Below are positions 1-64,000 of a stretch of DNA of 64,000 nt, piece by piece. Positions within the stretch are counted from its first letter, which is position 1, and every line of letters starts with the position of its first letter. The position numbers were made by a program, and so were the translations under genes. The notes beneath the pieces were generated by a model. It ran no database searches. It was not told the DNA's origin and worked only from the letters and a program-made list of their open reading frames with translations. This stretch comes from Methylobacterium amylolyticum (GTDB taxonomy: Bacteria; Pseudomonadota; Alphaproteobacteria; Rhizobiales; Beijerinckiaceae), in NCBI RefSeq assembly GCF_030700245.1, contig NZ_JAUYZI010000019.1, positions 1 through 64,000 of the forward strand. Reading direction: 5' to 3'.

Positions 1-532
1 GACCCGGGCCGGCGCGTCCGCGGGCGATGGCGTGGTGGGGCGCCGGCGTCTGGACCACCTGCTCGCAGGCCCGGCAGGCGAAGGCCTCGCGCACGTGGCG
101 CACGACCTTGAACCGGCCCGGCACGTAATCGAGGCTCTCGGTCACGTCCTCGCCGATCCGGCGTAAGCCCCCGCCGCAGGCCGGGCAGGTGCAGGGACCG
201 GCATGAACCACGCTCTCGCGCGGCAGGTGCCCGGGCAAAGCCCGCCGGGCCGGCCTGAGGCGCGCGGCCTCCACCGCCTCGGCCACGACCGGCGCGGACC
301 CCAAGCGTTCGGCCGCGTCGGTCTCCAGCGCCTCGATGGCCAGTTCGAGCTGCTCGACCCGCTCGCCGAGCTTCTCGGAGGAAGCACCGAACCGCGCCCG
401 CTTCAGCCGGGCGAGTTCGCTGCGCAGCTTCTCGATCAGGGTGCTCGCGTGGACGGCCTCGCGCGCCATGCCGACGATCAGGCGCTTGAGCGCGTCGACG
501 TCGTCGGGCAGCAGGGCGGGATCGAGAGCCAC
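1..532 (-). CDS. tnpC: IS66-family transposase TnpC, N-terminal part (cut by window edge)
   Basis: The frame is open from a GTG at 530-532 to the window edge, giving 177 residues. It begins [19 protein letters not shown] coiled-coil region follows, including the family sequence [20 protein letters not shown], then an IS66-type zinc finger with the pairs CTCPAC near residue 120 and CRAC near residue 158. The DDE catalytic core would lie beyond base 1. TnpC is the transposase proper; TnpA and TnpB are accessory. The GTG start overlaps the long tail of tnpB. Confidence 0.88.
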
Positions 533-957
533 GCCAACAGCTTAGCTCGCATCGCGAGGCGCCGCCACATCCATGCGCCCGGACGCTGCCGCCTCGGTAG
601 TCTTCCACCCCAGCCCGCGATCCTCGGTCGGTCGGTGCGCAGCGGCGTGCGCCAGTCGATGCCCTCCAGCAGCATGGCGAGCTGGGCCGGCGTCAACGCC
701 GCCGCGGCCCCGGCGGTGGCCGGCCAGACGAAGCGGCCCTTCTCCAGGCGCTTGGCGAACAGGCACAGACCCTGGCCGTCCCACCACAGCACCTTGATCA
801 GGTGTCCCTGTCGCCCGCGGAACACGAAGGCCTGTCCCGAGAACGGATCGCGGAAGAGATGGTCCTGCACGAGCGCGGCCAGCCCGTCGAAGCCCTTGCG
901 CATGTCGGTGTGTCCGGTGGCCAGCCAGACGCGCGAGCCGGACGGGACCGGGATCAT
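478..957 (-). CDS. tnpB: IS66 accessory protein TnpB
   Basis: This is a 159-residue frame starting [20 protein letters not shown], the hallmark IS66 Orf2 (TnpB) opening, followed by [10 protein letters not shown] and [19 protein letters not shown]. The ATG overlaps the tnpA stop (ATGA at 954-957), the standard IS66 arrangement. Family members usually end at about 115-120 residues, near the sequence RTDRPRIAG. Here the frame runs on for about 45 low-complexity residues and overlaps the tnpC start. That suggests a lost stop or small indel near 612. The precise biochemical role of TnpB is not well established. Confidence 0.85.
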
Positions 958-1329
958 CGGTGGAGCAGCGCCGCGATCACGCCCTGCAGCAGCGTCAGGT
1001 CCGCACCGGCTTCGGCCCGTAACCGATGGCCGCCGGCCAGCTCGATCTCGACGACGCCCGACCCGGCCGGCCTCTCTGCGGCCGCAGCGGCGGGAGGCGG
1101 CAGGGCGAGCGGGACGAAGGCCGGGCGGGGCGGAGGTCGCCCGGGCCTGCTGCTCGGCCAGCACGGCGCGCCGCCAGCGGAACAGCAGGCTGGAATGCAG
1201 GCCGTGTCGACGCGCTATCGCCGAGGCGGTCGTGGCGGGATCGTCCGCCTCGGCCAGGATGGCCCGCTTCTGCTCGGGCGACCAGTTCCGGCGCGTGCCG
1301 GCGACCACGACGTGCGAGGGAGAAGTCAT
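954..1329 (-). pseudogene. tnpA: IS66 accessory protein TnpA, frameshifted
   Basis: The N-terminal half (from the ATG at 1327-1329) reads as an HTH_Tnp_1-type domain: [13 protein letters not shown], then [20 protein letters not shown]. The C-terminal half, ending VIAALLHR with a stop overlapping the tnpB start, is in a different frame. The two halves join near 1130-1150, in a C/G-rich tract. The span from start to stop is 376 bases, one more than a multiple of three, so a single-base insertion is the simplest explanation. Programmed frameshifting is possible but is not the usual IS66 arrangement at this point. Confidence 0.72.
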
Positions 1330-1427
1330 AGGTCCAGACCCAGGGCCGATACAGCGCCATCCGACGCCAGCTCCTGTATCCAAAGCGAAGCACTACCCGC
1401 ACAAAGCGGCCGTCACCGAGCGCTTAC

Positions 1428-1645
1428 CGTTGCGCCGGCATAGGGCCACGAACAGCTTCACCAAGCCCGCATCGGTCGGGGAGAACTTCATCGCGATCGG
1501 TGGATCGCGAGAGGCTCGCGGCGAGCCAAGCCTTCAGCTGCCCGACGGCGGCCGCGGCCGCGTCGCGCTTGCTGGCTGTGCTCGCGCCCGCCACCAAACG
1601 TTTGGCCTTCAGAAGCCGCTCCCGCAGCCGGTCCTCGATCGCCAT
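1428..1645 (-). pseudogene. N-terminal remnant of a conserved Rhizobiales protein, interrupted by the IS66 element
   Basis: The minus-strand frame starts MAIEDRLRERLLKAKRLVAG and continues through a helical Ala-rich segment to about 1506. There the coding sense moves to another frame, reading PIAMKFSPTDAGLVKLF then VALCRRNG up to the IS66 end at 1427. From memory, this resembles a family of roughly 170-residue hypothetical proteins in Rhizobiales with an N-terminal helix followed by a 'FSLPD-W-LF-ALCRRYG' core; no database comparison was made. The gene therefore carries a 1-base frameshift and was then split by the insertion. Its function is unknown. Confidence 0.55.
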
Positions 1646-1801
1646 GGCAGCCCCCTCACGGCCGCCACCGCATCATCCCGCATCCGGGGTCATCAACTGA
1701 ACGCGCCCGCCGTCAACCGCCAAGCCGCCGTGGGCCTGTCGCGCCGGTTGCGTTCGACGGCGCCACTGACGGCACGCGATGGCCTCGCTTCCGACACTGA
1801 C

Positions 1802-2008
1802 ACCTTGGTCCCGGTGCTAACGCCCGGCGACACTGTGGCCCTGGACAACCTGCGCGCCGACAAGGTCGCTGGCGTGCGCGAGGCGATCGAGGCGGCTGGC
1901 GCACGGATCCTCTGCCTCCCAGCCTACTCATCCGCCTTCGACCCGATCGAGCAGGCTTTCGCCAAGTTCAAGGCCCGGATACGAGGTAACTTGGCCGTCG
2001 CTACCTGA
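1802..2008 (+). pseudogene. IS630-family transposase, C-terminal fragment
   Basis: About 68 residues from LVPVLTPGDTVALDNL to the stop at 2006-2008 match the end of an IS630-type DDE transposase. The second catalytic Asp is in VALDN, the final Glu is in FDPIEQAFAKFK, and the usual ILCLPAYS precedes it. No N-terminal part, first catalytic Asp or start codon is found upstream, where the sequence does not look coding. This is a relic, not an active element. It lies just downstream of the export permease at 2128-2922 and may mark where neighbouring genes were lost. Confidence 0.8.
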
Positions 2009-2127
2009 CCGGAAATGTCGCTAGCAAACCATAAGGCAATCCGAAATGCTATAATGTCGTTGCATTTACAAGTACCCATACCAATATTGAAAATGTGAAG
2101 TGTTCAGCGCTGCAACCACAGCATGAT

Positions 2128-2922
2128 TCACGCCGAAGTTTTGCCAACGACTGTCTTCAAGGCGAAAAGCCCAATGGTCAAGCATGTTAGCGCGCACATT
2201 ATGACGTACAGAAAATCAATTTGCAGAACAGCCGATGGGTAATAGGCCGATCGCATCCACTCAGATAGTTGCAGCACTGGATTAAATTTTAACCAATAGT
2301 ATATCTTCTCTGGCATATAGCTCGGCATGAATATTACGCCGCTGGTAATGTATACAATGATACTGAACAAGGCATAACCGATCAACCATCCAGGGAAAAA
2401 GCTAATGATAGAGACGTTGATAGCGCCGAGACCAATTCCAAGTAGGATTGCAGTCAAGTAACCACAAACTGCGAGGAAGGGATCGTGCGGCCGTGGGTCC
2501 ACCCCGATGGAGACGAGAACACCGCACACAACAAGCAAACTCAAGAATCCGGTCACGATTTCTACGAGTATTCGAGAAAATATTAAATCAAAAAGCTTAA
2601 CTTGAGGATAGTAAGTCAGCGGCCGATTCATGACCACCGATTTCATGACTTCACGGGATATGTACTGAAACATCAATACGGGAACTGCCCCTGTCGCGAA
2701 GAACAAGGGTCGGTTGTCACCCAGTGGTACAGGCATCTTTTGGAAGGTATAGATCGCGATTAACACGAAGACGTGGACGCAAGGCCACAGGACCACGACC
2801 CCGTAACCCCACAGGGAGCTCCCGAACCGCGTTCGCATGTCGCGCAGGATCAGCGCGTAGAGAACGTGTAAGTACGTTTCGACGGCATTGGCTTTCGCCC
2901 TTGCCTCAACGGTGATCGCCAT
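2128..2922 (-). CDS. Polysaccharide export ABC transporter permease, KpsM-like
   Basis: A 264-residue inner-membrane protein of the ABC-2/KpsM type, which moves capsular or related polysaccharide across the inner membrane with a KpsT-type ATPase. The cytoplasmic start has the family pattern ALILRDMRTRFGSSLWGYG near residues 25-43, followed by about six hydrophobic segments. It ends with a WLKFNPVLQLSEWMR-like loop and a last membrane helix. I chose the ATG at 2920-2922 over the one at 2947-2949 because GAGG and AAGG lie just upstream of it. Base composition is strikingly AT-rich for this window, which points to acquisition from elsewhere. No KpsT-like ATPase gene lies beside it; an IS630 relic lies where one might be expected. 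Confidence 0.88.
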   Translation of the reverse strand: MAITVEARAKANAVETYLHVLYALILRDMRTRFGSSLWGYGVVVLWPCVHVFVLIAIYTFQKMPVPLGDNRPLFFATGAVPVLMFQYISREVMKSVVMNRPLTYYPQVKLFDLIFSRILVEIVTGFLSLLVVCGVLVSIGVDPRPHDPFLAVCGYLTAILLGIGLGAINVSIISFFPGWLIGYALFSIIVYITSGVIFMPSYMPEKIYYWLKFNPVLQLSEWMRSAYYPSAVLQIDFLYVIMCALTCLTIGLFALKTVVGKTSA

Positions 2923-3275
2923 GCCTTCGACCTCGATTCTGGCTGGCATGCATTGGCAATGAAAGCGGCCAAACTGCGTCGTATTGGGCTGGCGTGATGA
3001 TCACCCGGCGCGGCTGCGGCTTCGCATCGCGGTGACCCGGCATGCCAGGCCGCAGCCGTCGCAGGCTTACGCGCCAACGTGCTGTCGTGCGGCGGCGTCC
3101 GCACTCCCATCGATCTCGCCTGATCTCGACCGCCCCGGATTTGCCAGCGAATAAAAAGGCGCCGATCGGCCACGCGATTGGCGGAATTCAGGTGTCTGCC
3201 TGCCCTCACGCCTCGATCCCCGCAACCGACTCGCGCGGTCGGACAGGGTCGGTCGAGGAGCGGGAGATCGAGCTG
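2923..3275. promoter_or_regulatory. Divergent control region between the kpsM-like and kpsE-like genes
   Basis: About 350 bases separate the two divergently read export genes. The KpsE frame stays open upstream to 3042, but that part looks non-coding and lacks membrane-protein character. I can name no promoter or operator with confidence. AT content falls sharply from the kpsM side toward the kpsE side, so a composition boundary lies here. Confidence 0.4.
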
Positions 3276-4517
3276 ATGAACATGGAAGTCCGGGAGCCCC
3301 GGGGCCGAGCGATCTCACCGGCCCACCGGCAGGGCGTCATCCTGGAGCAACTCCGCCAGCTCGCGGATCTGACGCGCTTCGCCGACCGCAAGACCGGCAT
3401 CCGCTCCTACCAGAGCCACGTCAGGAGCGATCCCTGGCTGCCGATCCTATTCATCGTCTGCTTCGTCCTGCCGACGCTGCTCGGGGCCGTGTACTACGGC
3501 CTGATCGCCTCCGACCAATACGTCACGGAAGCACAGTTCGCGATCCGCCCGGCCGTCGGTTCCGCCGATAAAGCTACGCCCGACGCGATCGGCACCAATG
3601 CCGGCACGCCGAACCCGATGATCGCCCAGGACACCCTGATCACCTACGAGTACATCCGCAGCCAGCCGATGCTCGAGGCCATCACCGCCAAGCTTCCGAT
3701 CCGCGAGTGGTACGGCCGTGACAGCATCGACTACTTCTCCCGCTTCGATCCTGAGAAGCCGATCGAGAAGTTCCAGCGCTACTGGAGGCGCAGGGTCGAT
3801 GCCGACGTCGAATCGCAATCGGGCGTCATGTCCCTCACGGTTTCGGCCTTCGATCCCGCCGAGGCGCTGGCCATCGCGCAAGCCGTGATGAAGGAGGCCG
3901 AGCGGATGGTGAACAGCCTCAGCGCGAACGCCCGCAACGACGCGCTCGCCGAGAGCGCCCGTGAGCTTACCATCGCCCAGGAGCGGGTGACCAAGGTCGA
4001 GCGCGAGATGCGCGACCTGCGCAATCAAGACGGCGTGCTCGATGCCAAGAAGGAGAATGAGGCGACCATCAAGCTGGTGGGCGAGCTGCGCGCCGCACGG
4101 ATCAACCTCGCGGTGCAACTCGCCATCGGCCAGCGCGATCTCGGGCCGGAGGCGCGGCGCATCGTCGACATCAAGCAGCAGATCCGCGATCTCGACGCCA
4201 ACATCGCCCGGATCGAGAAGACCTCAGCCAGCCAGGATCCGGAGCAGAAGCGGCTGCTCTCCGACGCGCTGACTCGGTCCGAGGCGCTTGAACACAAGCG
4301 GAAGGTCGCCGAGAAGTATCTAGAGCAGGTCCGCGCCGCGCACGAGCGGGCACGGATCCTCGCCGCGCGCCAGGTCGAGTACTTCAGCTCGATCGTCGAG
4401 CCGGTGAAGGCCGAATCCTCGACCGAACCCAGGCGCTTGCTGATGATCAGTCTGATCACTGCCGGGTCCGCCGTCCTGTTCGCCGCGACGATATTCGCCC
4501 GCAAACTGATGGCCTGA
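3276..4517 (+). CDS. Capsule polysaccharide export inner-membrane protein, KpsE/Wzz-like
   Basis: A 413-residue protein with the polysaccharide co-polymerase layout. A cytoplasmic N-terminus precedes a membrane helix at about residues 53-75 (PWLPILFIVCFVLPTLLG). A long periplasmic part is rich in coiled coil at about 215-370 (ELTIAQERVTKVEREMRDL). A second helix sits near 393-411 at the C-terminus. KpsE proteins link the inner-membrane transporter to the outer-membrane channel. I chose the ATG at 3276 because GAGGAG and GGGAG precede it and the sequence upstream is not protein-like. Its partner transporter is presumably the divergent permease at 2128-2922. No outer-membrane KpsD/Wza gene is present nearby. 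Confidence 0.86.
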   Translation: MNMEVREPRGRAISPAHRQGVILEQLRQLADLTRFADRKTGIRSYQSHVRSDPWLPILFIVCFVLPTLLGAVYYGLIASDQYVTEAQFAIRPAVGSADKATPDAIGTNAGTPNPMIAQDTLITYEYIRSQPMLEAITAKLPIREWYGRDSIDYFSRFDPEKPIEKFQRYWRRRVDADVESQSGVMSLTVSAFDPAEALAIAQAVMKEAERMVNSLSANARNDALAESARELTIAQERVTKVEREMRDLRNQDGVLDAKKENEATIKLVGELRAARINLAVQLAIGQRDLGPEARRIVDIKQQIRDLDANIARIEKTSASQDPEQKRLLSDALTRSEALEHKRKVAEKYLEQVRAAHERARILAARQVEYFSSIVEPVKAESSTEPRRLLMISLITAGSAVLFAATIFARKLMA

Positions 4518-4729
4518 CTCAAACGGCCTCGACGCACCCGCGGGGGGCCAAAGGATCGATCGGCCCTTCGCTTCCCAACAGCAACAGCAACGCCTTTCGC
4601 CAACCCGCATGCGAAGAAGAGTGGCACGCGGCCTACAGCATCGAAGCTGAGCAAGAGGCCTGGACTGAGGCGCGCGTTAAGAGCGACGCATGCAAGCCGC
4701 TACCGTCAGTGACCGGCCGCGGCCACCGA

Positions 4730-5014
4730 TCATAGACGGGGGTGGCCAAAAATCGGTGCCCACGTGCCGGGCCCTGCGTGACTGTCGTGCAGGTCAGGGG
4801 TGGAAACGGCGGCCGCGAGCGGGCGGCCGTCCGTGTAGATCAGCGCGTGCCGCATGCACCCGACCACACGCCAAGCCGGATCGAAGCCGCGCGTACCTGT
4901 CACAGCGACGCCGCCGAAGCGGGCGGTCTGCGCGTCGTGGATAGAGCCCGCTGGGCTGACCTTTCGCCCGGCGCGCTCGCGGTAGGCTATCGTGCGGGCC
5001 TGGGCGAGGTGGAC
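4730..5014 (-). pseudogene. IS5-family transposase, degenerate internal fragment
   Basis: One minus-strand frame from 5014 down to a stop at 4730-4732 reads AYRERAGRKVSPAGSIHDAQ, then a Gly-rich joint and RGFDPAWRVVG, then RHALIYTDGRPLAA and PDLHDSH. This order follows the IS5-type core (usually D-Q-S-V near the first catalytic Asp, then GG-RG-D--K-V-GRKRH---DT-G, then the second catalytic region). Key positions have decayed, and both ends and inverted repeats are missing. The rest of 4518-5107 holds nothing I can assign. Confidence 0.68.
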
Positions 5015-5107
5015 GCTCTTCGGTTTGGTTGAGAGCGGTTTGGTGGGTGACGCCCTCTCAAACCGTGCGGGACTGGTGAAACCGAGCGCAGAGTGACGGC
5101 GGAACTG

Positions 5108-5875
5108 TCACGATGACGTACTGGGTCGATGACCCGCCGCGGGTCGCAGTGGCGGCGCAGTAGCGATCTCACCCAGATCTCGCAGCGCGGCTGCGTTACC
5201 GGCACGGATCGCCTGATCCCGGGCGAGCTGAAGTTTGAGGCGTTCGAGCAGGCGGTAAGGTGGGTGACCGAGCTCTGTTCCCACTGCGCGCTCGACCTCC
5301 GAACAGAGATGGTGCGCGACGTCCGCCGCGATATGCCCCCGGCCATCGCTCAAACACGGCGCAAGCGCGCCGTTGGGCGTTTCGTAGCGTTTCGGGACCG
5401 CGATGAACACCACGCCGCGCTCCGCGCATTTGGTCTCGAGCGCGGCATTCAGAGCCACCCGCACCGCGCGCCGGTCTTCGAAGGAGCCATAGGCCGGTGA
5501 TCGCGGATCATCCCAGAACGGGCCTGCCGGCGGCATCACGCCGACGATGGCGACCTTGAGTGGAAAGTCGAGAAGCGTCGTGAGCCAGTGAACCGCGGCG
5601 ACGTACTGCTCAGCTAGATCGGTTATCGCGACGGAGACATCGTCCCGCTCCTTGAGCCTAAAGCGAAACAGATCTTGCCGGACGTCTTGTCCACCGAGCA
5701 TATAGATCAGCGTATCGCCTGACTTAACCATGACGATCTTGAGGGTCTCAAAGGCCCCACCGTGGCCAAACCGATGCATGGTGTAGGGCCCAAGCCATCT
5801 CAGTTGAACGTTGTCGCACCGTGCGAAGACCGCACGCGCGTGATCATCGCCGACGACGAAAGTGGTCACGGACAA
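5108..5875 (-). CDS. SGNH-hydrolase-like protein with Asp at the nucleophile position
   Basis: A 255-residue protein with no signal peptide or membrane segment. The opening TTFVVGDDHARAVF has the shape of the SGNH block I of polysaccharide-linked proteins (VVGDSHA), but the catalytic Ser is Asp. A block III-like MLGGQDVRQDLF and a block V-like SDGRGHIAADV follow, so a His is retained. If the Asp is genuine, ordinary Ser-based ester hydrolysis is unlikely. The first domain of the protein at 8429-10072 has the same GDD substitution and a similar VG-PPAG stretch, so the two may be relatives. Its role is unknown; the context suggests surface polysaccharide. Confidence 0.68.
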   Translation of the reverse strand: MSVTTFVVGDDHARAVFARCDNVQLRWLGPYTMHRFGHGGAFETLKIVMVKSGDTLIYMLGGQDVRQDLFRFRLKERDDVSVAITDLAEQYVAAVHWLTTLLDFPLKVAIVGVMPPAGPFWDDPRSPAYGSFEDRRAVRVALNAALETKCAERGVVFIAVPKRYETPNGALAPCLSDGRGHIAADVAHHLCSEVERAVGTELGHPPYRLLERLKLQLARDQAIRAGNAAALRDLGEIATAPPLRPAAGHRPSTSS

Positions 5876-6735
5876 CCCTCCTCAGGATACCGATGTGTCT
5901 GCCGTGGCTCCGCCCATCTGAGCTAGGGAAGCGCCTCGCCACGCGTACCGTTCGGGGGGCCGAGGGCGAGGCCAAGCAAGGCCCTCCTGGCGGAACAACA
6001 TCAGGCAGGACGGGACGGCTCCGAGCGTCGCTCAACGATCATAGCATGCGCTTGGCGGCCCGGCCGTTGCGAGAGCATCTTGGCGTTTTCACTCTCGCAG
6101 CGGTCGTCAGCGGCGTGTTCCTGCTCGCCGGACCGGCTGTCGGCCATGCCCGAGGCAGCCGCCCTCGCCTAACCTGGGCCGAAGTCAGCCGTGCGGCGAC
6201 CGGAAAGCTGCTCAAGGGCGCTCGAGCGGCGTTCTAGCGCCAACTCGCGATCGCTGAGCTCCTGGCACTTCAGCCGACCCGTTCCCACCCGCCTCGTGGC
6301 GAAAGGATCGGAACGGGTTTGGATGAGGGGGTCCACTACTATCATCAAACGCGCCGCTGGCTGCCATTCCCGGCATGGTTGTAGCGCGGCAGCAGCGCAG
6401 AATGGACCTTCGGGTCAATCCCATCGATCGATCCGGTAGCACGCCGTCCCCGTCGTGGCGGTCACGCGGCTTCGATGTTCACCCCCACGCCCAACCGAGT
6501 GCCTATTGGCGTCCGACGATCTGCCGTGTCCGGCTGAAAGTCTCCACGACCGGCTGGATGCCGTGCGGGTTCGAACACACCGTCTTTGGGAACGGGCATC
6601 CATTCGCCTTCATTCAATGGTAGTGGTGGCATGCATTTTCCTGATAATTGACCGGATCAATGAATCGACCAAACATCGCCAAGCTTCACTACTGGTCGCC
6701 TGCACCAACATAAAATTTGAACGCGCACCATTAAT
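5876..6735. other. Long stretch without a convincing gene
   Basis: About 860 bases. On the plus strand an ATG at 6046 opens a 63-residue frame ending at 6237. It has a signal-like hydrophobic stretch (VFTLAAVVSGVFLLAGPAV). The same frame continues past the TAG for 48 more protein-like residues, including LDEGVHYYHQTRRWLPFP, to a second stop at 6382-6384. This may be a decayed gene with one internal stop, but I cannot assign it to a family. From about 6600 to 6740 the sequence turns AT-rich, with no other gene visible. Confidence 0.35.
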
Positions 6736-7809
6736 TCACAGTACAAACACTTTATCGAGGTGCAGGTACGTCCGCTCCGTGAGTTGCAGCCGGACGAACC
6801 GCGCCCGCTCACCCCCCAGCATCACCCGCAGCGGGCGCCCGTCGGCGCCCCCGAAGGTGTGGCCGGCCTGAACGTGCACGAGGCGCCAAGCGACCCCGTC
6901 ATCCGAGAGCAGCACCCGCAGCGTCCGCGACCGCTCCCGCGCCGAGTCCATCCGATTGAACACCCGCACCTCGTTCAGCGCTCGCACCGCTTCCAGATCC
7001 ACCTGCCACCACGGCGCGTCCTCGATGTCCGTGTGGAACCCCGGCCGGCCGGTGGGGGCACCGTTGAGGCACCCGCTCGGGCTGTCGGCCACGTCGAAGT
7101 GGGACCACTCGCAGTAGCTGCTCTGCGCCGCGGGCTTGCCCACGCTCACGACACCGTCGAAGAGAGGCAGCGCGGGGTAGGGCGGTTGGGGGCGGCAGTA
7201 GAATGCTTCGCCGTGACCCACCGCGTTGAGCTGCAGCCAGTGCGGGTGCAGGTCGAACCCGCGCAGGAACGCGGTTATCTCCTCCAGCGTGCACCCACCC
7301 TCGTAGAGCGGCGTTTGGCTCACCTCGACATACACACCGTCCACGTGGGGCAAGCTGCCCGTCGCCCCGCGCAGCACCCGCAGGTCCGCCCCCTGCGCGT
7401 CGACCACCAGCAGGTTCGGCACGCGCCCCGGGCTGTGCTCGGCCACGATCTGATCGACCGTCGTCGTGACCATCCGCTGCACGCCGGTGTAGACGATGTC
7501 CGGGTGATGCTCGGCATGCGCACCCAGCGCGAACAGGCTCGACGATTGCCCGTCGTTGCTGGCCACGTTGAACAGCACCGCGTCCCCCGCCCGCTCGGCG
7601 CAGACCGCCTGGATCGCCGTGTGGAACGGCAGGTCGGCGAGGTTGGCCTTCAGGATGGCGAAGGCGCTGTCGACCGGCTCGACGTACAGGCACGGGCTCG
7701 CCCCGTTCGCCGCGTAGTCGTTCCGCTCCTGGCCCTCATTCGCCCCGACGTGCAGAATCCCTTCCACGCGGAAGCCCGCCACATCCATCTGTTTCAGCGC
7801 GTCCAGCAT
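6736..7809 (-). CDS. FkbM-family methyltransferase fused to a C-terminal discoidin (F5/8 type C)-like domain
   Basis: A 357-residue protein. Residues about 1-215 form an FkbM-type S-adenosylmethionine methyltransferase: ILHVGANEGQERNDY is the SAM-binding loop, VVDAQGADLRVLRGA the DxQG-VL-GA motif, and VYVEVSQTPLYEGG the following strand. Such enzymes O-methylate sugars and polyketides. Residues about 225-357 look like a discoidin/F5-8C beta-sandwich (KPAAQSSYCEWSHF, WWQVDLEAVRALNEVRVFNR, ARFVRLQL), which usually binds carbohydrate. I chose the ATG at 7807-7809 because FkbM similarity begins there; the frame is open 21 codons further. The fusion suggests methylation of a surface glycan held by the C-terminal domain. 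Confidence 0.85.
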   Translation of the reverse strand: MLDALKQMDVAGFRVEGILHVGANEGQERNDYAANGASPCLYVEPVDSAFAILKANLADLPFHTAIQAVCAERAGDAVLFNVASNDGQSSSLFALGAHAEHHPDIVYTGVQRMVTTTVDQIVAEHSPGRVPNLLVVDAQGADLRVLRGATGSLPHVDGVYVEVSQTPLYEGGCTLEEITAFLRGFDLHPHWLQLNAVGHGEAFYCRPQPPYPALPLFDGVVSVGKPAAQSSYCEWSHFDVADSPSGCLNGAPTGRPGFHTDIEDAPWWQVDLEAVRALNEVRVFNRMDSARERSRTLRVLLSDDGVAWRLVHVQAGHTFGGADGRPLRVMLGGERARFVRLQLTERTYLHLDKVFVL

Positions 7810-8428
7810 CGATCGATTCCCGGCGGGGCGGCCCGCGGACCGCGTTTGCGCGCTCAGTAGCAGACTTCGCACCGGCGATCGTGCGGCACGACCATCGGCC
7901 TACCCCGGCGATGGTGTGGCACCCTCCGGCGTGAGGCGCGGGCGCTGAAAGAGACGCCACGCGTGGCCGTCAACCGCCTCACCGTCCGCGGTGCATGCCG
8001 CGCAGACGCCCTGCACGCACCCACCGTGGCATCGAAGGAGATCGTCGCGGCGCGTCCGCGGATCGCGACGGGGCGCGCGTCGGCCACTGACAGACTGAAA
8101 TCAGTGCATTCCGTGAACCTGTTCAGCCGCGCACGGCCCCTGTTCGCGACCTGTTGACCGAGCGTGTGCCGAATGCGTGCGGGCGACCTAACGGTCTGCA
8201 CAACCTCGTTATTTCCGCCCGCGGGTCTGACCCGACACCCCGCGCGCACCTGATTTCGCGCGGGAACAGGTCGCCGGGCCCGGCTCGCGCCGCGCGCGTC
8301 CCGGCCAGGCGTCCCGTGGCTGAGGCTCGGCAGCCCAACGGCCTCGTTCCGGCCTCAGAATCGCCTGGGCCGATGTCTCGCCACAACTTATGGGCGCGCC
8401 CCTCGATCAGCCGCGGGGCGCGCCGGCC
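7810..8428. other. Stretch without a gene
   Basis: About 620 bases between the FkbM fusion and the double SGNH gene. Frames open here are short, Arg-rich and uncharacteristic. I see no terminator, tRNA or transposase similarity. Because the genes on either side are both read on the minus strand, the promoter of the FkbM gene must lie in the low-numbered part, but I cannot place it. Confidence 0.4.
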
Positions 8429-10072
8429 TCAAGCCTGTGCCACGCCACGACGGCCGAGCCCGATGCGCGTCAGGGCCTGATGCGCCCGGCCGCGAAAGCC
8501 GCGGCGGCGCGCGCGGGCGAGCGCCGCCGACACCTCGGCCGCCAAGCGCCGCGCCACGATCTCCCGCCCCGCATCGTCGTAGTGCACGATATCGGTGAAG
8601 GTCGCAGCCTCGCGGTCGCGGAAGATCGAGCCGAGATCGACCGCCGTGAAGGTGCGCCGGAAAGGGCGCCGCGCGGCAAGATCCGCGTAGAACGCCTCCA
8701 GCCGGACGTACTGCCGGTCGAGATAGGCCAGGAACTCGCCGGAGGCGACCTCTCGCTCGGGCTCCGCCAAGTGCCGCTTGCGCATCACCACGGGCTGGAG
8801 CGCCGCCACTATCGCTACTCCGTGGTCGCTCGACAGCTTCGTCAGCCGGTGCATCGCGCGCTGATAGTGGTGGACGACCGCCTCCTCCCAGGCCTCGGTC
8901 TGCCAGTCCGCCTCCGCCCGCAGCCGCGCGCGTTCCTCGTAGATGAGCGTCACCAGCCCGTCGTAGCTGAGGCCATTCTCCCGTGCCCGCGGCGCGTGCG
9001 TGTCGAAGAAGTGGTCGTAGAGCCGCTCGACGATGAAGGCGTTGTACGGGTGGCCCGGTCTCGGATCGTAGGTCCAGGGCTGGAACTGGTCGGTGCAGCC
9101 GCTCACCACCACGATCGCGTCGGGCCGGTACTCCAGCAGGTGCGACCAGACCAGGTGCGCCATCTGGGTCAGGCAGGAGGACATCACGCCGAAGTTGAAC
9201 ACCTTCGCGCCCGGTAGACCCTCCGCGCGCAGGACGCGCTCCATGCGCCCCGGCAGAGTGCTGATGAGATCGCCGCCGTCGATGATCGTGCTGTCCCCCA
9301 CGACGAACACCCGCGTCTCACCCGCCGGCTTCTCGTGGGTGACGGCCGTCGCGTTGAGGAAGCCGTGCGCGTCGAACGGCACGCCGTAATGACTCGATCC
9401 CGGCTTACCGGCGAACTGGATGAACGGGCGCGGCAGCCGCGTGTTCGAATCGAGATGGCCGAAGTGGCGCAGGAACTTGCGCCGGCTCGCTTCCTCGTCC
9501 GTCTCCGCCGGCGCGTGGATCGGCTCCAGGCCCGGCGCAGTGAGGGCGTTCCGCATCACCGGCTCGATGGCCGCGTAGCCGGCCGGGCTGAGGCCGCCGT
9601 CCGGCGCGGCATACTCGGCGCGGAGATGGCCGCCCTCGCCCAGCAGGGTGCCGTAATAATCGATGTAGCGGCCCCCCGTGTCCCGGGCGTGATCGCGCAG
9701 CCACGCGTTGACCGTGACGGCGATGTGCTCGGCTCCGGGCTGCCACCTCCGCCCGGCCGGCGGGATCGCGCCGACGAAGGCCACCACGTAGAGGTCACGC
9801 GCCGCCGTGAGGATCGCGGCGATCTGGTTGACGATCGCCGCGATCGACGCCTCTCCGCGGGCGAACTCGTTGAAACCGCACAGCAAGTGCAGGCCCTTGG
9901 CGTCGGAGGCCGCGATCTCGGAGCGGATCCGCAGGGCCATGTCGTGCATGGTCTGCCCGGAAATTCCGCGGGCGAGGCCGGTGGGCACCCGGAAGAGATC
10001 GGGTCGCAGAGCGGCCCAGCGCTCGGTGATGTCGTCCCCGACGAAGATCGTCGGACAGAGGGGATACGTCAT
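8429..10072 (-). CDS. Protein with two SGNH/GDSL-hydrolase-like domains, the first degenerate
   Basis: A 547-residue protein. Domain 1 (about 1-185) starts PTIFVGDDITERW, so Asp replaces the catalytic Ser. It has a block III-like LLCGFNEFARG and a block V-like DGGLSPAGY in which the His is Ser. Domain 2 (about 255-546) has intact landmarks: VFVVGDSTI for block I, VFNFGVMSS for block II, VVVSGCTDQF for block III and FTDIVHYDDAG for the final Asp-His. Only domain 2 is likely to be catalytic, perhaps as an acyl-ester hydrolase or acyltransferase on polysaccharide. I chose the ATG at 10070-10072, preceded by AGGA, over longer frames. There is no signal peptide. The surrounding polysaccharide genes support a cell-surface role. 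Confidence 0.72.
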   Translation of the reverse strand: MTYPLCPTIFVGDDITERWAALRPDLFRVPTGLARGISGQTMHDMALRIRSEIAASDAKGLHLLCGFNEFARGEASIAAIVNQIAAILTAARDLYVVAFVGAIPPAGRRWQPGAEHIAVTVNAWLRDHARDTGGRYIDYYGTLLGEGGHLRAEYAAPDGGLSPAGYAAIEPVMRNALTAPGLEPIHAPAETDEEASRRKFLRHFGHLDSNTRLPRPFIQFAGKPGSSHYGVPFDAHGFLNATAVTHEKPAGETRVFVVGDSTIIDGGDLISTLPGRMERVLRAEGLPGAKVFNFGVMSSCLTQMAHLVWSHLLEYRPDAIVVVSGCTDQFQPWTYDPRPGHPYNAFIVERLYDHFFDTHAPRARENGLSYDGLVTLIYEERARLRAEADWQTEAWEEAVVHHYQRAMHRLTKLSSDHGVAIVAALQPVVMRKRHLAEPEREVASGEFLAYLDRQYVRLEAFYADLAARRPFRRTFTAVDLGSIFRDREAATFTDIVHYDDAGREIVARRLAAEVSAALARARRRGFRGRAHQALTRIGLGRRGVAQA

Positions 10073-10400
10073 TGGATCCTGCGCGAACGGATGGATCTGC
10101 ACGCGGCGGTCCGGATCCCCCTCAGGCCCCGCACCCCGCGACTGACGCTCGCAATGCGCCAACGGATGAGCGCTCTGCATCCGACGGTAGCTTTGACTCT
10201 ACAAGTTCAATCACGTGCATGTGATGGCTACCGGTGCAAACCCGCGCCGGTCGCGCTGTACGGAAGCCGACTTCGTCCGCTGCCCCTGGGCACCCGATCG
10301 GCCCGCCTCCGGCACGGGCCGAGGCTCTGTTTGCATTGGAGCGTCGAGCGCGCAGCCTGCGAACGCGACCATCGCCAGCCGTCGGCCGGCCGGGCCGCCG
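10073..10400. promoter_or_regulatory. Intergenic region with an imperfect 16-base palindrome at 10210-10225
   Basis: The palindrome is ATCACGTGCATGTGAT: ATCAC and GTGAT arms around TGCA, with one mismatched pair. It sits about 140 bases upstream of the minus-strand SGNH gene and could be an operator for it. It does not match an operator class I can name. The rest of the interval, including the region just beyond the stop of the secreted Cys-rich protein gene, shows nothing else recognisable. Confidence 0.3.
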
Positions 10401-10793
10401 TCAGCGCCCGGAGCTGCCCGAACCACCGGACAGGGAATTGCCCAGTCCGCCGCCGCTCGAACTCGAGAACGCATCGTTGCCGGACTGGACGCCGGCCGTG
10501 CCGAGCTGGAAGCCGCGCGGATTGAGGTTGTAATCCGGATCCCGTCCCTTCATCTCGCGCGGCGCCGGATCGAAGGGCTGGACCGTGTCGTACTGCGGTT
10601 GTCCCCCGGCGAGCGGGCGCGTCACCCCCTCCGCGCGGATCTCATCCGAACACAGGCCCTGGCAGATCGGCTGGACGAGGTCGGTCGGCTGGCAGATCGG
10701 CGTCATGACGCCCCGGACGCAGGCACAGCGGCACAGGGCCGAGGCGGGTAGCGGCAACAGAAGCAGCGAGCAGGCGAGCAGGAGCGTGCGCAT
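10401..10793 (-). CDS. Small secreted Cys-rich protein of unknown function
   Basis: A 130-residue protein when started at the ATG 10791-10793, which opens a clear signal peptide (MRTLLLACSLLLLPLPASA). The mature N-terminus is Cys-rich (LCRCACVRG, ICQPTDLVQPICQGLC), with six Cys in about 30 residues that could form disulfides in the periplasm. The C-terminus is a Gly/Ser-rich tail. I do not recognise a family. The longer frame from 10814 adds seven residues before the signal sequence and is less likely. Confidence 0.62.
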   Translation of the reverse strand: MRTLLLACSLLLLPLPASALCRCACVRGVMTPICQPTDLVQPICQGLCSDEIRAEGVTRPLAGGQPQYDTVQPFDPAPREMKGRDPDYNLNPRGFQLGTAGVQSGNDAFSSSSGGGLGNSLSGGSGSSGR

Positions 10794-11188
10794 GGCGTGC
10801 TGTCCGGGACCCACGGGGGCGAGACCGCTCCTTTAGCAGGCCCGGGGCCCGATCGCGAGCCGCATCGTCCCGAGTCAACCGCGCGGAGGAGTTCGGTCGC
10901 GGCTTCATCCGCGCGGGCCTTGCAGCGATGACGCGATCACGGCTGCGGCTTCTGGAGCGCGCACCTGGGCCGATCGCCCTCGATACGGGACCGCAGGGTG
11001 TCGAGCGGGTCCCCGAACGTGATGCCGCGGTTAGCGCAAATGCCGCGGGCGGACGCGGATTCCATCGGCCGGCGATCCGGAATCGCCCACCGAGATGTGA
11101 GGGGCTCGCACGCTGCCGGCGGTGTTTCGATGAAGCGGAACGGGAGCGGCGAAGGCCCGTTGATCCGGCGGCAAACGGGAGGACCATC
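10794..11188. other. Divergent intergenic region without a gene
   Basis: About 395 bases between a minus-strand and a plus-strand secreted-protein gene, so promoters for both must lie here. I cannot identify specific promoter boxes. No RNA gene or transposase similarity is visible. Confidence 0.35.
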
Positions 11189-11473
11189 ATGCGGACGGTG
11201 GCTACGGCGTCGGTTTTCGCGCTCATCACAGCGCTGAGCGTCGGCGCGGCGGAGGCGAAGGGCTGCATCAAGGGCGCGATCATCGGCGGCATCGCCGGAC
11301 ATTACCTGGCCGAGCGCGGCGTCGTCGGGGCTGTCGCGGGCTGTCTCGCCGGCCGCGCCCTCGCCAAGCGGCAGGCGCAGCGCGAGATCGACTACGGCGC
11401 CCGCGTCCAGCCGCGCGGCGCGGGTTACGGGCCGCCAGCCGGCTACGACGGGCGGCGCAGCTACGGTTACTGA
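11189..11473 (+). CDS. Small secreted or outer-membrane glycine-zipper protein
   Basis: A 94-residue protein with a signal peptide (MRTVATASVFALITALSVGA, cut near AEA). A glycine-zipper-like hydrophobic stretch follows (GAIIGGIAGHYLAERG, GAVAGCLAGRALA), then a basic segment and a Gly/Tyr-rich tail ending RRSYGY. The ATG at 11189 has a strong ribosome site (GGGAGGA). Such proteins insert into or associate with the envelope; the exact role is unknown. The Cys in the second zipper repeat and at the mature N-terminus (KGCIKG) could pair. Confidence 0.7.
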   Translation: MRTVATASVFALITALSVGAAEAKGCIKGAIIGGIAGHYLAERGVVGAVAGCLAGRALAKRQAQREIDYGARVQPRGAGYGPPAGYDGRRSYGY

Positions 11474-12082
11474 GCGTCAACCGGAATCCGCGGACATGCG
11501 GGCCGCCGCCCATCCTCGACGAGCGGCCGCTTCGGGAGATCGTTCCCGCGATTTGCCCGGACCGTTCGCGACGACCGGCAGGGAAAGCCGCTTGGTCTGA
11601 CCGGAATTGGTGCGGCCGGCGTGCTTCGGGGTCGGCAGCATCCTGAGTGGGGGGCCGGCGAGGTTGCGCCGCCGCGCGCGGCACTCATTGCTGGCAGGAA
11701 CCACCGCTGCCGCTCCGCTTCGACCGTGTGGATGAGGCGTCTCGTTCCCGTCTTACGGAGCAAGAATCGCCCCGTGAGTGCCAGGATCGCGCCGCGTGGG
11801 AAGAGGGATCGTGCGCCAGCAGGGCGAGCGCGGCCGTGAGCGGCATCGATGGTACGGGTCCGCGCACGATCCGCGGTCGACGCCTTACATCACCGGTCTG
11901 ATCGATGAAGATCCTGTCCGGTGGTGGCGGCCCGAGTCGTCCCGCATGCGTTGCCAGATTTTGTCGAGCGGCGCGTGGCCAACCGCCGCCCTCTAAACAC
12001 TGATCATGCCATCTTATGTGATTTTGGTTCGCGCTGAACGGGCGCAGGCTGAGCTGAGCGCCTGAGAGGCGGATCGGGACTC
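11474..12082. other. Stretch without a gene ahead of the MucR regulator
   Basis: About 610 bases. Frames here are short and lack protein character on both strands. The last 90 bases become less GC-rich (CATCTTATGTGATTTTGG near 12008-12025) and probably hold the promoter of the MucR-like gene. MucR proteins commonly repress their own genes, but I cannot define an operator by eye. Confidence 0.35.
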
Positions 12083-12589
12083 ATGGACATGACTGACGAT
12101 TATCGAAGGCACGGCCCCGACATCATCGAGTTCACGGGCGACATCGTTGCGGCGTACGTGTCGAACAACCCGGTGCCGGTGTCTGAATTGCCGGCGCTGA
12201 TCACGCGCGTGCACGCGGCGATCAGCGGCCTGGGCATGGGCGGGGTGGGTGCGGCCCCCGCAGAGGCCGAGGTCGAGAAGCCCACGCCGGCCCAGATCCG
12301 CAGGTCGGTGCAGCCGGACGGCATCGTCAGCTTTCTCGATGGCCGGGCCTACAAGACGCTCAAGCGCCACCTCACCAGCCAAGGGCTGACGCCGGACGGC
12401 TACCGCGCCCGCTACGGCCTGCCGGCCGACTACCCGATGGTGGCCCCAGCCTACAGCCAGGCGCGCTCGAATCTCGCCAAGGCGATCGGCCTCGGCCAGC
12501 CCGGCGCCATGGCCGAGCGCGAGACCTGGGGTGACGACGACAAACGGGACACCGGTGGTGAGTCCAAGGGGCGCCGCAGGGCTGCCTGA
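12083..12589 (+). CDS. MucR/Ros-family transcriptional regulator with degraded zinc ligands
   Basis: A 168-residue protein. The N-terminus IIEFTGDIVAAYVSNN and VSELPALITRVHAAI is the conserved MucR/Ros opening. The DNA-binding part is GIVSFLDGRAYKTLKRHLTS followed by LTPDGYRARYGLPADYPMV. Relative to Ros (Cys, Cys, His, His), the Cys positions are Ser and Asp and the last His is Gln, leaving only the RH of LKRHL. Zinc-free relatives of this type (the Ml proteins of Mesorhizobium) are known. MucR proteins control exopolysaccharide, motility and cell cycle genes in Rhizobiales. An alternative ATG lies two codons downstream. Confidence 0.9.
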   Translation: MDMTDDYRRHGPDIIEFTGDIVAAYVSNNPVPVSELPALITRVHAAISGLGMGGVGAAPAEAEVEKPTPAQIRRSVQPDGIVSFLDGRAYKTLKRHLTSQGLTPDGYRARYGLPADYPMVAPAYSQARSNLAKAIGLGQPGAMAERETWGDDDKRDTGGESKGRRRAA

Positions 12590-12746
12590 CGTCTGCCCCG
12601 GCCGTCGCGCTGCCGCTTCGGAGGATTGCACCCGTCGATGCGCGAGCGTGAAGGTTTCGGAAGGTGCTGTGATGGCCGGCCGGGCGTCCGACCGCGGCAC
12701 TTCCCGGCCGCCCCGCGTTGATGGTGAAACGCGGGAGACACCACAC

Positions 12747-13049
12747 ATGAGCGACGCGCAACGGCTGCTCTACGCCAGCGCCAACGGCGACCGCTGGTTC
12801 CTCTGCCGGGGCGACCGGCCCGCCGAAGTCTACGTGCTGCACGCGCCGAATGCGCCCTCCGGCGGCCAGGTCTCCCGGGTCGATCTCGGACACTTCCTCG
12901 CCGCCGAGCCGGAAGGGCCTCAGCAGCAGGCCCTGCTCGGCCTCATCGGCGCGCTGGTCGAGCGGAGCGAGGTTCCTCCGGCCAGCGGAGCCGTCCCCGA
13001 GCCCGGCGCCTCGGCCGCAGAGCCGACGCCGGGCGAGGCCCTGGGCTGA
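12747..13049 (+). CDS. Conserved hypothetical protein of 100 residues
   Basis: Starts at the ATG 12747 with GGGAGA upstream. The ordered part reads LLYASANGDRWFLCRG then VYVLHAPNAPSGG, VDLGHFL and QALLGLIGAL, followed by a Pro/Ala-rich tail. It is soluble, with no signal or membrane segment. I recall similar short proteins in Rhizobiales, often acidic and of unknown role. It follows the MucR gene by about 160 bases in the same direction but is not clearly in one operon. Confidence 0.6.
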   Translation: MSDAQRLLYASANGDRWFLCRGDRPAEVYVLHAPNAPSGGQVSRVDLGHFLAAEPEGPQQQALLGLIGALVERSEVPPASGAVPEPGASAAEPTPGEALG

Positions 13050-13156
13050 CGCTCCCCGGCGGCGGGGAGACGGGTTCGGCGGAGTGCGCGCCGCGAGAAT
13101 CGAGAGGTGCGCCCGATCCGCCAAGGCGGGCGTCGCCCGGACCGCGGCTCACGGGA

Positions 13157-13762
13157 TCAGAGCCGAGCGAACGCTGCTGCCGCACTGCCCAGCATCCGAT
13201 ATCCGTCGGTGTGGCAGGCGCCGAGGCCGCATTGCAGGATCGCGGAGACGAGGTTGAGGGCGCAGAGGGTCAGCACGTACAGGCCGACGTAGCCGGCGAC
13301 GCGCACCAGTCGCGGCGACGGGACCCGGCCTTCCGCCGTTCCTCCGACGACGGCGACCTGTGCCGCCAGCGCAGCGATCACCGCCAGGGCGATCAGCACC
13401 GACCAGACCGGCATGTGCAGCCCGAGCACGGCGTCGCCGACATACTCGTGGCCGGGGCGGGGACAGATGTCGAGCAGGGTCTGGCGTCCTGCGATCACCA
13501 GCAGCGACAGGGCGCCGAGCAGGGCGACGCCGACGCCCCGGCCCCGGTCGTCGGGTCGGAAGTGACGGATCAGCCCGAAGCACACGCCGAACAGGGCGAC
13601 GCGCTGCAGCAGGCAGAGCGGGCAGGGCAACTCGCCGTCGACGTATTGCAGGACCATCGCCACCGTCAGCACGGCGGCGAGGCCGGTCAGCATGGCCAGA
13701 AGCCCGAGATCGCCGAGACGGGCGAGGTCCGCGCCGGGCGCGGTGCGTGCGGCCCGAATCAT
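13157..13762 (-). CDS. dsbB: Disulfide bond formation protein B family, DsbB-like
   Basis: A 201-residue inner-membrane protein of the family that reoxidises a periplasmic thiol oxidase and passes electrons to quinone. The first periplasmic pair is CPLC at residues 47-50, after the first membrane helix. Two further membrane helices follow a Cys at residue 100 (ICPRPGHE). Near the C-terminus a CGLGAC pair follows the last helix, a feature of this DsbB subgroup. I placed the start at the ATG 13760-13762, which overlaps the stop of the upstream small membrane gene. That coupling supports the start. Confidence 0.86.
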   Translation of the reverse strand: MIRAARTAPGADLARLGDLGLLAMLTGLAAVLTVAMVLQYVDGELPCPLCLLQRVALFGVCFGLIRHFRPDDRGRGVGVALLGALSLLVIAGRQTLLDICPRPGHEYVGDAVLGLHMPVWSVLIALAVIAALAAQVAVVGGTAEGRVPSPRLVRVAGYVGLYVLTLCALNLVSAILQCGLGACHTDGYRMLGSAAAAFARL

Positions 13763-13929
13763 CCCCGGAGCCACGGCATGCGGAACCCGTCGACCGGGCT
13801 GTCAATCTCGAACAGGAACAGGCCGGTCGAGAGCGCGAAGCAGAGGGCGAGGGCGGCGACCGCGAGCCTGCCGCGGCCGCCGTACAGCGCCCCGAGAGCG
13901 GCCGTCATCGCCGCGAAGCACAAGACCAT
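13759..13929 (-). CDS. Small membrane protein, DUF5993-like, coupled to dsbB
   Basis: A 56-residue frame starting at the ATG 13927-13929 and ending with a TGA that overlaps the dsbB start. It has two hydrophobic stretches (MVLCFAAMTAALGALYG and LAVAALALCFALSTGLFLF) separated by a basic GGRGR turn, then a short tail DSPVDGFRMPWLRG. DUF5993 proteins of this size and topology are commonly found immediately before dsbB-like genes. The role is unknown, but the coupling suggests an accessory subunit. The gene is easy to miss because of its length. Confidence 0.68.
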   Translation of the reverse strand: MVLCFAAMTAALGALYGGRGRLAVAALALCFALSTGLFLFEIDSPVDGFRMPWLRG

Positions 13930-14063
13930 CAAGGCCGCCCATCCTCGTCGAGGCGCGTCGAGGCCGCCGCGCGTCGCCCCGACCGCGCCGCCTCACCGTA
14001 CCGCGTGCCGACGCGGGGGCGCCAGCCGGGATCGACGCGGCGCGGGACGCGCCCGCGCGCGGC

Positions 14064-14092
14064 TTGCCGAACAACCTGCGATAGTTTTTATT
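14064..14092 (+). promoter_or_regulatory. Candidate promoter for the small RNA at about 14094-14175
   Basis: A TTGCCG at 14064-14069 is followed after exactly 17 bases by TTTATT at 14087-14092, a fair sigma-70-like pair in an otherwise very GC-rich stretch. Initiation a few bases further would place the RNA 5' end just before the hairpin that starts at 14097. Confidence 0.45.
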
Positions 14093-14093
14093 C

Positions 14094-14175
14094 GGGCCCT
14101 GGATCCTCCTGCCGGTCCAGGGAACCTCGACAGCAAGATCAACGCGCCGCCGCCCCGCCGCAGCGGGGCTTTTTT
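14094..14175 (+). ncRNA. Candidate trans-acting small RNA with an anti-Shine-Dalgarno loop
   Basis: About 80 bases bounded by a candidate promoter and a strong intrinsic terminator, with no open reading frame between. The 5' hairpin has a perfect 7-bp stem, CCCTGGA (14097-14103) with TCCAGGG (14116-14122). Its 12-base loop is TCCTCCTGCCGG, so UCCUCCU is exposed. A single-stranded linker of about 30 bases follows, then the terminator hairpin. Rhizobial small RNAs of the alpha-r14 type regulate mRNAs through such exposed CU-rich loops that mask ribosome sites. I cannot assign this RNA to a known family; expression is not shown by sequence. Confidence 0.5.
14153..14175 (+). terminator. Intrinsic terminator of the candidate small RNA
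   Basis: Stem CCCCGC (14153-14158) with GCGGGG (14163-14168), a 4-base loop, then C and six T (14170-14175). No plus-strand protein gene ends within 1 kb upstream, which is why a non-coding transcript is proposed here. Confidence 0.85.
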
Positions 14176-14368
14176 GTGGCGAGAAACGGTTCAGATACGT
14201 CCGCTGACCGAGATCAGGAGCTGGAGCGCGCGGGATGTGCTCAAGCGCACCTTGCCGCATACGGTGTCTGGACCTCGCCGGTGCTGTTGCAGACCTGCAC
14301 TATCGCCACGCTTCGGTCTGGCGTCCTGTCGCGCGGCACCCATCCCACCCCCGGGATACGAGGATCTG

Positions 14369-15205
14369 ATGATCAAGAAACTTCTTCTGGCCAGCGCCGC
14401 CACGGCGCTCACGACCGTCGCCGCCTCTGCGGCGGACCTTCCGCGCCGCGCGGCGCCGCCGCCGGTGTTCGCGCCGGTGCCGGTGTTCACCTGGACGGGC
14501 GCCTACTTCGGTATCAACGCCGGCTACGCCTTCGACGCCAGCAGCCGCAACACCGGCTCGGCCTTCGGCGTCCCCGCCCCCTTCGCCGCCCCCGGCACCA
14601 TCGCCGTCTTCCGCAACCGCAGCCAGGACGGCTTCTCCGGCGGTGGCCAGGTCGGATACAACTTCCAGTTCACCCCGGGCTCGGGCGTGGTCGTGGGCAT
14701 CGAGGCCGACGCCCAGTACCTCGACTTCGGCCGCAACCGGAACAGCGCCTTCATCGCCGGCGGCCTCGCCCCGGGCTACTACGTCACCGACCCGCGCGGC
14801 CTCTCCAGCCTCGACTTCTTCGGCACCGTGCGCGGCCGCCTCGGCTACGCCTTCGACCGCACCCTCGTGTACGGCACCGGCGGCTTCGCCTACGGCTCGG
14901 GCAGCGCCGACCGCTCGTTCGGCGGCTACGCCGGCAACGACAGCTTCCGCACCGGCTACGCCGTCGGCGGCGGCATCGAGTACGCGCTCCCCACCGACTC
15001 GTTCCTGAACTTCTTCCGCTCCAGTGCGGTCACGCTCAAGGTCGAGGGCCTGTACGTCAACCTCGACCGCGGCACCCGCAACCAGGGCGCCCTGGTCGTC
15101 AACGCCGCCAACCTCCTGCCGGTCGCCTTCAGCCCGGTGGGCCGCCGCGACGACGAGTTCGCCGTCGTCCGCGCAGGCCTGAACTACAAGTTCGGATCCT
15201 ACTGA
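14369..15205 (+). CDS. Outer membrane beta-barrel protein, Omp25/Omp31-like
   Basis: A 278-residue protein with a signal peptide (MIKKLLLASAATALTTVAAS, cut after ASA) and a Pro-rich linker (RRAAPPPVFAPVPVF). A barrel of alternating strands follows, beginning with FTWTGAYFGINAGYAF, the standard opening of the Rhizobiales Omp25/porin-family barrel. It continues through VGYNFQF, VVGIEADAQYLDFG, VRGRLGYAFDRTLVYGTGGFAYG and YAVGGGIEYAL. It ends in an aromatic strand AGLNYKFGSY, as required for barrel assembly. An AGGA ribosome site precedes the ATG at 14369. Such proteins are abundant structural or immunogenic envelope proteins. A strong terminator follows. Confidence 0.9.
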   Translation: MIKKLLLASAATALTTVAASAADLPRRAAPPPVFAPVPVFTWTGAYFGINAGYAFDASSRNTGSAFGVPAPFAAPGTIAVFRNRSQDGFSGGGQVGYNFQFTPGSGVVVGIEADAQYLDFGRNRNSAFIAGGLAPGYYVTDPRGLSSLDFFGTVRGRLGYAFDRTLVYGTGGFAYGSGSADRSFGGYAGNDSFRTGYAVGGGIEYALPTDSFLNFFRSSAVTLKVEGLYVNLDRGTRNQGALVVNAANLLPVAFSPVGRRDDEFAVVRAGLNYKFGSY

Positions 15206-15271
15206 GGTCGGTGCCTGATCGGTCGGCCTGAGCATCCCCAGCCCGATCAGACTGGCGGCTTGGCCGAGAAG

Positions 15272-15299
15272 CGCCCCGGGATCCGTCCCGGGGCGTTTT
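15272..15299 (+). terminator. Intrinsic terminator of the Omp25-like gene
   Basis: A perfect 10-bp stem, CGCCCCGGGA (15272-15281) with TCCCGGGGCG (15286-15295), and a 4-base loop. It is followed by TTTTC and TTT. Confidence 0.92.
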
Positions 15300-15368
15300 C
15301 TTTGACCGGCGCATCGGCCGCCGGCGAATGGTCGGACGGCCGGTCCGGGTGCCGACGCGCAGGTTCTT

Positions 15369-15587
15369 CTACCCGAGTTCCGGTGTACGCCCCGTCGGCG
15401 GGGAGTCCTGCACCACCGGTGCCCCGAAGACCGACATGAGGGTGCGCACGTCGTCGATGCAGGCCTCGGCCTCTGCCCGGGTCATCAGGCCCTGGCGCCG
15501 GAAGATCCGTCTCGGACGGATGATCGCGACCACGTCGAAGCGGCCGTCCGGCCTGTCGATCACGTGGCAATTCACGGGTCGTGCCAT
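15369..15587 (-). CDS. Small conserved hypothetical protein of 72 residues
   Basis: Frame from the ATG 15585-15587 beginning MARPVNCHVIDRPDGRFDVV, then AIIRPRRIFRRQGLMTRAEA and IDDVRTLMSVFGAPVVQD. It looks like a compact soluble alpha/beta fold. I do not know its function. The open frame continues far upstream on the minus strand only as unlikely sequence, so the internal ATG is preferred. The gene lies alone between the omp terminator and the YidB-like gene. Confidence 0.6.
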   Translation of the reverse strand: MARPVNCHVIDRPDGRFDVVAIIRPRRIFRRQGLMTRAEAEACIDDVRTLMSVFGAPVVQDSPPTGRTPELG

Positions 15588-15769
15588 AACCCTCGATCCC
15601 GCACGGGAGAGCGCCACCCGCGACCAACGTTTCACGCGCTCTAGGCTCGGCAATGCCCGGTCGGTCCCCCCGGTTGCGTCCGCCGGCAGGAGATTTGCGC
15701 GCTCACGTGCGGAGGAGGGCGACCCGCCGGATCGAGCGGGCCGCCACGCGTCGGACGGGGCGGGCGCGG

Positions 15770-16255
15770 TCAGCCGAGGGCCGGGACGCGCCCGTCGGGG
15801 GAGTAGCGGTCCACCGCGCCGGGAAGCTCGCGCGACAGCCGCGTCAGTAGCTCGCTCCGGCTGAGGCCCGTCCGCTCTTCGAGGGCTGCCAGGGTCTCGG
15901 GGCCGATCGCCCGTTCGAGATCGGCCGCCGGCATGTCGCGGTTGGGGCCGTGGTCGATCCACGACTTCGCGGTCTCGCCGTGGCCGCCCTTGGTGAAATG
16001 CTCGACGATCTCGCCGAGGCCGCTGGCGATCAGCCCGCCGATGCCCGCCGCACCGGCGCCGCCCAGCAGGCGCTCCAGGTTGGCCGGCATCCCCGATCCG
16101 GTTCCGCCGGCGCTGCTCGGCACCTGCGGTACGGGCGACGGGTGCCTGTCCTTGCCGGAGCCGCCGAGCCAATCGGCGATCTTGTCGCGGTTCTGGTAGC
16201 CGGCGACAGCCAGCAGCCCGAGCAGGGCCGTCATCGAGGGGTATCCCTTGCTCAT
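15770..16255 (-). CDS. YidB/DUF937-family protein
   Basis: A 161-residue soluble protein. The N-terminal part has MTALLGLLAVAGYQNRDKIADWLG and a Pro/Ser linker. The C-terminal part has the DUF937/YidB signature: GIGGLIASGLGEIVEHFTKG, a KSWIDHGPNRDMP turn (usually SW---G-N--I), then LERAIGPETLAAL and GLSRSELLTRLSRELPGAVD. The function of YidB proteins is poorly known. The ATG at 16253-16255 has AAGGA upstream. It appears to be a single-gene unit. Confidence 0.87.
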   Translation of the reverse strand: MSKGYPSMTALLGLLAVAGYQNRDKIADWLGGSGKDRHPSPVPQVPSSAGGTGSGMPANLERLLGGAGAAGIGGLIASGLGEIVEHFTKGGHGETAKSWIDHGPNRDMPAADLERAIGPETLAALEERTGLSRSELLTRLSRELPGAVDRYSPDGRVPALG

Positions 16256-16405
16256 CGTTCCATCCTTCGGTTGCGCGTGTCGCTGGGCCTGAGGGGGACA
16301 TTACGGATCGGCCCCCGTTACGAACGATCGCCCCGCCCGATCGGTGCCCTCAAAGCCCGCCGCCGGCTTCGCGTGGGTGTCGCGGCGGCGAGAATCGGGT
16401 CGGAA

Positions 16406-17113
16406 TCAGGGCGTCCCGGCCTCGGGGGCGATGGCATCGACGAGCCGCCCGCGCTGGGCGTCGAGCGGGAAGCGGAGGGTGCAGCGCAGCCCGTCGGGCT
16501 CGAAGGCCAGCGCGGTGCGCGCCCCAAGGTCGTCGCACAGGGTCCGCTCCAGCACCTCGCGCCCGAAGCCGCGGCGCTCCGGCTCGCGCAGGCCCGTTCC
16601 GCCCACTTCCTTCCAGACCAGGGTGACCACCGGTCCCGCGCCCTCCACGGCGACCGACCAAGCCACCGCGACGCGGCCGCCCGGCTCGCCGAGCGTGCCG
16701 TGCTCGATCGCGTTGCTGGCCAATTCGTGCAGCGCCAGCGCCAGGGTCTGCGCCGGCCTCGGCCGCAGCCGCACGGTCGGACCGGAGATCGCCGCCCGGT
16801 CGCCCTCGCGCACGAGATGGAACAGCAACTCGTCCGACACGAGGCTGTGCAGGTCGGCCTCGCCGAAGGTGCCGAGCGTGCTGCGCGCCCGACCGATCGC
16901 GTCGAGCCGTCCCTCCAGGTGGGCGACGTAGCCGTCGAGGTCCACGGCGCTCGTCGCCGACCGGCGCAGCACCGCCCGCAGCATCGCGATCGTGTCGCGC
17001 AGTCCGTGGCGCAGCCCGTCCGTCTGGCCCGACGCGTCGAGCAGGCGGCGCAGCCGGGCGTTGTCCGCCTCCAGGTGGGCGATGCGGTCTGTTGGATCGG
17101 CGGATTCGGTCAT
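16406..17113 (-). CDS. HWE-family histidine kinase lacking a sensor domain
   Basis: A 235-residue protein: a short coiled coil (IAHLEADNARLRRLLDA), then a His-containing segment DGLRHGLRDTIAMLRAVLRR corresponding to the phospho-acceptor box. The HWE-type ATPase follows, with N-box LALALHELASNAIEHGTL and the WxE-like LVWKEVGG, ending with the G-box GFGREVLERTL. PAS, GAF and receiver domains are absent, so input must come from a partner. The usual HRVKN of the family is HGLRD here. It lies 46 bases after the Crp/Fnr gene on the same strand, an arrangement that suggests joint expression. Confidence 0.84.
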   Translation of the reverse strand: MTESADPTDRIAHLEADNARLRRLLDASGQTDGLRHGLRDTIAMLRAVLRRSATSAVDLDGYVAHLEGRLDAIGRARSTLGTFGEADLHSLVSDELLFHLVREGDRAAISGPTVRLRPRPAQTLALALHELASNAIEHGTLGEPGGRVAVAWSVAVEGAGPVVTLVWKEVGGTGLREPERRGFGREVLERTLCDDLGARTALAFEPDGLRCTLRFPLDAQRGRLVDAIAPEAGTP

Positions 17114-17159
17114 GGAAATGGTCCTCTGCCCCGGGCGGCGCGCGCCGCCCCGGGACCGG

Positions 17160-17885
17160 TCACCGATCGACCGCGTGCTCGGTGAGATGCAGGTAGGCGG
17201 GATCGAACAGCGCCAGCTCGCGCAGGCGGGCGGGGTCGTGGATGGTCAGCCGCCGCCGCTCCAGGGTGATCAGGTTCTCGGCGCGCAGGTCGTGCAGGAC
17301 GCGGTTGGTGTGCACAGCCGTCTGACCGAGCACGTCGGCGAGATCGACCTGGGTCAGCGGCATCGGGTACGTGTTCCCCGCAGCGAGGCCGACCGTCGCG
17401 AGGCGGACGTGCAGCTCGCAGAACAGGTGGGCCATCCGCTCGATCGCCGAGCGGCGCCCGAGGCTGACCGAGCCCTCGCGCTGGACGGCGGCGGTGATCA
17501 GCGTTTCGCGGCGGAACGCCTCCTGCAACGGCGGGCTGCGCGCTTCGAGGTCGAGGAAGGCCGGCCCCGGGATGCGGGCGAGCGTGACGGTGGTGAGGGC
17601 GGTGATGGCGTGATCGCGCCTGTCGAGCAGGAAGACGTGCGGGTCGCAGCAATCGCCGGGCAGGAGCAGCGCGACGATCTGCCGGCGACCGTCCGCGAGC
17701 TGCCGGTAGCGGCCGGCCCAGCCGTCGAGGATGACGAATACGGCCGTGGGATCATCCCCCTCCTCGACGATGTCGGTCCGGGCCGCGACGGTCCGCGTCG
17801 GTCCGAGGGCGGCGGCGAGCCACAGGTGGTCGGCGTCGGAGAGACGGACGAAGTGTTCCAGCTTGCGTGCCAGCGGGTTGTCCAC
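17160..17885 (-). CDS. Crp/Fnr-family transcriptional regulator
   Basis: A 241-residue protein with an N-terminal cyclic-nucleotide-type beta-roll (ARTDIVEEGDDPTAVFVILDG, RQIVALLLPGDCCDPHVFLLD) and a C-terminal winged helix (MPLTQVDLADVLGQTAVHTNRVLHDLRAENLI). The start is a GTG at 17883-17885. It lacks the N-terminal Cys cluster of oxygen-sensing FNR, so it is not an iron-sulfur sensor. This subgroup, common in Methylobacterium, often sits with HWE kinases as here. The ligand is unknown. Confidence 0.88.
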   Translation of the reverse strand: MDNPLARKLEHFVRLSDADHLWLAAALGPTRTVAARTDIVEEGDDPTAVFVILDGWAGRYRQLADGRRQIVALLLPGDCCDPHVFLLDRRDHAITALTTVTLARIPGPAFLDLEARSPPLQEAFRRETLITAAVQREGSVSLGRRSAIERMAHLFCELHVRLATVGLAAGNTYPMPLTQVDLADVLGQTAVHTNRVLHDLRAENLITLERRRLTIHDPARLRELALFDPAYLHLTEHAVDR

Positions 17886-18134
17886 GCCGCGTTCCCCCGA
17901 TCGTTCACCGGGGGGCGAGGCTACCGTCGGGTCGCGGAGCCGCCTCTAACCTGGGTTACCCTCGCCCCGGGCCGGTCGCCTCGCACACGGGATGCGGCGG
18001 CGGACGGCGCATCGGCACGCCCCCGGGCGTCGGCCGAGCCCTCCGCGTATCGACCGCGTATGGCCGGAGATGCACGCATCCCGCGGCGGGGCATCGCCCC
18101 GCGCAAACCCCGGCCGCGTCTCAGGAATGTGGGA

Positions 18135-18208
18135 TGGAGCGGGTGAAGGGAATCGAACCCTCGTATTCAGCTTGGAAGGCTGCTGCTCTACCATTGAGCT
18201 ACACCCGC
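18135..18208 (-). tRNA. tRNA-Gly, anticodon UCC
   Basis: Read on the minus strand it has a GCGGGTG acceptor arm pairing with CACCCGC, a GCTC/GAGC D stem, the anticodon loop CTTCCAA (anticodon TCC), the T arm GAGGGTTCGATTCCC and an encoded CCA end. Length is 74 with CCA. It decodes GGA/GGG Gly codons. Confidence 0.96.
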
Positions 18209-18250
18209 GCGGCCGGAGCGTTAGCACGGCGGCCGCGCGCTGAGAAGGCG

Positions 18251-19096
18251 TCAGGCCGCGAGTCCGAGGGCGGCGCGGGCCTCCGCCGGGCTGGCCGTCC
18301 GGCGACCGTGCCGGGCCACCGACTCGGCGGCCAACCGCACGAGTTCGGCGTTGCTCGCCGCGAGGCGATCCCGGCTGATCCGGATGTTGTCCTCCAGCCC
18401 GGTTCGCACCGCATCGGCCCCGCGCGCGAGCGCCCAGTCCATGACCACCGCTTGGTTGCGGCCGATCCCGGCCGCCGTCCACGTCGCCCGCGGCAGCACC
18501 CGCCGGCACTCGGCGAGCAGCAGGTCGAGCAGGTGTTCATCCGCCGGCATCGCGTTCTGTACGCCCATCACGAACTGCACGTGCGGGCGCTCGTCCATCA
18601 GCCCGGCCTCGATCAGCCGCCGGGCACCGTGCAGGTGCGACAGGTCGAAGATCTCGATCTCGGGGCGCACGCCGTGGCGCTGCATCTGCGTGGCGAGGTC
18701 GGTCACCAGCGCGGCCGGGTTCTCGTAGACGATCGTCGGGAAGTTGACCGAGCCGGTGGACAGCGAGGCCATGTCCGGCCGGTGCTGGAGGGACAGGCCG
18801 CGGGCGGACGGATCGCGCCCGCGCCCGCCGGTGGAGAACTGGACGATCATGCCAGGGCAGTGCTTGCGCAACCCCTCCTGCACGGCGGCGAACCTGTCCG
18901 GGTCGGAGGAGGGCGACTCGTCGTCGTTGCGCACGTGGATGTGGCACAGCGTGGCGCCGGCTTCGAACGCCTCCTGGCTCGATTCGACCTGCTCGGCCAC
19001 CGTCACCGGCAGGGCCGGGTTGTCCGCCTTGCGCGGCACCGACCCGGTGATCGCCACCGCGATCACCACGGGCGCCGCTGAACCGCCTTCCGCCAT
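18251..19096 (-). CDS. BKACE-family beta-keto acid cleavage enzyme (3-keto-5-aminohexanoate cleavage-like)
   Basis: A 281-residue TIM-barrel enzyme that cleaves beta-keto acids with acetyl-CoA, using a metal ion. Family landmarks are VIAVAITGSVPRK at the start, the metal-binding HIH in GATLCHIHVRND, FSTGGRG, EIEIFDLSHL, and the C-terminal IGRNQ and VRTGLEDNI. The substrate cannot be told from sequence; the founding member acts on 3-keto-5-aminohexanoate in lysine fermentation. I chose the ATG at 19094-19096 because GGGAGGT lies just upstream. It is read divergently from aroQ. Confidence 0.9.
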   Translation of the reverse strand: MAEGGSAAPVVIAVAITGSVPRKADNPALPVTVAEQVESSQEAFEAGATLCHIHVRNDDESPSSDPDRFAAVQEGLRKHCPGMIVQFSTGGRGRDPSARGLSLQHRPDMASLSTGSVNFPTIVYENPAALVTDLATQMQRHGVRPEIEIFDLSHLHGARRLIEAGLMDERPHVQFVMGVQNAMPADEHLLDLLLAECRRVLPRATWTAAGIGRNQAVVMDWALARGADAVRTGLEDNIRISRDRLAASNAELVRLAAESVARHGRRTASPAEARAALGLAA

Positions 19097-19225
19097 CGTC
19101 ACCTCCCGCATCGCTCCGCCCCGACCCGGTGATAGCGCCCGGGCCGCCGAATCTGAACCGGTTCGGCGGGCTTGAGTCCGGGCCGGGCTTGACGCACCTC
19201 TCGATCCGTTCCGCGGAGCGATGCG

Positions 19226-19690
19226 ATGGACGACACCGTGCTGGTCCTGAACGGGCCGAACCTCAACCTGCTGGGCAAGCGCCAGCCGGAGATCTACGGG
19301 CGCGAGACCCTGGCCGATGTCGAGGCTTTGTGCCGGGAGACCGCCGCGGGCCTCGGGTTGCGCGCCGAGTGCCGTCAGAGCAACGCCGAGCACGTGCTGA
19401 TCGAGGCGATCCACGCCTTCCGGGTCGGCACGGCCGGCATCGTGATCAACGCGGGCGCCTACACCCACACCTCGGTGGCGATCCTCGACGCGCTCAACGC
19501 CTGCGAGGTGCCGGTGATCGAGTGCCACATCTCGAACGTCCACCGCCGCGAGGCCTTCCGCCACCACTCCTACGTCTCGCTCGCCGCGACCGCGGTGCTG
19601 GCGGGCTTCGGCACCCACGGCTACGCGCTGGCGATCCGCCATCTCGCCCGGCTCCGCGCCCGGGCGGGACAGGCGGGCGGCGAGGGTTGA
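19226..19690 (+). CDS. aroQ: 3-dehydroquinate dehydratase, type II
   Basis: A 154-residue enzyme converting 3-dehydroquinate to 3-dehydroshikimate in the shikimate pathway. It opens [20 protein letters not shown], with the catalytic Tyr at residue 24. It carries [24 protein letters not shown], the active-site His at 101 in IECHISN, and [12 protein letters not shown]. Full-length for the family, which forms dodecamers. It is followed after 64 bases by pyrE, though the pathways are unrelated. Confidence 0.97.
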
Positions 19691-19754
19691 CGCTCAAGCC
19701 CCCAGGGCGGAGGAGAGCACGAGGATCCCACTGCCCGCGGGAGCGCGCCGCCGC

Positions 19755-20453
19755 ATGACCACCTTCCTGCCGATCGACCGGACGCTGATCGCCCGCGAGG
19801 CGGCCAAGATGTTCCTGGAGATCAAGGCCGTCCACTTCTACGACGGCGAGCCGTTCAAGTTCACCTCCGGCTGGGCGAGCCCGGTCTACATCGATTGCCG
19901 CAAGATCATCTCGTTCCCGCGGCTGCGCTCGACGCTGATCGACTTCGCCGCCTCGACCATCGTGCGCGAGATCGGCTACGAGTCGCTGACCCACATCGCC
20001 GGCGGCGAGACCGCGGGCATCCCGTTCGCCGCCTGGATCGCCGACCGGCTGTCCCTGCCGATGCAGTACGTGCGCAAGAAGCCGAAGGGCTTCGGCCGCA
20101 ACGCCCAGATCGAGGGCGAGGTAGTAGCGGGCGCCAAGACCCTGCTGGTCGAGGATCTCGCCACCGACGGGCGCAGCAAGGTCAATTTCTGCCAGGCGCT
20201 GCGGGATGCGGGCGCCGACGTCGACCACTGCTTCGTGCTGTTCTACTACGACATCTTCCCCGACAGCGCGGCGCTGATGCAGGAGATCGGCATCAAGCTG
20301 CACTTTCTCACCACGTGGTGGGACGTGCTCGCGGTCGCCAAGGAGGCCGGGACGTTCGATCCCAACACCCTGCGCGAGGTCGAGAGCTTCCTCAACGATC
20401 CGGCAAGCTGGTCGGCGGCGCACGGCGGCATCTCCGCCTTCGGGCAGGCTTGA
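19755..20453 (+). CDS. pyrE: Orotate phosphoribosyltransferase
   Basis: A 232-residue type I phosphoribosyltransferase that joins orotate to PRPP in UMP synthesis. Motifs are [15 protein letters not shown] (substrate pocket), [14 protein letters not shown]-like at about 85-97, the basic [19 protein letters not shown] loop, and the PRPP-binding [15 protein letters not shown]. The C-terminal [15 protein letters not shown] extension is typical of the alphaproteobacterial form. It lies 3 bases before pyrC, so the two are surely one operon. Confidence 0.96.
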
Positions 20454-20456
20454 GCG

Positions 20457-21545
20457 ATGGGCGTGGTCGAACTCTTCCCCGAGGCGGCGGCTGACAAGGC
20501 TGCTGCCAAACCGGACCGCCTCGTCATCCGCCGGCCGGACGACTGGCACATCCACCTGCGCGACGGCGCGATGCTGCGGGCGGTGCTGCCCTACACCGCG
20601 GCGCAGTTCGCCCGCGGCATCATCATGCCGAACCTCGTGCCGCCGGTGACGAATGTGGACGCGGCCTCTGCCTACCGCGCGCGGATCCTGGCGGCGCTGC
20701 CCGACGGCGTGCCCTTCACGCCGCTGATGACCTGCTACCTCACCGACGCCACGAGCCCCGACGAGATCGAGCGCGGGTTCGCGGAGCGGGTCTGGATCGC
20801 GGCCAAGCTCTACCCGGCCGGCGCCACCACCAACTCGCACGCGGGCGTGACGGATCTGGCGAAGATCGCGCCGGTGCTGGAGCGGATGGAGCGGATCGGC
20901 ATGCCGCTCCTGATCCACGGCGAGGTCACCGACCCGGAGGTCGACATCTTCGACCGCGAGGCGGTGTTCATGGAGCAGAAACTCCTGCCGCTGCTCGCGC
21001 GCCACCAGGGCCTCAAAGTGACGGTCGAGCACGCGACCACCGCCGAGATCCTCGACGTGGTCCGCGCCCATGCCCCCCGCGTTGCGGCGACGATCACGCC
21101 CCATCACCTCGTCATCAACCGCACCCACATCTTCCAGGGGGGCCTGCGCCCGCACCTCTACTGCCTGCCGGTGGCCAAGCGCGAGCGGCACCGGCTGGCG
21201 CTGCGCAAGGCCGCGACCTCGGGCGAGGACTGCTTCTTCCTCGGCACCGACACCGCCCCCCACGTCCGGGGCGCCAAGGAGGCGTCGTGCGGCTGCGCCG
21301 GGGTGTTCTGCGGACCGACCGCCCTCCAGACCTACGTGCAGGTCTTCCACGAGGAGGGCGCGCTGGAGAACTTCGAGGCGTTCGCCTCGCTCAACGGCCC
21401 CCGCTTCCACGGGCTGGAGCCGAACGCCGACACCGTGACCCTGGAACGGCGCGAAAACCGCGTCGCCGAGAGCGTGGCGGTGGACGAGACCGCCGTCGTC
21501 GTGTTCCGCGGCGACGAGACCCTACCCTGGGGCATCGGAGGCTGA
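20457..21545 (+). CDS. pyrC: Dihydroorotase, type II
   Basis: A 362-residue amidohydrolase catalysing ring closure of carbamoyl-aspartate to dihydroorotate. The metal-binding HxH is H31/H33 in DDWHIHLRDGAML. The carboxylated Lys lies in WIAAKLYPAGATTNS, further His ligands are in LLIHGEV and TVEHATT, and the catalytic Asp is in FLGTDTAPH. Class II (homodimeric, E. coli PyrC-like) by length and motifs. It is tightly spaced with pyrE upstream and the amidase gene downstream (4 bases). Confidence 0.97.
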   Translation: MGVVELFPEAAADKAAAKPDRLVIRRPDDWHIHLRDGAMLRAVLPYTAAQFARGIIMPNLVPPVTNVDAASAYRARILAALPDGVPFTPLMTCYLTDATSPDEIERGFAERVWIAAKLYPAGATTNSHAGVTDLAKIAPVLERMERIGMPLLIHGEVTDPEVDIFDREAVFMEQKLLPLLARHQGLKVTVEHATTAEILDVVRAHAPRVAATITPHHLVINRTHIFQGGLRPHLYCLPVAKRERHRLALRKAATSGEDCFFLGTDTAPHVRGAKEASCGCAGVFCGPTALQTYVQVFHEEGALENFEAFASLNGPRFHGLEPNADTVTLERRENRVAESVAVDETAVVVFRGDETLPWGIGG

Positions 21546-21549
21546 TGCG

Positions 21550-22992
21550 ATGGCGGACGCGGCGGACGGGATCACCGAACTCAGCGCGGTGCAGCTCGCC
21601 GCCGCGATCCGCGGCCGGGGCGTGTCCTGCGTCGAGGTGATGCGGGCCTACCTGGGGCGCATCCACCGTCACAACCCCACCTACAACGCGATCGTCGGGC
21701 TGCGCGACGACGGCGACCTGCTCCGCGAGGCGGCGGAGCGGGACGCGGCGCTCGCCCGCGGCGACACGGTCGGGCCGCTGCACGGCTTCCCGCTGGCGGT
21801 GAAGGATCTCGACCCGGTCCGCGGCCTGCCGTTCACGCAAGGGACGCCGATCTTCTCGGACCGGATCGCCGAGACCGACTCGATCATGGTCGCGCGCCTG
21901 CGCGCCGCCGGCGCGGTGTTCACCGGCAAATCGATGGTCCCGGAATTCGGCCTGGGTTCCCATACCTTCAACCCGGTCCACGGCGTCACCGCCAACGCCT
22001 ACGATCCGGGCAGGAGCGCGGGCGGGTCGAGCGGCGGGTCCGCGGTCTCGGTAGCGCTGCGGATGCAGCCGGTCGCCGATGGCAGCGACCACGCGGGCTC
22101 GCTGCGCAACCCGCCGGCCTTCAACAACCTCTTCGGCCTGCGCCCGGCCTGGGGCCGCATCCCGGCGCAGGCCCCGGACGTGTTCAGCCCCGGCCTCGGC
22201 GTGCTCGGCGCCGTCGGCCGCAGCCCCGCCGATATCGGCCTGATGCTCTCCGTCATCGCCGGCTACGACCCGCGCGCGCCGAATTCCATCCGGCAGGACC
22301 CGGCCGGCTTCGCGGGCCCTCTGGAGCGCGACGTCCGCGGCACCCGGATCGCGTGGCTCGGGGATCTCGGCGGGGCGATCCCGTTCGAGCCCGGGGTGCT
22401 CGACCTCGGCCGATCGGCGCTGGCGACGTTGACCGACATCGGCTGCACGGTCGACGAGATCGCGCCCGACCTCGACGTGGAAGGGATGTGGCGGGACTGG
22501 CTGGTGCTGCGCGCGCTGACCGTCGCCGCGGCCCTGCGCCCCCTCTACGATGTGCCGGCCCACCGGGCGCGGATGAAGCCCGAGGCGGTGTGGGAGGCCG
22601 AGCGCGGCCTCGCGCTCACCGCCGACCAAATCACCGCCGCGCAGGAGGGCCGCACCCGCTGGTACGAGGCCCTGCGCCGACTGATGGAGACCTACGACTT
22701 CCTGGTGATGCCGAGCGCGCAGGTCTTCCCCTTCGACAAGGGGATCCGCTGGCCGGAGACGGTCGGCGGGCGGGCGATGGACACCTATCACCGCTGGATG
22801 CAGATCGTGCTCCCGGCGACGATGGCCGGCCTGCCGGCGCTCAACGTGCCGGCGGGCTTCAACGCGGTAGGTCTGCCGACCGGCATCCAGATCGTCGGCC
22901 GGAACCACGGCGAACTCGCTTGCCTGCAACTCGGCGCCGCCTACGACGCGGCGAGCGGCTGGGTGCGGCGGCGGGCACCGCCCCTGACGTGA
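21550..22992 (+). CDS. Amidase-signature-family hydrolase
   Basis: A 480-residue member of the Ser-cis-Ser-Lys amidase family. The catalytic Lys lies in LAVKDLD at about residue 84, the cis-Ser in GRSAGGSSGGSAV, and the nucleophile Ser in DGSDHAGSLRNPP at about residue 182. The nucleophile loop has HA where most members have TG. The family covers many amide substrates, and the specificity cannot be read from sequence. It is the third gene of a tight run with pyrE and pyrC, so a link with pyrimidine or ureide degradation is conceivable but not shown. Confidence 0.88.
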   Translation: MADAADGITELSAVQLAAAIRGRGVSCVEVMRAYLGRIHRHNPTYNAIVGLRDDGDLLREAAERDAALARGDTVGPLHGFPLAVKDLDPVRGLPFTQGTPIFSDRIAETDSIMVARLRAAGAVFTGKSMVPEFGLGSHTFNPVHGVTANAYDPGRSAGGSSGGSAVSVALRMQPVADGSDHAGSLRNPPAFNNLFGLRPAWGRIPAQAPDVFSPGLGVLGAVGRSPADIGLMLSVIAGYDPRAPNSIRQDPAGFAGPLERDVRGTRIAWLGDLGGAIPFEPGVLDLGRSALATLTDIGCTVDEIAPDLDVEGMWRDWLVLRALTVAAALRPLYDVPAHRARMKPEAVWEAERGLALTADQITAAQEGRTRWYEALRRLMETYDFLVMPSAQVFPFDKGIRWPETVGGRAMDTYHRWMQIVLPATMAGLPALNVPAGFNAVGLPTGIQIVGRNHGELACLQLGAAYDAASGWVRRRAPPLT

Positions 22993-23019
22993 GGGCGGGA
23001 CTGACCCGCATCGCGATCG

Positions 23020-23048
23020 TTGACGGTCCCGACCGCGTTCGATATGAG
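23020..23048 (+). promoter_or_regulatory. Sigma-70-like promoter of the ilvIH leader
   Basis: TTGACG at 23020-23025 and TATGAG at 23043-23048, separated by 17 bases. Transcription from about 23055 would give a leader of roughly 220 bases before the ilvI start, containing the leader peptide and attenuator. Confidence 0.6.
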
Positions 23049-23126
23049 CCGGACACTTCGCGCGACTCGATCGTCAGGATCGACCGGATCCGGCAGGGTC
23101 GCCGCGAATGGCGGTACGAGCATCCG

Positions 23127-23177
23127 ATGCGCGCGGGTCTTATTGTAGCGGTGGCGTCACCGACGGGGCGGCCTTAA
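23127..23177 (+). CDS. ilvIH leader peptide
   Basis: A 16-residue frame, MRAGLIVAVASPTGRP, ending TAA at 23175-23177, about 30 bases before an intrinsic terminator. Residues 5-9 are Leu-Ile-Val-Ala-Val and are encoded CTT ATT GTA GCG GTG. CTT, ATT and GTA are rare in this GC-rich genome, so ribosomes would stall when charged Leu, Ile or Val tRNA is scarce. This is the classical design for attenuation of branched-chain biosynthesis and is reported for ilv operons in alphaproteobacteria. The ribosome site (GAG 6 bases upstream) is modest. Confidence 0.72.
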   Translation: MRAGLIVAVASPTGRP

Positions 23178-23207
23178 GGGGCCGCGATCCGGGCGGTGGC
23201 GCATGCA

Positions 23208-23230
23208 GGGTCCCTCCGGGGCCCTTTTTT
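23208..23230 (+). terminator. Attenuator terminator upstream of ilvI
   Basis: Stem GGGTCCC (23208-23214) with GGGGCCC (23218-23224, one G-U pair), a 3-base loop and six T (23225-23230), 47 bases before the ilvI ATG. An upstream hairpin (GCGGCC near 23168 with GGCCGC near 23180) overlaps the end of the leader peptide. AAGGGGCC at about 23176-23183 could alternatively pair with GGCCCTTT of the terminator arm, giving an anti-terminator. Confidence 0.8.
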
Positions 23231-23277
23231 GTTGCCCGCGGGACACGTGCGTTCGAGGAGAGGCGAGGGAGACGGGC

Positions 23278-25053
23278 ATGGGCGGCGAGGTCATGACCGG
23301 GGCCGAGATGGTCATCCGGGCATTCCAGGATCAGGGCGTGGACACGCTGTTCGGGTATCCGGGCGGCGCGGTGCTGCCGATCTACGACGTGCTGTTCCAC
23401 CAGAACCACGTGAAGCACATCCTCGTGCGCCACGAGCAGGGCGCCGTCCACGCGGCGGAGGGCTACGCGCGCTCCTCCGGCAAGGTCGGCTGCGTCCTCG
23501 TCACCTCGGGCCCGGGCGCCACGAACATCGTCACCGGCCTGACCGACGCGATGCTCGATTCGATCCCGCTCGTCTGCATCACCGGGCAGGTGCCCACCCA
23601 CCTGATCGGCACCGACGCGTTCCAGGAATGCGACACGGTCGGCATCACCCGGCACTGCACGAAGCACAACTACCTCGTGAAGTCGATCGACGAGCTGCCG
23701 CGCATCCTGCACGAGGCGTTCTACGTCGCCTCGAACGGCCGGCCGGGCCCGGTCGTGGTCGACCTGCCCAAGGACATCCAGTTCGCCACCGGCCTGTACG
23801 CGCGCCCGTCCTCGTCGGAGCACAAGACCTACCGCCCGGCGGTGAAGGGCGACGCCGACCGGATCCGCGCCGCGGTCGAGCTGATGGCCACCGCCCGGCG
23901 CCCGATCTTCTACACCGGCGGCGGCGTCATCAACTCCGGGCCGGAAGCGTCCCGTCTCCTGCGCGAGCTGGTCGCCGAGACCGGCTTCCCGGTCACCTCC
24001 ACCCTGATGGGGCTGGGGGCGTTCCCGGGCTCGGACGAGCGGTTCCTCGGCATGCTCGGCATGCACGGGACCTACGAGGCCAACCTCGCGATGCACGAGT
24101 GCGACGTGATGGTCTGCGTCGGCGCGCGCTTCGACGACCGCATCACCGGCCGGCTCGACGCGTTCTCGCCGTTCTCGAAGAAGATCCACATCGACGTGGA
24201 CGCCTCCTCGATCAACAAGGTGGTCAAGGCCGATATCGGCATCGTCGGCGATTGCGGCTCGGTGCTCGCCGACATGCTGGCGGCGTGGCAGGCCCTGCCA
24301 GAGCGGCCGGAGAAGTCGAACCTCGACCCGTGGTTCCAGAAGATCGCCGCGTGGCGGGCCCGCGACTGCCTCGCCTACTGGCCGTCGGGGACGATCATCA
24401 AGCCGCAATACGCGGTCCAGCGACTCTACGAGGCGTGCAAGAACCGTAAGACGTTCATCACCACCGAGGTCGGCCAGCACCAGATGTGGGCGGCGCAGTA
24501 CTTCAAGTACGAGGAGCCGAACCGCTGGATGACGTCCGGCGGCCTCGGCACCATGGGCTACGGCCTGCCCGCCGCGATCGGCACGCAGCTCGCCAACCCG
24601 GACGGGCTGGTGATCGACATCGCCGGCGAGGCGTCCATCCTGATGAACATCCAGGAGCTGTCCACCGCGGTGCAGTACCGCCTCCCGGTCAAGGTGTTCA
24701 TCCTCAACAACGAGTACATGGGCATGGTCCGGCAGTGGCAGGAGCTGCTGCACGGCTCGCGCTACTCGCAGAGCTATTCGGAGAGCCTGCCGGACTTCGT
24801 GAAGCTCGCCGACGCCTACGGCGCCAAGGGCATGCGCTGCGAGAAGCCGGGCGACCTCGACGCGGCCATCGCCGAGATGATCGCCTACGACGGCCCGGTG
24901 ATCTTCGACTGCGTGGTCGACAAGACCGAGAACTGCTTCCCGATGATCCCCTCGGGCAAGGCGCACAACGAGATGCTCCTGTCCGACTACCTCGGTGAGA
25001 CCGGCGTCGAACTCGGCGACGCGATCTCCGAGGAAGGCAAGGTGCTGGTGTAG
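23278..25053 (+). CDS. ilvI: Acetolactate synthase, large (catalytic) subunit
   Basis: A 591-residue thiamine-diphosphate enzyme making acetolactate or acetohydroxybutyrate from pyruvate, the first common step to Val, Leu and Ile. Landmarks are the catalytic Glu in LVRHEQGAVHAAEGYAR, TSGPGATNIVTG, FQECDTVGITRHCTKHN, and the C-terminal TPP site IDIAGEASILMNIQEL ending LNNEYMGMVRQWQ. The TPP motif reads GEA instead of the common GDG, so Glu would take the Mg-binding position. I chose the ATG at 23278 (GVDTLFGYPGGAV follows), not the upstream one, which lies within the attenuator. Acts with IlvH. Confidence 0.97.
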   Translation: MGGEVMTGAEMVIRAFQDQGVDTLFGYPGGAVLPIYDVLFHQNHVKHILVRHEQGAVHAAEGYARSSGKVGCVLVTSGPGATNIVTGLTDAMLDSIPLVCITGQVPTHLIGTDAFQECDTVGITRHCTKHNYLVKSIDELPRILHEAFYVASNGRPGPVVVDLPKDIQFATGLYARPSSSEHKTYRPAVKGDADRIRAAVELMATARRPIFYTGGGVINSGPEASRLLRELVAETGFPVTSTLMGLGAFPGSDERFLGMLGMHGTYEANLAMHECDVMVCVGARFDDRITGRLDAFSPFSKKIHIDVDASSINKVVKADIGIVGDCGSVLADMLAAWQALPERPEKSNLDPWFQKIAAWRARDCLAYWPSGTIIKPQYAVQRLYEACKNRKTFITTEVGQHQMWAAQYFKYEEPNRWMTSGGLGTMGYGLPAAIGTQLANPDGLVIDIAGEASILMNIQELSTAVQYRLPVKVFILNNEYMGMVRQWQELLHGSRYSQSYSESLPDFVKLADAYGAKGMRCEKPGDLDAAIAEMIAYDGPVIFDCVVDKTENCFPMIPSGKAHNEMLLSDYLGETGVELGDAISEEGKVLV

Positions 25054-25129
25054 TTTTCTGGCGGGCCGGCGCCGCGGACAGGCGTCGGCAGCCGGTAGCT
25101 GGGATTGGACGACGAGGACTCTGGGCTCG

Positions 25130-25672
25130 ATGAACGCGATGAACACCCACTACCCCGAGCCGGTCCGGGTCGAGCCGGTCAACCGGCACACCCTGGCGGT
25201 GATCGTCGACAACGAGCCCGGCGTGCTGGCGCGCATCTCGGGGATGTTCTCGGGCCGCGGCTACAACATCGAGAGCCTGACCGTCTCCGAGACGGAGGAG
25301 GCGCGCCACCTATCGCGTATCACCATCGTCACCGCCGGCACGAACGCGGTGATCGACCAGATCAAGGCGCAGCTCGACCGGCTGGTGCCGGTGCACCGGG
25401 TCGTCGACCTGACGCTCCACGGCGGCGCGATCGAGCGCGAGATCTGCCTCGTGAAGGTCCGCGGCGAGGGCGAGCACCGGAGCGAGGCCCTGCGGCTCGC
25501 CGCCGCCTTCGGCGCCAAGACGCTGGACGCGACGCTCAACTCCTTCGTGTTCGAGCTGACCGGCTCGACCGAGGAGGTCGACCGCTTCGTGCGCCTGATG
25601 AGCGTGATCGGTCTCGTCGAGATCTGCCGCACCGGCATCGCCGCGATGGCGCGGGGGGCGGAGGCGCTTTAG
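25130..25672 (+). CDS. ilvH: Acetolactate synthase, small (regulatory) subunit
   Basis: A 180-residue regulatory subunit with an N-terminal ACT domain (HTLAVIVDNEPGVLARISGMF, GRGYNIESLTVSETE) and a C-terminal ACT-like domain (LVKVRGEG, FELTGSTEEVDRFVRLM). The VDNEPGVL and GRGYNI turns form the valine feedback site. It activates IlvI and confers inhibition by valine. It follows ilvI by 76 bases in the same transcript. ilvC is not adjacent: about 2 kb of other genes intervene. Confidence 0.97.
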   Translation: MNAMNTHYPEPVRVEPVNRHTLAVIVDNEPGVLARISGMFSGRGYNIESLTVSETEEARHLSRITIVTAGTNAVIDQIKAQLDRLVPVHRVVDLTLHGGAIEREICLVKVRGEGEHRSEALRLAAAFGAKTLDATLNSFVFELTGSTEEVDRFVRLMSVIGLVEICRTGIAAMARGAEAL

Positions 25673-25717
25673 AGTGGCGTGATCTGCAATATCGCCCCCA
25701 TCCGTGGAGACGCCTTC

Positions 25718-25954
25718 ATGGAAGCAAAGCTTATCCGTACCGGCGATGAGTTCGTCATACGGATTCCGGTGAAGAAGGCCGAGGAAGCCGGATTGCGAGA
25801 CGGCCAGACGGTGACGGTCTCGCGCTCACCCGCCTTTCTGACCTATGCCGAGATGATCGCCGAGATGGACCGTCTGGGGCCCGCATATCGCCCGGAGGTG
25901 ATCGATTGGGGTCCCGACGTCGGCGCGGAGATCATCCGTGACGACTACACGTGA
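25718..25954 (+). CDS. Antitoxin, MazE/AbrB-like
   Basis: A 78-residue protein with an N-terminal swapped-hairpin AbrB-type DNA-binding fold (MEAKLIRTGDEFVIRIP, AGLRDGQTVTVS). Its acidic, probably flexible C-terminus (WGPDVGAEIIRDDY) is the part that usually blocks the toxin. The ATG at 25718 with GGAGA upstream is preferred over the frame opening at 25679. It overlaps the toxin gene by 17 bases, the normal order for this module. MazE proteins repress their own operon together with the toxin. Confidence 0.85.
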   Translation: MEAKLIRTGDEFVIRIPVKKAEEAGLRDGQTVTVSRSPAFLTYAEMIAEMDRLGPAYRPEVIDWGPDVGAEIIRDDYT

Positions 25955-26321
25955 GATCAATCCGCTCGATGCAGGCGACATCGTCTGGTTGGACCTGCGG
26001 CCGACATTGGGGCGCGAGCAGTCGGGTGTGCGGCCAGCCGTCGTGCTGACGGACGCCGACTTTCACAGCCGGCATGCGACAGCGATCATCTGCCCGATCA
26101 CGAGCAACGTTCGGCCTTGGCCCTCGAAGGTTGTGCTGCCCGAAGGAGTGGCAGTGACCGGCGCAGTGCTGGCGGATCAGATCAGATCGGTCGATCGTGC
26201 GTCGCGCGGTTTTCGCCGGGTCGGTTCCGTCCCGCCGGTCGTCATGACAGAGATCAGGAACCGGGTCATGCTGCTGATCGGTGGTTCCTTCGACGCCGCC
26301 GGCTCAAAAGGTGAAACGTGA
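25938..26321 (+). CDS. Type II toxin, MazF/PemK family endoribonuclease
   Basis: A 127-residue protein with the MazF/PemK layout: GDIVWLDLRPTLGREQSGVRPAVVLTDADF (substrate loop and Arg), AIICPITSNVRPWPSKVVLP, AVLADQIRSVDRA (catalytic Arg-Asp region) and a closing helix EIRNRVMLLIG. These toxins cut mRNA at short sites. Its 3' end overlaps the GST gene by 4 bases, which is unusual and suggests readthrough of one transcript. Confidence 0.9.
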   Translation: MTTTREINPLDAGDIVWLDLRPTLGREQSGVRPAVVLTDADFHSRHATAIICPITSNVRPWPSKVVLPEGVAVTGAVLADQIRSVDRASRGFRRVGSVPPVVMTEIRNRVMLLIGGSFDAAGSKGET

Positions 26322-26962
26322 CCGTCCGCACCCTCTACTACGCCCCCGGCGCCTGCTCCCTCGCCGCGCACATCGTGCTGGAGGAATCCGGCCTCGCATA
26401 CGAGGGCCACAAGCTCGACCTCGCCGCGGGCGACCAGCGCGCGCCGGAATTCCTCGCGGTCAACGAGCGCGGCCGCGTGCCGGCGCTGGTCGAGGACGGC
26501 TGGACGCTCACCGAGTGCGCCGCCATCCTCCGCCACGTCGCCCGGCAGGTGCCGGAGAAGGGCCTGTGGCCGGCCGACCTGCGCGAGCAGGCTTTGGCCG
26601 ACGAGTGGCTCGGCTGGCTCGCCTGCAACCACCACGTCGCCTACGCCCATATCCGCCGGCCGGGGCGCTACACGGCCGACGAGGACGCCCTCCCGGGACT
26701 GCGAGCCAAGGGCGCCGACACCTACGGCGACCTGTGCACCATGACCGAGGTGCGGCTGTCCAACGGCGGCTGGGCGGTGGGCGAACGCTACGGCGTCGTC
26801 GACGCCTACCTGATGGTCTTCTACGTCTGGGCCTCGCGCCCGGACATGGGGATGGACGTGGCCGCGCGCTTCCCGGCCTGGACGGCGCATGCCCGGCGCG
26901 TCGCCGAGCGGCCGGCGGTCCAGGCGATCTTCGTCCGCGAGGGCCTGCCCCTCCCGCGCTGA
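26318..26962 (+). CDS. Glutathione S-transferase family protein, beta-class-like
   Basis: A 214-residue protein with an N-terminal thioredoxin fold (TLYYAPGACSLAAHIVLEESG, where Cys9-Ser pairing is typical of bacterial beta-class GSTs, then NERGRVPALVEDGWTLTECAAIL with the cis-Pro and Glu-Cys glutathione contacts) and a helical C-terminal domain (VGERYGVVDAYLMVFYVWA). The substrate is unknown. It overlaps mazF by 4 bases and is followed by a TetR regulator, which may control it. Confidence 0.9.
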   Translation: MTVRTLYYAPGACSLAAHIVLEESGLAYEGHKLDLAAGDQRAPEFLAVNERGRVPALVEDGWTLTECAAILRHVARQVPEKGLWPADLREQALADEWLGWLACNHHVAYAHIRRPGRYTADEDALPGLRAKGADTYGDLCTMTEVRLSNGGWAVGERYGVVDAYLMVFYVWASRPDMGMDVAARFPAWTAHARRVAERPAVQAIFVREGLPLPR

Positions 26963-27013
26963 AAAGACGGCCGTCGGGACCGCTTGCCCCGAAGGCCGAA
27001 TCACACTAACGCA

Positions 27014-27029
27014 CGTACCGTACGGTACG
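27014..27029. promoter_or_regulatory. Perfect 16-base palindrome, probable TetR operator
   Basis: CGTACCGTACGGTACG reads identically on both strands and lies 18 bases upstream of the TetR-family ATG at 27048, between the GST and TetR genes. Length and position fit autorepression by the adjacent regulator. It could also control the GST or ilvC transcripts, but the sequence does not show that. Confidence 0.7.
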
Positions 27030-27047
27030 GTACTGACAAGCCGGACG

Positions 27048-27731
27048 ATGCAGACGAGCTCCGCGACGCAGCACGAGACGGCGCCCGCCGGCGAGACTGG
27101 TGCGCTCCGCGAGGCACCCTCCGCCCGCCAGCGGGCGGTGCTCGATGCCGTCCTCGCGCTCATGGTCGAGGGGGCCGACCAGCTCACCATGGACGCCGTG
27201 GCCCGGCGGGCGAGCTGCTCGAAGGAGACGCTCTACAAGTGGTTCGGCGACCGCGACGGCCTGCTCACCGCGACGGTGCAGTGGCAGGCCTCCCGCGTCC
27301 ACGCCGGCCGCTACGCGGTCGAGGGCCTCGACGGCGCGACGCTGCGGGAGAGCCTGCTCGACTTCGCCGCGACGTGGCTGACGGTCATCGCCAGCAGCAC
27401 GTCGGTGGCGCTCAACCGGATCGCCATCGGCCATGCCGGGTCGCACAAGAGCAATCTCGGCGGCATCGTCCTGGCCAACGGGCGCTTCGCCATCGGGGAG
27501 CGGGTGAAGCCCGTCCTCGAAGCGGGCCGCGCGGCGGGCCTCCTCGCTTTCGAGGATGGCGAGACCGCGTTCCGCACCTTCTTCGGCCTCGTCGGCCGCG
27601 ACGTCCAGATCCGGCTGCTGCTCGGCGACGCCACCGTCGCCGATCCGGCGGAGATCCGGCGCGACGCGGCCCGGGCCGTCGACCAGTTCCTGGCCCTCTA
27701 CGGCCGGGGTAACGCCAACCGCGCAAGCTAG
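27048..27731 (+). CDS. TetR/AcrR-family transcriptional regulator
   Basis: A 227-residue protein. The helix-turn-helix is AVLALMVEGADQLTMDAVARRASCSKETLYKWFGDRDGLLTATV at about residues 40-84. A helical ligand-binding domain follows (ASSTSVALNRIAIGHAGSHKSNLG and FRTFFGLVGRDVQIRLLLG), of the AefR-like type. The ligand is unknown. It is read toward ilvC, with only 15 bases between, so ilvC may be partly expressed from its promoter. Confidence 0.9.
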   Translation: MQTSSATQHETAPAGETGALREAPSARQRAVLDAVLALMVEGADQLTMDAVARRASCSKETLYKWFGDRDGLLTATVQWQASRVHAGRYAVEGLDGATLRESLLDFAATWLTVIASSTSVALNRIAIGHAGSHKSNLGGIVLANGRFAIGERVKPVLEAGRAAGLLAFEDGETAFRTFFGLVGRDVQIRLLLGDATVADPAEIRRDAARAVDQFLALYGRGNANRAS

Positions 27732-28766
<1,035 letters not shown>

Positions 28767-28930
28767 TTTGGCACTGCGCGGCCGTGCTTTGCTCGGCCGC
28801 AGCCGACGCGCAAGGGGCCGGACTCGTGGAAGCGGGGCCGGCCTCATCCCGTTCCGGGTTGCGCCTGTCCTCCGCTCCCGGCGATAAGGCCCGACAACGG
28901 CCCCGCTCCAGAGGGCCGGGGAGGGACACC

Positions 28931-29599
28931 ATGACCGACGCGGCCAGAACCTCGCTCTACTTCGAGGACCACCGTGCGCTCCAGCAGGAGTTCGGCACCA
29001 CGAAGCTCGCCGTGCGCCTCGACGAGGACTGGGTGCACGAGGCGATCCAGCCGGAGGAGGCCGCCTTCATCGGCTCCCGGGACATGTTCTTCCTCTCCAC
29101 CGTCGATCCCGACGGGATGCCGACCGTCTCCTACAAGGGCGGGCCGGCCGGCTTCGTGAAGGTGCTCGACGCGGCCACGCTCGTGTTCCCGGGCTACGAC
29201 GGCAACGGCATGTTCTACTCGATGGGCAACATCGCGGGTCAGGCCAAGGTCGGCCTGCTGTTCATCGACTTCGAGACCCCGCACCGGGTGCGCGTGCAGG
29301 GCACGGCCACGCTGCTGCGCGACGACCCCCTGATGGCCGACTACACCGAGGCCAAGTACCTCGTCCGCGTCGCCGTGACGAAGATCTGGGTGAACTGCCC
29401 GCGCTACATCCACAAGCACCGGAAGATCGAGCAGAACAAGTACGTGCCGGTGCCCGGGCGCGAGACGCCGCTGGCCGCCTGGAAGCGCCTCGACCTCGCG
29501 GGCGACGTGATCAGCGACGCCGACAAGGCCCGGGTCGCCAAGGAAGGCCGGCTGGAGGTGGCCGAGTACGAGGCGCTGGTGGCGCGCGGAGAGGCCTGA
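28931..29599 (+). CDS. Pyridoxamine 5'-phosphate oxidase-fold flavin-binding protein
   Basis: A 222-residue split-barrel protein. The fold runs from IQPEEAAFIGSRDMFFLSTVDPDGMPTVSYKGG through FVKVLDAATLVFPGYDGNGMFYSMGNI to VGLLFIDFETPHRVRVQGTA, with a final WVNCPRYIHKH, the pattern of the FMN-dependent stress or general nitroreductase-like group. The exact reaction is unknown; this is not PdxH. The 164-base gap after ilvC contains GC-rich inverted repeats but no T-tract, so a separate promoter is likely. Confidence 0.87.
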   Translation: MTDAARTSLYFEDHRALQQEFGTTKLAVRLDEDWVHEAIQPEEAAFIGSRDMFFLSTVDPDGMPTVSYKGGPAGFVKVLDAATLVFPGYDGNGMFYSMGNIAGQAKVGLLFIDFETPHRVRVQGTATLLRDDPLMADYTEAKYLVRVAVTKIWVNCPRYIHKHRKIEQNKYVPVPGRETPLAAWKRLDLAGDVISDADKARVAKEGRLEVAEYEALVARGEA

Positions 29600-29626
29600 C
29601 GCTGGTTCCGGCGAGGAGGCGTCGGC

Positions 29627-30409
29627 TCAGCCGACCTTCCGCGCCACGATGAACACCCGCGGGAAGGCGAGGAGACGCCGCCCGTCGGCGCGGGGCGGGT
29701 AGGCCCGGTCGATCTCGGCCGTGTAGGCCTCCAGGAAGCCGGCCCTCTGGTCCGGATCGAGTGGGTCGAGGAACGGCCGCAGCCCCGTGGCGCTGACCCA
29801 GGCGACGATCGCCGCCGCATCGTCCATCCGGTGGTGGTAGGCGGTCCGCCACACGTCGACCGCGTCGGCGCGCGGCGCGAGCACGTCGTAATACGCCGCC
29901 GGATCGAGCATCCGCCCGAGCCGGCCGGCGACCGCCGGGTCTCCGATCGCCGCGGCCCACGGCCCCGCCGCGGCGACCGCGCGCATGAGCCGGTGCGAGG
30001 GCTCGGCGAGGTTGTCGGGCATCTGCACCGCCAGCACGCCGCCGGGGTTCAGCAGGCCGAACAGCCGCGGCAGCAGGGTCGCGTGGTCCGGCAGCCATTG
30101 CAGCACGGCGTTGGCGTAGATCAGGTCGGGCGCGCGCTCGGGCGCCCACGTCGCGGCGTCGGCCTGCGCGAAGGCGAGCCCCGGCAGGCGGGCGCGGGCA
30201 GCGTCCAGCATGGCCGGCGAGGTATCGAGGCCGACGACCTCCGCCTCGGGGAAGCGCGCGGCGATCAGGGCGGTGGAGTTGCCCGGCCCGCAGCCGAGGT
30301 CGATCGCAAGACGCGGGCGTTCGAGCGGCACGCGCGCGAGCAGCTCGGCTGCGGGCCGGGTGCGCTCGTCCTCGAAGCGGGTGTAGAGGGCGGGGTTCCA
30401 GTCGGCCAT
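29627..30409 (-). CDS. tam: Trans-aconitate 2-methyltransferase
   Basis: A 260-residue class I methyltransferase that methylates trans-aconitate, a by-product inhibiting aconitase. It begins [20 protein letters not shown], the family signature. The SAM-binding loop is [21 protein letters not shown], followed by [19 protein letters not shown] and [12 protein letters not shown]. Length and the closing [11 protein letters not shown] match the family. It reads convergently with the PNPOx-fold gene and follows the HAD gene by 15 bases. Confidence 0.95.
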
Positions 30410-30424
30410 CGCGCCCTCTCCCCC

Positions 30425-31126
30425 TCAGCAGCCGAGCCGGTCGGCCAGATCCGCGAGATCCGAGGCCGCGTGGGTGACCAGCACGCTCGGGCCGGTCTCG
30501 CCGCCGGCCGGGCCGTGCTCGTGCGGCCGGGCGATGTGGGCGGTGGACAGGCCGTGGCGCGCCGCCGCCGCGAGGTCGTTCGAGTGGGCGGCGACCATCA
30601 GCACCTCCTCCGGCGCGAGGCCGAAGGCGGCGGCCGCGTCCCGGTAGAGCGCGGGCTTCGGCTTGTAGTCGCGCGAGTAACCGGCGCCGAGGATCGCGTC
30701 GAACGGCAGCCCGTTGCGGCGGGCGAGATCGACCATCAGCCGCACGTGCCCGTTCGAGACCGGCGCCAGGAAGAACCGCGTGCGCAGCCGGACGAGCGCG
30801 TCGGGCACCTCGGGCCACGCGTCGAGGCGGTGCCACGCCTGCACCAACTCGGCCCGCACGTCCGCGGCCACGCCCTCGATCCCGAGCCCTGCCAGCACGC
30901 CGGGCAGCGATTCGGCCTGGAGGGTGTCGAGATCGACGAAGGGGCGCTCGCCGGAGCGCACGCGCTCCATCGACGGCTGGTACCGATCGCGCCACGCGTC
31001 GGCGAAGGCGCCCGCGTCGAGGTTCGGCGCCAGCGGCCCGACGAGCCGCGCCGCCTCCCGCGCGACGCCCGAGCGCCAGTCGACGAGGGTGCCGAAGACG
31101 TCGAAGACCAGCGCCCGGATCGTCAT
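30425..31126 (-). CDS. HAD-superfamily hydrolase, haloacid dehalogenase type II-like
   Basis: A 233-residue protein with all HAD motifs: [16 protein letters not shown] (nucleophile Asp near residue 9), [14 protein letters not shown] (motif II Ser-Asn), DYKPKPALY (motif III Lys) and [15 protein letters not shown] (motif IV Asp). The helical cap and the LVDWRSG start resemble (S)-2-haloacid dehalogenases, though many such proteins are phosphatases. Its ATG overlaps the trpS stop by 4 bases (ATGA), so it is co-translated with trpS. Confidence 0.88.
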
Positions 31127-32187
31127 CCCACGGTCCTCAGGGCCGGCCCGCGCCGGACGAAGCCGACGATGTCCTTCACCGCGTCGAGGGTGCCGGCGGC
31201 GATCTGTTCCGCGCGCGCCGCGCCGTCGGCGAGCACCGCGTCGATGTGGCCGGGGTCGGCGGTCAGCCGGCGCATCTCGGCGGCGATCGGCGCGAGGCTC
31301 GACACCGCGAGGTCGCTGAGCGCCGGCTTGAAGGTCGAGAACTGCGCCCCGCCGAAATCGCGCAGCACGCCCTCGCGGGTGGTGCCGGCGAGCGCCGCAT
31401 AGATGCCGACGAGGTTGTCCGCCTCCGGCCGGTCCTTCAGCCCGGCGACCTCGGAGGGGAGGGGCTCGGGGTCGGTCTTGGCGCGGCGCACCTTCTGGGC
31501 GATGGCGTCGGCGTCGTCGGTGAGGTTGATGCGCGCGTTGTCGGAGGCGTCCGACTTCGACATCTTCTTCGTCCCGTCGCGCAGCGACATGACCCGCGCG
31601 GCCGGGCCGCCGATCAGCGGCTCGGTGACGGGGAAGAACACCTCGCCGTGGCCGTGCGCGGTGATCGAGCCGGCGAAGTCGGTGTTGAACTTCTGGGCGA
31701 TGTCCCGGGTCAGCTCCAGGTGCTGCTTCTGGTCCTCGCCCACCGGCACGTGGGTGGCGCGGTAGGCCAGGATGTCGGCGGCCATCAGCACGGGGTAGGC
31801 GTAGAGGCCGATCGAGGCGTTCTCCCGGTCCTTGCCGGCCTTCTCCTTGAACTGGGTCATGCGGTTGAGCCAGCCGAGCCGCGCGACGCAGTTGAAGATC
31901 CAGGCGAGTTCGGCGTGCTGCGGCACCTGGCTCTGGTTGAACACGATCGAGCGCGCGGGGTCGATGCCCGCGGCGAGGAAGGCGGCCGTCACCTCGCGGA
32001 TCTGGGAGCGCAGGGCCGCCGGGTCCTGCCAGACGGTGATCGCGTGCAGATCGACCACGCAGTAGAGGCACTGCGCCTCGCGGTCCTGCATCTCCACGAA
32101 GCGCTTGATCGCGCCGAGATAGTTCCCGAGGTGCAGGTTGCCGGTGGGCTGCACGCCCGAGAACACCAATTCCTTGAACGCGGCCAT
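31123..32187 (-). CDS. trpS: Tryptophanyl-tRNA synthetase
   Basis: A 354-residue class I synthetase that charges tRNA-Trp. The HIGH-type motif is HLGN at residues 19-22 ([13 protein letters not shown]). The KMSKS loop is complete at about 208-212. Other landmarks are [34 protein letters not shown] and [18 protein letters not shown]. Full-length for the bacterial enzyme. The HAD gene is coupled downstream. Confidence 0.98.
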
Positions 32188-32268
32188 CGACGCCGTTCCC
32201 CAGAGTGCGAGAGTCCGGGGCTCCGCGCCGGCCGGCCGCGGGTTACTCGCACCCGCGGCGCGGGGGGG

Positions 32269-33039
32269 TCAAGGACGCGCCGGCCGGCCCCGGGGCAGCG
32301 CCGCGCTCGGGCAGAGGTCGGCGAGCACGCAGCGCCCGCAGGCGGGGCTGCGGTGGTGGCAGACCTTCTGCCCGTGCAGCATCAGGATCTCGTGGTTGTC
32401 GTAGAGGTCCTGCGCGCTCCAGTCGGCGGGAAGCTGCGCCCGCAGGACGCCATGCGACGGCCCGACATCGACCCGCGGGCCGATCAGCCCGAGGCGCTGG
32501 GCCACCCGGTGATGGTGGCTGTCCACCGGCAGGGCCGGCATCCGCAGGGTCGAGAACGACAGGACGGCCGCGCTGGTCTTCGGCCCGATGCCGGGGATCT
32601 CCTCCAGCCAAGCCCGGGCCGCGTCGACGCCCATCCCGGCCAGGAAGCCGAGGTCGAGGGTGCCGCGGCGCTCCCGCAGGGCGGCGAGGATCGCCCGGAT
32701 CCGCGGGGCCTTCAGCTCCGGCCACGTCACCCCGCGGATCGTCGCCTCGACCTCGGCGGTGTCGGCGTCGATCACGTCCTCCCAGGCCGGGTAGCGCGCG
32801 CGCAGCGCCTTGAAGGCCCGGCCGGACTCGGCGTTCCGCGTCCGGTGCGAGAGCAGCGAGGAGACGAGTTCCGAGACCGGGTCGAGGCTGTGGAAGTAGG
32901 GGATCGGGCAGCCGTAGACCGGACAGAGGCGGGCGTGGACGACCAGCGCCTTCTCCGCGAGCGACGGGTCCGGCGCCGGCTCCGCCCGGGCGCGGCGGGG
33001 GCGCGGTGCGGGTTCGGTGTGCGGGATCTGCGCGGGCAT
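32269..33039 (-). CDS. Endonuclease III-like DNA glycosylase
   Basis: A 256-residue HhH-GPD protein. The helix-hairpin-helix is LEEIPGIGPKTSAAVL, with the Lys of the GxGxKT motif retained. The catalytic Asp is in LPVDSHHHRVAQRLGL. The C-terminal iron-sulfur loop has four Cys spaced C-x6-C-x2-C-x5-C (VCHHRSPACGRCVLADLC). It differs from classical Nth in its Pro/Arg-rich N-terminal extension and in SHHHRV, so it belongs to a divergent Nth-like branch whose damage specificity is unknown. Confidence 0.88.
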   Translation of the reverse strand: MPAQIPHTEPAPRPRRARAEPAPDPSLAEKALVVHARLCPVYGCPIPYFHSLDPVSELVSSLLSHRTRNAESGRAFKALRARYPAWEDVIDADTAEVEATIRGVTWPELKAPRIRAILAALRERRGTLDLGFLAGMGVDAARAWLEEIPGIGPKTSAAVLSFSTLRMPALPVDSHHHRVAQRLGLIGPRVDVGPSHGVLRAQLPADWSAQDLYDNHEILMLHGQKVCHHRSPACGRCVLADLCPSAALPRGRPARP

Positions 33040-33223
33040 GGTGGGCGAATCCGCGGGGGTGGCCCGCTGTTCCGGTCCGGCACGGGGGGCGGCGATCTGT
33101 CCAAGCCGCCCCGGCCTCGCGGCCGGACCGACGGCGGACGAGCCGACCCTTTGCGGACCATCGGAGATCGCATCTCCGGCTGGTATCGTTTCCGGATGAA
33201 CCGTTCGGTGATCCTGGCCCGCG

Positions 33224-33317
33224 CCGTCATCGCGAGCCGTAGGCGAAGCGACCCAGGGCAGCGCGCGGTTTGAAACGGTGGCGCCCCTGGATTGCTTCGC
33301 TCCGCTCGCAAGGACGG
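33224..33317. repeat. Imperfect palindromic intergenic repeat
   Basis: Left arm CCGTCATCGCGAGCC and GGCGAAGCGACCCAGG (33224-33256) pairs with the right arm CCTGGATTGCTTCGCT and CCGCTCGCAAGGACGG (33286-33317). The 'CGTCATTGCGAGC-GAAGC-AATCCAGG' type of unit is a widespread dispersed palindrome in GC-rich proteobacteria. It lies in the 416-base gap (33040-33455) between the Nth-like gene and the ABC exporter. The rest of that gap holds no gene that I can see. Confidence 0.7.
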
Positions 33318-33453
33318 AGAGCGTCGATCCCGAACCCTTCCGCCGGAAGTCATATGAGACGATCAGATCACCGGCGATCCAGGCTTGAGAATCGAAGTCG
33401 ATCGATCGCAGAAGGGCGCCCCGGATTGTCGGTTACAACGCCTGAGCAGGCTT

Positions 33454-33468
33454 GAATGATTCTCATTC
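33454..33468. promoter_or_regulatory. Fur-box-like palindrome covering the ABC exporter start codon
   Basis: GAATGATTCTCATTC is an inverted repeat with 6-base arms and a 3-base centre. Its core AATGATTCTCATT differs from the classical iron-box core AATGATAATCATT at two central positions. It overlaps the ATG at 33456-33458. Binding of a Fur-family protein here would block initiation or early elongation. Confidence 0.45.
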
Positions 33469-35093
33469 TCAAGTCTCTACTGAAGGCCTTCTGGCGCGAT
33501 GCCCGCGGGACGATCCTCCTGGTGAGCGCGGCGACTTTGGTCGGGGCGCTGGCGGCGATCGCGTCTCCCTACCTGTTCTCGCGGGCGGTCGACGAACTCG
33601 CGCACGGGGCCGGGCGGGCGGGCGTGCTCGGGACCCTGGTCCTCTACGCCCTGCTGTTCGGGGTCGCGAAGGCGTTCGGGCAGGGCGCCCGCTTCCTGAT
33701 CGTCCTGTGCGCCGAGCGGCTGTCCTTCATCGCCAACACGGCGTTCTTCGCGCGGCTCCTGCGCAAGACGCCCGCCTTCTTCCTGGCGCACAACGCCGCC
33801 GAGATCGGGACGGCACGCCAGCAGGGAACGCAGACCCTCAACATCGTCACGCAGCTCGGGCTCGGCGGCATCCTGCCCGGATGCGTCCAGATCGCGTTCA
33901 GCGTGGCACTCCTCGGCCATCTCGTGAGCTGGGACATCGCCGCGATCGTCTTCGCCTACGGCGCCGTCGTGGTGATTCTCGACTACGTCCGCATCGGCCG
34001 CGTGAAGCCCGCCCTCGACGCGGCGCTGGACCGGAGCCAGGCGAATGCCCGCCTCGTCGGGAACGCGGTCGCCGTGATCGACACCCTCCGGCAGACGCGC
34101 GGCGAAGCCTGGATCGCGGGGCGCTTCGCCGGCAGCGCGCGGGAGGCGCTGGCCAACTGGCAGCGCTTCGCCCTGGCGAGCAGCGCCTTCTGCGGGATCC
34201 TCGGCGTCGCGGCGGCGCTGCAACTGATCCTCACCTTCCTGATCCTCGTGCCGCGCTACGAGGCCGGGGACATCTCGATCGGCAGCATCGTCCTGTTCAA
34301 CACGCTGCTGATCCAGTTGAACGAGCCGTTCCACCTCATCGGCATGGGGATCAAGGAGACGGTCGAGGCGGCGGCCCGCTTCCGGCCCCTGGCGACGATG
34401 TGGGCGGCCCCCGAGGCGGTCGAGCCCGCCGATCCCGTCCCCTATCGCACGTCGCTGGGGGACGTGGCCTTCGACGCGGTCGCCTTCCGCTACCCGAACG
34501 GGCGGGGCGTCTCCGCCCTGTCCTTCGTCGCCCGGCGCGGGACGCCCACCTTCCTCACGGGGGAGACGGGGTCGGGCAAGTCCACCGTGCTGCGCCTGCT
34601 GCTGAAGGAGCTGGAGCCCACCGAGGGCCGGATCCGCGCCGACGGCATCGATCTCGGGCGCGTCGCGAGCGCGGACTGGTTCGCCCATGTCGGCGTCGTC
34701 CCGCAGGATCTCGTGCTGCTCAACGATTCGGTGTCCGTCAACATCGTGCTGGGCCGCCCGTTCGACCCGGAGCGCCTGCGCCGCGCCGCCGCGCAAGCCT
34801 CCATCCTGGCGCGGGTCGAGGCCATGCCGGAGGGCTTCGACACGGTGGTGGGCGAGCGCGGGCTGAAGCTCTCGGGCGGCGAGCGCCAGCGCATCGCCAT
34901 CGCCCGGGCCCTCTACGGGGAACCGGCGATCCTCGTCCTCGACGAGGCGAGCTCCGCGCTCGACGCGGACACCGAGCGGCAGATCATGGACGGCCTGCGC
35001 GATCTCGCCGACCGCCTGACGATCATCGCCGTCACCCACCGCACCGCGATGATACGGCCGGGCGACCGGACGGTGCGCCTGGAGGCTTCGTGA
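33456..35093 (+). CDS. ABC transporter, fused permease and ATP-binding protein (exporter type)
   Basis: A 545-residue half-transporter. The N-terminal 310 residues contain about six membrane segments (TILLVSAATLVGALAAIAS, LGTLVLYALLFGVAKAFG, LQLILTFLILVPR). The nucleotide-binding domain has Walker A GETGSGKST at about 367-375, VGVVPQDLVLLNDSV for the Q-loop, signature LSGGERQRIAIARAL near 470, Walker B ILVLDEASSALD, and the switch His in AVTHRT. It probably works as a homodimer. The substrate is unknown; the iron-box-like sequence over the start suggests metal-linked export. The ribosome site is weak (AGG six bases upstream). Confidence 0.88.
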   Translation: MILILKSLLKAFWRDARGTILLVSAATLVGALAAIASPYLFSRAVDELAHGAGRAGVLGTLVLYALLFGVAKAFGQGARFLIVLCAERLSFIANTAFFARLLRKTPAFFLAHNAAEIGTARQQGTQTLNIVTQLGLGGILPGCVQIAFSVALLGHLVSWDIAAIVFAYGAVVVILDYVRIGRVKPALDAALDRSQANARLVGNAVAVIDTLRQTRGEAWIAGRFAGSAREALANWQRFALASSAFCGILGVAAALQLILTFLILVPRYEAGDISIGSIVLFNTLLIQLNEPFHLIGMGIKETVEAAARFRPLATMWAAPEAVEPADPVPYRTSLGDVAFDAVAFRYPNGRGVSALSFVARRGTPTFLTGETGSGKSTVLRLLLKELEPTEGRIRADGIDLGRVASADWFAHVGVVPQDLVLLNDSVSVNIVLGRPFDPERLRRAAAQASILARVEAMPEGFDTVVGERGLKLSGGERQRIAIARALYGEPAILVLDEASSALDADTERQIMDGLRDLADRLTIIAVTHRTAMIRPGDRTVRLEAS

Positions 35094-35252
35094 CGGCCCC
35101 CGTTCGACCCTGATCGATCCGTGCGGGATCACGATACGCGGCACTGCTTGCCGGGATCGGCCTTTCCCACCCTGCACCTCAGGGGGATTGGTGGGATCCG
35201 CAGGTCCCGGCATCGGGTCGTGACGTCTCGCGGAGCGAAACCGCGCGGCCCC

Positions 35253-36035
35253 CTACCGCAGCAGCGCGTAGATGTTCACGTCGAGCCCGTCGTCGGACGC
35301 GTCCTTGAGGTCGCTCGCGTACTCCTCGACGAAGCGGTCCTGCACGACGATGTCCTTGGCGTCGAGGTAGGTAGTCAGGGTCTCGTAGGTGCCGTCGATG
35401 CCCTCGTAGGAGCCCTTGTGCGCGAAGCGCAGGGCTTTGCCGGACGGGGTCGTGCCGAAGCGCAGGCCGTCGCCCTCGGCCGGGGCGGGGGAGGGGGCCG
35501 CCGCCACAGGGATCATTGCCTCGTAGGTGAAGCCGTCGTCGTCGGTGTGGGTGAACACCGCGAGCGGCCGGCCGGCCGGCGCGATCCCGGCCTTGGCGAG
35601 GTCGGCCTCGATCCGGGCGAAGGCCTGCTTCAGGCTCGGCACCGCCTCGTCCCACTTGGTCTTGCCGGGGAGGATCGCCGCGGGCTTGGCCGGGAGCACC
35701 ACCTCGTCCACGTCGCCGGCTTCGGCCGGCTTCTCCACCAGGGTCGGGCGGACGGCCGCTCCACCTGCCGCCCCGGCGTTGGCGCCGACCGCGGACTGAC
35801 CGGCGGGCGGCGGGCGCACCGCCTGCTCGGGGGCCGGGGCCGCGCTCCGGTTGGGATCCGCCGGCGGGTTCGGGGCGGTGGTGGTCGGCAGCGGGCTCGT
35901 CTGCGCGGGGGAGGGAGCGGTCGAGGGCGGCGGGGCGGCGTTCTGCGCGCCGGCCGGCGCGGCGAGAGCCGAGAGGACGGTCGAGACCGCGAGGGCTGCC
36001 GCGAGCGCGGCGCGGGGACGGCGAGGGCGGATCAA
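35253..36035 (-). CDS. Secreted protein with a GyrI-like (effector-binding) domain
   Basis: About 260 residues. A signal-like segment [20 protein letters not shown] with AGAQ cut site is followed by about 80 residues rich in Pro, Ala and Thr, then the folded domain. The latter has [37 protein letters not shown] and the GyrI-like closing FVEEYASD with DVNIYALLR. There is no ATG at a sensible place; I propose TTG at 36033-36035, which has GGAG eight bases upstream and gives a proper signal peptide. The domain binds small amphipathic ligands in other proteins; the periplasmic role is unknown. Confidence 0.75.
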
Positions 36036-36316
36036 GGGTGCGCTCCGGTCGGGGACCGCGATTCGGCGCGCGGTCCGGCCGCCAAGGTAGGGACGAACCG
36101 CGCCGTCCGCGAGACCGCCGCCCGACAGGCCTGCGGGTGCGGCGGATCTGCCACGCTGCCGCCGCCTCGCATACCGGGGCCGGTTTTGCCATAAGGGCCG
36201 CCCGCGGCGCCCGTCCGGCGCGCCGGCCCGAGACCGACACGATCCAGCGATCCCCCCGATCCCACGACGATCGGACGAGCCCGCCTCGCCCGCCGCCAGC
36301 AGCCCCTCCCGGACGC

Positions 36317-37207
36317 ATGAGCGCACTCGCCCACAGACGCTTCCTGAAGATGCACGGCGCCGGCAACGCGATCGTCGTGCTCGACCTGCGCGGCACCGCC
36401 CTGCGCGTCGCCCCCGAGGAGGCGCGGGCGATCGCCGCCGATCCCGGCTCGGCCTTCGACCAGTTGATGGTGCTGCACGATCCCGTGAGCCCGGGCACCG
36501 ACGCGTTCCTGCGGATCTACAACACCGACGGCTCGGAATCCGGGGCCTGCGGCAACGGCACCCGCTGCGTCGCCTACGCGATGCTCGACGACCCCGCCAT
36601 GGCGCGGCCCGCCGAGGGCGGCCGGCTGCTCCTGGAGACCAGCGCCGGCCGGGTCGGCGTGCGGCGCGTGGCCGAGCGCTCCTTCACCGTCGACATGGGC
36701 CGGCCCCGGCTCGCCTGGGACGAGATCCCGCTGTCCGAGCCGTTCCCCGACACGCGGCGGATCGAGCTTCAGGTCGGTCCGATCGACGCCCCGGTGCTGC
36801 ACTCGCCCGGCGCGGTGAACATGGGCAATCCGCACGCCGTGTTCTTCGTCGACGACGACCCCGACGGCTACGACCTCGCCCGGGTGGGACCGATGCTCGA
36901 GAACCACCCGCTGTTTCCCGAGCGCGCCAACATCTCGGTGGCCCAGGTCACCGGGCGCGAGGCGATCAAGCTGCGCGTCTGGGAGCGCGGGGCTGGGCTG
37001 ACGCTGGCCTGCGGCACCGCCGCCTGCGCCGCGACCGTCGCCGCCGCGCGCCTGCGGATGATCGGGAGGCAGGCCGAGGTGTCCCTGCCCGGCGGTCAGC
37101 TCTTCGTGGAATGGCGGGCGGACGACCACGTGCTGATGACCGGCCCGGTGGCCCTGGTGGCCGAGGGCAGCTTCGCGCCGGAGCTCTTTTCGCCCCCCGC
37201 CCCATGA
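36317..37207 (+). CDS. dapF: Diaminopimelate epimerase
   Basis: A 296-residue enzyme interconverting LL- and meso-diaminopimelate for lysine and peptidoglycan. It opens [15 protein letters not shown]. The two catalytic Cys are in [17 protein letters not shown] and [30 protein letters not shown] is also characteristic. Full length. Its stop overlaps the mtaB start (ATGA), so both are translated together. Confidence 0.97.
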
Positions 37208-38442
37208 TGGTCGAGATGACGGTCGAGACGCTGAACTTCGGCTGCCGGCTCAACACGGTCGAGTCGGAGGCGATGCGCGCCCACGCCGCGGCCGACGGGC
37301 GCGCGCGGGTGGTCGTCAACACCTGCGCGGTCACGGCGGAGGCCGGGCGGCAGGCGCGCAAGGCGATCCGGCGGATCGCCCGGGAGCGGCCCGGCGCCGA
37401 GATCGTGGTCACCGGCTGCGGCGCCGAGGTCGAGACCGACGCCTACCGACTGATGCCCGAGGTGGCGCGGCTGATCGGCAATGGCGAGAAGCTGCGGAAG
37501 GCCGCCTGGACCGGCGCCGCGACCGGGCCCGGCGCGGTGATGCAGGTGCGCGCGGCCGACCCGGCCGAGATCGCCGGCCTGACCGGGCACACCCGCGCCT
37601 TTGTCGCCGTGCAGAACGGCTGCGACCACCGCTGCACCTTCTGCGTCATCCCCTTCGGCCGCGGCACCTCGCGCTCGCTGGCCCCGGACGCGGTGGTGGC
37701 GCAGGTGGCGCGGATCGTTGCAGAGGGCGGCCGCGAGGTGGTGCTGACCGGTGTCGACCTCACCGCCTACGGCCGCGATCTCTTCGGGATGTCCGAGACG
37801 CTCGGCACGCTGGTTCGGGCCATCCTGCGCGCGGTGCCGGAGCTGGCCCGGCTGCGTCTGTCCTCGATCGATTCGGTCGAGGCGGACGACGCCCTGCTCG
37901 CCGCGCTGGCCGAGGAGGAGCGGCTGATGCCGCACCTGCACCTCTCGCTTCAGGCCGGCGACGACCTGATCCTCAAGCGGATGAAGCGCCGCCACGCCCG
38001 GGCCGACGCGATCCGCTTCTGCGAGACCGTGCGGGCGCTGCGGCCCGGCACGGTGTTCGGCGCCGACCTGATCGCCGGGTTCCCCACCGAGACCGAGGCG
38101 CAGTTCGCCCGGAGCCTCGACCTCGTCGCCGATTGCGGGCTGACGCACCTGCACGTCTTCCCCTACTCCCCCCGCCCCGGCACCCCGGCCGCCCGGATGC
38201 CGCCGGTAGCGCCCGACGCGATCCGCGACCGCGCCGCCCGGCTGCGCGCGGCCGGGGCGGCGGCACTCGCCCGCCATCTCGACGGTCAGGTCGGGACGAC
38301 GCTGACAGTCCTGGCCGAGCGCGGCGGGACCGGCCGGGCGGCGGATTTCACGGCCGTCCGGCTCGGGTCCGAGATCGCGGCGGGCACGCTCCTCGACGTG
38401 CGGATCGCCGGCCACGACGGGGCGCGGCTGATCGCGGCCTGA
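37204..38442 (+). CDS. mtaB: tRNA t6A37 methylthiotransferase MtaB
   Basis: A 412-residue radical-SAM methylthiotransferase that turns t6A37 into ms2t6A37 in tRNAs reading ANN codons. The N-terminal cluster ligands are C14 (NFGCRLN), C41 (VVNTCAVT) and C72 (VTGCGAE). The radical-SAM triad is C140-x3-C144-x2-C147 (CDHRCTFC). Further motifs are [12 protein letters not shown] and [21 protein letters not shown] short TRAM-like tail ends the protein. Alphaproteobacterial neighbours often couple it to dapF exactly as here. Confidence 0.95.
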
Positions 38443-38445
38443 GCC

Positions 38446-39120
38446 TCAGGCGCCGCAGGCGGACAGCGCCTCGGCCATGTGCGGCGGCGGCGGTGCCTCG
38501 ACGCGCACGGGATCGCGCTTCGGGTAGAGCGGGATTGTCAGCCCCCGGGCGTGCAGGTGCAGGGCGCTGCCGCGGGGGGCGCCGCCGTAGACCGCGTCGC
38601 CGCGGATCGGCCAGCCCGAGGCGGCGCAGTGCACACGCAACTGGTGGGTGCGGCCGGTCACCGGCTTCAATTCCAGCCAGGTCAGGCCCTCGGCGCGGCC
38701 GAGAACCCGCCAGTGCGTCAGCGCCGGGTCGCCGGCGGGGTCGGCCTTCATCCACCAGGAGCGCGGATCGTTCGAACGGCGCGCGAGCGCGAGGTCGATC
38801 GTCCCGGCCTCGGCGCTCGGCCCGCGCTCGACCACCGCCCAGTAGGTCTTCTCCACCGAACGGCCCGAGAAGAGCTCGCCGAGCCGGGCCAGCGCCTTGG
38901 CGTGGCGCCCCAGGGCGAGGCAGCCGGAGGTGTCGCGGTCGAGCCGGTGCGCGGCCTCGGGGCGGCGGGGCAGGCCGAAGCGCAGGGCGTCGAGGTGGTC
39001 GGTCAGGGTCTCGCCCCCGCGCGGCCCCGGATGCACGGGCAGGCCCGCCGGCTTGTCGATGACGAGCAGCAGGGCATCGCGGTAGAGGAGGCGCGCGCCT
39101 ATGTCGAAGGCGTTGGGCAT
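38446..39120 (-). CDS. RluA-family pseudouridine synthase
   Basis: A 224-residue enzyme that isomerises uridine in RNA. It has VIDKPAGLPVHPGPRGGETL, the catalytic Asp in AAHRLDRDTSGCLALGR, FSGRSVEKTYWAVV, and the substrate-binding VTGRTHQLRVHCAASGWPIRGD. There is no S4 domain, so it is of the short TruC/RluA-like type. The target base is not evident from sequence. It is convergent with mtaB and divergent from ftsY. Confidence 0.92.
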   Translation of the reverse strand: MPNAFDIGARLLYRDALLLVIDKPAGLPVHPGPRGGETLTDHLDALRFGLPRRPEAAHRLDRDTSGCLALGRHAKALARLGELFSGRSVEKTYWAVVERGPSAEAGTIDLALARRSNDPRSWWMKADPAGDPALTHWRVLGRAEGLTWLELKPVTGRTHQLRVHCAASGWPIRGDAVYGGAPRGSALHLHARGLTIPLYPKRDPVRVEAPPPPHMAEALSACGA

Positions 39121-39176
39121 CTGCGTCGGCTAGTGGGTCGGGCGCGGCCGGGCAAGATGCGGGAAGGCGAGGGGAC

Positions 39177-40526
39177 ATGGCGAGCGAGGACAAGCCCGGC
39201 TGGTTCGGGCGGCTATTCGGGCGCAAGGGGCAGGGCGCACCGCAGGACGCTCCCGAAGAGGAGGCCGACGCGACGCCGGAGGACGCGCCGTCCGCCGTCG
39301 ATCCGGCCTCGCCGTCGGAGGGACAGCCCGACTTCGCCACCGGGGCGGACGACATCACCGCCGTCCCCCTGGACGAGGCTCCGACCCCGGACGCGGTCGA
39401 GGGCGCCGACATGCTGCCGGTCGAGGGCGAGCCGGAGCGGCCCCCGGCCGGCACCGCGGGCGACGCCCCCGAGCGGGGAGCCGAGCCGCAGCACACCGGC
39501 GCGCAGGTGCGCGAGCCGGCGCTCGCCCCCGACATCCAACCGACCGATTCCGCCGCAGCCCTCGCCCACGATGCCGGCGCCGGTCCAGCCCGCGAGCCCG
39601 AGGCGAAGGGCTGGTGGAGCCGGCTGACCTCGGGCATGCGCCGCACCTCCACGGCGCTGTCCGACCGGGTGACTGGCCTGTTCACCAAGCGCAAGCTCGA
39701 CGCCACCACCCTGGAGGATCTGGAGGACGCTCTGATCCAGGCCGATTTCGGCCTCGATACCGCGATGCGGGTCTCGGAGGCGGTCGGCAAGGGCCGCTAC
39801 GAGAAGGGCATCTCCCCGGACGAGGTCCGCGCCATCCTCGCGGCCGAGGTCGAGCGGGCCCTGGAGCCGGTGGCGCAGCCCCTCGCCATCGATGAGGCGA
39901 GGAAGCCGTTCGTGATCCTCACCGTGGGCGTGAACGGTGCCGGCAAGACGACGACGCTCGGCAAGCTCGCCTCGAAACTCCGCGCCGAGGGGCGCACGGT
40001 GATGCTCGCGGCGGGCGACACGTTCCGCGCCGCGGCGATCGACCAGCTCAAGGTGTGGGGCGCCCGCACCGGCACGCCGGTGGTGAGCGGCGCGCAAGGG
40101 GCGGACGCGGCCGGCCTCGCCTTCGACGCCCTGAAGCAGGCGGAAGGCGCGGGCACGGACGTGCTGCTGATCGACACCGCCGGTCGCCTCCAGAACAAGG
40201 TCGGGCTGATGGCCGAACTGGAGAAGATCGTGCGCGTGCTGCGCAAGCAGGACCCAGAGGCGCCGCACGCCACCCTGCTGGTGCTCGACGCCACGGTCGG
40301 CCAGAACGCGCTGAGCCAGGTCGAGCTGTTCTCGCAGGCCGCGCCGATCTCAGGCCTCGTGATGACCAAGCTCGACGGCACGGCCCGCGGCGGCATCCTG
40401 GTGGCGCTCGCGGCGAAGTTCGGCCTGCCGGTGCACTTCATCGGCGTCGGCGAGGGCGTGGAGGACCTGGAGCCCTTCGCCGCCCGGGATTTCGCCCGGG
40501 CGATCGCCGGGCTGGAGCGGGATTAG
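39177..40526 (+). CDS. ftsY: Signal recognition particle receptor FtsY
   Basis: A 449-residue SRP-family GTPase that docks nascent-chain ribosomes at the membrane. An acidic, Pro/Ala-rich A domain of about 145 residues (DEEADATPEDAPSA-like) precedes the N domain. The G domain has G1 GVNGAGKTTTLGKLA at about 251, AAGDTFRAAAIDQL, G3 DTAGRLQNK, G4 TKLDGTARGG and the closing FIGVGEGVEDLEPF. The gene ends 4 bases into the convergent vapC-like gene. Confidence 0.97.
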   Translation: MASEDKPGWFGRLFGRKGQGAPQDAPEEEADATPEDAPSAVDPASPSEGQPDFATGADDITAVPLDEAPTPDAVEGADMLPVEGEPERPPAGTAGDAPERGAEPQHTGAQVREPALAPDIQPTDSAAALAHDAGAGPAREPEAKGWWSRLTSGMRRTSTALSDRVTGLFTKRKLDATTLEDLEDALIQADFGLDTAMRVSEAVGKGRYEKGISPDEVRAILAAEVERALEPVAQPLAIDEARKPFVILTVGVNGAGKTTTLGKLASKLRAEGRTVMLAAGDTFRAAAIDQLKVWGARTGTPVVSGAQGADAAGLAFDALKQAEGAGTDVLLIDTAGRLQNKVGLMAELEKIVRVLRKQDPEAPHATLLVLDATVGQNALSQVELFSQAAPISGLVMTKLDGTARGGILVALAAKFGLPVHFIGVGEGVEDLEPFAARDFARAIAGLERD

Positions 40527-40918
40527 GGCCGCGCCGAAGCGATGTCGGTGCGCGCGAAATCGTGGCCCTTGAACAGCAGCGGCGCGTTCAGCGTGCGCGC
40601 CAGCGCGTAGGCGAAGCAGTCGCCGAAGTTGAGGCCGGCCGGGTGACGGCCCTTGCCGTAGCGGGCGAACGCGTCGGCGGCGATCCGGGCGAGCGCGTGG
40701 TCGACGGGCGCGATCTCGATCGACTCGCGTCCGAGCCACGCGTCGAGTTCCGCCCGGCCGGCTTGCCAGCGAGCACTCACGATCGCGCATTCGAGGTAGC
40801 TGGCGGCGGCCATCAGGCGCGTCCGGAAGGTGCGGATGGCGACGCTGAGTGTCGGCGCATCGGGCTCCTGCGCGAGAATCGCGATATAGACCGATGTATC
40901 GATGACGACGGTGCTCAC
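40523..40918 (-). CDS. vapC: PIN-domain toxin, VapC-like
   Basis: A 131-residue PIN ribonuclease. Acidic metal-binding residues are seen in [12 protein letters not shown] (Asp7), SYLECAIVS (Glu) and [12 protein letters not shown] (Asp), with the final [13 protein letters not shown] of this VapC class. The GTG start at 40916-40918 overlaps the antitoxin stop (GTGA). VapC toxins cut tRNA or rRNA. Its 3' end overlaps that of ftsY by 4 bases on the opposite strand. Confidence 0.92.
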
Positions 40919-41163
40919 ACCGGCAACCCGTCCTCGTCATAGGCGAGAATCTCGTCGATCGGTCGCGGATCGACCATCGGCGACGCATGGGTGCGCTCGT
41001 GCAGGATGCGTCCGGACTCGATACCGTCTGCAACCTCGCGTTCAAGCCGCTCCCGCTCCCGCTGCAAGAGTGCGAGCAGCAGGTCCGGCGGGCTGCGGCG
41101 GGTCTGGGCGGCGAGGTCGGCGAGCAGCGCCTCGGCCTCGGGATTCTCGATGGTGATGGACAT
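40915..41163 (-). CDS. vapB: VapB-type antitoxin
   Basis: An 82-residue protein opening [18 protein letters not shown], a form seen in Rv0623/PSK-type VapB antitoxins. A basic helical region ([17 protein letters not shown]) follows, then a C-terminal tail that usually inserts in the toxin groove. Stop and toxin start overlap by 4 bases. The pair would be self-regulated by the complex. Confidence 0.82.
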
Positions 41164-41235
41164 GAGCCGCGGGCCCTCGATACACAGCGCCGCCCTCAGC
41201 CTACCGTGAGGGTCCCCGCCGGGCCAGCCGAGCGC

Positions 41236-41835
41236 ATGCAGATCGAATCCGTCCCCCCGCGCCGGCACCTGCCGCCGCTCGCCAAGCTCGCCCTCGAACT
41301 CGGGCCGCTCGGCCTGTTCTTCCTCGGCAACGCCTATGCCGAGCGCTTCGGCGTGGCGCCCGACCAGAAGCTGTTCGCGGCCACCGGGCTGTTCATCGTC
41401 GCGACCATCGCGGCGCTGGCGGTCCACTACGCGCTGGTGCGGCGGCTGCCGATCATGCCGCTGGTGTCCGGCGTGGTGGTGGTGGTGTTCGGCGGCCTGA
41501 CGCTCCTGCTCCAGGACAAGACCTTCATCATGGTCAAGCCGACCATCGTGAACAGCCTGTTTGGCCTCGTCCTGCTCGGCGGCCTCGCCTTCGGGCGGCC
41601 GCTCCTGTCGGTGGTGCTCGATTCGGTGTTCAGTCTCACCGAGGAGGGCTGGCGCAAGCTGACCTTCCGCTGGGGCCTGTTCTTCCTGTTCCTCGCCGCC
41701 CTCAACGAGGTGGTGTGGCGCACGCAGACCGAGGATTTCTGGGTGAGCTTCAAGGTGTTCGGCATCATGCCGATCACCCTCGTCTTCGCCCTGGCGCAGA
41801 CGCCGCTGCTGACCCGCTACGAGCGCAAGGAGTAG
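41236..41835 (+). CDS. yciB: Inner-membrane septation protein A family (YciB)
   Basis: A 199-residue polytopic membrane protein with about five hydrophobic segments and the family motifs [57 protein letters not shown] and [13 protein letters not shown]. YciB/IspZ proteins are linked to envelope and septum integrity. The ATG at 41236 is chosen; a GTG about 30 bases upstream is an alternative. Confidence 0.93.
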
Positions 41836-41845
41836 GGCGGCCGGG

Positions 41846-42451
41846 TCAGCGCGCCTCGGCGACCTTCCCGGCGGCGCGGATCCGGGCGAGGACGCTCGCG
41901 TAGTTCTCCGGCGTGAGGATGCCGACGAGCTTGTCGCGGATGATCCCGTCCGGCCCGACGATGAAGGTCTCGGGCACGCCGTAGACGCCGAAATCGATCG
42001 CGGCGCGGCCGGTCGCGTCGGCGCCCACCGCCGCGAACGGCACCCCGTGCTTGGCCAGAAAGCGCTGGCCGGCTTCGGGGTTGGGCTCCTTGTAGTCGAT
42101 CCCGACGAGGCGGATGCCGGGCTCTCGGGCGAGCCGCATCAGCATCGGATGCTCGACCTGGCAGGGGGCGCACCACGAGGCGAAGACGTTGAGCACGGTC
42201 ACGCCGCCCTTGAAGTCGGTGCTGGCGAGCCCCGGTACCGGCGTGCCGTCGCGGGTCAGGCCCGGCACCGCGGGCAGGGTGAAGGTCGGGACCGGCTTGC
42301 CGATCATCGCCGAAGGCAGGGCGGCCGGGTCGGCTCCCGAACGCAGGCGCAGGAACAGAGCGACCGCCAGCACGGCGAAGACCAGCGCCGGCAGGATCAG
42401 CAGCAGCGAGCGCCGCACCGGGGCGGGCGGGTCGCGGTCCGGGGCGCTCAC
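41846..42451 (-). CDS. ccmG: Cytochrome c maturation thioredoxin CcmG (DsbE)
   Basis: A 201-residue membrane-anchored periplasmic thioredoxin that reduces apocytochrome c haem-binding Cys. It has one N-terminal helix (LLLILPALVFAVLAVALFL), the active site FASWCAPCQVEHPML near residues 93-97, IDYKEPNPEAGQRFLAKHG, and the CcmG-specific GVYGVPETFIVGPDG with cis-Pro. The GTG start at 42449-42451 overlaps the ccmD stop (GTGA). Confidence 0.96.
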   Translation of the reverse strand: MSAPDRDPPAPVRRSLLLILPALVFAVLAVALFLRLRSGADPAALPSAMIGKPVPTFTLPAVPGLTRDGTPVPGLASTDFKGGVTVLNVFASWCAPCQVEHPMLMRLAREPGIRLVGIDYKEPNPEAGQRFLAKHGVPFAAVGADATGRAAIDFGVYGVPETFIVGPDGIIRDKLVGILTPENYASVLARIRAAGKVAEAR

Positions 42452-42591
42452 CGCCGGTCCTCGCCGAAGCGCCGGAGCGCCCGTCGCTGCGCCCGCCGGT
42501 CGCGCAGAGCGTTGCCGACCAAGCCGCCCATCGCCAGGATCGTGAAGGCGTAGGCCGCCAGGATGAAGCCGCCGTGAGGCCCGAGATCCAT
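42448..42591 (-). CDS. ccmD: Haem exporter accessory protein CcmD
   Basis: A 47-residue single-pass protein: MDLGPHGGFILAAYAFTILAM, one membrane helix and a basic tail (RDRRAQRRALRRFGEDRR). CcmD releases holo-CcmE from the CcmABC complex. Placement between ccmC and ccmG, with a stop-start overlap to ccmG, confirms the call despite the small size. The ATG is at 42589-42591. Confidence 0.93.
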   Translation of the reverse strand: MDLGPHGGFILAAYAFTILAMGGLVGNALRDRRAQRRALRRFGEDRR

Positions 42592-42602
42592 GGCTTGTGA
42601 CC

Positions 42603-43415
42603 TTACAGGGGCTGCGCCACGGGCATCGGCGCGGGCACGATCCGCGCCTGCCCGCGGTCGAGCCGCTCCGCCTCGCGGATCGTCAGGGTCCGCACCCGGC
42701 GGCGCATGACTTCGGTTCGCATCGTGTAGAGGTGGAGGGTGACGCCCGAGAGCGTGGCGGCGCCGATCATCACCAGCAGCGGGTAGAGCATCGACGGATC
42801 GATGGTCGAGCCGCCCATCCGCAGGATCGAGGCCGGCTGGTGGAGGGTCGACCACCAGTTCACAGAGAACTTGATGATCGGCAGGTTCACCGCGCCGACC
42901 AGGGTCAGGATCGCCACCGCGCGCGCCGCCCGGTTCGGATCCTCGATCGTCCGCCACAGGGCGATCAGGCCGCAATAGATCAGCAGCAGCACCAGCATCG
43001 AGGTCAGGCGCGCGTCCCACACCCAGTAGGTGCCCCACATCGGCTTGCCCCAGAGCGAGCCGGTGACGAGGCAGACCAGGGTGAAGGCGGCGCCGATCGG
43101 CGCGGCGGCCCGCTGCGCCACGTCGGCGAGCGGGTGGCGCCAGACCAGCGTGCCGATCGCGGACAGGCTCATCGCCCCGTAGAAGAACACCCCGAGCCAC
43201 GCGGCGGGCACGTGGATGTACATGATCCGCACTGTCTCGCCCTGCTGGTAGTCCGGCGGCACGGTGAAGAAGGTCATGTACAGACCCGCCGCGAGGGTCG
43301 CGACGGACAGGCCGGCGAGCCACGGCGTCAGCCGTCCCGACCAGCGCATGAAGTGCGTCGGGTTCGACAGGCGGGTCCAGAGGGAGGGCGTCATCGGCGC
43401 GGGCGTGTCGGACAT
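42603..43415 (-). CDS. ccmC: Haem exporter permease CcmC
   Basis: A 270-residue membrane protein with six hydrophobic segments. The Trp-rich haem-handling motif is WGTYWVWDARLTSML, flanked by His residues in YIHVPAAWLGV and STLHQPASI. It loads haem on CcmE. ccmC-ccmD-ccmG form one operon here; ccmA, ccmB, ccmE, ccmF and ccmH are not in the window. Confidence 0.97.
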   Translation of the reverse strand: MSDTPAPMTPSLWTRLSNPTHFMRWSGRLTPWLAGLSVATLAAGLYMTFFTVPPDYQQGETVRIMYIHVPAAWLGVFFYGAMSLSAIGTLVWRHPLADVAQRAAAPIGAAFTLVCLVTGSLWGKPMWGTYWVWDARLTSMLVLLLIYCGLIALWRTIEDPNRAARAVAILTLVGAVNLPIIKFSVNWWSTLHQPASILRMGGSTIDPSMLYPLLVMIGAATLSGVTLHLYTMRTEVMRRRVRTLTIREAERLDRGQARIVPAPMPVAQPL

Positions 43416-43489
43416 CGTCGCGGCGGTCTATCCCAAGGTGCGGTGCATCAACAATGCGGGCGTCGGGCGCGGGGCAGGGGATCCGCGCC

Positions 43490-44644
43490 CTATCCGCGCC
43501 CGAACGGCAGCCATGCCCGGAAGCCGGGCCGGAACGCGGGCGGCGCCGCCGGCCGCGGCACCGGACCGGCGTGCAACTCGGCGCCCCAGGACCAGAACCG
43601 GTCGGCGCGTCCGCCGACCATCGCGAGCCCGATCGCGACCCGCTCTGCACCGCGCCGGATGCGACCGGCCGCCCAGACCCGCTGCCAGCGCTCGCGCAGG
43701 CCGAGGTCGGCGTCGCGCCAGCCCAGTTGCCCCCAGCCCATCACCGCGGCGATCCGCGCGGGGTTGGCCTCGGCCGGGATCCAGACCCAGGCCGAGAACG
43801 CGTAGACCGCGTCGGGATCGAACCGGGAGGGATCGACGGTGCGGGTGTAGGCGCCGTAGCGAGGCTCCGGATGCCGGCCCCTGTGCCGGCGCAGGCCACC
43901 GCGCAGCGCCAGCGCGGGGGTGAACGGACCGGCATCCAGAACTCCGTCCGGGATGCCGTGGCGGGCGGCGTAGGCGCTGTCGCACAGCGCGAGCCACGGT
44001 TCGAGGTCGATGTCCCAGGCGGTCTCGGTCGGCGCGAAGCGGCGCACCCGCCCGGCCAGCAGCCGCTCGCCCAGGCGTCGCACCGGCTCCGGCCGCCAGC
44101 CGGACCCCGCCGCCTCCACCCGCAGGAGGGTCGAGGCGCCGTGCCGCGCGACCGCATCCGCCAGCCGGGCGAAGTCCGCCTCCGTCTCGCCCTGGCCCGC
44201 CTTCCGCACCAGGATCTTCGTGCCGCCGGCCAGCTCCTCCAGCATCCGCCGCTTGAGGTGGGCGACCCGTCCGTACTCCCGTTCCAGAAGCGCCGCCGGG
44301 TCGATCGAGCCGGCCATCTGCGCCGTGTTCGACCAGATGTTGTAGCGCCGGCTGCGGCAATAATAGGCGCCGCTCTCGGTCTCCTCGACCCGCAGGTCGC
44401 CGGCCGCGCCGAACGCCGCGAAGTCGGTGTCGAGCGCGTGAATGAGGTCGTCGATCGGCGTGTACGAGAAGCGCAGCAGGCCGGAGGGTTCGACTCCGCC
44501 GTACCGCTGGACGAACCCGAACTCGCAGTTGCCGCCCAGGCTGCGGAACGCGTGCAGGCGCTCGCCGAGACCCGGCCACGCGGCCGCACCGTGCGGAGCC
44601 GCGGCCGCGCCGCCCGGCGCCCCCATCCGCGGGGCGATGCCCAT
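43490..44644 (-). CDS. Conserved hypothetical protein with an LGGNCEFGFVQR motif
   Basis: A 384-residue soluble protein. Near the N-terminus it has FRSLGGNCEFGFVQRYGG followed by LLRFSYTPIDDLIHALD. This is the start of a family of papain-like proteins of the DUF1796 kind, seen in many rhizobial genomes and often next to glycosyltransferases. The Cys in NCEFG is the likely key residue. The rest (LEELAGGTKILVRKAG, YGAYTRTVDPSRFDPDAVYAF) resembles no domain I can name with certainty. The ATG at 44642-44644 has GAGGGTG upstream. Confidence 0.7.
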   Translation of the reverse strand: MGIAPRMGAPGGAAAAPHGAAAWPGLGERLHAFRSLGGNCEFGFVQRYGGVEPSGLLRFSYTPIDDLIHALDTDFAAFGAAGDLRVEETESGAYYCRSRRYNIWSNTAQMAGSIDPAALLEREYGRVAHLKRRMLEELAGGTKILVRKAGQGETEADFARLADAVARHGASTLLRVEAAGSGWRPEPVRRLGERLLAGRVRRFAPTETAWDIDLEPWLALCDSAYAARHGIPDGVLDAGPFTPALALRGGLRRHRGRHPEPRYGAYTRTVDPSRFDPDAVYAFSAWVWIPAEANPARIAAVMGWGQLGWRDADLGLRERWQRVWAAGRIRRGAERVAIGLAMVGGRADRFWSWGAELHAGPVPRPAAPPAFRPGFRAWLPFGRG

Positions 44645-45122
44645 GGTCACCCTCGTACCGCTCCCGCGCCCGTTCTCCCGCGCCGCCCGCCACGTGCCGC
44701 GAGCGGCGGCCCGACGGGAGCGCGTGCAGGTCGGCATCGATCTGGAACGGGTCGAAATTGTGATCCGACCGCGTCGGCCGGATCAGGGCGGGCACCGTGG
44801 GGCGTCGCCAGATCTCGACAGCCGTGCACGCCGGCGCGGCGCTCATCGCCCGAAGCTCGACCGCGGTAGGCCGTTCGACGCGGCCAAATGCCGAGGGCCA
44901 TGACGGCGATGACGGATCTCTCCGCGGCGGGATCCGGCCTGCGGCGTCGCGCGCGCGGGCATGACTGGTCCGATTCGGAGCGACGGAAGGCGCACGGCAT
45001 CCGGCCGAGGGCCTTGCGGATTCCGGCACGATCCCGCATATAGACGAGAACAAACAAAGAACGAAGCGCGTCGGCCATCGAGCCTGTGGACGGCGCATCC
45101 TCGGCCACGACGGACCCCAGCG
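44645..45122. other. Divergent intergenic region without a gene
   Basis: About 480 bases between two divergently transcribed hypothetical genes. The open frames are Arg-rich shadows. Near 45030-45060 the sequence is less GC-rich (CATATAGACGAGAACAAACAAAG) and is the most likely place for the plus-strand promoter, but no clear -35/-10 pair stands out. No RNA or repeat is seen. Confidence 0.35.
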
Positions 45123-45797
45123 ATGCGAACCGCCGACAAGCAGATCGCCGACATCCTGGTGCGCTACGGCGAGCCCTTCGGGGGCAACGTCTGGCGCGTG
45201 CAGGGCACGGCGGTGATCTACCACAAGACCCTGGAGCGGATCGCCGCGCAGGCCGGCATCGTGTTCGAGCCGCCGCAGATCATCCGGGCCGAGCGGGACG
45301 AGGCGGTGATCCTCGTCACCGGCCGCCTGCCGGGGGCGAAGCCCGGCACCGAGCGGGTGGAGTGGTCGCTCGGCGAGGCGCTGGTCAACGTCAACTACCG
45401 CGTCTCGGGCAAGCAGGCGGCCTACGTCTACGCGATGGCGGAGAAGCGCGGGAAGGACCGGGTGATCCTCAAGCTGATCGAGCTGCACGGGCTGGTCTAC
45501 TCGGAGGAGGAGGCCGACGAGTTCCGCAGCGGCCAGATGCCGGTGCGCGCCGTCGACGCCGACTTCGAGGAGGCGCCGCCCTTCGACGAGGTGACCGAGG
45601 CCGAGGCCGACCTGAAGCGGCGCATCGACGCCGCCGAGACCATCAACGCGGTGACCGACCTGATGCTCGACGGCGCCACCCAGCAGATCCTGGCCGCGAT
45701 GCCGCCGGGCACCCGCGACGAGGTCCGCGACTACGCCAAGGCCCGGCTCGTGGCACTGGGCTGGCCCGGCCGTCCCGGCCGCCGCAAGGCCGCCTGA
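45123..45797 (+). CDS. Conserved hypothetical protein of 224 residues
   Basis: Soluble protein starting at the ATG 45123. The ordered part includes VRYGEPFGGNVWRVQGTAVIYH, TLERIAAQAGIVF, VEWSLGEALVNVNYRVSGKQAAYVYAMAEKRGKDRVILKLIELHG, then an acidic linker, a helical region and a basic tail. The central KQAAYVYAMAEKRGKDR and the layout recall phage-type single-strand annealing accessory proteins, but I cannot assign a family. It shares direction and proximity with the next small gene. Confidence 0.6.
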   Translation: MRTADKQIADILVRYGEPFGGNVWRVQGTAVIYHKTLERIAAQAGIVFEPPQIIRAERDEAVILVTGRLPGAKPGTERVEWSLGEALVNVNYRVSGKQAAYVYAMAEKRGKDRVILKLIELHGLVYSEEEADEFRSGQMPVRAVDADFEEAPPFDEVTEAEADLKRRIDAAETINAVTDLMLDGATQQILAAMPPGTRDEVRDYAKARLVALGWPGRPGRRKAA

Positions 45798-45841
45798 TCC
45801 CGACGCGACACCCGTTCCATCCCCACCCGCAGGAGAGAGCC

Positions 45842-46141
45842 ATGCACCGTGCGAGCCGCCGCCGCGCCGCCAGCCCCCGCCACGGCTGGAGCATCGAGAC
45901 CCTGACCTACAGCCCGACGCGGCTCGTGCGGCTCGAAGGCCGCAAGGTCGCGATCCTGTTCCCGCCGGCCGAGGCCGAGGGTGCGTGGCAGCTCTATCCC
46001 CACCCGGACGCCTTCCCCGGCCTCAACTTCGAGGGCCTGCCCGCGCCGCTGCGCCCGGGCTTCGCGGCGTTTCCCGACTTCGCGGCGGTGGAGCGCTTCC
46101 TCGGCATCGGTGCGGACGCGCCGATGCGGATGGCCGCCTGA
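45842..46141 (+). CDS. Small conserved hypothetical protein of 99 residues
   Basis: Starts at the ATG 45842 with an excellent ribosome site (AGGAGAGAG). A basic N-terminus is followed by WSIETLTYSPTRLVRLEGRKVAILFPPAEAEGAWQLYPHP and FAAFPDFAAVERFLG. It is probably a compact beta-rich fold. It follows the preceding gene by 44 bases and likely shares its transcript. Function unknown. Confidence 0.66.
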   Translation: MHRASRRRAASPRHGWSIETLTYSPTRLVRLEGRKVAILFPPAEAEGAWQLYPHPDAFPGLNFEGLPAPLRPGFAAFPDFAAVERFLGIGADAPMRMAA

Positions 46142-46145
46142 CCCG

Positions 46146-46889
46146 TCACGGGGGCCAGGGCGCGCCGCGATGGAGCGCCTCGGCCTCGGGGGTCATCCGC
46201 CCGTCGGCCCCGTGCAGCACCAGCGGGGGGCGCAGAACGAGGGCGGCGCGGCTGCCGCGCACCGCGGCGATCAGCACGCGGATCGCCGGCTCACCCTCCC
46301 GGGGGTGCACGGGCCGCACCGCGATCCCGCCGAAGCGGCCGCCCAGAGCCGCGAGGCAGGCGGGCAGGGCGTCGGCCCGGTGGATCAGCCCGAGCCGGCC
46401 CCCCGGCCGCAGCATCGCCGTGCAGGCCCGGATCCAGCCGTCGAGCCCGTCGCCCGCGAAGGTGTGCGCCATGGCCTTGCCCGCATGGGGCGAGGGCCGC
46501 TGGCGACCGGCCGCGAAGTAGGGCGGGTTGGTCAGGACGACGTCGAAGGCGTCGGGGACGAGTCCGGCCGCGCGGCGCTCGGCCGCGGGGCCCAGCAGGT
46601 CGGCCTCGATCACCGCCGCGTCGATCCCGTTCAGGGCGGCGTTCGCGCGCGCGAGCGCCGCGAGGCCGGGATCGCGCTCGACCAGGGTGAGCGCGAGGCC
46701 CGGCGTCAGCCGCGCCCGGGCGAGCCCGACCGCGCCGGGGCCCGCGCCCGCGTCGCACAGCCGCTCCCCCGGCGCCGGATCGAGCAGGCGGGCCAGCAGC
46801 ACCGCGTCGGTCCCGGCCCGGTGCGCGCCGCGCGGCGGCTGGTGCAGGCGCAAGGCTCCCCCGAGGAAGCCGTCGGGCGCACCCGTCAC
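46146..46889 (-). CDS. tRNA1(Val) A37 N6-methyltransferase TrmN6-like
   Basis: A 247-residue class I methyltransferase. GTDAVLLARLLDPAPGERLCDAGAGPGAVGLARA is the SAM site. DVVLTNPPYFAAGRQRPSP contains the NPPY motif of N6-adenine methyltransferases. HTFAGDGLDGWIRACTAMLRPGGRLGLIHR follows. The best match in plan is E. coli YfiC/TrmN6. The GTG start at 46887-46889 overlaps the stop of the DUF2007 gene (GTGA), as commonly seen in Rhizobiales. Confidence 0.87.
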   Translation of the reverse strand: MTGAPDGFLGGALRLHQPPRGAHRAGTDAVLLARLLDPAPGERLCDAGAGPGAVGLARARLTPGLALTLVERDPGLAALARANAALNGIDAAVIEADLLGPAAERRAAGLVPDAFDVVLTNPPYFAAGRQRPSPHAGKAMAHTFAGDGLDGWIRACTAMLRPGGRLGLIHRADALPACLAALGGRFGGIAVRPVHPREGEPAIRVLIAAVRGSRAALVLRPPLVLHGADGRMTPEAEALHRGAPWPP

Positions 46890-47110
46890 GGCGCCCGCAA
46901 TTCGTGCGCGAGCCCGGCGTCGCGGAGCAGGCGGCGGGCCTGGGCGGCGTGGTCGTCCGGCACCAGCAGGCGCGGCGCGAAGGCGCCGATCGAGCCCTCC
47001 ATGAAGCTCATATGCGCGTCGGCGACGAGGACCGGAATCCCGGCGGCCTCCAGCAGCGAGCGGGCGAAGCCGATCAGCACGGGGTCGTTGGCGCGGATCA
47101 GCTCGACCAT
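46886..47110 (-). CDS. DUF2007-family protein
   Basis: A 74-residue protein: MVELIRANDPVLIGFARSLLEAAGIPVLVAD, then MEGSIGAFAPRLLVPDDHAAQARRLLRDAGL. This is the DUF2007 (PII-like signal transducer) layout, with the RLLVP--D---A--LL ending. The ATG at 47108-47110 with GGAG upstream is preferred to the long frame from 47230. It is coupled to trmN6 downstream. Function unknown. Confidence 0.87.
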   Translation of the reverse strand: MVELIRANDPVLIGFARSLLEAAGIPVLVADAHMSFMEGSIGAFAPRLLVPDDHAAQARRLLRDAGLAHELRAP

Positions 47111-47278
47111 TCCAGGCTCCCGAGCGCCGGGGCGGCGCATTCGCCGCGGCGAGCGGCGCGCCCGGCAGCTCCATATGCCCGCGATGTTGCGGCGCCGCAG
47201 GTCGCGTGCGAAGGGACGGCGCCGATCCATGCCGCGCGGGACGCCAGTCCCCGCGGACCGGCCTGGGAGTCACGGATC

Positions 47279-48310
47279 TTGGGTATCCCCGTCACGATCG
47301 AGAACCCGAAGCCCGAGGCGGAGGCGGGGCTGAATGACCTCGTCGCGCTCGTGGCCGACGGGATGGCGCGGGTCAACACCACGATCCTGTCGCGCACCGG
47401 GTCCGAGGTGGCGATGATCCCGGAGGTGGCCAACCACCTGATCGCCTCGGGCGGCAAGCGGCTGCGCCCGATCCTGACGCTCGCCTGCGCGCAGCTCTGC
47501 GGCTACGCCGACGCGGAGGGCCGCGACGGCGATGTGAAGCTCGCCGCCAGCGTCGAGTTCATGCACACCGCCACCCTCCTCCACGACGACGTGGTCGACG
47601 AGAGCGACATGCGCCGGGGCCGCGTCGCCGCCCGGATCAAGTGGGGCAACGAGGCGAGCGTCCTCGTCGGCGACTTTTTGCTGGGGCAGGCGTTCCGGAT
47701 GATGGTCGAGGTCGGCAGCCTGCGCGCCCTCGACATCCTGTCGGCCGCCGCCACGGTGATCGCCGAGGGCGAGGTGATGCAGCTCACCAACGCCAAGAAC
47801 CTGGAGACCGACGAGGCCGCCTACCTCGCGGTGATCCGCGGCAAGACCGCCGAGCTGTTCGCCGCCGCCTGCGAGGTCGGGCCGGTGCTCGCCGGGCGCG
47901 GGGAGGCCGAGCAGGCCGCCGCCCGCGCCTACGGCATGGGGCTCGGCATCGCCTTCCAGCTCATCGACGACGTGCTCGATTACGGCGGCACCTCGGCCGA
48001 GCTCGGCAAGAACGTCGGCGACGATTTCCGCGAGGGCAAGATCACCCTGCCGATCGTGCTGGCCCACCGCCGCGGCACGGCGGAGGAGCGGGCCTTCTGG
48101 CAGCGCACGCTCCAGCGCGGCGAGATCGAGGACGGCGACCTGGAGACGGCGCTGGCGATCCTGCGCCGCCACGGCGCCCTGGAAGAGACGATGGCCCGCG
48201 CCGAGGGCTACGGGGCCGAGGCCCGCGCGGCGCTCGACGCGTTCCCGGACGGCCCGGTGAAGGCGGCGCTGCTCGGCGCCGTCGAATTCTGCGTGGCGCG
48301 GGCGCACTGA
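47279..48310 (+). CDS. Long-chain polyprenyl diphosphate synthase (quinone side chain)
   Basis: A 343-residue trans-prenyltransferase. The first Asp-rich motif is FMHTATLLHDDVVDESDMRRG and the second FQLIDDVLDYGG. GGKRLRPILTLACAQL binds diphosphate. Residues before the first Asp-rich motif are small or aromatic as in octa/decaprenyl synthases, so it probably makes the decaprenyl tail of ubiquinone-10. No ATG is suitably placed; TTG at 47279-47281, with GGGAG nine bases upstream, gives the usual length. Confidence 0.92.
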   Translation: MGIPVTIENPKPEAEAGLNDLVALVADGMARVNTTILSRTGSEVAMIPEVANHLIASGGKRLRPILTLACAQLCGYADAEGRDGDVKLAASVEFMHTATLLHDDVVDESDMRRGRVAARIKWGNEASVLVGDFLLGQAFRMMVEVGSLRALDILSAAATVIAEGEVMQLTNAKNLETDEAAYLAVIRGKTAELFAAACEVGPVLAGRGEAEQAAARAYGMGLGIAFQLIDDVLDYGGTSAELGKNVGDDFREGKITLPIVLAHRRGTAEERAFWQRTLQRGEIEDGDLETALAILRRHGALEETMARAEGYGAEARAALDAFPDGPVKAALLGAVEFCVARAH

Positions 48311-48449
48311 GCGACGCCGCCGGCCCGGAACCGGACACCGCCCGGATCCGCCGTTAGCGAAATCTTCACGGTCCGCGGCGACGCTCGCGTAACCTTGACC
48401 CGTCCCCGCGGCCGGCGCCGCGGCGGGGCGGAGATCGATCGGTGCGCGC

Positions 48450-48788
48450 ATGAAGCCCCTGTCCCGTCTCGCCGCCGGCGCGCTCCTCGTGGCGGTGATC
48501 GCCGGACCCGCCGCCGCGGGCGAGGCCGAGTCGCATCAGGGCGCGTGGCGCTCGTGCCTCGATCGGAACTTCAGGGTCGAGGCCGCGCTGACCGACCGCA
48601 CGCTGGCCGCCGACGCGGCCCTGCGTACCTGCCGCCCCGCGGAGGAGGCCTACCTCGGCGCACTCGCGACCTCGTCGCTGCTCGACGCCGACGACGTCGC
48701 GCGCGCCCGGCCGGCCCTGGCGGCCCGCGCCCGCACGTGGCTGCTCGGCGGCATGCCGGCCCCGACCCGCGCCGCCTTCGCGCGCTGA
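48450..48788 (+). CDS. Small secreted hypothetical protein
   Basis: A 112-residue frame with a signal peptide (MKPLSRLAAGALLVAVIAGP, cut at AAA). A mature domain with two Cys (SHQGAWRSCLDRNF and LRTCRPAEEAYLGAL) could hold a disulfide. It resembles small helical periplasmic proteins found in Methylobacterium. I do not recognise a function. It lies 140 bases after the polyprenyl synthase and is convergent with the LysR gene. Confidence 0.6.
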   Translation: MKPLSRLAAGALLVAVIAGPAAAGEAESHQGAWRSCLDRNFRVEAALTDRTLAADAALRTCRPAEEAYLGALATSSLLDADDVARARPALAARARTWLLGGMPAPTRAAFAR

Positions 48789-48843
48789 CGCGCGAGCCCG
48801 CCGACGCCGATCGGATCGCCCGATCCGCGATGACGGCGTGGCC

Positions 48844-49743
48844 TCAATACGTCCAGCGCTGCGCCTTCTGCACGAGGAAGTCGCGGAACGCCTGGACGCG
48901 GGCCACCGAGCGCATCTCCTCGGCGTAGACGAGGTAGCTCTCCAGGCTCGGCATGTCGGTGTCGCGCAGGACCTGGACGAGGCTCTGGTCGCCGTCGACC
49001 GCGTAATCCGGCAGGATGCCGATCCCGGCCCCGGCCTCCATGGCCCGTTGCAGGGCGCCGATGTTGTTGACCGTCAGGTGGATGCCGCGCCGCTCGCGCC
49101 CCTCGCGCCCGGCATCCGCCAGCCAGTGCGCGGCGAGCAGATAGGACGGCTCGTTGCCGCCGAACGAGACGATGCGGTGCTCGTCCAGCTCGTCGACCGT
49201 CTTGGGCTCGCCGAAGCGCTTGACGTAATCCTGGCTGGCGAAGGCGTGGTAGTGCACCGTGAACAGCCGCCGCTGGATCAGGTCCGGCTGGGCCGGGCGG
49301 CGCATGCGGATCGCCACGTCGGCCTCGCGCATCGCCAGGTCGAGTTCCTCGTTGGTGAGGATCAACTCGATGCGCACGTCCGGGTAGAGGTCGAGGAACT
49401 CGCCGACGCGCTGGGCGAGCCACGCGGTGCCGAGGCCGACAGTGGTCGTCACCTTCAGGTCGCCGGTCGGCCGCTCGGCGGTCTCGACCAGCCGCGCGCG
49501 GGTGTTCTCCAGGCGCAGCTTCATGTCCCGTGCGGCCCGGAACAGCAGGTCGCCCTGCTCGGTCAGGATCAGGCCGCGGGCGTGGCGGTGGAACAGCGGT
49601 GCCTTCAGCTCCCGCTCCAGCGCGCTGATCTGGCGGCTGACCGCGGACTGGCTGAGCCCGATGTCGTCGCCGGCCTTGGTGAAGCTGCCGGCCTCGGCGA
49701 CGTTCAGGAAGATCCGGATCTTGTCCCAGTCCACGGCGAGCAT
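48844..49743 (-). CDS. LysR-family transcriptional regulator
   Basis: A 299-residue protein: winged helix at residues 1-65 (WDKIRIFLNVAEAGSFTKAGDDIGLSQSAVSRQISALERELKAPLFHR) and a periplasmic-binding-type effector domain (GDLKVTTTVGLGTAWLAQRVGEFLDLYPDVRIELIL, VNNIGALQRAMEAGAGIGILPDY). A GTG lies two codons upstream; I prefer the ATG at 49741-49743. It follows trxB by 178 bases on the same strand, and might control it or respond to redox state, but the sequence does not prove that. Confidence 0.92.
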   Translation of the reverse strand: MLAVDWDKIRIFLNVAEAGSFTKAGDDIGLSQSAVSRQISALERELKAPLFHRHARGLILTEQGDLLFRAARDMKLRLENTRARLVETAERPTGDLKVTTTVGLGTAWLAQRVGEFLDLYPDVRIELILTNEELDLAMREADVAIRMRRPAQPDLIQRRLFTVHYHAFASQDYVKRFGEPKTVDELDEHRIVSFGGNEPSYLLAAHWLADAGREGRERRGIHLTVNNIGALQRAMEAGAGIGILPDYAVDGDQSLVQVLRDTDMPSLESYLVYAEEMRSVARVQAFRDFLVQKAQRWTY

Positions 49744-49921
49744 CCCCACCCACGCAACGCGACCGGGGCGACCGGCGCGGGACGCCGACGAGCCGGCGGC
49801 GCCGCACCGGCATGCGATACATGCATTCCTGCGCTGCGGGAAGACCTATGCGTCCGACGCGGGACTCAACGCAAGCGCGGCCGTGACGAAGCTGTTGATG
49901 GCGTGTGCGTAGACGGCGCCC

Positions 49922-50899
49922 TCACTCCGCCGCGGCCTGGACCGGGCTCTCGCCCACGTCGAGGTTGGCGAGGTACTTCTCGGCCTCCAGCGCGGCCATG
50001 CAGCCCATGCCGGCCGCGGTGATCGCCTGCCGGTAGACATCGTCGGTGACGTCGCCCGCGGCGAAGACGCCCGGGATCTCGGTCTCCGCGGTGCCCGGCC
50101 GGACCGTCAGGTAGCCGCCCTGCCGCAGTGGCAACTGCCCCTCGAAGATCGCGGTCGCCGGCTGGTGGCCGATCGCCACGAACACGCCGTCCGCCCTCAC
50201 CTCGTCGACCGCGCCGGTGCGCGGGTCGCGCAGGCGCACGTGGGTCACGGCGGGCGCCGGCTTGTCCACGCCGCAGATCTCCTCGACCTCCCGGTGCCAG
50301 CGCACGGTGACGTTCGGGTGCTTGAACAGCCGCTCCTGGAGGATCCGCTCGGCGCGGAAGGCGTCGCGCCGGTGCACCACCGTCACGGACCGGGCGATGT
50401 TGGCGAGGTAGAGCGCTTCCTCCACCGCGGTGTTGCCGCCGCCGACCACGACCACGTCCTTGCCCCGGAAGAAGAACCCGTCGCAGGTGGCGCAGGCCGA
50501 GACGCCGCCGCCCTGGAACTTCGCCTCCGAGGGCAGGCCGAGCCACTTGGCCTGGGCGCCGGTGGCGATGATCAGCGCGTCGCAGGAATAGGTCTCGCCC
50601 GAATCCGCCTCCAGCCGGAACGGCCGCTGCCGGAGGTCGACCTTCGTGACGTACTCCGAGGCGACCCGCGTGCCGACATGCTCGGCCTGGAGCCGCATCT
50701 GCTCCATCAGCCACGGGCCCTGGATGGCCTGCGCGAAGCCCGGATAGTTCTCCACGTCGGTGGTGATCATGAGCTGGCCGCCCGGCTGGAAGCCGGAGAT
50801 CAGCAGCGGCTCGACCATGGCGCGGGCCGCGTAGATCGCCGCGGTGTAGCCGGCCGGTCCCGAGCCGAGGATGATGAGCTTCGTGTGCGTGTGGGCCAT
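49922..50899 (-). CDS. trxB: Thioredoxin-disulfide reductase
   Basis: A 325-residue FAD/NADPH enzyme that reduces thioredoxin. The FAD site is [19 protein letters not shown], with [16 protein letters not shown]. The redox-active pair is C136-A-T-C139 in [13 protein letters not shown]. The NADPH site is [21 protein letters not shown] with [38 protein letters not shown] closes it. The ATG at 50897-50899 has GGA upstream. The ELM1-like gene lies just ahead of it (14 bases). Confidence 0.97.
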
Positions 50900-50913
50900 G
50901 GTGGAGGATTCCT

Positions 50914-51957
50914 TCAGGCGGCCTCGGCGGCGCGGCGCGCGGCGTAGGCCTTCGCCAGCGCCTCCGCGATCACCGGCGTCGCGTCGATCGGCTTGTAGCT
51001 CAGAGGCTCCAACCGTCCGGTGAACGGCCGCAACGCCCCGGCGATGGCGAGCCCCGCGAACATCCGCCGATGCCGGATATAGGTGCGCGGCAGGTCGAAC
51101 AGCAGGACCGGGGCGCCGGTCGCCACCGCCTCGCTCACCATGTTGGCCGAGTCCGACGTGACGACGATCGCGTCGGCCAGCGCGAGCATGCCGACGTAGG
51201 GGTTCTCGCCGGTCCCGTCCCAGAGGAAGCCGCCGGTCTCCAGGGCCAGCGCCTTCACCGCGTCGCGCAGCGGGTTGGGCGTGCGGCGCGAGACCGTGAC
51301 CATCAGGCGGCATTCCCGCTCGACCAGGACGCGCAGGTCGTCGACGAGGCGGAGCATGTCGGTCTTGCGGTAGCTCAGATGGCGGCTGTCGCCTCCGACC
51401 AGCACGGCGATCCGGGTCCCGCCGATGCTGGCGAGCCGGGGATCGGGTCGAGCCCGGGCGGCGGCGATCCGGGCGGCGGTGACGAGGTGCGGGGCGGTCA
51501 GCGTGGTGAAGACGTTCGGCCCGCGCAGATCGTCGTAGTCGGGGACCCAGATGAAGTCGGCGCTGTCGGCCCCGGTGCGCGGGTCCTTCAGGAAGGCGGT
51601 GAAGGTCCGCCCGCCGGTGGCGCGGCGGACCGCCCGCAGGTAGGGCACCGCCCGGCGCCCGGAGGCGATCAACAGGTCCGGGAAGGGGCCGGCCAGGGCG
51701 CCCGTCTTCCGGCGCGGGCCCTCGCGCGGGTCGATCGGTCCCCAGGGGGCGATCCAGCCGAACGGGCCGGCCGCAGGCACGTGCCGGACCGCGTAGTCGA
51801 GGCCCAGCGTCTCGGCGATGCCGACGCACTGGTTCTCGTCGCCGGCCTTGCCGTCGGTGACGATCCAGGCCCGGGCACGGGCCAGATCGGGCAGGGGCGG
51901 GCGCGCGGCGGTCGGCGCCGCCGGGTCGTCGATGCTGGGCATGCTCGTCACGGACAC
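50914..51957 (-). CDS. ELM1/GtrOC1-like putative nucleotide-sugar glycosyltransferase
   Basis: A 347-residue soluble protein of the family named after plant mitochondrial fission protein ELM1. It has [71 protein letters not shown], and [30 protein letters not shown]. The glycosyltransferase-B-like plan suggests action on a lipid or LPS sugar. The GTG start at 51955-51957 is assumed; an ATG five codons on is possible. It is in line with trxB. Confidence 0.85.
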
Positions 51958-51984
51958 CGCCTTACACCGCGGGCCCGGCCGCGC

Positions 51985-52497
51985 CTATTCCCGCGGCAGG
52001 TCGCGGGCGAGCCACTGGGCGTAGATGTCGCTGATCGCCGCGAGCCGCCGCTCCTCGAATTGGGGATCGTACCACGCCCCGCCGTAGCTCGACGGCGTCG
52101 CGGTGAGCTGCCGGTGGCGGCCGAGCACCTGCCCGCCCCGGCCGACGAGCAGCGCCTCGCCCTCCATGTAGTCGTTCTGCGTGGAGCCGAGGCCGAAGCG
52201 GCCGCCCCCGCTGCCCACGTAGGGGCGCAGCGACAGGCTGCTGATCACCACCACGAGGCCCGGCCCGCGCCCGCCGATGCGCCCGGCGAAGCTCTTGCGC
52301 AGAGCCTCCGTCAGGTCGGCCGCGAGTGCCTCGGCCTGGAGCCCGCCGCCCTTGGCGAGCAGCGGCTGCACGTCGACGCGCACGCTCGAGAACTGCGCGG
52401 TCGGCGGGAACGCGCCCTCCGCGGCCGCATCGGGACCGCTCGCGGCGGCCAGCAGCAGGGCGAGGCCGGCGAGCCGGCCCCGGATCCGCGGGCGCAT
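51985..52497 (-). CDS. Secreted conserved hypothetical protein
   Basis: A 170-residue protein with a signal peptide (MRPRIRGRLAGLALLLAAAS, cut at AAA). A mature domain reads VRVDVQPLLAKGGGLQAEALAADLTEALRKSF, then VVVISSLSLRPYVG, NDYMEGEALLVGRGGQVL and WYDPQFEERRLAAISDIYAQWLAR. The alpha/beta plan resembles periplasmic lipoprotein-like folds that follow greA in related genomes. It is 5 bases beyond greA and so in the same operon. Confidence 0.66.
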   Translation of the reverse strand: MRPRIRGRLAGLALLLAAASGPDAAAEGAFPPTAQFSSVRVDVQPLLAKGGGLQAEALAADLTEALRKSFAGRIGGRGPGLVVVISSLSLRPYVGSGGGRFGLGSTQNDYMEGEALLVGRGGQVLGRHRQLTATPSSYGGAWYDPQFEERRLAAISDIYAQWLARDLPRE

Positions 52498-52502
52498 GGC
52501 GG

Positions 52503-52985
52503 TCAGCCGCCGTACCGGACGTCGACCACCTCGTAGGACTTGCCGCCGCCGGGCGTCGTCACCTCGACCGTGTCGCCGACCCCCTTGCCGATCAGCGCGC
52601 GGGCGATCGGCGAGCCGATCGAGACGCGGCCCGAGCGGACGTCCGACTCCGGCTCGCCGACGATCTGGTAGGTCTTCTCCTCCTCCGTGTCCTCGTCGAC
52701 GAGCTTCACGGTGGCGCCGAACTTGATCTTGCTGCCCGAGAGCTTCGACACGTCGATGATCTCGGCGCGGGCGATCATGCTCTCCAGCTCCAGCACCCGG
52801 CCCTCGTTGTGGGACTGGGCCTCCTTGGCGGCGTGGTACTCGGCGTTCTCCGACAGGTCGCCGAGCGCCCGCGCCTCGGCGATCGCCTGGATGATGCGCT
52901 GGCGCTCGACCTGCTGGCGGTGCTTCAGCTCCTCCTCGAGGGCTGCGTAGCCGCGGGTCGTGATCGGAACCTTGTCTATGCTCAT
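52503..52985 (-). CDS. greA: Transcription elongation factor GreA
   Basis: A 160-residue factor that stimulates transcript cleavage in stalled RNA polymerase. The N-terminal coiled coil ([48 protein letters not shown]) carries the acidic tip Asp-Leu-Ser-Glu-Asn. The C-terminal FKBP-like part has [22 protein letters not shown] and [17 protein letters not shown]. The ATG at 52983-52985 gives the usual length. Confidence 0.97.
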
Positions 52986-53005
52986 CGTCTCGCGCCACAA
53001 TGAAG

Positions 53006-53041
53006 AGGCCCGGGCGGGAGCGTGCCGCTCCCTCCGGGCCT
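53006..53041 (-). terminator. Long hairpin between carB and greA
   Basis: AGGCCCGG (53006-53013) pairs with CCGGGCCT (53034-53041), and GGGAGC with GCTCCC inside. On the minus strand it follows the carB stop by 28 bases and precedes greA by 20, and is followed by CTTCATT rather than a T-tract. It may be a weak terminator or processing site dividing carB from greA. Confidence 0.5.
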
Positions 53042-53069
53042 GATAAACACGTCTGCGGGTTCCCCGCGG

Positions 53070-56543
<3,474 letters not shown>

Positions 56544-56957
56544 CGGCGGCCTTGTGCGGGCACGCGCGCCCGATCGGGCGGGGCCGGAACCGGCCCTGCG
56601 ATCGGACGCGCGGCGGGAATGTCGTTGAGCCCCGCGTTTACACGCGGGGCCACGCCCGAGACAAGGGTGCGCCGGGGCAGGACAGGATTGCGAATCCGGC
56701 CCGGGTTCCGTCGAGCCGCGCAGGCACGACGGAACCCGGTGCGGCGTCGGGCGACGCGCGCCTTCGACAAGTAAAAATTGCAAATTGCGGCACCTGATGC
56801 AAATGGTCATTGCATCCCCGGCCGGCCCGGCGGCCGGAAGCGGGCAAAATATTTACGGTGTCGGCGATCGGCCGCCCGGTATTCCGAAATGTTCAGCATC
56901 GCGCGCTAGGTATCCGTCGGGCGCGATCCTGGATCGGCGCGGCGGAAGGACATCGCG
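56544..56957. promoter_or_regulatory. Divergent control region of carB and the GGDEF-EAL gene, with a 7-7-7 palindrome
   Basis: GATGCAA at 56796-56802 and TTGCATC at 56810-56816 form a perfect 7-base inverted repeat with a 7-base spacer, in an AT-rich patch (GTAAAAATTGCAAATTGC just before it). It lies about 140 bases upstream of the GGDEF-EAL start. The rest of the 414 bases has no gene; a promoter for carB must also lie here. Confidence 0.45.
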
Positions 56958-58877
56958 ATGCCGTCACGGACCGGAGTGCTCGCGCCGACGCACCAGGATG
57001 CCGAGTTGTCGGTCGCCCAGGTGCGGGCGCTCGAGCGTCAGGTCCCGACCCTGCACGCCATCCTGATCCTGGACGCGGTCGCGGTCGCCTGGACGCATTA
57101 CGGCCTCGCCCCGGTCTGGCTGACGATCGTGCCGCTCTGCGCGCTGCTGGCGACCTGCGTGACCCGCCTGGTGATCTGGCGTCGGAGCCGGGGGCGGCCG
57201 CTCGACGGGCCGAAAGCGCTGCGGCGGCTGCGCAGCACCCGGCTCCTCACCGGCATCCTCGGGTGCGGCTTCTCCGCCTGGGCGCTCGCGCTGACGCGCT
57301 ACGGCGACGCGACGACCAACATGCACGTGCTGTTCTTCCTGACGATCACGATGATCGCGTGCATCTTCTGCCTGCTCCACCTGCGCTCGGCGGCGCTCAT
57401 CCTCGTGGCCATCGCCCTGCCGCTGACGGTCTATTTCCTGTGCATCCCGCACGCGGCGGTCCGCGCGACGGCCTTCAATTACGCCGGTGTCGTCGTGGTG
57501 ATGCTGTTCATGCAGTCGGTCTGCTACGCGGATTTCTGCCGCCTCGTCCGGTTGAGCAACGAGAACGAGATCCTCGCGCACACGGACGCGCTGACCGGAC
57601 TGCCGAACCGCCGCTCCTTCTTCTCGCGTCTTGAGGACCGCATCCGGCCGGCGAGCGGCGAGGGTGCCTTCGCGGTGGCGGTGATCGATCTCGACGGGTT
57701 CAAGCCCGTCAACGACACCCTCGGCCACCACGCCGGGGACGCGGTCCTGCGCGAGGTCGGCCATCGGCTGGAGGAGGCGCTCGCCGGGCGCGGCTGGGCC
57801 GCCCGGCTCGGCGGCGACGAGTTCGGGCTGATCCTCGACGGCGACCCGGATCTCGACGCGCTCGGCCGCGAGATCTGCGCGATCCTGCGCCGGCCCTACA
57901 TGCTGCGCGACGCGACGGCGCAGATCGGTGCCTCGATCGGCATCGCGCGGTTCACGAGCGCCGGCCTGTCTGCCGAGCAACTGGTCGAGCAGGCGGATTG
58001 CGCCCTGTACCATGCCAAGGCGCACCGGCGCGGGGCCACCGTCTGCTTCGCGCCCGAGCACGAGGTGCGGCAGCGTCGGCACGCGGCGGTGGAGCAGGCC
58101 CTGCGCCGCGCGGATCTCGAAGCCGAGTTCACCCTCGTCTACCAGCCGATCGTCGATACCGCCGAGAACCGGGTCGAGGCCTACGAAGCCCTGGCGCGGT
58201 GGACCAGCCCGACGCTGGGCGCGGTCTCGCCGGCGGATTTCATCCCCGTCGCCGAGCGGGCGGGGCTCGTGCAGGATCTGACCCGCAGCCTGCTGCGCCG
58301 GGCGCTCGCGGACCTGCGCGGGTGGCCGGCCGGGACCGGCCTCTCGTTCAACCTGTCCGCGCAGGACATCGCGTCGCCCGAGAACCTGGCGGCCCTCAGC
58401 GGGCTGATCCGCACCGCGGGCGTGGCGCCCGAGCGGATCATCCTCGAAGTCACCGAGACGGGCCTGATGCGCGATCTGGGCGACGCCCGGGAGGCCCTGC
58501 TCGCGCTGAAGGACCTCGGCGTCCAGATCGCGCTCGACGATTTCGGCACCGGCTATTCGAGCCTGAGCTACATCCACCGGCTGCCGATCGACCGGATCAA
58601 GATCGACCGCAGCTTCGTGACCAGCCTGCGCGACGACGCGACCTCGGCCGACATCGTGCGCTCGGTCGTGGATCTCGCCCGCAACCTGCGGCTGCGCTGC
58701 GTGGTGGAGGGGGTGGAGACGGCCGAGGAGTTCCGGACCCTGCGCGCGATCGGCTGCCGCTCCATGCAGGGCTACCTGTTCCACGGCCCGGTCCCGGCCC
58801 GTCTGGTGCCGTCCGCGGGCGAGGCCGTCCTGCGCACGCTCGGCGGGATGGCCGACCGGCTGCCCTCGGCGGCCTGA
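56958..58877 (+). CDS. Membrane-bound GGDEF-EAL cyclic-di-GMP enzyme
   Basis: A 639-residue protein. The first 200 residues hold about five to six membrane helices (MHVLFFLTITMIACIFCLL, AALILVAIALPLTVYFLCIP). The GGDEF domain starts AHTDALTGLPNRRSFF and has ARLGGDEFGLIL intact at about 283-294. The EAL domain has YEALARW near 410, FNLSAQDIASPENL, IILEVTETGLM and LDDFGTGYSSLSYIHRLPIDRIKIDRSFV, all catalytic features kept. Both synthesis and breakdown of c-di-GMP are possible. No periplasmic MHYT, CACHE or PAS sensor domain is seen. GGAAGGA precedes the ATG. Confidence 0.94.
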   Translation: MPSRTGVLAPTHQDAELSVAQVRALERQVPTLHAILILDAVAVAWTHYGLAPVWLTIVPLCALLATCVTRLVIWRRSRGRPLDGPKALRRLRSTRLLTGILGCGFSAWALALTRYGDATTNMHVLFFLTITMIACIFCLLHLRSAALILVAIALPLTVYFLCIPHAAVRATAFNYAGVVVVMLFMQSVCYADFCRLVRLSNENEILAHTDALTGLPNRRSFFSRLEDRIRPASGEGAFAVAVIDLDGFKPVNDTLGHHAGDAVLREVGHRLEEALAGRGWAARLGGDEFGLILDGDPDLDALGREICAILRRPYMLRDATAQIGASIGIARFTSAGLSAEQLVEQADCALYHAKAHRRGATVCFAPEHEVRQRRHAAVEQALRRADLEAEFTLVYQPIVDTAENRVEAYEALARWTSPTLGAVSPADFIPVAERAGLVQDLTRSLLRRALADLRGWPAGTGLSFNLSAQDIASPENLAALSGLIRTAGVAPERIILEVTETGLMRDLGDAREALLALKDLGVQIALDDFGTGYSSLSYIHRLPIDRIKIDRSFVTSLRDDATSADIVRSVVDLARNLRLRCVVEGVETAEEFRTLRAIGCRSMQGYLFHGPVPARLVPSAGEAVLRTLGGMADRLPSAA

Positions 58878-58886
58878 CGCGGCCGC

Positions 58887-59264
58887 TCAGAACCCGGCGT
58901 TGAGGGCCGCCACCGCCCGGTCGATCGACAGGTAGAACACGCCGAACGCCACCACCGCCGCGGCGGCGAACTCCACCGTCACGTTCGGCAGCGTCTGGGC
59001 GCGGCGCAGGGCCTCGCGGCCGGCGACGATCGAGATCCAGGCGAGCGCCAGCACGGCGGGCATGGCGAACAAGTAGGAGACGGTGCTCTCGACCCGGTCG
59101 ACGCCGCCCGCGGGGTCGATCAGGGCGCGGATGTTGCGCACCCAGGGCGCGTAGAGCGCGGCGTAGAGGGCCGTCAGCCACGCGAGGGCGGTCGCCACGC
59201 CGAGATGGAAGGCGAAGGCACGGTGCAGGCGGGTGAAATCGTCGCGCGCGCCGTTGGCAATCAT
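58887..59264 (-). CDS. Small membrane protein of unknown function
   Basis: A 125-residue protein with three hydrophobic segments (FHLGVATALAWLTALYAALY, YLFAMPAVLALAWISIVAG, FAAAAVVAFGVFYLSIDRAV). The ATG at 59262-59264 is chosen. No family recognised. It is convergent with the GGDEF-EAL gene, ending 9 bases beyond it. Confidence 0.6.
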   Translation of the reverse strand: MIANGARDDFTRLHRAFAFHLGVATALAWLTALYAALYAPWVRNIRALIDPAGGVDRVESTVSYLFAMPAVLALAWISIVAGREALRRAQTLPNVTVEFAAAAVVAFGVFYLSIDRAVAALNAGF

Positions 59265-59386
59265 CGAGGAATCCCCCACCGCATCCGCCGGCGACCTCAC
59301 GGATCGAGTCGCCGTTCACGGACCGTGGCGCGGGATTAGCCGTCCGAATCTGGGGTTTTTATGGCCCCGATGCGGCGCGGCGCGGC

Positions 59387-60628
59387 TCAGGCCTGCGCGG
59401 CCGCCTCCGGCTCCCGCGAGCGCATCAGCGCCACGAAGCGCTCGAACAGGTAGTGGCTGTCGCGGGGCCCGGGGGAGGCCTCGGGGTGGTGCTGCACCGA
59501 GAAGGCCGGGCGGTCGGTGAGCGACAGGCCGCAATTCGAGCCGTCGAACAGCGACACGTGGGTCTCGACCGCGCTGTCGGGCAGGCTCGCCGGATCGACG
59601 GCGAAGCCGTGGTTCATCGACACGATCTCGACCTTGCCGGTAGTCTTGTCCTTGACTGGGTGGTTCGCGCCGTGGTGGCCCTGGCCCATCTTCACCGTGC
59701 GGCCGCCGAGCGCCAGCCCCATGAGCTGGTGCCCGAGGCAGATGCCGAAGGTCGGAACCTTCTTGTCGAGCAGTTCGCGGATCACCGGCACCGCGTAGGC
59801 GCCCGTGGCTGCGGGGTCGCCGGGGCCGTTCGAGAGGAACACCCCGTCCGGGTTGAGGGCGAGGATGTCGGCGGCGCTGGTGGTGGCCGGCACCACCGTC
59901 ACGTCGCATCCCTGTTCGGCCAGCAGCCGCAGGATGTTGCGCTTCACGCCGTAGTCGATGGCGACGACCTTCAGGCCCGCGCCGGGCGCCCGGCTGCCGT
60001 AGCCGCCCTCCAGCGCCCACACCGTCTGCGACCACTGCGACATCTCGCGGCTGGTGACCGGCGGCACGAGGTCGAGGCCCTCCATCGGCGCCAGCGCCCC
60101 GGCCCGCGCCTTGAGCGCCTCGCGGTCGAACCGGCCCTGGGGATCGTTGGCGATCACCGCGTTCGGCATGCCGTGGTCGCGGATCCGGGCGGTCAGCGCC
60201 CGGGTGTCGATTCCGGTGATGCCGACGATGCCGCGGGCCTTGAGCCACGCGTCGAGATGGGCGGAGGAGCGCCAGTTCGACGGGTTGGTCACCGCCGAGG
60301 CGATCACCGCCCCGCGCACGCCGGAGGCCGGCGCCGCGTCGAGGCTTTCCAAATCCTCGTCGTTGGCGCCGACATTTCCGATATGGGGGAAGGTGAAGGT
60401 GACGATCTGCCCGGCATAGGACGGATCGGTCAGGATCTCCTGGTAGCCGGTCATCGCGGTGTTGAAGCAGACCTCGCCGTCGGCGACGCCCTCGCGGCCG
60501 ATGCCGAAGCCTTCGAGCACCGTGCCGTCGGCGAGCACCAGCAGGGCGGTCGCCACCGGCTCGGACCAGGGCGCGGGCTCGGCGGTCCGGGGCGCGGGCG
60601 CGCTCTCGTCTTGCAGCATGGGGTTCAT
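59387..60628 (-). CDS. carA: Carbamoyl-phosphate synthase, small (glutaminase) subunit
   Basis: A 413-residue subunit that hydrolyses glutamine and channels ammonia to CarB. The N-terminal domain has LVLADGTVLEGFGIG and VCFNTAMTGYQEILTDPSYAGQIVTFTFPHIGN. The class I glutaminase domain has the nucleophile Cys in FGICLGHQLMGLALGG and His/Glu in FSVQHHPEASPGP. Full length. Start at 60628; an ATG three codons downstream is possible. Confidence 0.98.
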   Translation of the reverse strand: MNPMLQDESAPAPRTAEPAPWSEPVATALLVLADGTVLEGFGIGREGVADGEVCFNTAMTGYQEILTDPSYAGQIVTFTFPHIGNVGANDEDLESLDAAPASGVRGAVIASAVTNPSNWRSSAHLDAWLKARGIVGITGIDTRALTARIRDHGMPNAVIANDPQGRFDREALKARAGALAPMEGLDLVPPVTSREMSQWSQTVWALEGGYGSRAPGAGLKVVAIDYGVKRNILRLLAEQGCDVTVVPATTSAADILALNPDGVFLSNGPGDPAATGAYAVPVIRELLDKKVPTFGICLGHQLMGLALGGRTVKMGQGHHGANHPVKDKTTGKVEIVSMNHGFAVDPASLPDSAVETHVSLFDGSNCGLSLTDRPAFSVQHHPEASPGPRDSHYLFERFVALMRSREPEAAAQA

Positions 60629-60800
60629 CTCGCTTATCTCGGCGGCATCCGGCGCCTTGCGGGGCGTGCGCGGACGGTCGAGGCGTGGCTTAAGCCAGCG
60701 GCCCGGGTCAGCGTCAATGTGGCGGCAGCGGCCGCGCGGCTCAACACCCGCCGGAAGCAGACCAGACGCCCCGTTTTCGCGCGATCACAGGAATCCCACG

Positions 60801-61265
60801 ATGCAGCTCCGCGAGCGCTTCACCGCCGAGATGAAGGAGGCCATGAAGGCCGGCGACAAGGCGAAGCTCGCCACCGTCCGGATGATCCAGGCCGCCCTGA
60901 AGGACAAGGACATCGAGGCCCGCGGCCTGGGCAAGGATCCGGCCGGCGACGACGAGATCCTGTCGCTCCTCCAGAAGATGATCAAGCAGCGCACCGAATC
61001 GGCCGGCGTCTACGAGCAGGGCGGCCGGCCGGAACTCGCCGCCAACGAGCGCAGCGAGATCGCCATCATCGAGGGCTTCCTGCCCAAGCAGATGGACGAG
61101 GCCGAGACTCGCGCCGCGGTCGAGGCGGCGATCCTGGAGACCGGCGCGGCGGGGCCGAAGGACATGGGCCGGGTGATCGCCGCCCTGAAGGGCACGTTTG
61201 CCGGCCGCATGGATTTCGGGAAGGCGAGCGGGCTGGTGAAGGCGGCGCTCGCGGCGAAGGCGTGA
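60801..61265 (+). CDS. YqeY/GatB-domain protein
   Basis: A 154-residue helical protein (LRERFTAEMKEAMKAGDKAKLATVRMIQAALKDKDIEARG, LLQKMIKQRTESAGVYEQGGRPELAANERSEIAIIEGFLPKQM, MGRVIAALKGTFAGRMDFGKASGLVKAAL). This is the YqeY family, related to the tail domain of the GatB amidotransferase subunit and often found next to dnaG, as here. It probably binds tRNA; the role is not settled. The ATG at 60801 has an AGGAAT ribosome site. Confidence 0.94.
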   Translation: MQLRERFTAEMKEAMKAGDKAKLATVRMIQAALKDKDIEARGLGKDPAGDDEILSLLQKMIKQRTESAGVYEQGGRPELAANERSEIAIIEGFLPKQMDEAETRAAVEAAILETGAAGPKDMGRVIAALKGTFAGRMDFGKASGLVKAALAAKA

Positions 61266-61390
61266 TCCACGTCTTCGGACGTTTCTCCACACAATCCTCG
61301 ACCCGATCGTCCCGCAGCCGTCTCGGCGAAGGACTCCGGTAGGGGCGGCGCGCTATACTCTCGGGTCCCGCAGACGCATCCGCATCGCCC

Positions 61391-63283
61391 GTGCGCTATC
61401 CGCCCCACATCCTCGAAGAGATTCGCGCCCGCCTGCCGGCCTCGGCCGTCGTCGGGCGGCGCGTGCAGTTGAAGAAGGCGGGCCGCGAATGGCGCGGGCT
61501 GTCGCCGTTCAACGCCGAGAAGACCCCGTCCTTCTACGTGAACGACCAGAAGCAGTTCTACCACTGCTTCTCCTCGTCCAAGCACGGGGACATCTTCACC
61601 TTCCTGATGGAGACGGAGGGCCTGAGCTTTCCCGAGGCGGTGGAGCGGCTGGCCGGCGAGGCCGGCGTCAGTCTGCCGGCGCCGACCCCCGAGGCGCGCG
61701 AGACGGAGCGGCGTCGCGCCGGGGCGACCGAGGTCATGGAAATGGCCGCGCGCTGGTTCGAGGAGCGGCTGCGCTCCGGCCAGGGCGCGGAGGCGCGCGC
61801 CTATCTCGACCGCCGCGGCCTGAGCCTCGAAACCCGGAAGAGATTCCGGCTCGGCTACGCGCCGGGGGACCGTTACGCCCTGCGCGATCATCTCGCCGGG
61901 CAGGGGGTCGAGCGCGACCTGATGGTCGAACTCGGCCTGCTCGCCGCGGGCGAGGACGTGGCGGTGCCCTACGATTATTTCCGCGACCGGGTGATGTTCC
62001 CGATCACCGATCTCCGCGGCCGCCCCGTGGCCTTCGGCGGCCGGGCGCTCGCCCAGGAAGTACGGGCCAAGTACCTGAACTCGCCGGAGACGCCGCTCTT
62101 CAGCAAGGGGCGCATGCTCTACAACCTGCACGGGGCGCGCGGGGCCGCGCACGACCGTGGGACGATCATCGCCGTGGAGGGCTACGTCGACGTCATCGCC
62201 ATGACGCTCGCCGGCCACCCGGAGACGGTGGCGCCGCTCGGCACGGCGCTGACCGAGGACCAACTCGCGCTGCTCTGGCGGCACGCCGACGAGCCTATTT
62301 TATGTTTTGACGGCGACAAGGCCGGGCAGAGGGCCGCGTACCGCGCCCTCGATCTGGCGCTGCCGGTGCTGGAGCCGGGCCGCTCACTGCGGATCGCCCT
62401 GCTGCCGGGCGGCCAGGACCCGGACGACCTGTTGCGCTCCGGCGGCCCGGCGGCGATCGACCGCGCCCTCGCGGCGGCGATCCCGCTCTCCGAGCTGCTG
62501 TGGCGGCGCGCCGTCGATTCCGCTCCGGCCGACACTCCCGAGCGCCGGGCCGGCCTCGCGCGGACGCTGCGCGCCACGGTGGCGACGATCCGCGACGAGA
62601 CGGTAAAGCGCTACTACCGCGACGACGTGGAAGAGCGGCTGCGCGGCCTGTCGCCCCGCGCCGCTCGCCCCGCGCCTCAGGGCGGGCGGGGGCCGGCCCG
62701 GCGGCAGGCGCGCTTCGGCGAGCCGGTCTCGCCGCGCATCACCGCCACCCCGAGCGCCTCGGTCACGGCCTCGGCCGGTTTCAGCGGTGCCGCACCGGTG
62801 CGCGAGGCGGTGATCGCCGGCACCCTGCTGGTCCATCCCGAGATGGTCGCCGACATGGCCGACGAGCTGGCCGAGCTGGATTTCGTCGACCCGGACGTGC
62901 GGGCGATCCACGCGATCCTGCTGGCCTGCGTCGCCGAGGACGGGTCGGCGGAGGCCGAGATGGTGCGCGAACGCCTCGCCCGTGCCGGGCTCGACGGCGC
63001 GGCCGGGCGCGTGCTGGCGCTGGCCCGCTCGCGCGACCGCGCGACGCTCGACCCCGGGGCCGACCCGGCGCAGCGGGCGGACGCGCTGCGGCAGGCCATG
63101 ATCTTGCACCGGCAGGCCGGCGCGCTACATAGCGAACTTCGCGAAGCACAACAGGCATTTGCCGAAGATCCGACGGAGGCCAGTTGGGCTTGGCTGCGCG
63201 AGGCGAACGAGCGGTTGGCTGTCGTGATCGCGGCGGAGGCGGAAGCCGAGGCGCCCGCGACGAGCGATGCGAACGCGGCGTGA
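61391..63283 (+). CDS. dnaG: DNA primase DnaG with degraded zinc-ribbon ligands
   Basis: A 630-residue primase that makes RNA primers at the replication fork. The N-terminal zinc-ribbon region reads GREWRGLSPFNAEKTPSFYVND and FYHCFSSSKHGDIF. Compared with the usual C-P-F-H and C-F-x-C, three of four ligands are Ser38, Asn41 and Ser62, with only Cys59 kept. The TOPRIM part has YFRDRVMFPITDLRGRPVAFGGRAL, VAVEGYVDVIAM-like and CFDGDKAGQRAAYRA. A C-terminal helicase-binding region follows. The GTG start at 61391 is used. The dnaG-rpoD order is the common macromolecular-synthesis arrangement. Confidence 0.96.
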   Translation: MRYPPHILEEIRARLPASAVVGRRVQLKKAGREWRGLSPFNAEKTPSFYVNDQKQFYHCFSSSKHGDIFTFLMETEGLSFPEAVERLAGEAGVSLPAPTPEARETERRRAGATEVMEMAARWFEERLRSGQGAEARAYLDRRGLSLETRKRFRLGYAPGDRYALRDHLAGQGVERDLMVELGLLAAGEDVAVPYDYFRDRVMFPITDLRGRPVAFGGRALAQEVRAKYLNSPETPLFSKGRMLYNLHGARGAAHDRGTIIAVEGYVDVIAMTLAGHPETVAPLGTALTEDQLALLWRHADEPILCFDGDKAGQRAAYRALDLALPVLEPGRSLRIALLPGGQDPDDLLRSGGPAAIDRALAAAIPLSELLWRRAVDSAPADTPERRAGLARTLRATVATIRDETVKRYYRDDVEERLRGLSPRAARPAPQGGRGPARRQARFGEPVSPRITATPSASVTASAGFSGAAPVREAVIAGTLLVHPEMVADMADELAELDFVDPDVRAIHAILLACVAEDGSAEAEMVRERLARAGLDGAAGRVLALARSRDRATLDPGADPAQRADALRQAMILHRQAGALHSELREAQQAFAEDPTEASWAWLREANERLAVVIAAEAEAEAPATSDANAA

Positions 63284-63486
63284 GCCCGGTGAGCGGGCGG
63301 CTGTGGCCTCCGCGCACTTGCGGCCATAGTTAACAGTCGGTCAAGCCTCGGGCTTGCATACGGGATTCTGAACACCCCGGTTGCCGGGGCGATTCGGCGG
63401 CACTTCATCCGCAGCACGGCGCCGGGGGCGTGGGGCGGCTCGGTTCGAGCCCCCGCTGGGCGCCGCCTCGAAACAATAGGCTCATC

Positions 63487-64000
63487 ATGGCGACGAAGGC
63501 AACGGAACGGGACGAGACGGACGCTGCTCCCGAGCAGCAGACCGACGGGCCGCTCCTCGACCTGTCGGATGCCGCGGTCAAGCGGATGGTCAAGCTCGCC
63601 AAGAAGCGCGGCTACGTGACCTACGAGGAGGTCAACGAGGTGCTGCCCGAGGGGCAGTCGGACCCCGACCAGCTCGAGGACGTGCTCGCCCAGCTCTCCG
63701 AGATGGGCATCAACGTCGTCGAGGCCGAGGAGACCGACGAGGCCGCCGCGGGCGAGAAGCCGGCGGGCGCCGAGGGCGAGGACGAGGAGGCCGAGGGCGG
63801 CGAGGTGGCCGAGGTCGCCCCCGCGCGCGCCGTCGCGGTGACGACCACCACCAAGGAGCCCACCGACCGCACTGACGATCCCGTGCGGATGTACCTGCGC
63901 GAGATGGGCTCGGTAGAGCTGCTGTCGCGCGAGGGCGAGATCGCCATCGCCAAGCGCATCGAGGCCGGCCGCGAGGCGATGATCGCCGGGCTGTGCGAGA
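63487..64000 (+). CDS. rpoD: RNA polymerase sigma factor RpoD, N-terminal part (cut by window edge)
   Basis: 171 residues of the housekeeping sigma factor before the window ends. Region 1.1 is DLSDAAVKRMVKLAKKRGYVTYEEVNEVLPEGQSDPDQLEDVLAQLSEMGINVVE. An acidic linker follows, then region 1.2, DDPVRMYLREMGSVELLSREGEIAIAKRIEAG. The ATG at 63487 follows the 200-base gap after dnaG, which contains a GC hairpin (CCCCGG 63375-63380 with CCGGGG 63384-63389) but no T-tract. Confidence 0.97.
   Translation, partial: MATKATERDETDAAPEQQTDGPLLDLSDAAVKRMVKLAKKRGYVTYEEVNEVLPEGQSDPDQLEDVLAQLSEMGINVVEAEETDEAAAGEKPAGAEGEDEEAEGGEVAEVAPARAVAVTTTTKEPTDRTDDPVRMYLREMGSVELLSREGEIAIAKRIEAGREAMIAGLCE

Follow-up and report, generated by a model that had tools for sequence, protein, structure and literature searches.

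The analysed stretch of DNA (the window; 64,000 nt from Methylobacterium amylolyticum) holds at 14064-14175 on the plus strand a compact unit consisting of a candidate promoter, a hairpin and an intrinsic terminator, located between two protein-coding genes. Upstream, the unit is bounded by a divergent DsbB-like gene (13157-13774, minus strand; PF02600, E 5.7e-12), whose top-scoring match in another genome of the genus shares 39% identity. A DUF5993-like ORF of 56 aa is found on the same strand (13759-13929; E 1.1e-4, 22.8 bits, under the 27-bit cut-off), and this ORF and the DsbB-like gene, for which the searched genus genomes contain no close relative, were perhaps acquired. The orthology of dsbB was considered as a synteny anchor and discarded as useless, given that matches are found in 44 of the 111 genomes and that the best one elsewhere is 39% identical. 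Downstream, the gene at 14369-15205 (plus strand) codes for a protein of 278 aa that is predicted from its fold to be an outer-membrane beta-barrel. Specifically, the predicted model has a mean pLDDT of 70, long strands predominate, and the best solved match is the membrane domain of OmpA (Foldseek E 2.7e-6, TM-score 0.35/0.51). The preliminary description called this neighbour “Omp25-like”; the protein is without a Pfam or NCBIfam match. Counting fragments, the own genome has 24 matches to the 278-aa protein, and the copy number of this family is unsure because several members stop at contig ends (C35, C15, C83, C51 and others).

The region that separates the unit from this gene (14176-14368, plus strand; delineated by the relatives' profile and BLAST) is conserved upstream of the outer-membrane protein gene, and the flank profile of the relatives matches 14173-14350 with an E of 3.8e-24. 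Since the match is common to paralogues devoid of the unit, it is evidence of position only. Conserved elements at 14200-14350, namely GATGTGCTCnAnCGCAC and TGTTGCA...TGCACTATCGC, are likewise present in paralogues without the unit. The region leads into the translation start region of the neighbour (14354-14371, plus strand), which reads ...ACGAGGATCTGATG in the window and AGAGGACCAGATG in most unit-bearing relatives.

The candidate promoter (14064-14092, plus strand, as read from the letters) is composed of TTGCCG (14064-14069) and TTTATT (14087-14092) separated by a 17-nt spacer. It is weak: 8 of the 12 consensus bases are matched by our own count, and a scanner operated at a threshold of 9 reported no promoter in 12500-16000; of the spaced -35/-10 pair described earlier, the letters and the spacing are there, but the score falls under the threshold. 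The hairpin (14097-14122, plus strand; letters and folding) corresponds to the 7-bp stem and 12-base loop described before, with arms CCCTGGA (14097-14103) and TCCAGGG (14116-14122) enclosing the loop TCCTCCTGCCGG (14104-14115), which contains UCCUCCU. If the named promoter is real, transcription would start near 14099-14101, within the 5' arm, and the stem would be shortened by about 3 pairs. The intrinsic terminator, earlier assigned to 14153-14175, is seen at 14152-14175 (plus strand), with the stem GCCCCGC/GCGGGGC (7-bp G+C; 14152-14169) followed by six T (14170-14175). The predicted small RNA would span 14096-14175 on the plus strand, about 75-80 nt with an approximate 5' end, according to covariance models built without the window unit. 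ATG, GTG and TTG are all absent from 14096-14152, and the longer plus-strand frames that span the unit were listed and read as G+C-rich open frames and not as genes. The nearest plus-strand ORF taken for a gene on the 5' side ends at 13049, 1,015 bases before 14064, in agreement with the earlier remark that no plus-strand gene ends within 1 kb upstream.

When folded by themselves, the terminator and the hairpin (14095-14124) are matched in stability by 4 and 15 of 1000 shuffles, respectively. The full 81-nt RNA does not stand out in its folding (z -1.01; 41 of 200 shuffles as good), and the fold of the segment 14092-14151 is equalled by 252 of 1000 shuffles. In the predicted fold, the hairpin extends to a 9-pair stem with an 8-nt loop (CUCCUGCC), and UCCUCCU is unpaired with a mean value of 0.71. 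The terminator is the sole one in the 3.5 kb from 12500 to 16000, where shuffles contain 1.0 on average, and TCCTCC or CCTCCT is found in the loop of 1 of the 266 perfect 7-bp hairpins of the 64 kb (loop 6-14 nt, both strands).

Comparison of the regions upstream of the outer-membrane protein gene yielded six loci in relatives with a like unit in a like position (L053, L057, L059, L061, L066 and L070). The units share an order in which CTTGCGnG..GGATYTAA is followed by GAAGCTTCCTGGTTGGTCCTGGGAA and by a G+C-rich terminator, and their hairpin conforms to UUCCY-GGUUGGUCCU-RGGAA. The distance from unit start to start codon is 273 nt in the window and 275, 277 and 278 nt in the three relatives compared. 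A pattern search that allowed up to 3 mismatches hit 42 places in 36 of the 111 genomes of the genus: 29 were kept as units, in 28 genomes, on account of a promoter-like stretch and a terminator, 12 were rejected after reading, and one (G132) was dropped unread. The covariance model R1 was built from these 29 units, with the window left out, and 40 of its weak places, picked by hand and in some cases because of the gene downstream, were fetched: 4 are units beside an outer-membrane protein gene (L157, L171, L172 and L173), 3 are units elsewhere (L152-L154, the same as L194-L196), and 33 are neither, including L162, where the loop word lies near the hairpin but outside it. Later searches added L254, L312, L316, L317 and L318, for a total of 41 units in 38 of the 111 genus genomes, window excluded, mostly beside an outer-membrane protein gene. 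Moreover, a scan of 397 genomes of the bacterial family, from 43 genera and evenly drawn from a larger group, gave a match in 10 genomes, of which 9 belong to Methylobacterium; in the match outside this genus (G158), the loop word UGGUCCU was found to be absent on reading. In 22 of the 29 units (e.g., L081), a box, ATTAATSTTAAC, precedes the unit by about 70 nt and could be the site of a regulator; it is absent upstream of the window unit.

The word UGGUCCU is present in 41 of the 41 units and, in the 25 of 25 units that were aligned, is the sole invariant block before the terminator, a constancy that is partly due to ascertainment because the queries that retrieved most units included the loop word. 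The word lies in loops of 10-12 nt, and the stems were freer to vary than the loop word under the queries used. Specifically, they differ among units as UUCCU/GGGAA, UUCCC/GGGAA, UUCCU/AGGAA, AGAUUUCC/GGAAAUCU, UAGCUUC/GGGGCUA and CCCG/CGGG, and the hairpin of L157 forms 3 pairs at best. The last of these stems, in the form CCCG-UGCUGGUCCU-CGGG, occurs in L194 (2686-2766), L195, L196 and L316, the latter of which reaches a contig end. Across 26 units, 95.5% of the cells are paired, a proportion reached by 0 of 500 shuffles, and both-sided changes amount to 6 cells (0 of 500 shuffles), all within the terminator stem. The hairpin pairs vary on one side only, and further pair types show no excess in the same 26 units (91 of 500 shuffles have as many).

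The adjacent gene carries AGGACC before its AUG in 34 of the 36 units whose start was read, which are 28 of the 29 common-form units plus L157, L171, L172, L173, L254 and L312. The search pattern for the common-form starts itself included AGGACC (with up to 5 mismatches allowed; it missed the start of L108), and their agreement is therefore in part ascertainment. L317 and L318 have the loop word, the terminator and an outer-membrane-protein-like gene downstream, and their start regions are without AGGACC. For 14 of the 29 common-form units, for five diverged units and for the window unit, the complementarity between loop and start region was scored against background windows drawn from the same gene. 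In five groups, the match of 7-10 bases at the start region exceeds every background window (L083, 0/150; L092, 0/116; L117, 0/147; L157, L171 and L172, each 0/147; L173, 0/146), and in the other common-form units it is equalled by 0-7 of 67-152 background windows, as it is by 10 of 152 in L254. The 7-nt match of the common form is reached by 12% of hairpin shuffles. AGGACC is also present in 30 of 69 start regions of named family members, read by rule; these derive from 80 named gene loci, of which 8 were removed manually and 3 lacked a start, and a few of the 69 starts are misread. Many family members (e.g., L257, L265 and L277) display GCTGGGGATCA before the start codon in place of AGGACC. 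In G095, whose unit lies away from such a gene, one outer-membrane protein start region carries CCAGGACCAGG. Conversely, AGGACCANATG shows no genome-wide enrichment over the reversed pattern, and duplex energies computed with RNAs and targets swapped do not favour the true partners and lend no support to co-evolution. Altogether, the UGGUCCU loops and the AGGACC sites would fit a small RNA that pairs with outer-membrane protein mRNAs.

The window unit departs from its relatives at this word. R1 aligns the window hairpin to the UUCCY-GGUUGGUCCU-RGGAA of the relatives with the loop word gone: the loop TCCTCCTGCCGG is without UGGUCCU, and GGUCC remains mainly in the 3' arm. On the 64 kb, R1 scores the window unit at 25.4 bits (E 9.5e-6), a value to be read against the bare terminators elsewhere that also reach about 25 bits, and the unit is the best place of R1 in its own genome (E 9.7e-4). 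Two further models built without the window give 21.6 bits (R2, E 0.0032) and 22.9 bits (R3, E 5.6e-5) on the 64 kb, R3 having kept 3 base pairs only and being mostly sequence, and neither of them reported the unit in whole-genome scans at an E of 0.001. A profile of promoter plus hairpin, from which both the window and the terminator were left out, ranks 14061-14128 first in the 64 kb (E 0.2, against 15 for the next) and gives 7.3 bits at the window unit, a score that none of 2000 dinucleotide shuffles attained (best 7.0); promoter-only and hairpin-only profiles did not detect the unit in the 64 kb. With the terminator profile of the relatives, the top hit in the window is at 14159-14174 (E 0.022).

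The window unit lies about 275 nt 5' of an outer-membrane beta-barrel gene on the same strand, with an intrinsic terminator soon after the hairpin, as do most units of the relatives. Because its loop is without UGGUCCU, the unit was filed as a diverged positional homologue and not as a member. The preliminary description took the exposed UCCUCCU for the working part; that it is a conserved working part is not supported, since the constant loop word of the relatives is UGGUCCU, which the window unit lacks. The site of the neighbour is altered as well, AGGATCT replacing the AGGACCA of the relatives, so that it reads GAGGATCTG. The best match of the window loop to its own start region is 6 nt, equalled in 22 of 152 background windows, and the 7-nt match GAUCCUC:GAGGAUC is equalled by about 10% of shuffles. 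The window hairpin itself, at up to 3 mismatches, recurs 15 times elsewhere, in 12 of the 110 other genomes, and none of these places aligned with the window past the hairpin stretch by BLAST; contexts were read for 4 of the 15, and 2 of these 4 are coding. Similarly, a DNA search with the window unit matched 3 of 60 other genomes, in terminator letters only, and searches of the own genome, at the thresholds applied, turned up no second copy bearing the loop. In a tree built from 30 gene starts, the window remains unplaced, on a branch of 0.21, against a median of 0.046.

The earlier proposal of a small RNA gene remains the best reading of the unit, because many relatives carry a like-built unit in the same position. 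We consider it moderately probable that the unit is a small regulatory RNA gene of about 75-80 nt that descends, by fast evolution, from an RNA gene retained in many Methylobacterium species, mostly 5' of an outer-membrane beta-barrel gene, and we judge the locus to be a real small-RNA gene locus that has lost the defining loop of its family. In the relatives, a single hairpin would present UGGUCCU in its 10-12-nt loop on an RNA ended by the terminator, and the most likely pairing partner of the loop is AGGACC, located just 5' of the start codon in several mRNAs for outer-membrane proteins. This pairing would block ribosome entry in trans, probably with the aid of Hfq, which the own genome of the window encodes (PF17209, E 2.3e-32). 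The suggested link with an outer-membrane protein mRNA is plausible. MicA and RybB are examples of RNAs that repress outer-membrane protein mRNAs. In the window species, locus, promoter position and terminator appear to be kept, the loop is now UCCUCCUGCC and the site of the neighbour is GAGGAUC; the RNA, if it is transcribed and the copy still functions, could pair at GAGGAUC via GAUCCUC, or at other ribosome sites.

The changed loop and neighbour site of the window would reflect either a switch of the seed or decay. Decay, in which the locus derives from a small-RNA gene whose function was lost and the new hairpin and loop are products of drift in G+C-rich DNA, is rather unlikely, albeit with several observations that point its way: the loop word is lost and the AGGACCA of the neighbour altered, the upstream box is lost beside a dsbB that has nothing closely related in the searched genus genomes, the own genome yielded no further loop-bearing copy at the search thresholds applied, the tree branch is long, and the whole-RNA fold is unremarkable. 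Nevertheless, terminator and hairpin singly beat nearly all shuffles, and the position and the length of the unit are kept, which argues against a relic. A seed switch from UGGUCCU to UCCUCCU together with AGGACCA to AGGATCT, whereby RNA and target co-evolved to GAUCCUC:GAGGAUC, is a doubtful possibility; if true, it would have happened in a family that otherwise keeps its seed unchanged in all units found in the genus.

It is improbable that the unit belongs to a leader, with the promoter at 14064 starting the outer-membrane protein mRNA and the terminator functioning as a cis attenuator. Unit and gene do share the strand and a near-fixed distance in most relatives. However, the outer-membrane protein gene probably has a promoter of its own in the region of about 190 nt upstream, because paralogues without the unit retain it; in two units, 341 and 363 nt separate the hairpin from the gene start, compared with 217-242 nt otherwise; and L194-L196 are without an outer-membrane protein gene of this family in the 6.0-6.5 kb around each, L194 being convergent to an ABC transporter gene.

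A lone terminator next to an accidental hairpin, with no RNA gene at all, is very unlikely. In its favour, about one terminator is expected by a simple scan of such a stretch, no promoter was found by the scanner, many bare terminators reach about 25 bits with R1, and the promoter and hairpin profiles fail singly; the positional homology with the units of the relatives and the joint promoter and hairpin profile speak against chance. Least probable is an RNA like alpha-r14 or MmgR that targets ribosome sites via UCCUCCU. In its favour, UCCUCCU stands in a loop, and 1 of the 266 7-bp hairpins of the window has a loop of this kind; against it, the loop is not conserved in the relatives, the unit has one hairpin, not three, and there is no Rfam match to either RNA.

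Rfam reports one match above threshold in the 64-kb window, a tRNA elsewhere, and nothing near threshold at the unit, where the best hit is anti-hemB (17.1 of 49.5 bits) and alpha-r14 is missing from the matches even at an E of 10; for a relative's unit (L070), it gives a partial asX2 hit on the opposite strand (21.4 of 70 bits, E 3.1). In the available portion of PMC10746234, the alpha-r14 family is described with three hairpins that each bear CCUCCUCCC unpaired. The kinship with alpha-r14-type RNAs put forward in the preliminary description was rejected, since the window unit has one hairpin and a terminator instead of three hairpins with CCUCCUCCC, and no Rfam match. The resemblance is one of design: as far as the available parts of PMC10746234 and PMC7143759 describe it, alpha-r14 (NfeR1 of Sinorhizobium meliloti) is also alphaproteobacterial, with a constant loop word, highly variable stems, a sigma-70-type promoter and start-region pairing, whereas the word is UGGUCCU in the Methylobacterium relatives and UCCUCCU in the window. 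MmgR (alpha-r8), in the part of PMC7143759 available, is similar in its 77 nt and in an anti-ribosome-site motif in the first loop, but it has three stem-loops, and the window unit is without an Rfam match. VrrA of Vibrio cholerae (PMC2628432) is one of the RNAs that repress outer-membrane protein mRNAs; the likeness lies in the proposed action, pairing near the 5' end of such a message, and VrrA differs in its 140 nt. Rhizobiales RNA families with members in the Methylobacteriaceae, such as SmelC671 (PMC3927594), are reported from the same bacterial family; the comparison with them went through Rfam, and one of them may overlap with the UGGUCCU family.

The findings point to a Methylobacterium family of small RNAs that has no near-threshold counterpart in Rfam and no description among the literature matches listed, and that is associated with a large surface-protein family. 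With a constant loop and matching sites, the targets can be tested directly, and the window copy is an example from nature of a seed that was either lost or switched. Lastly, the window contains a gene for a ROS/MUCR regulator on the plus strand (12083-12589; PF05443, E 8.5e-41).
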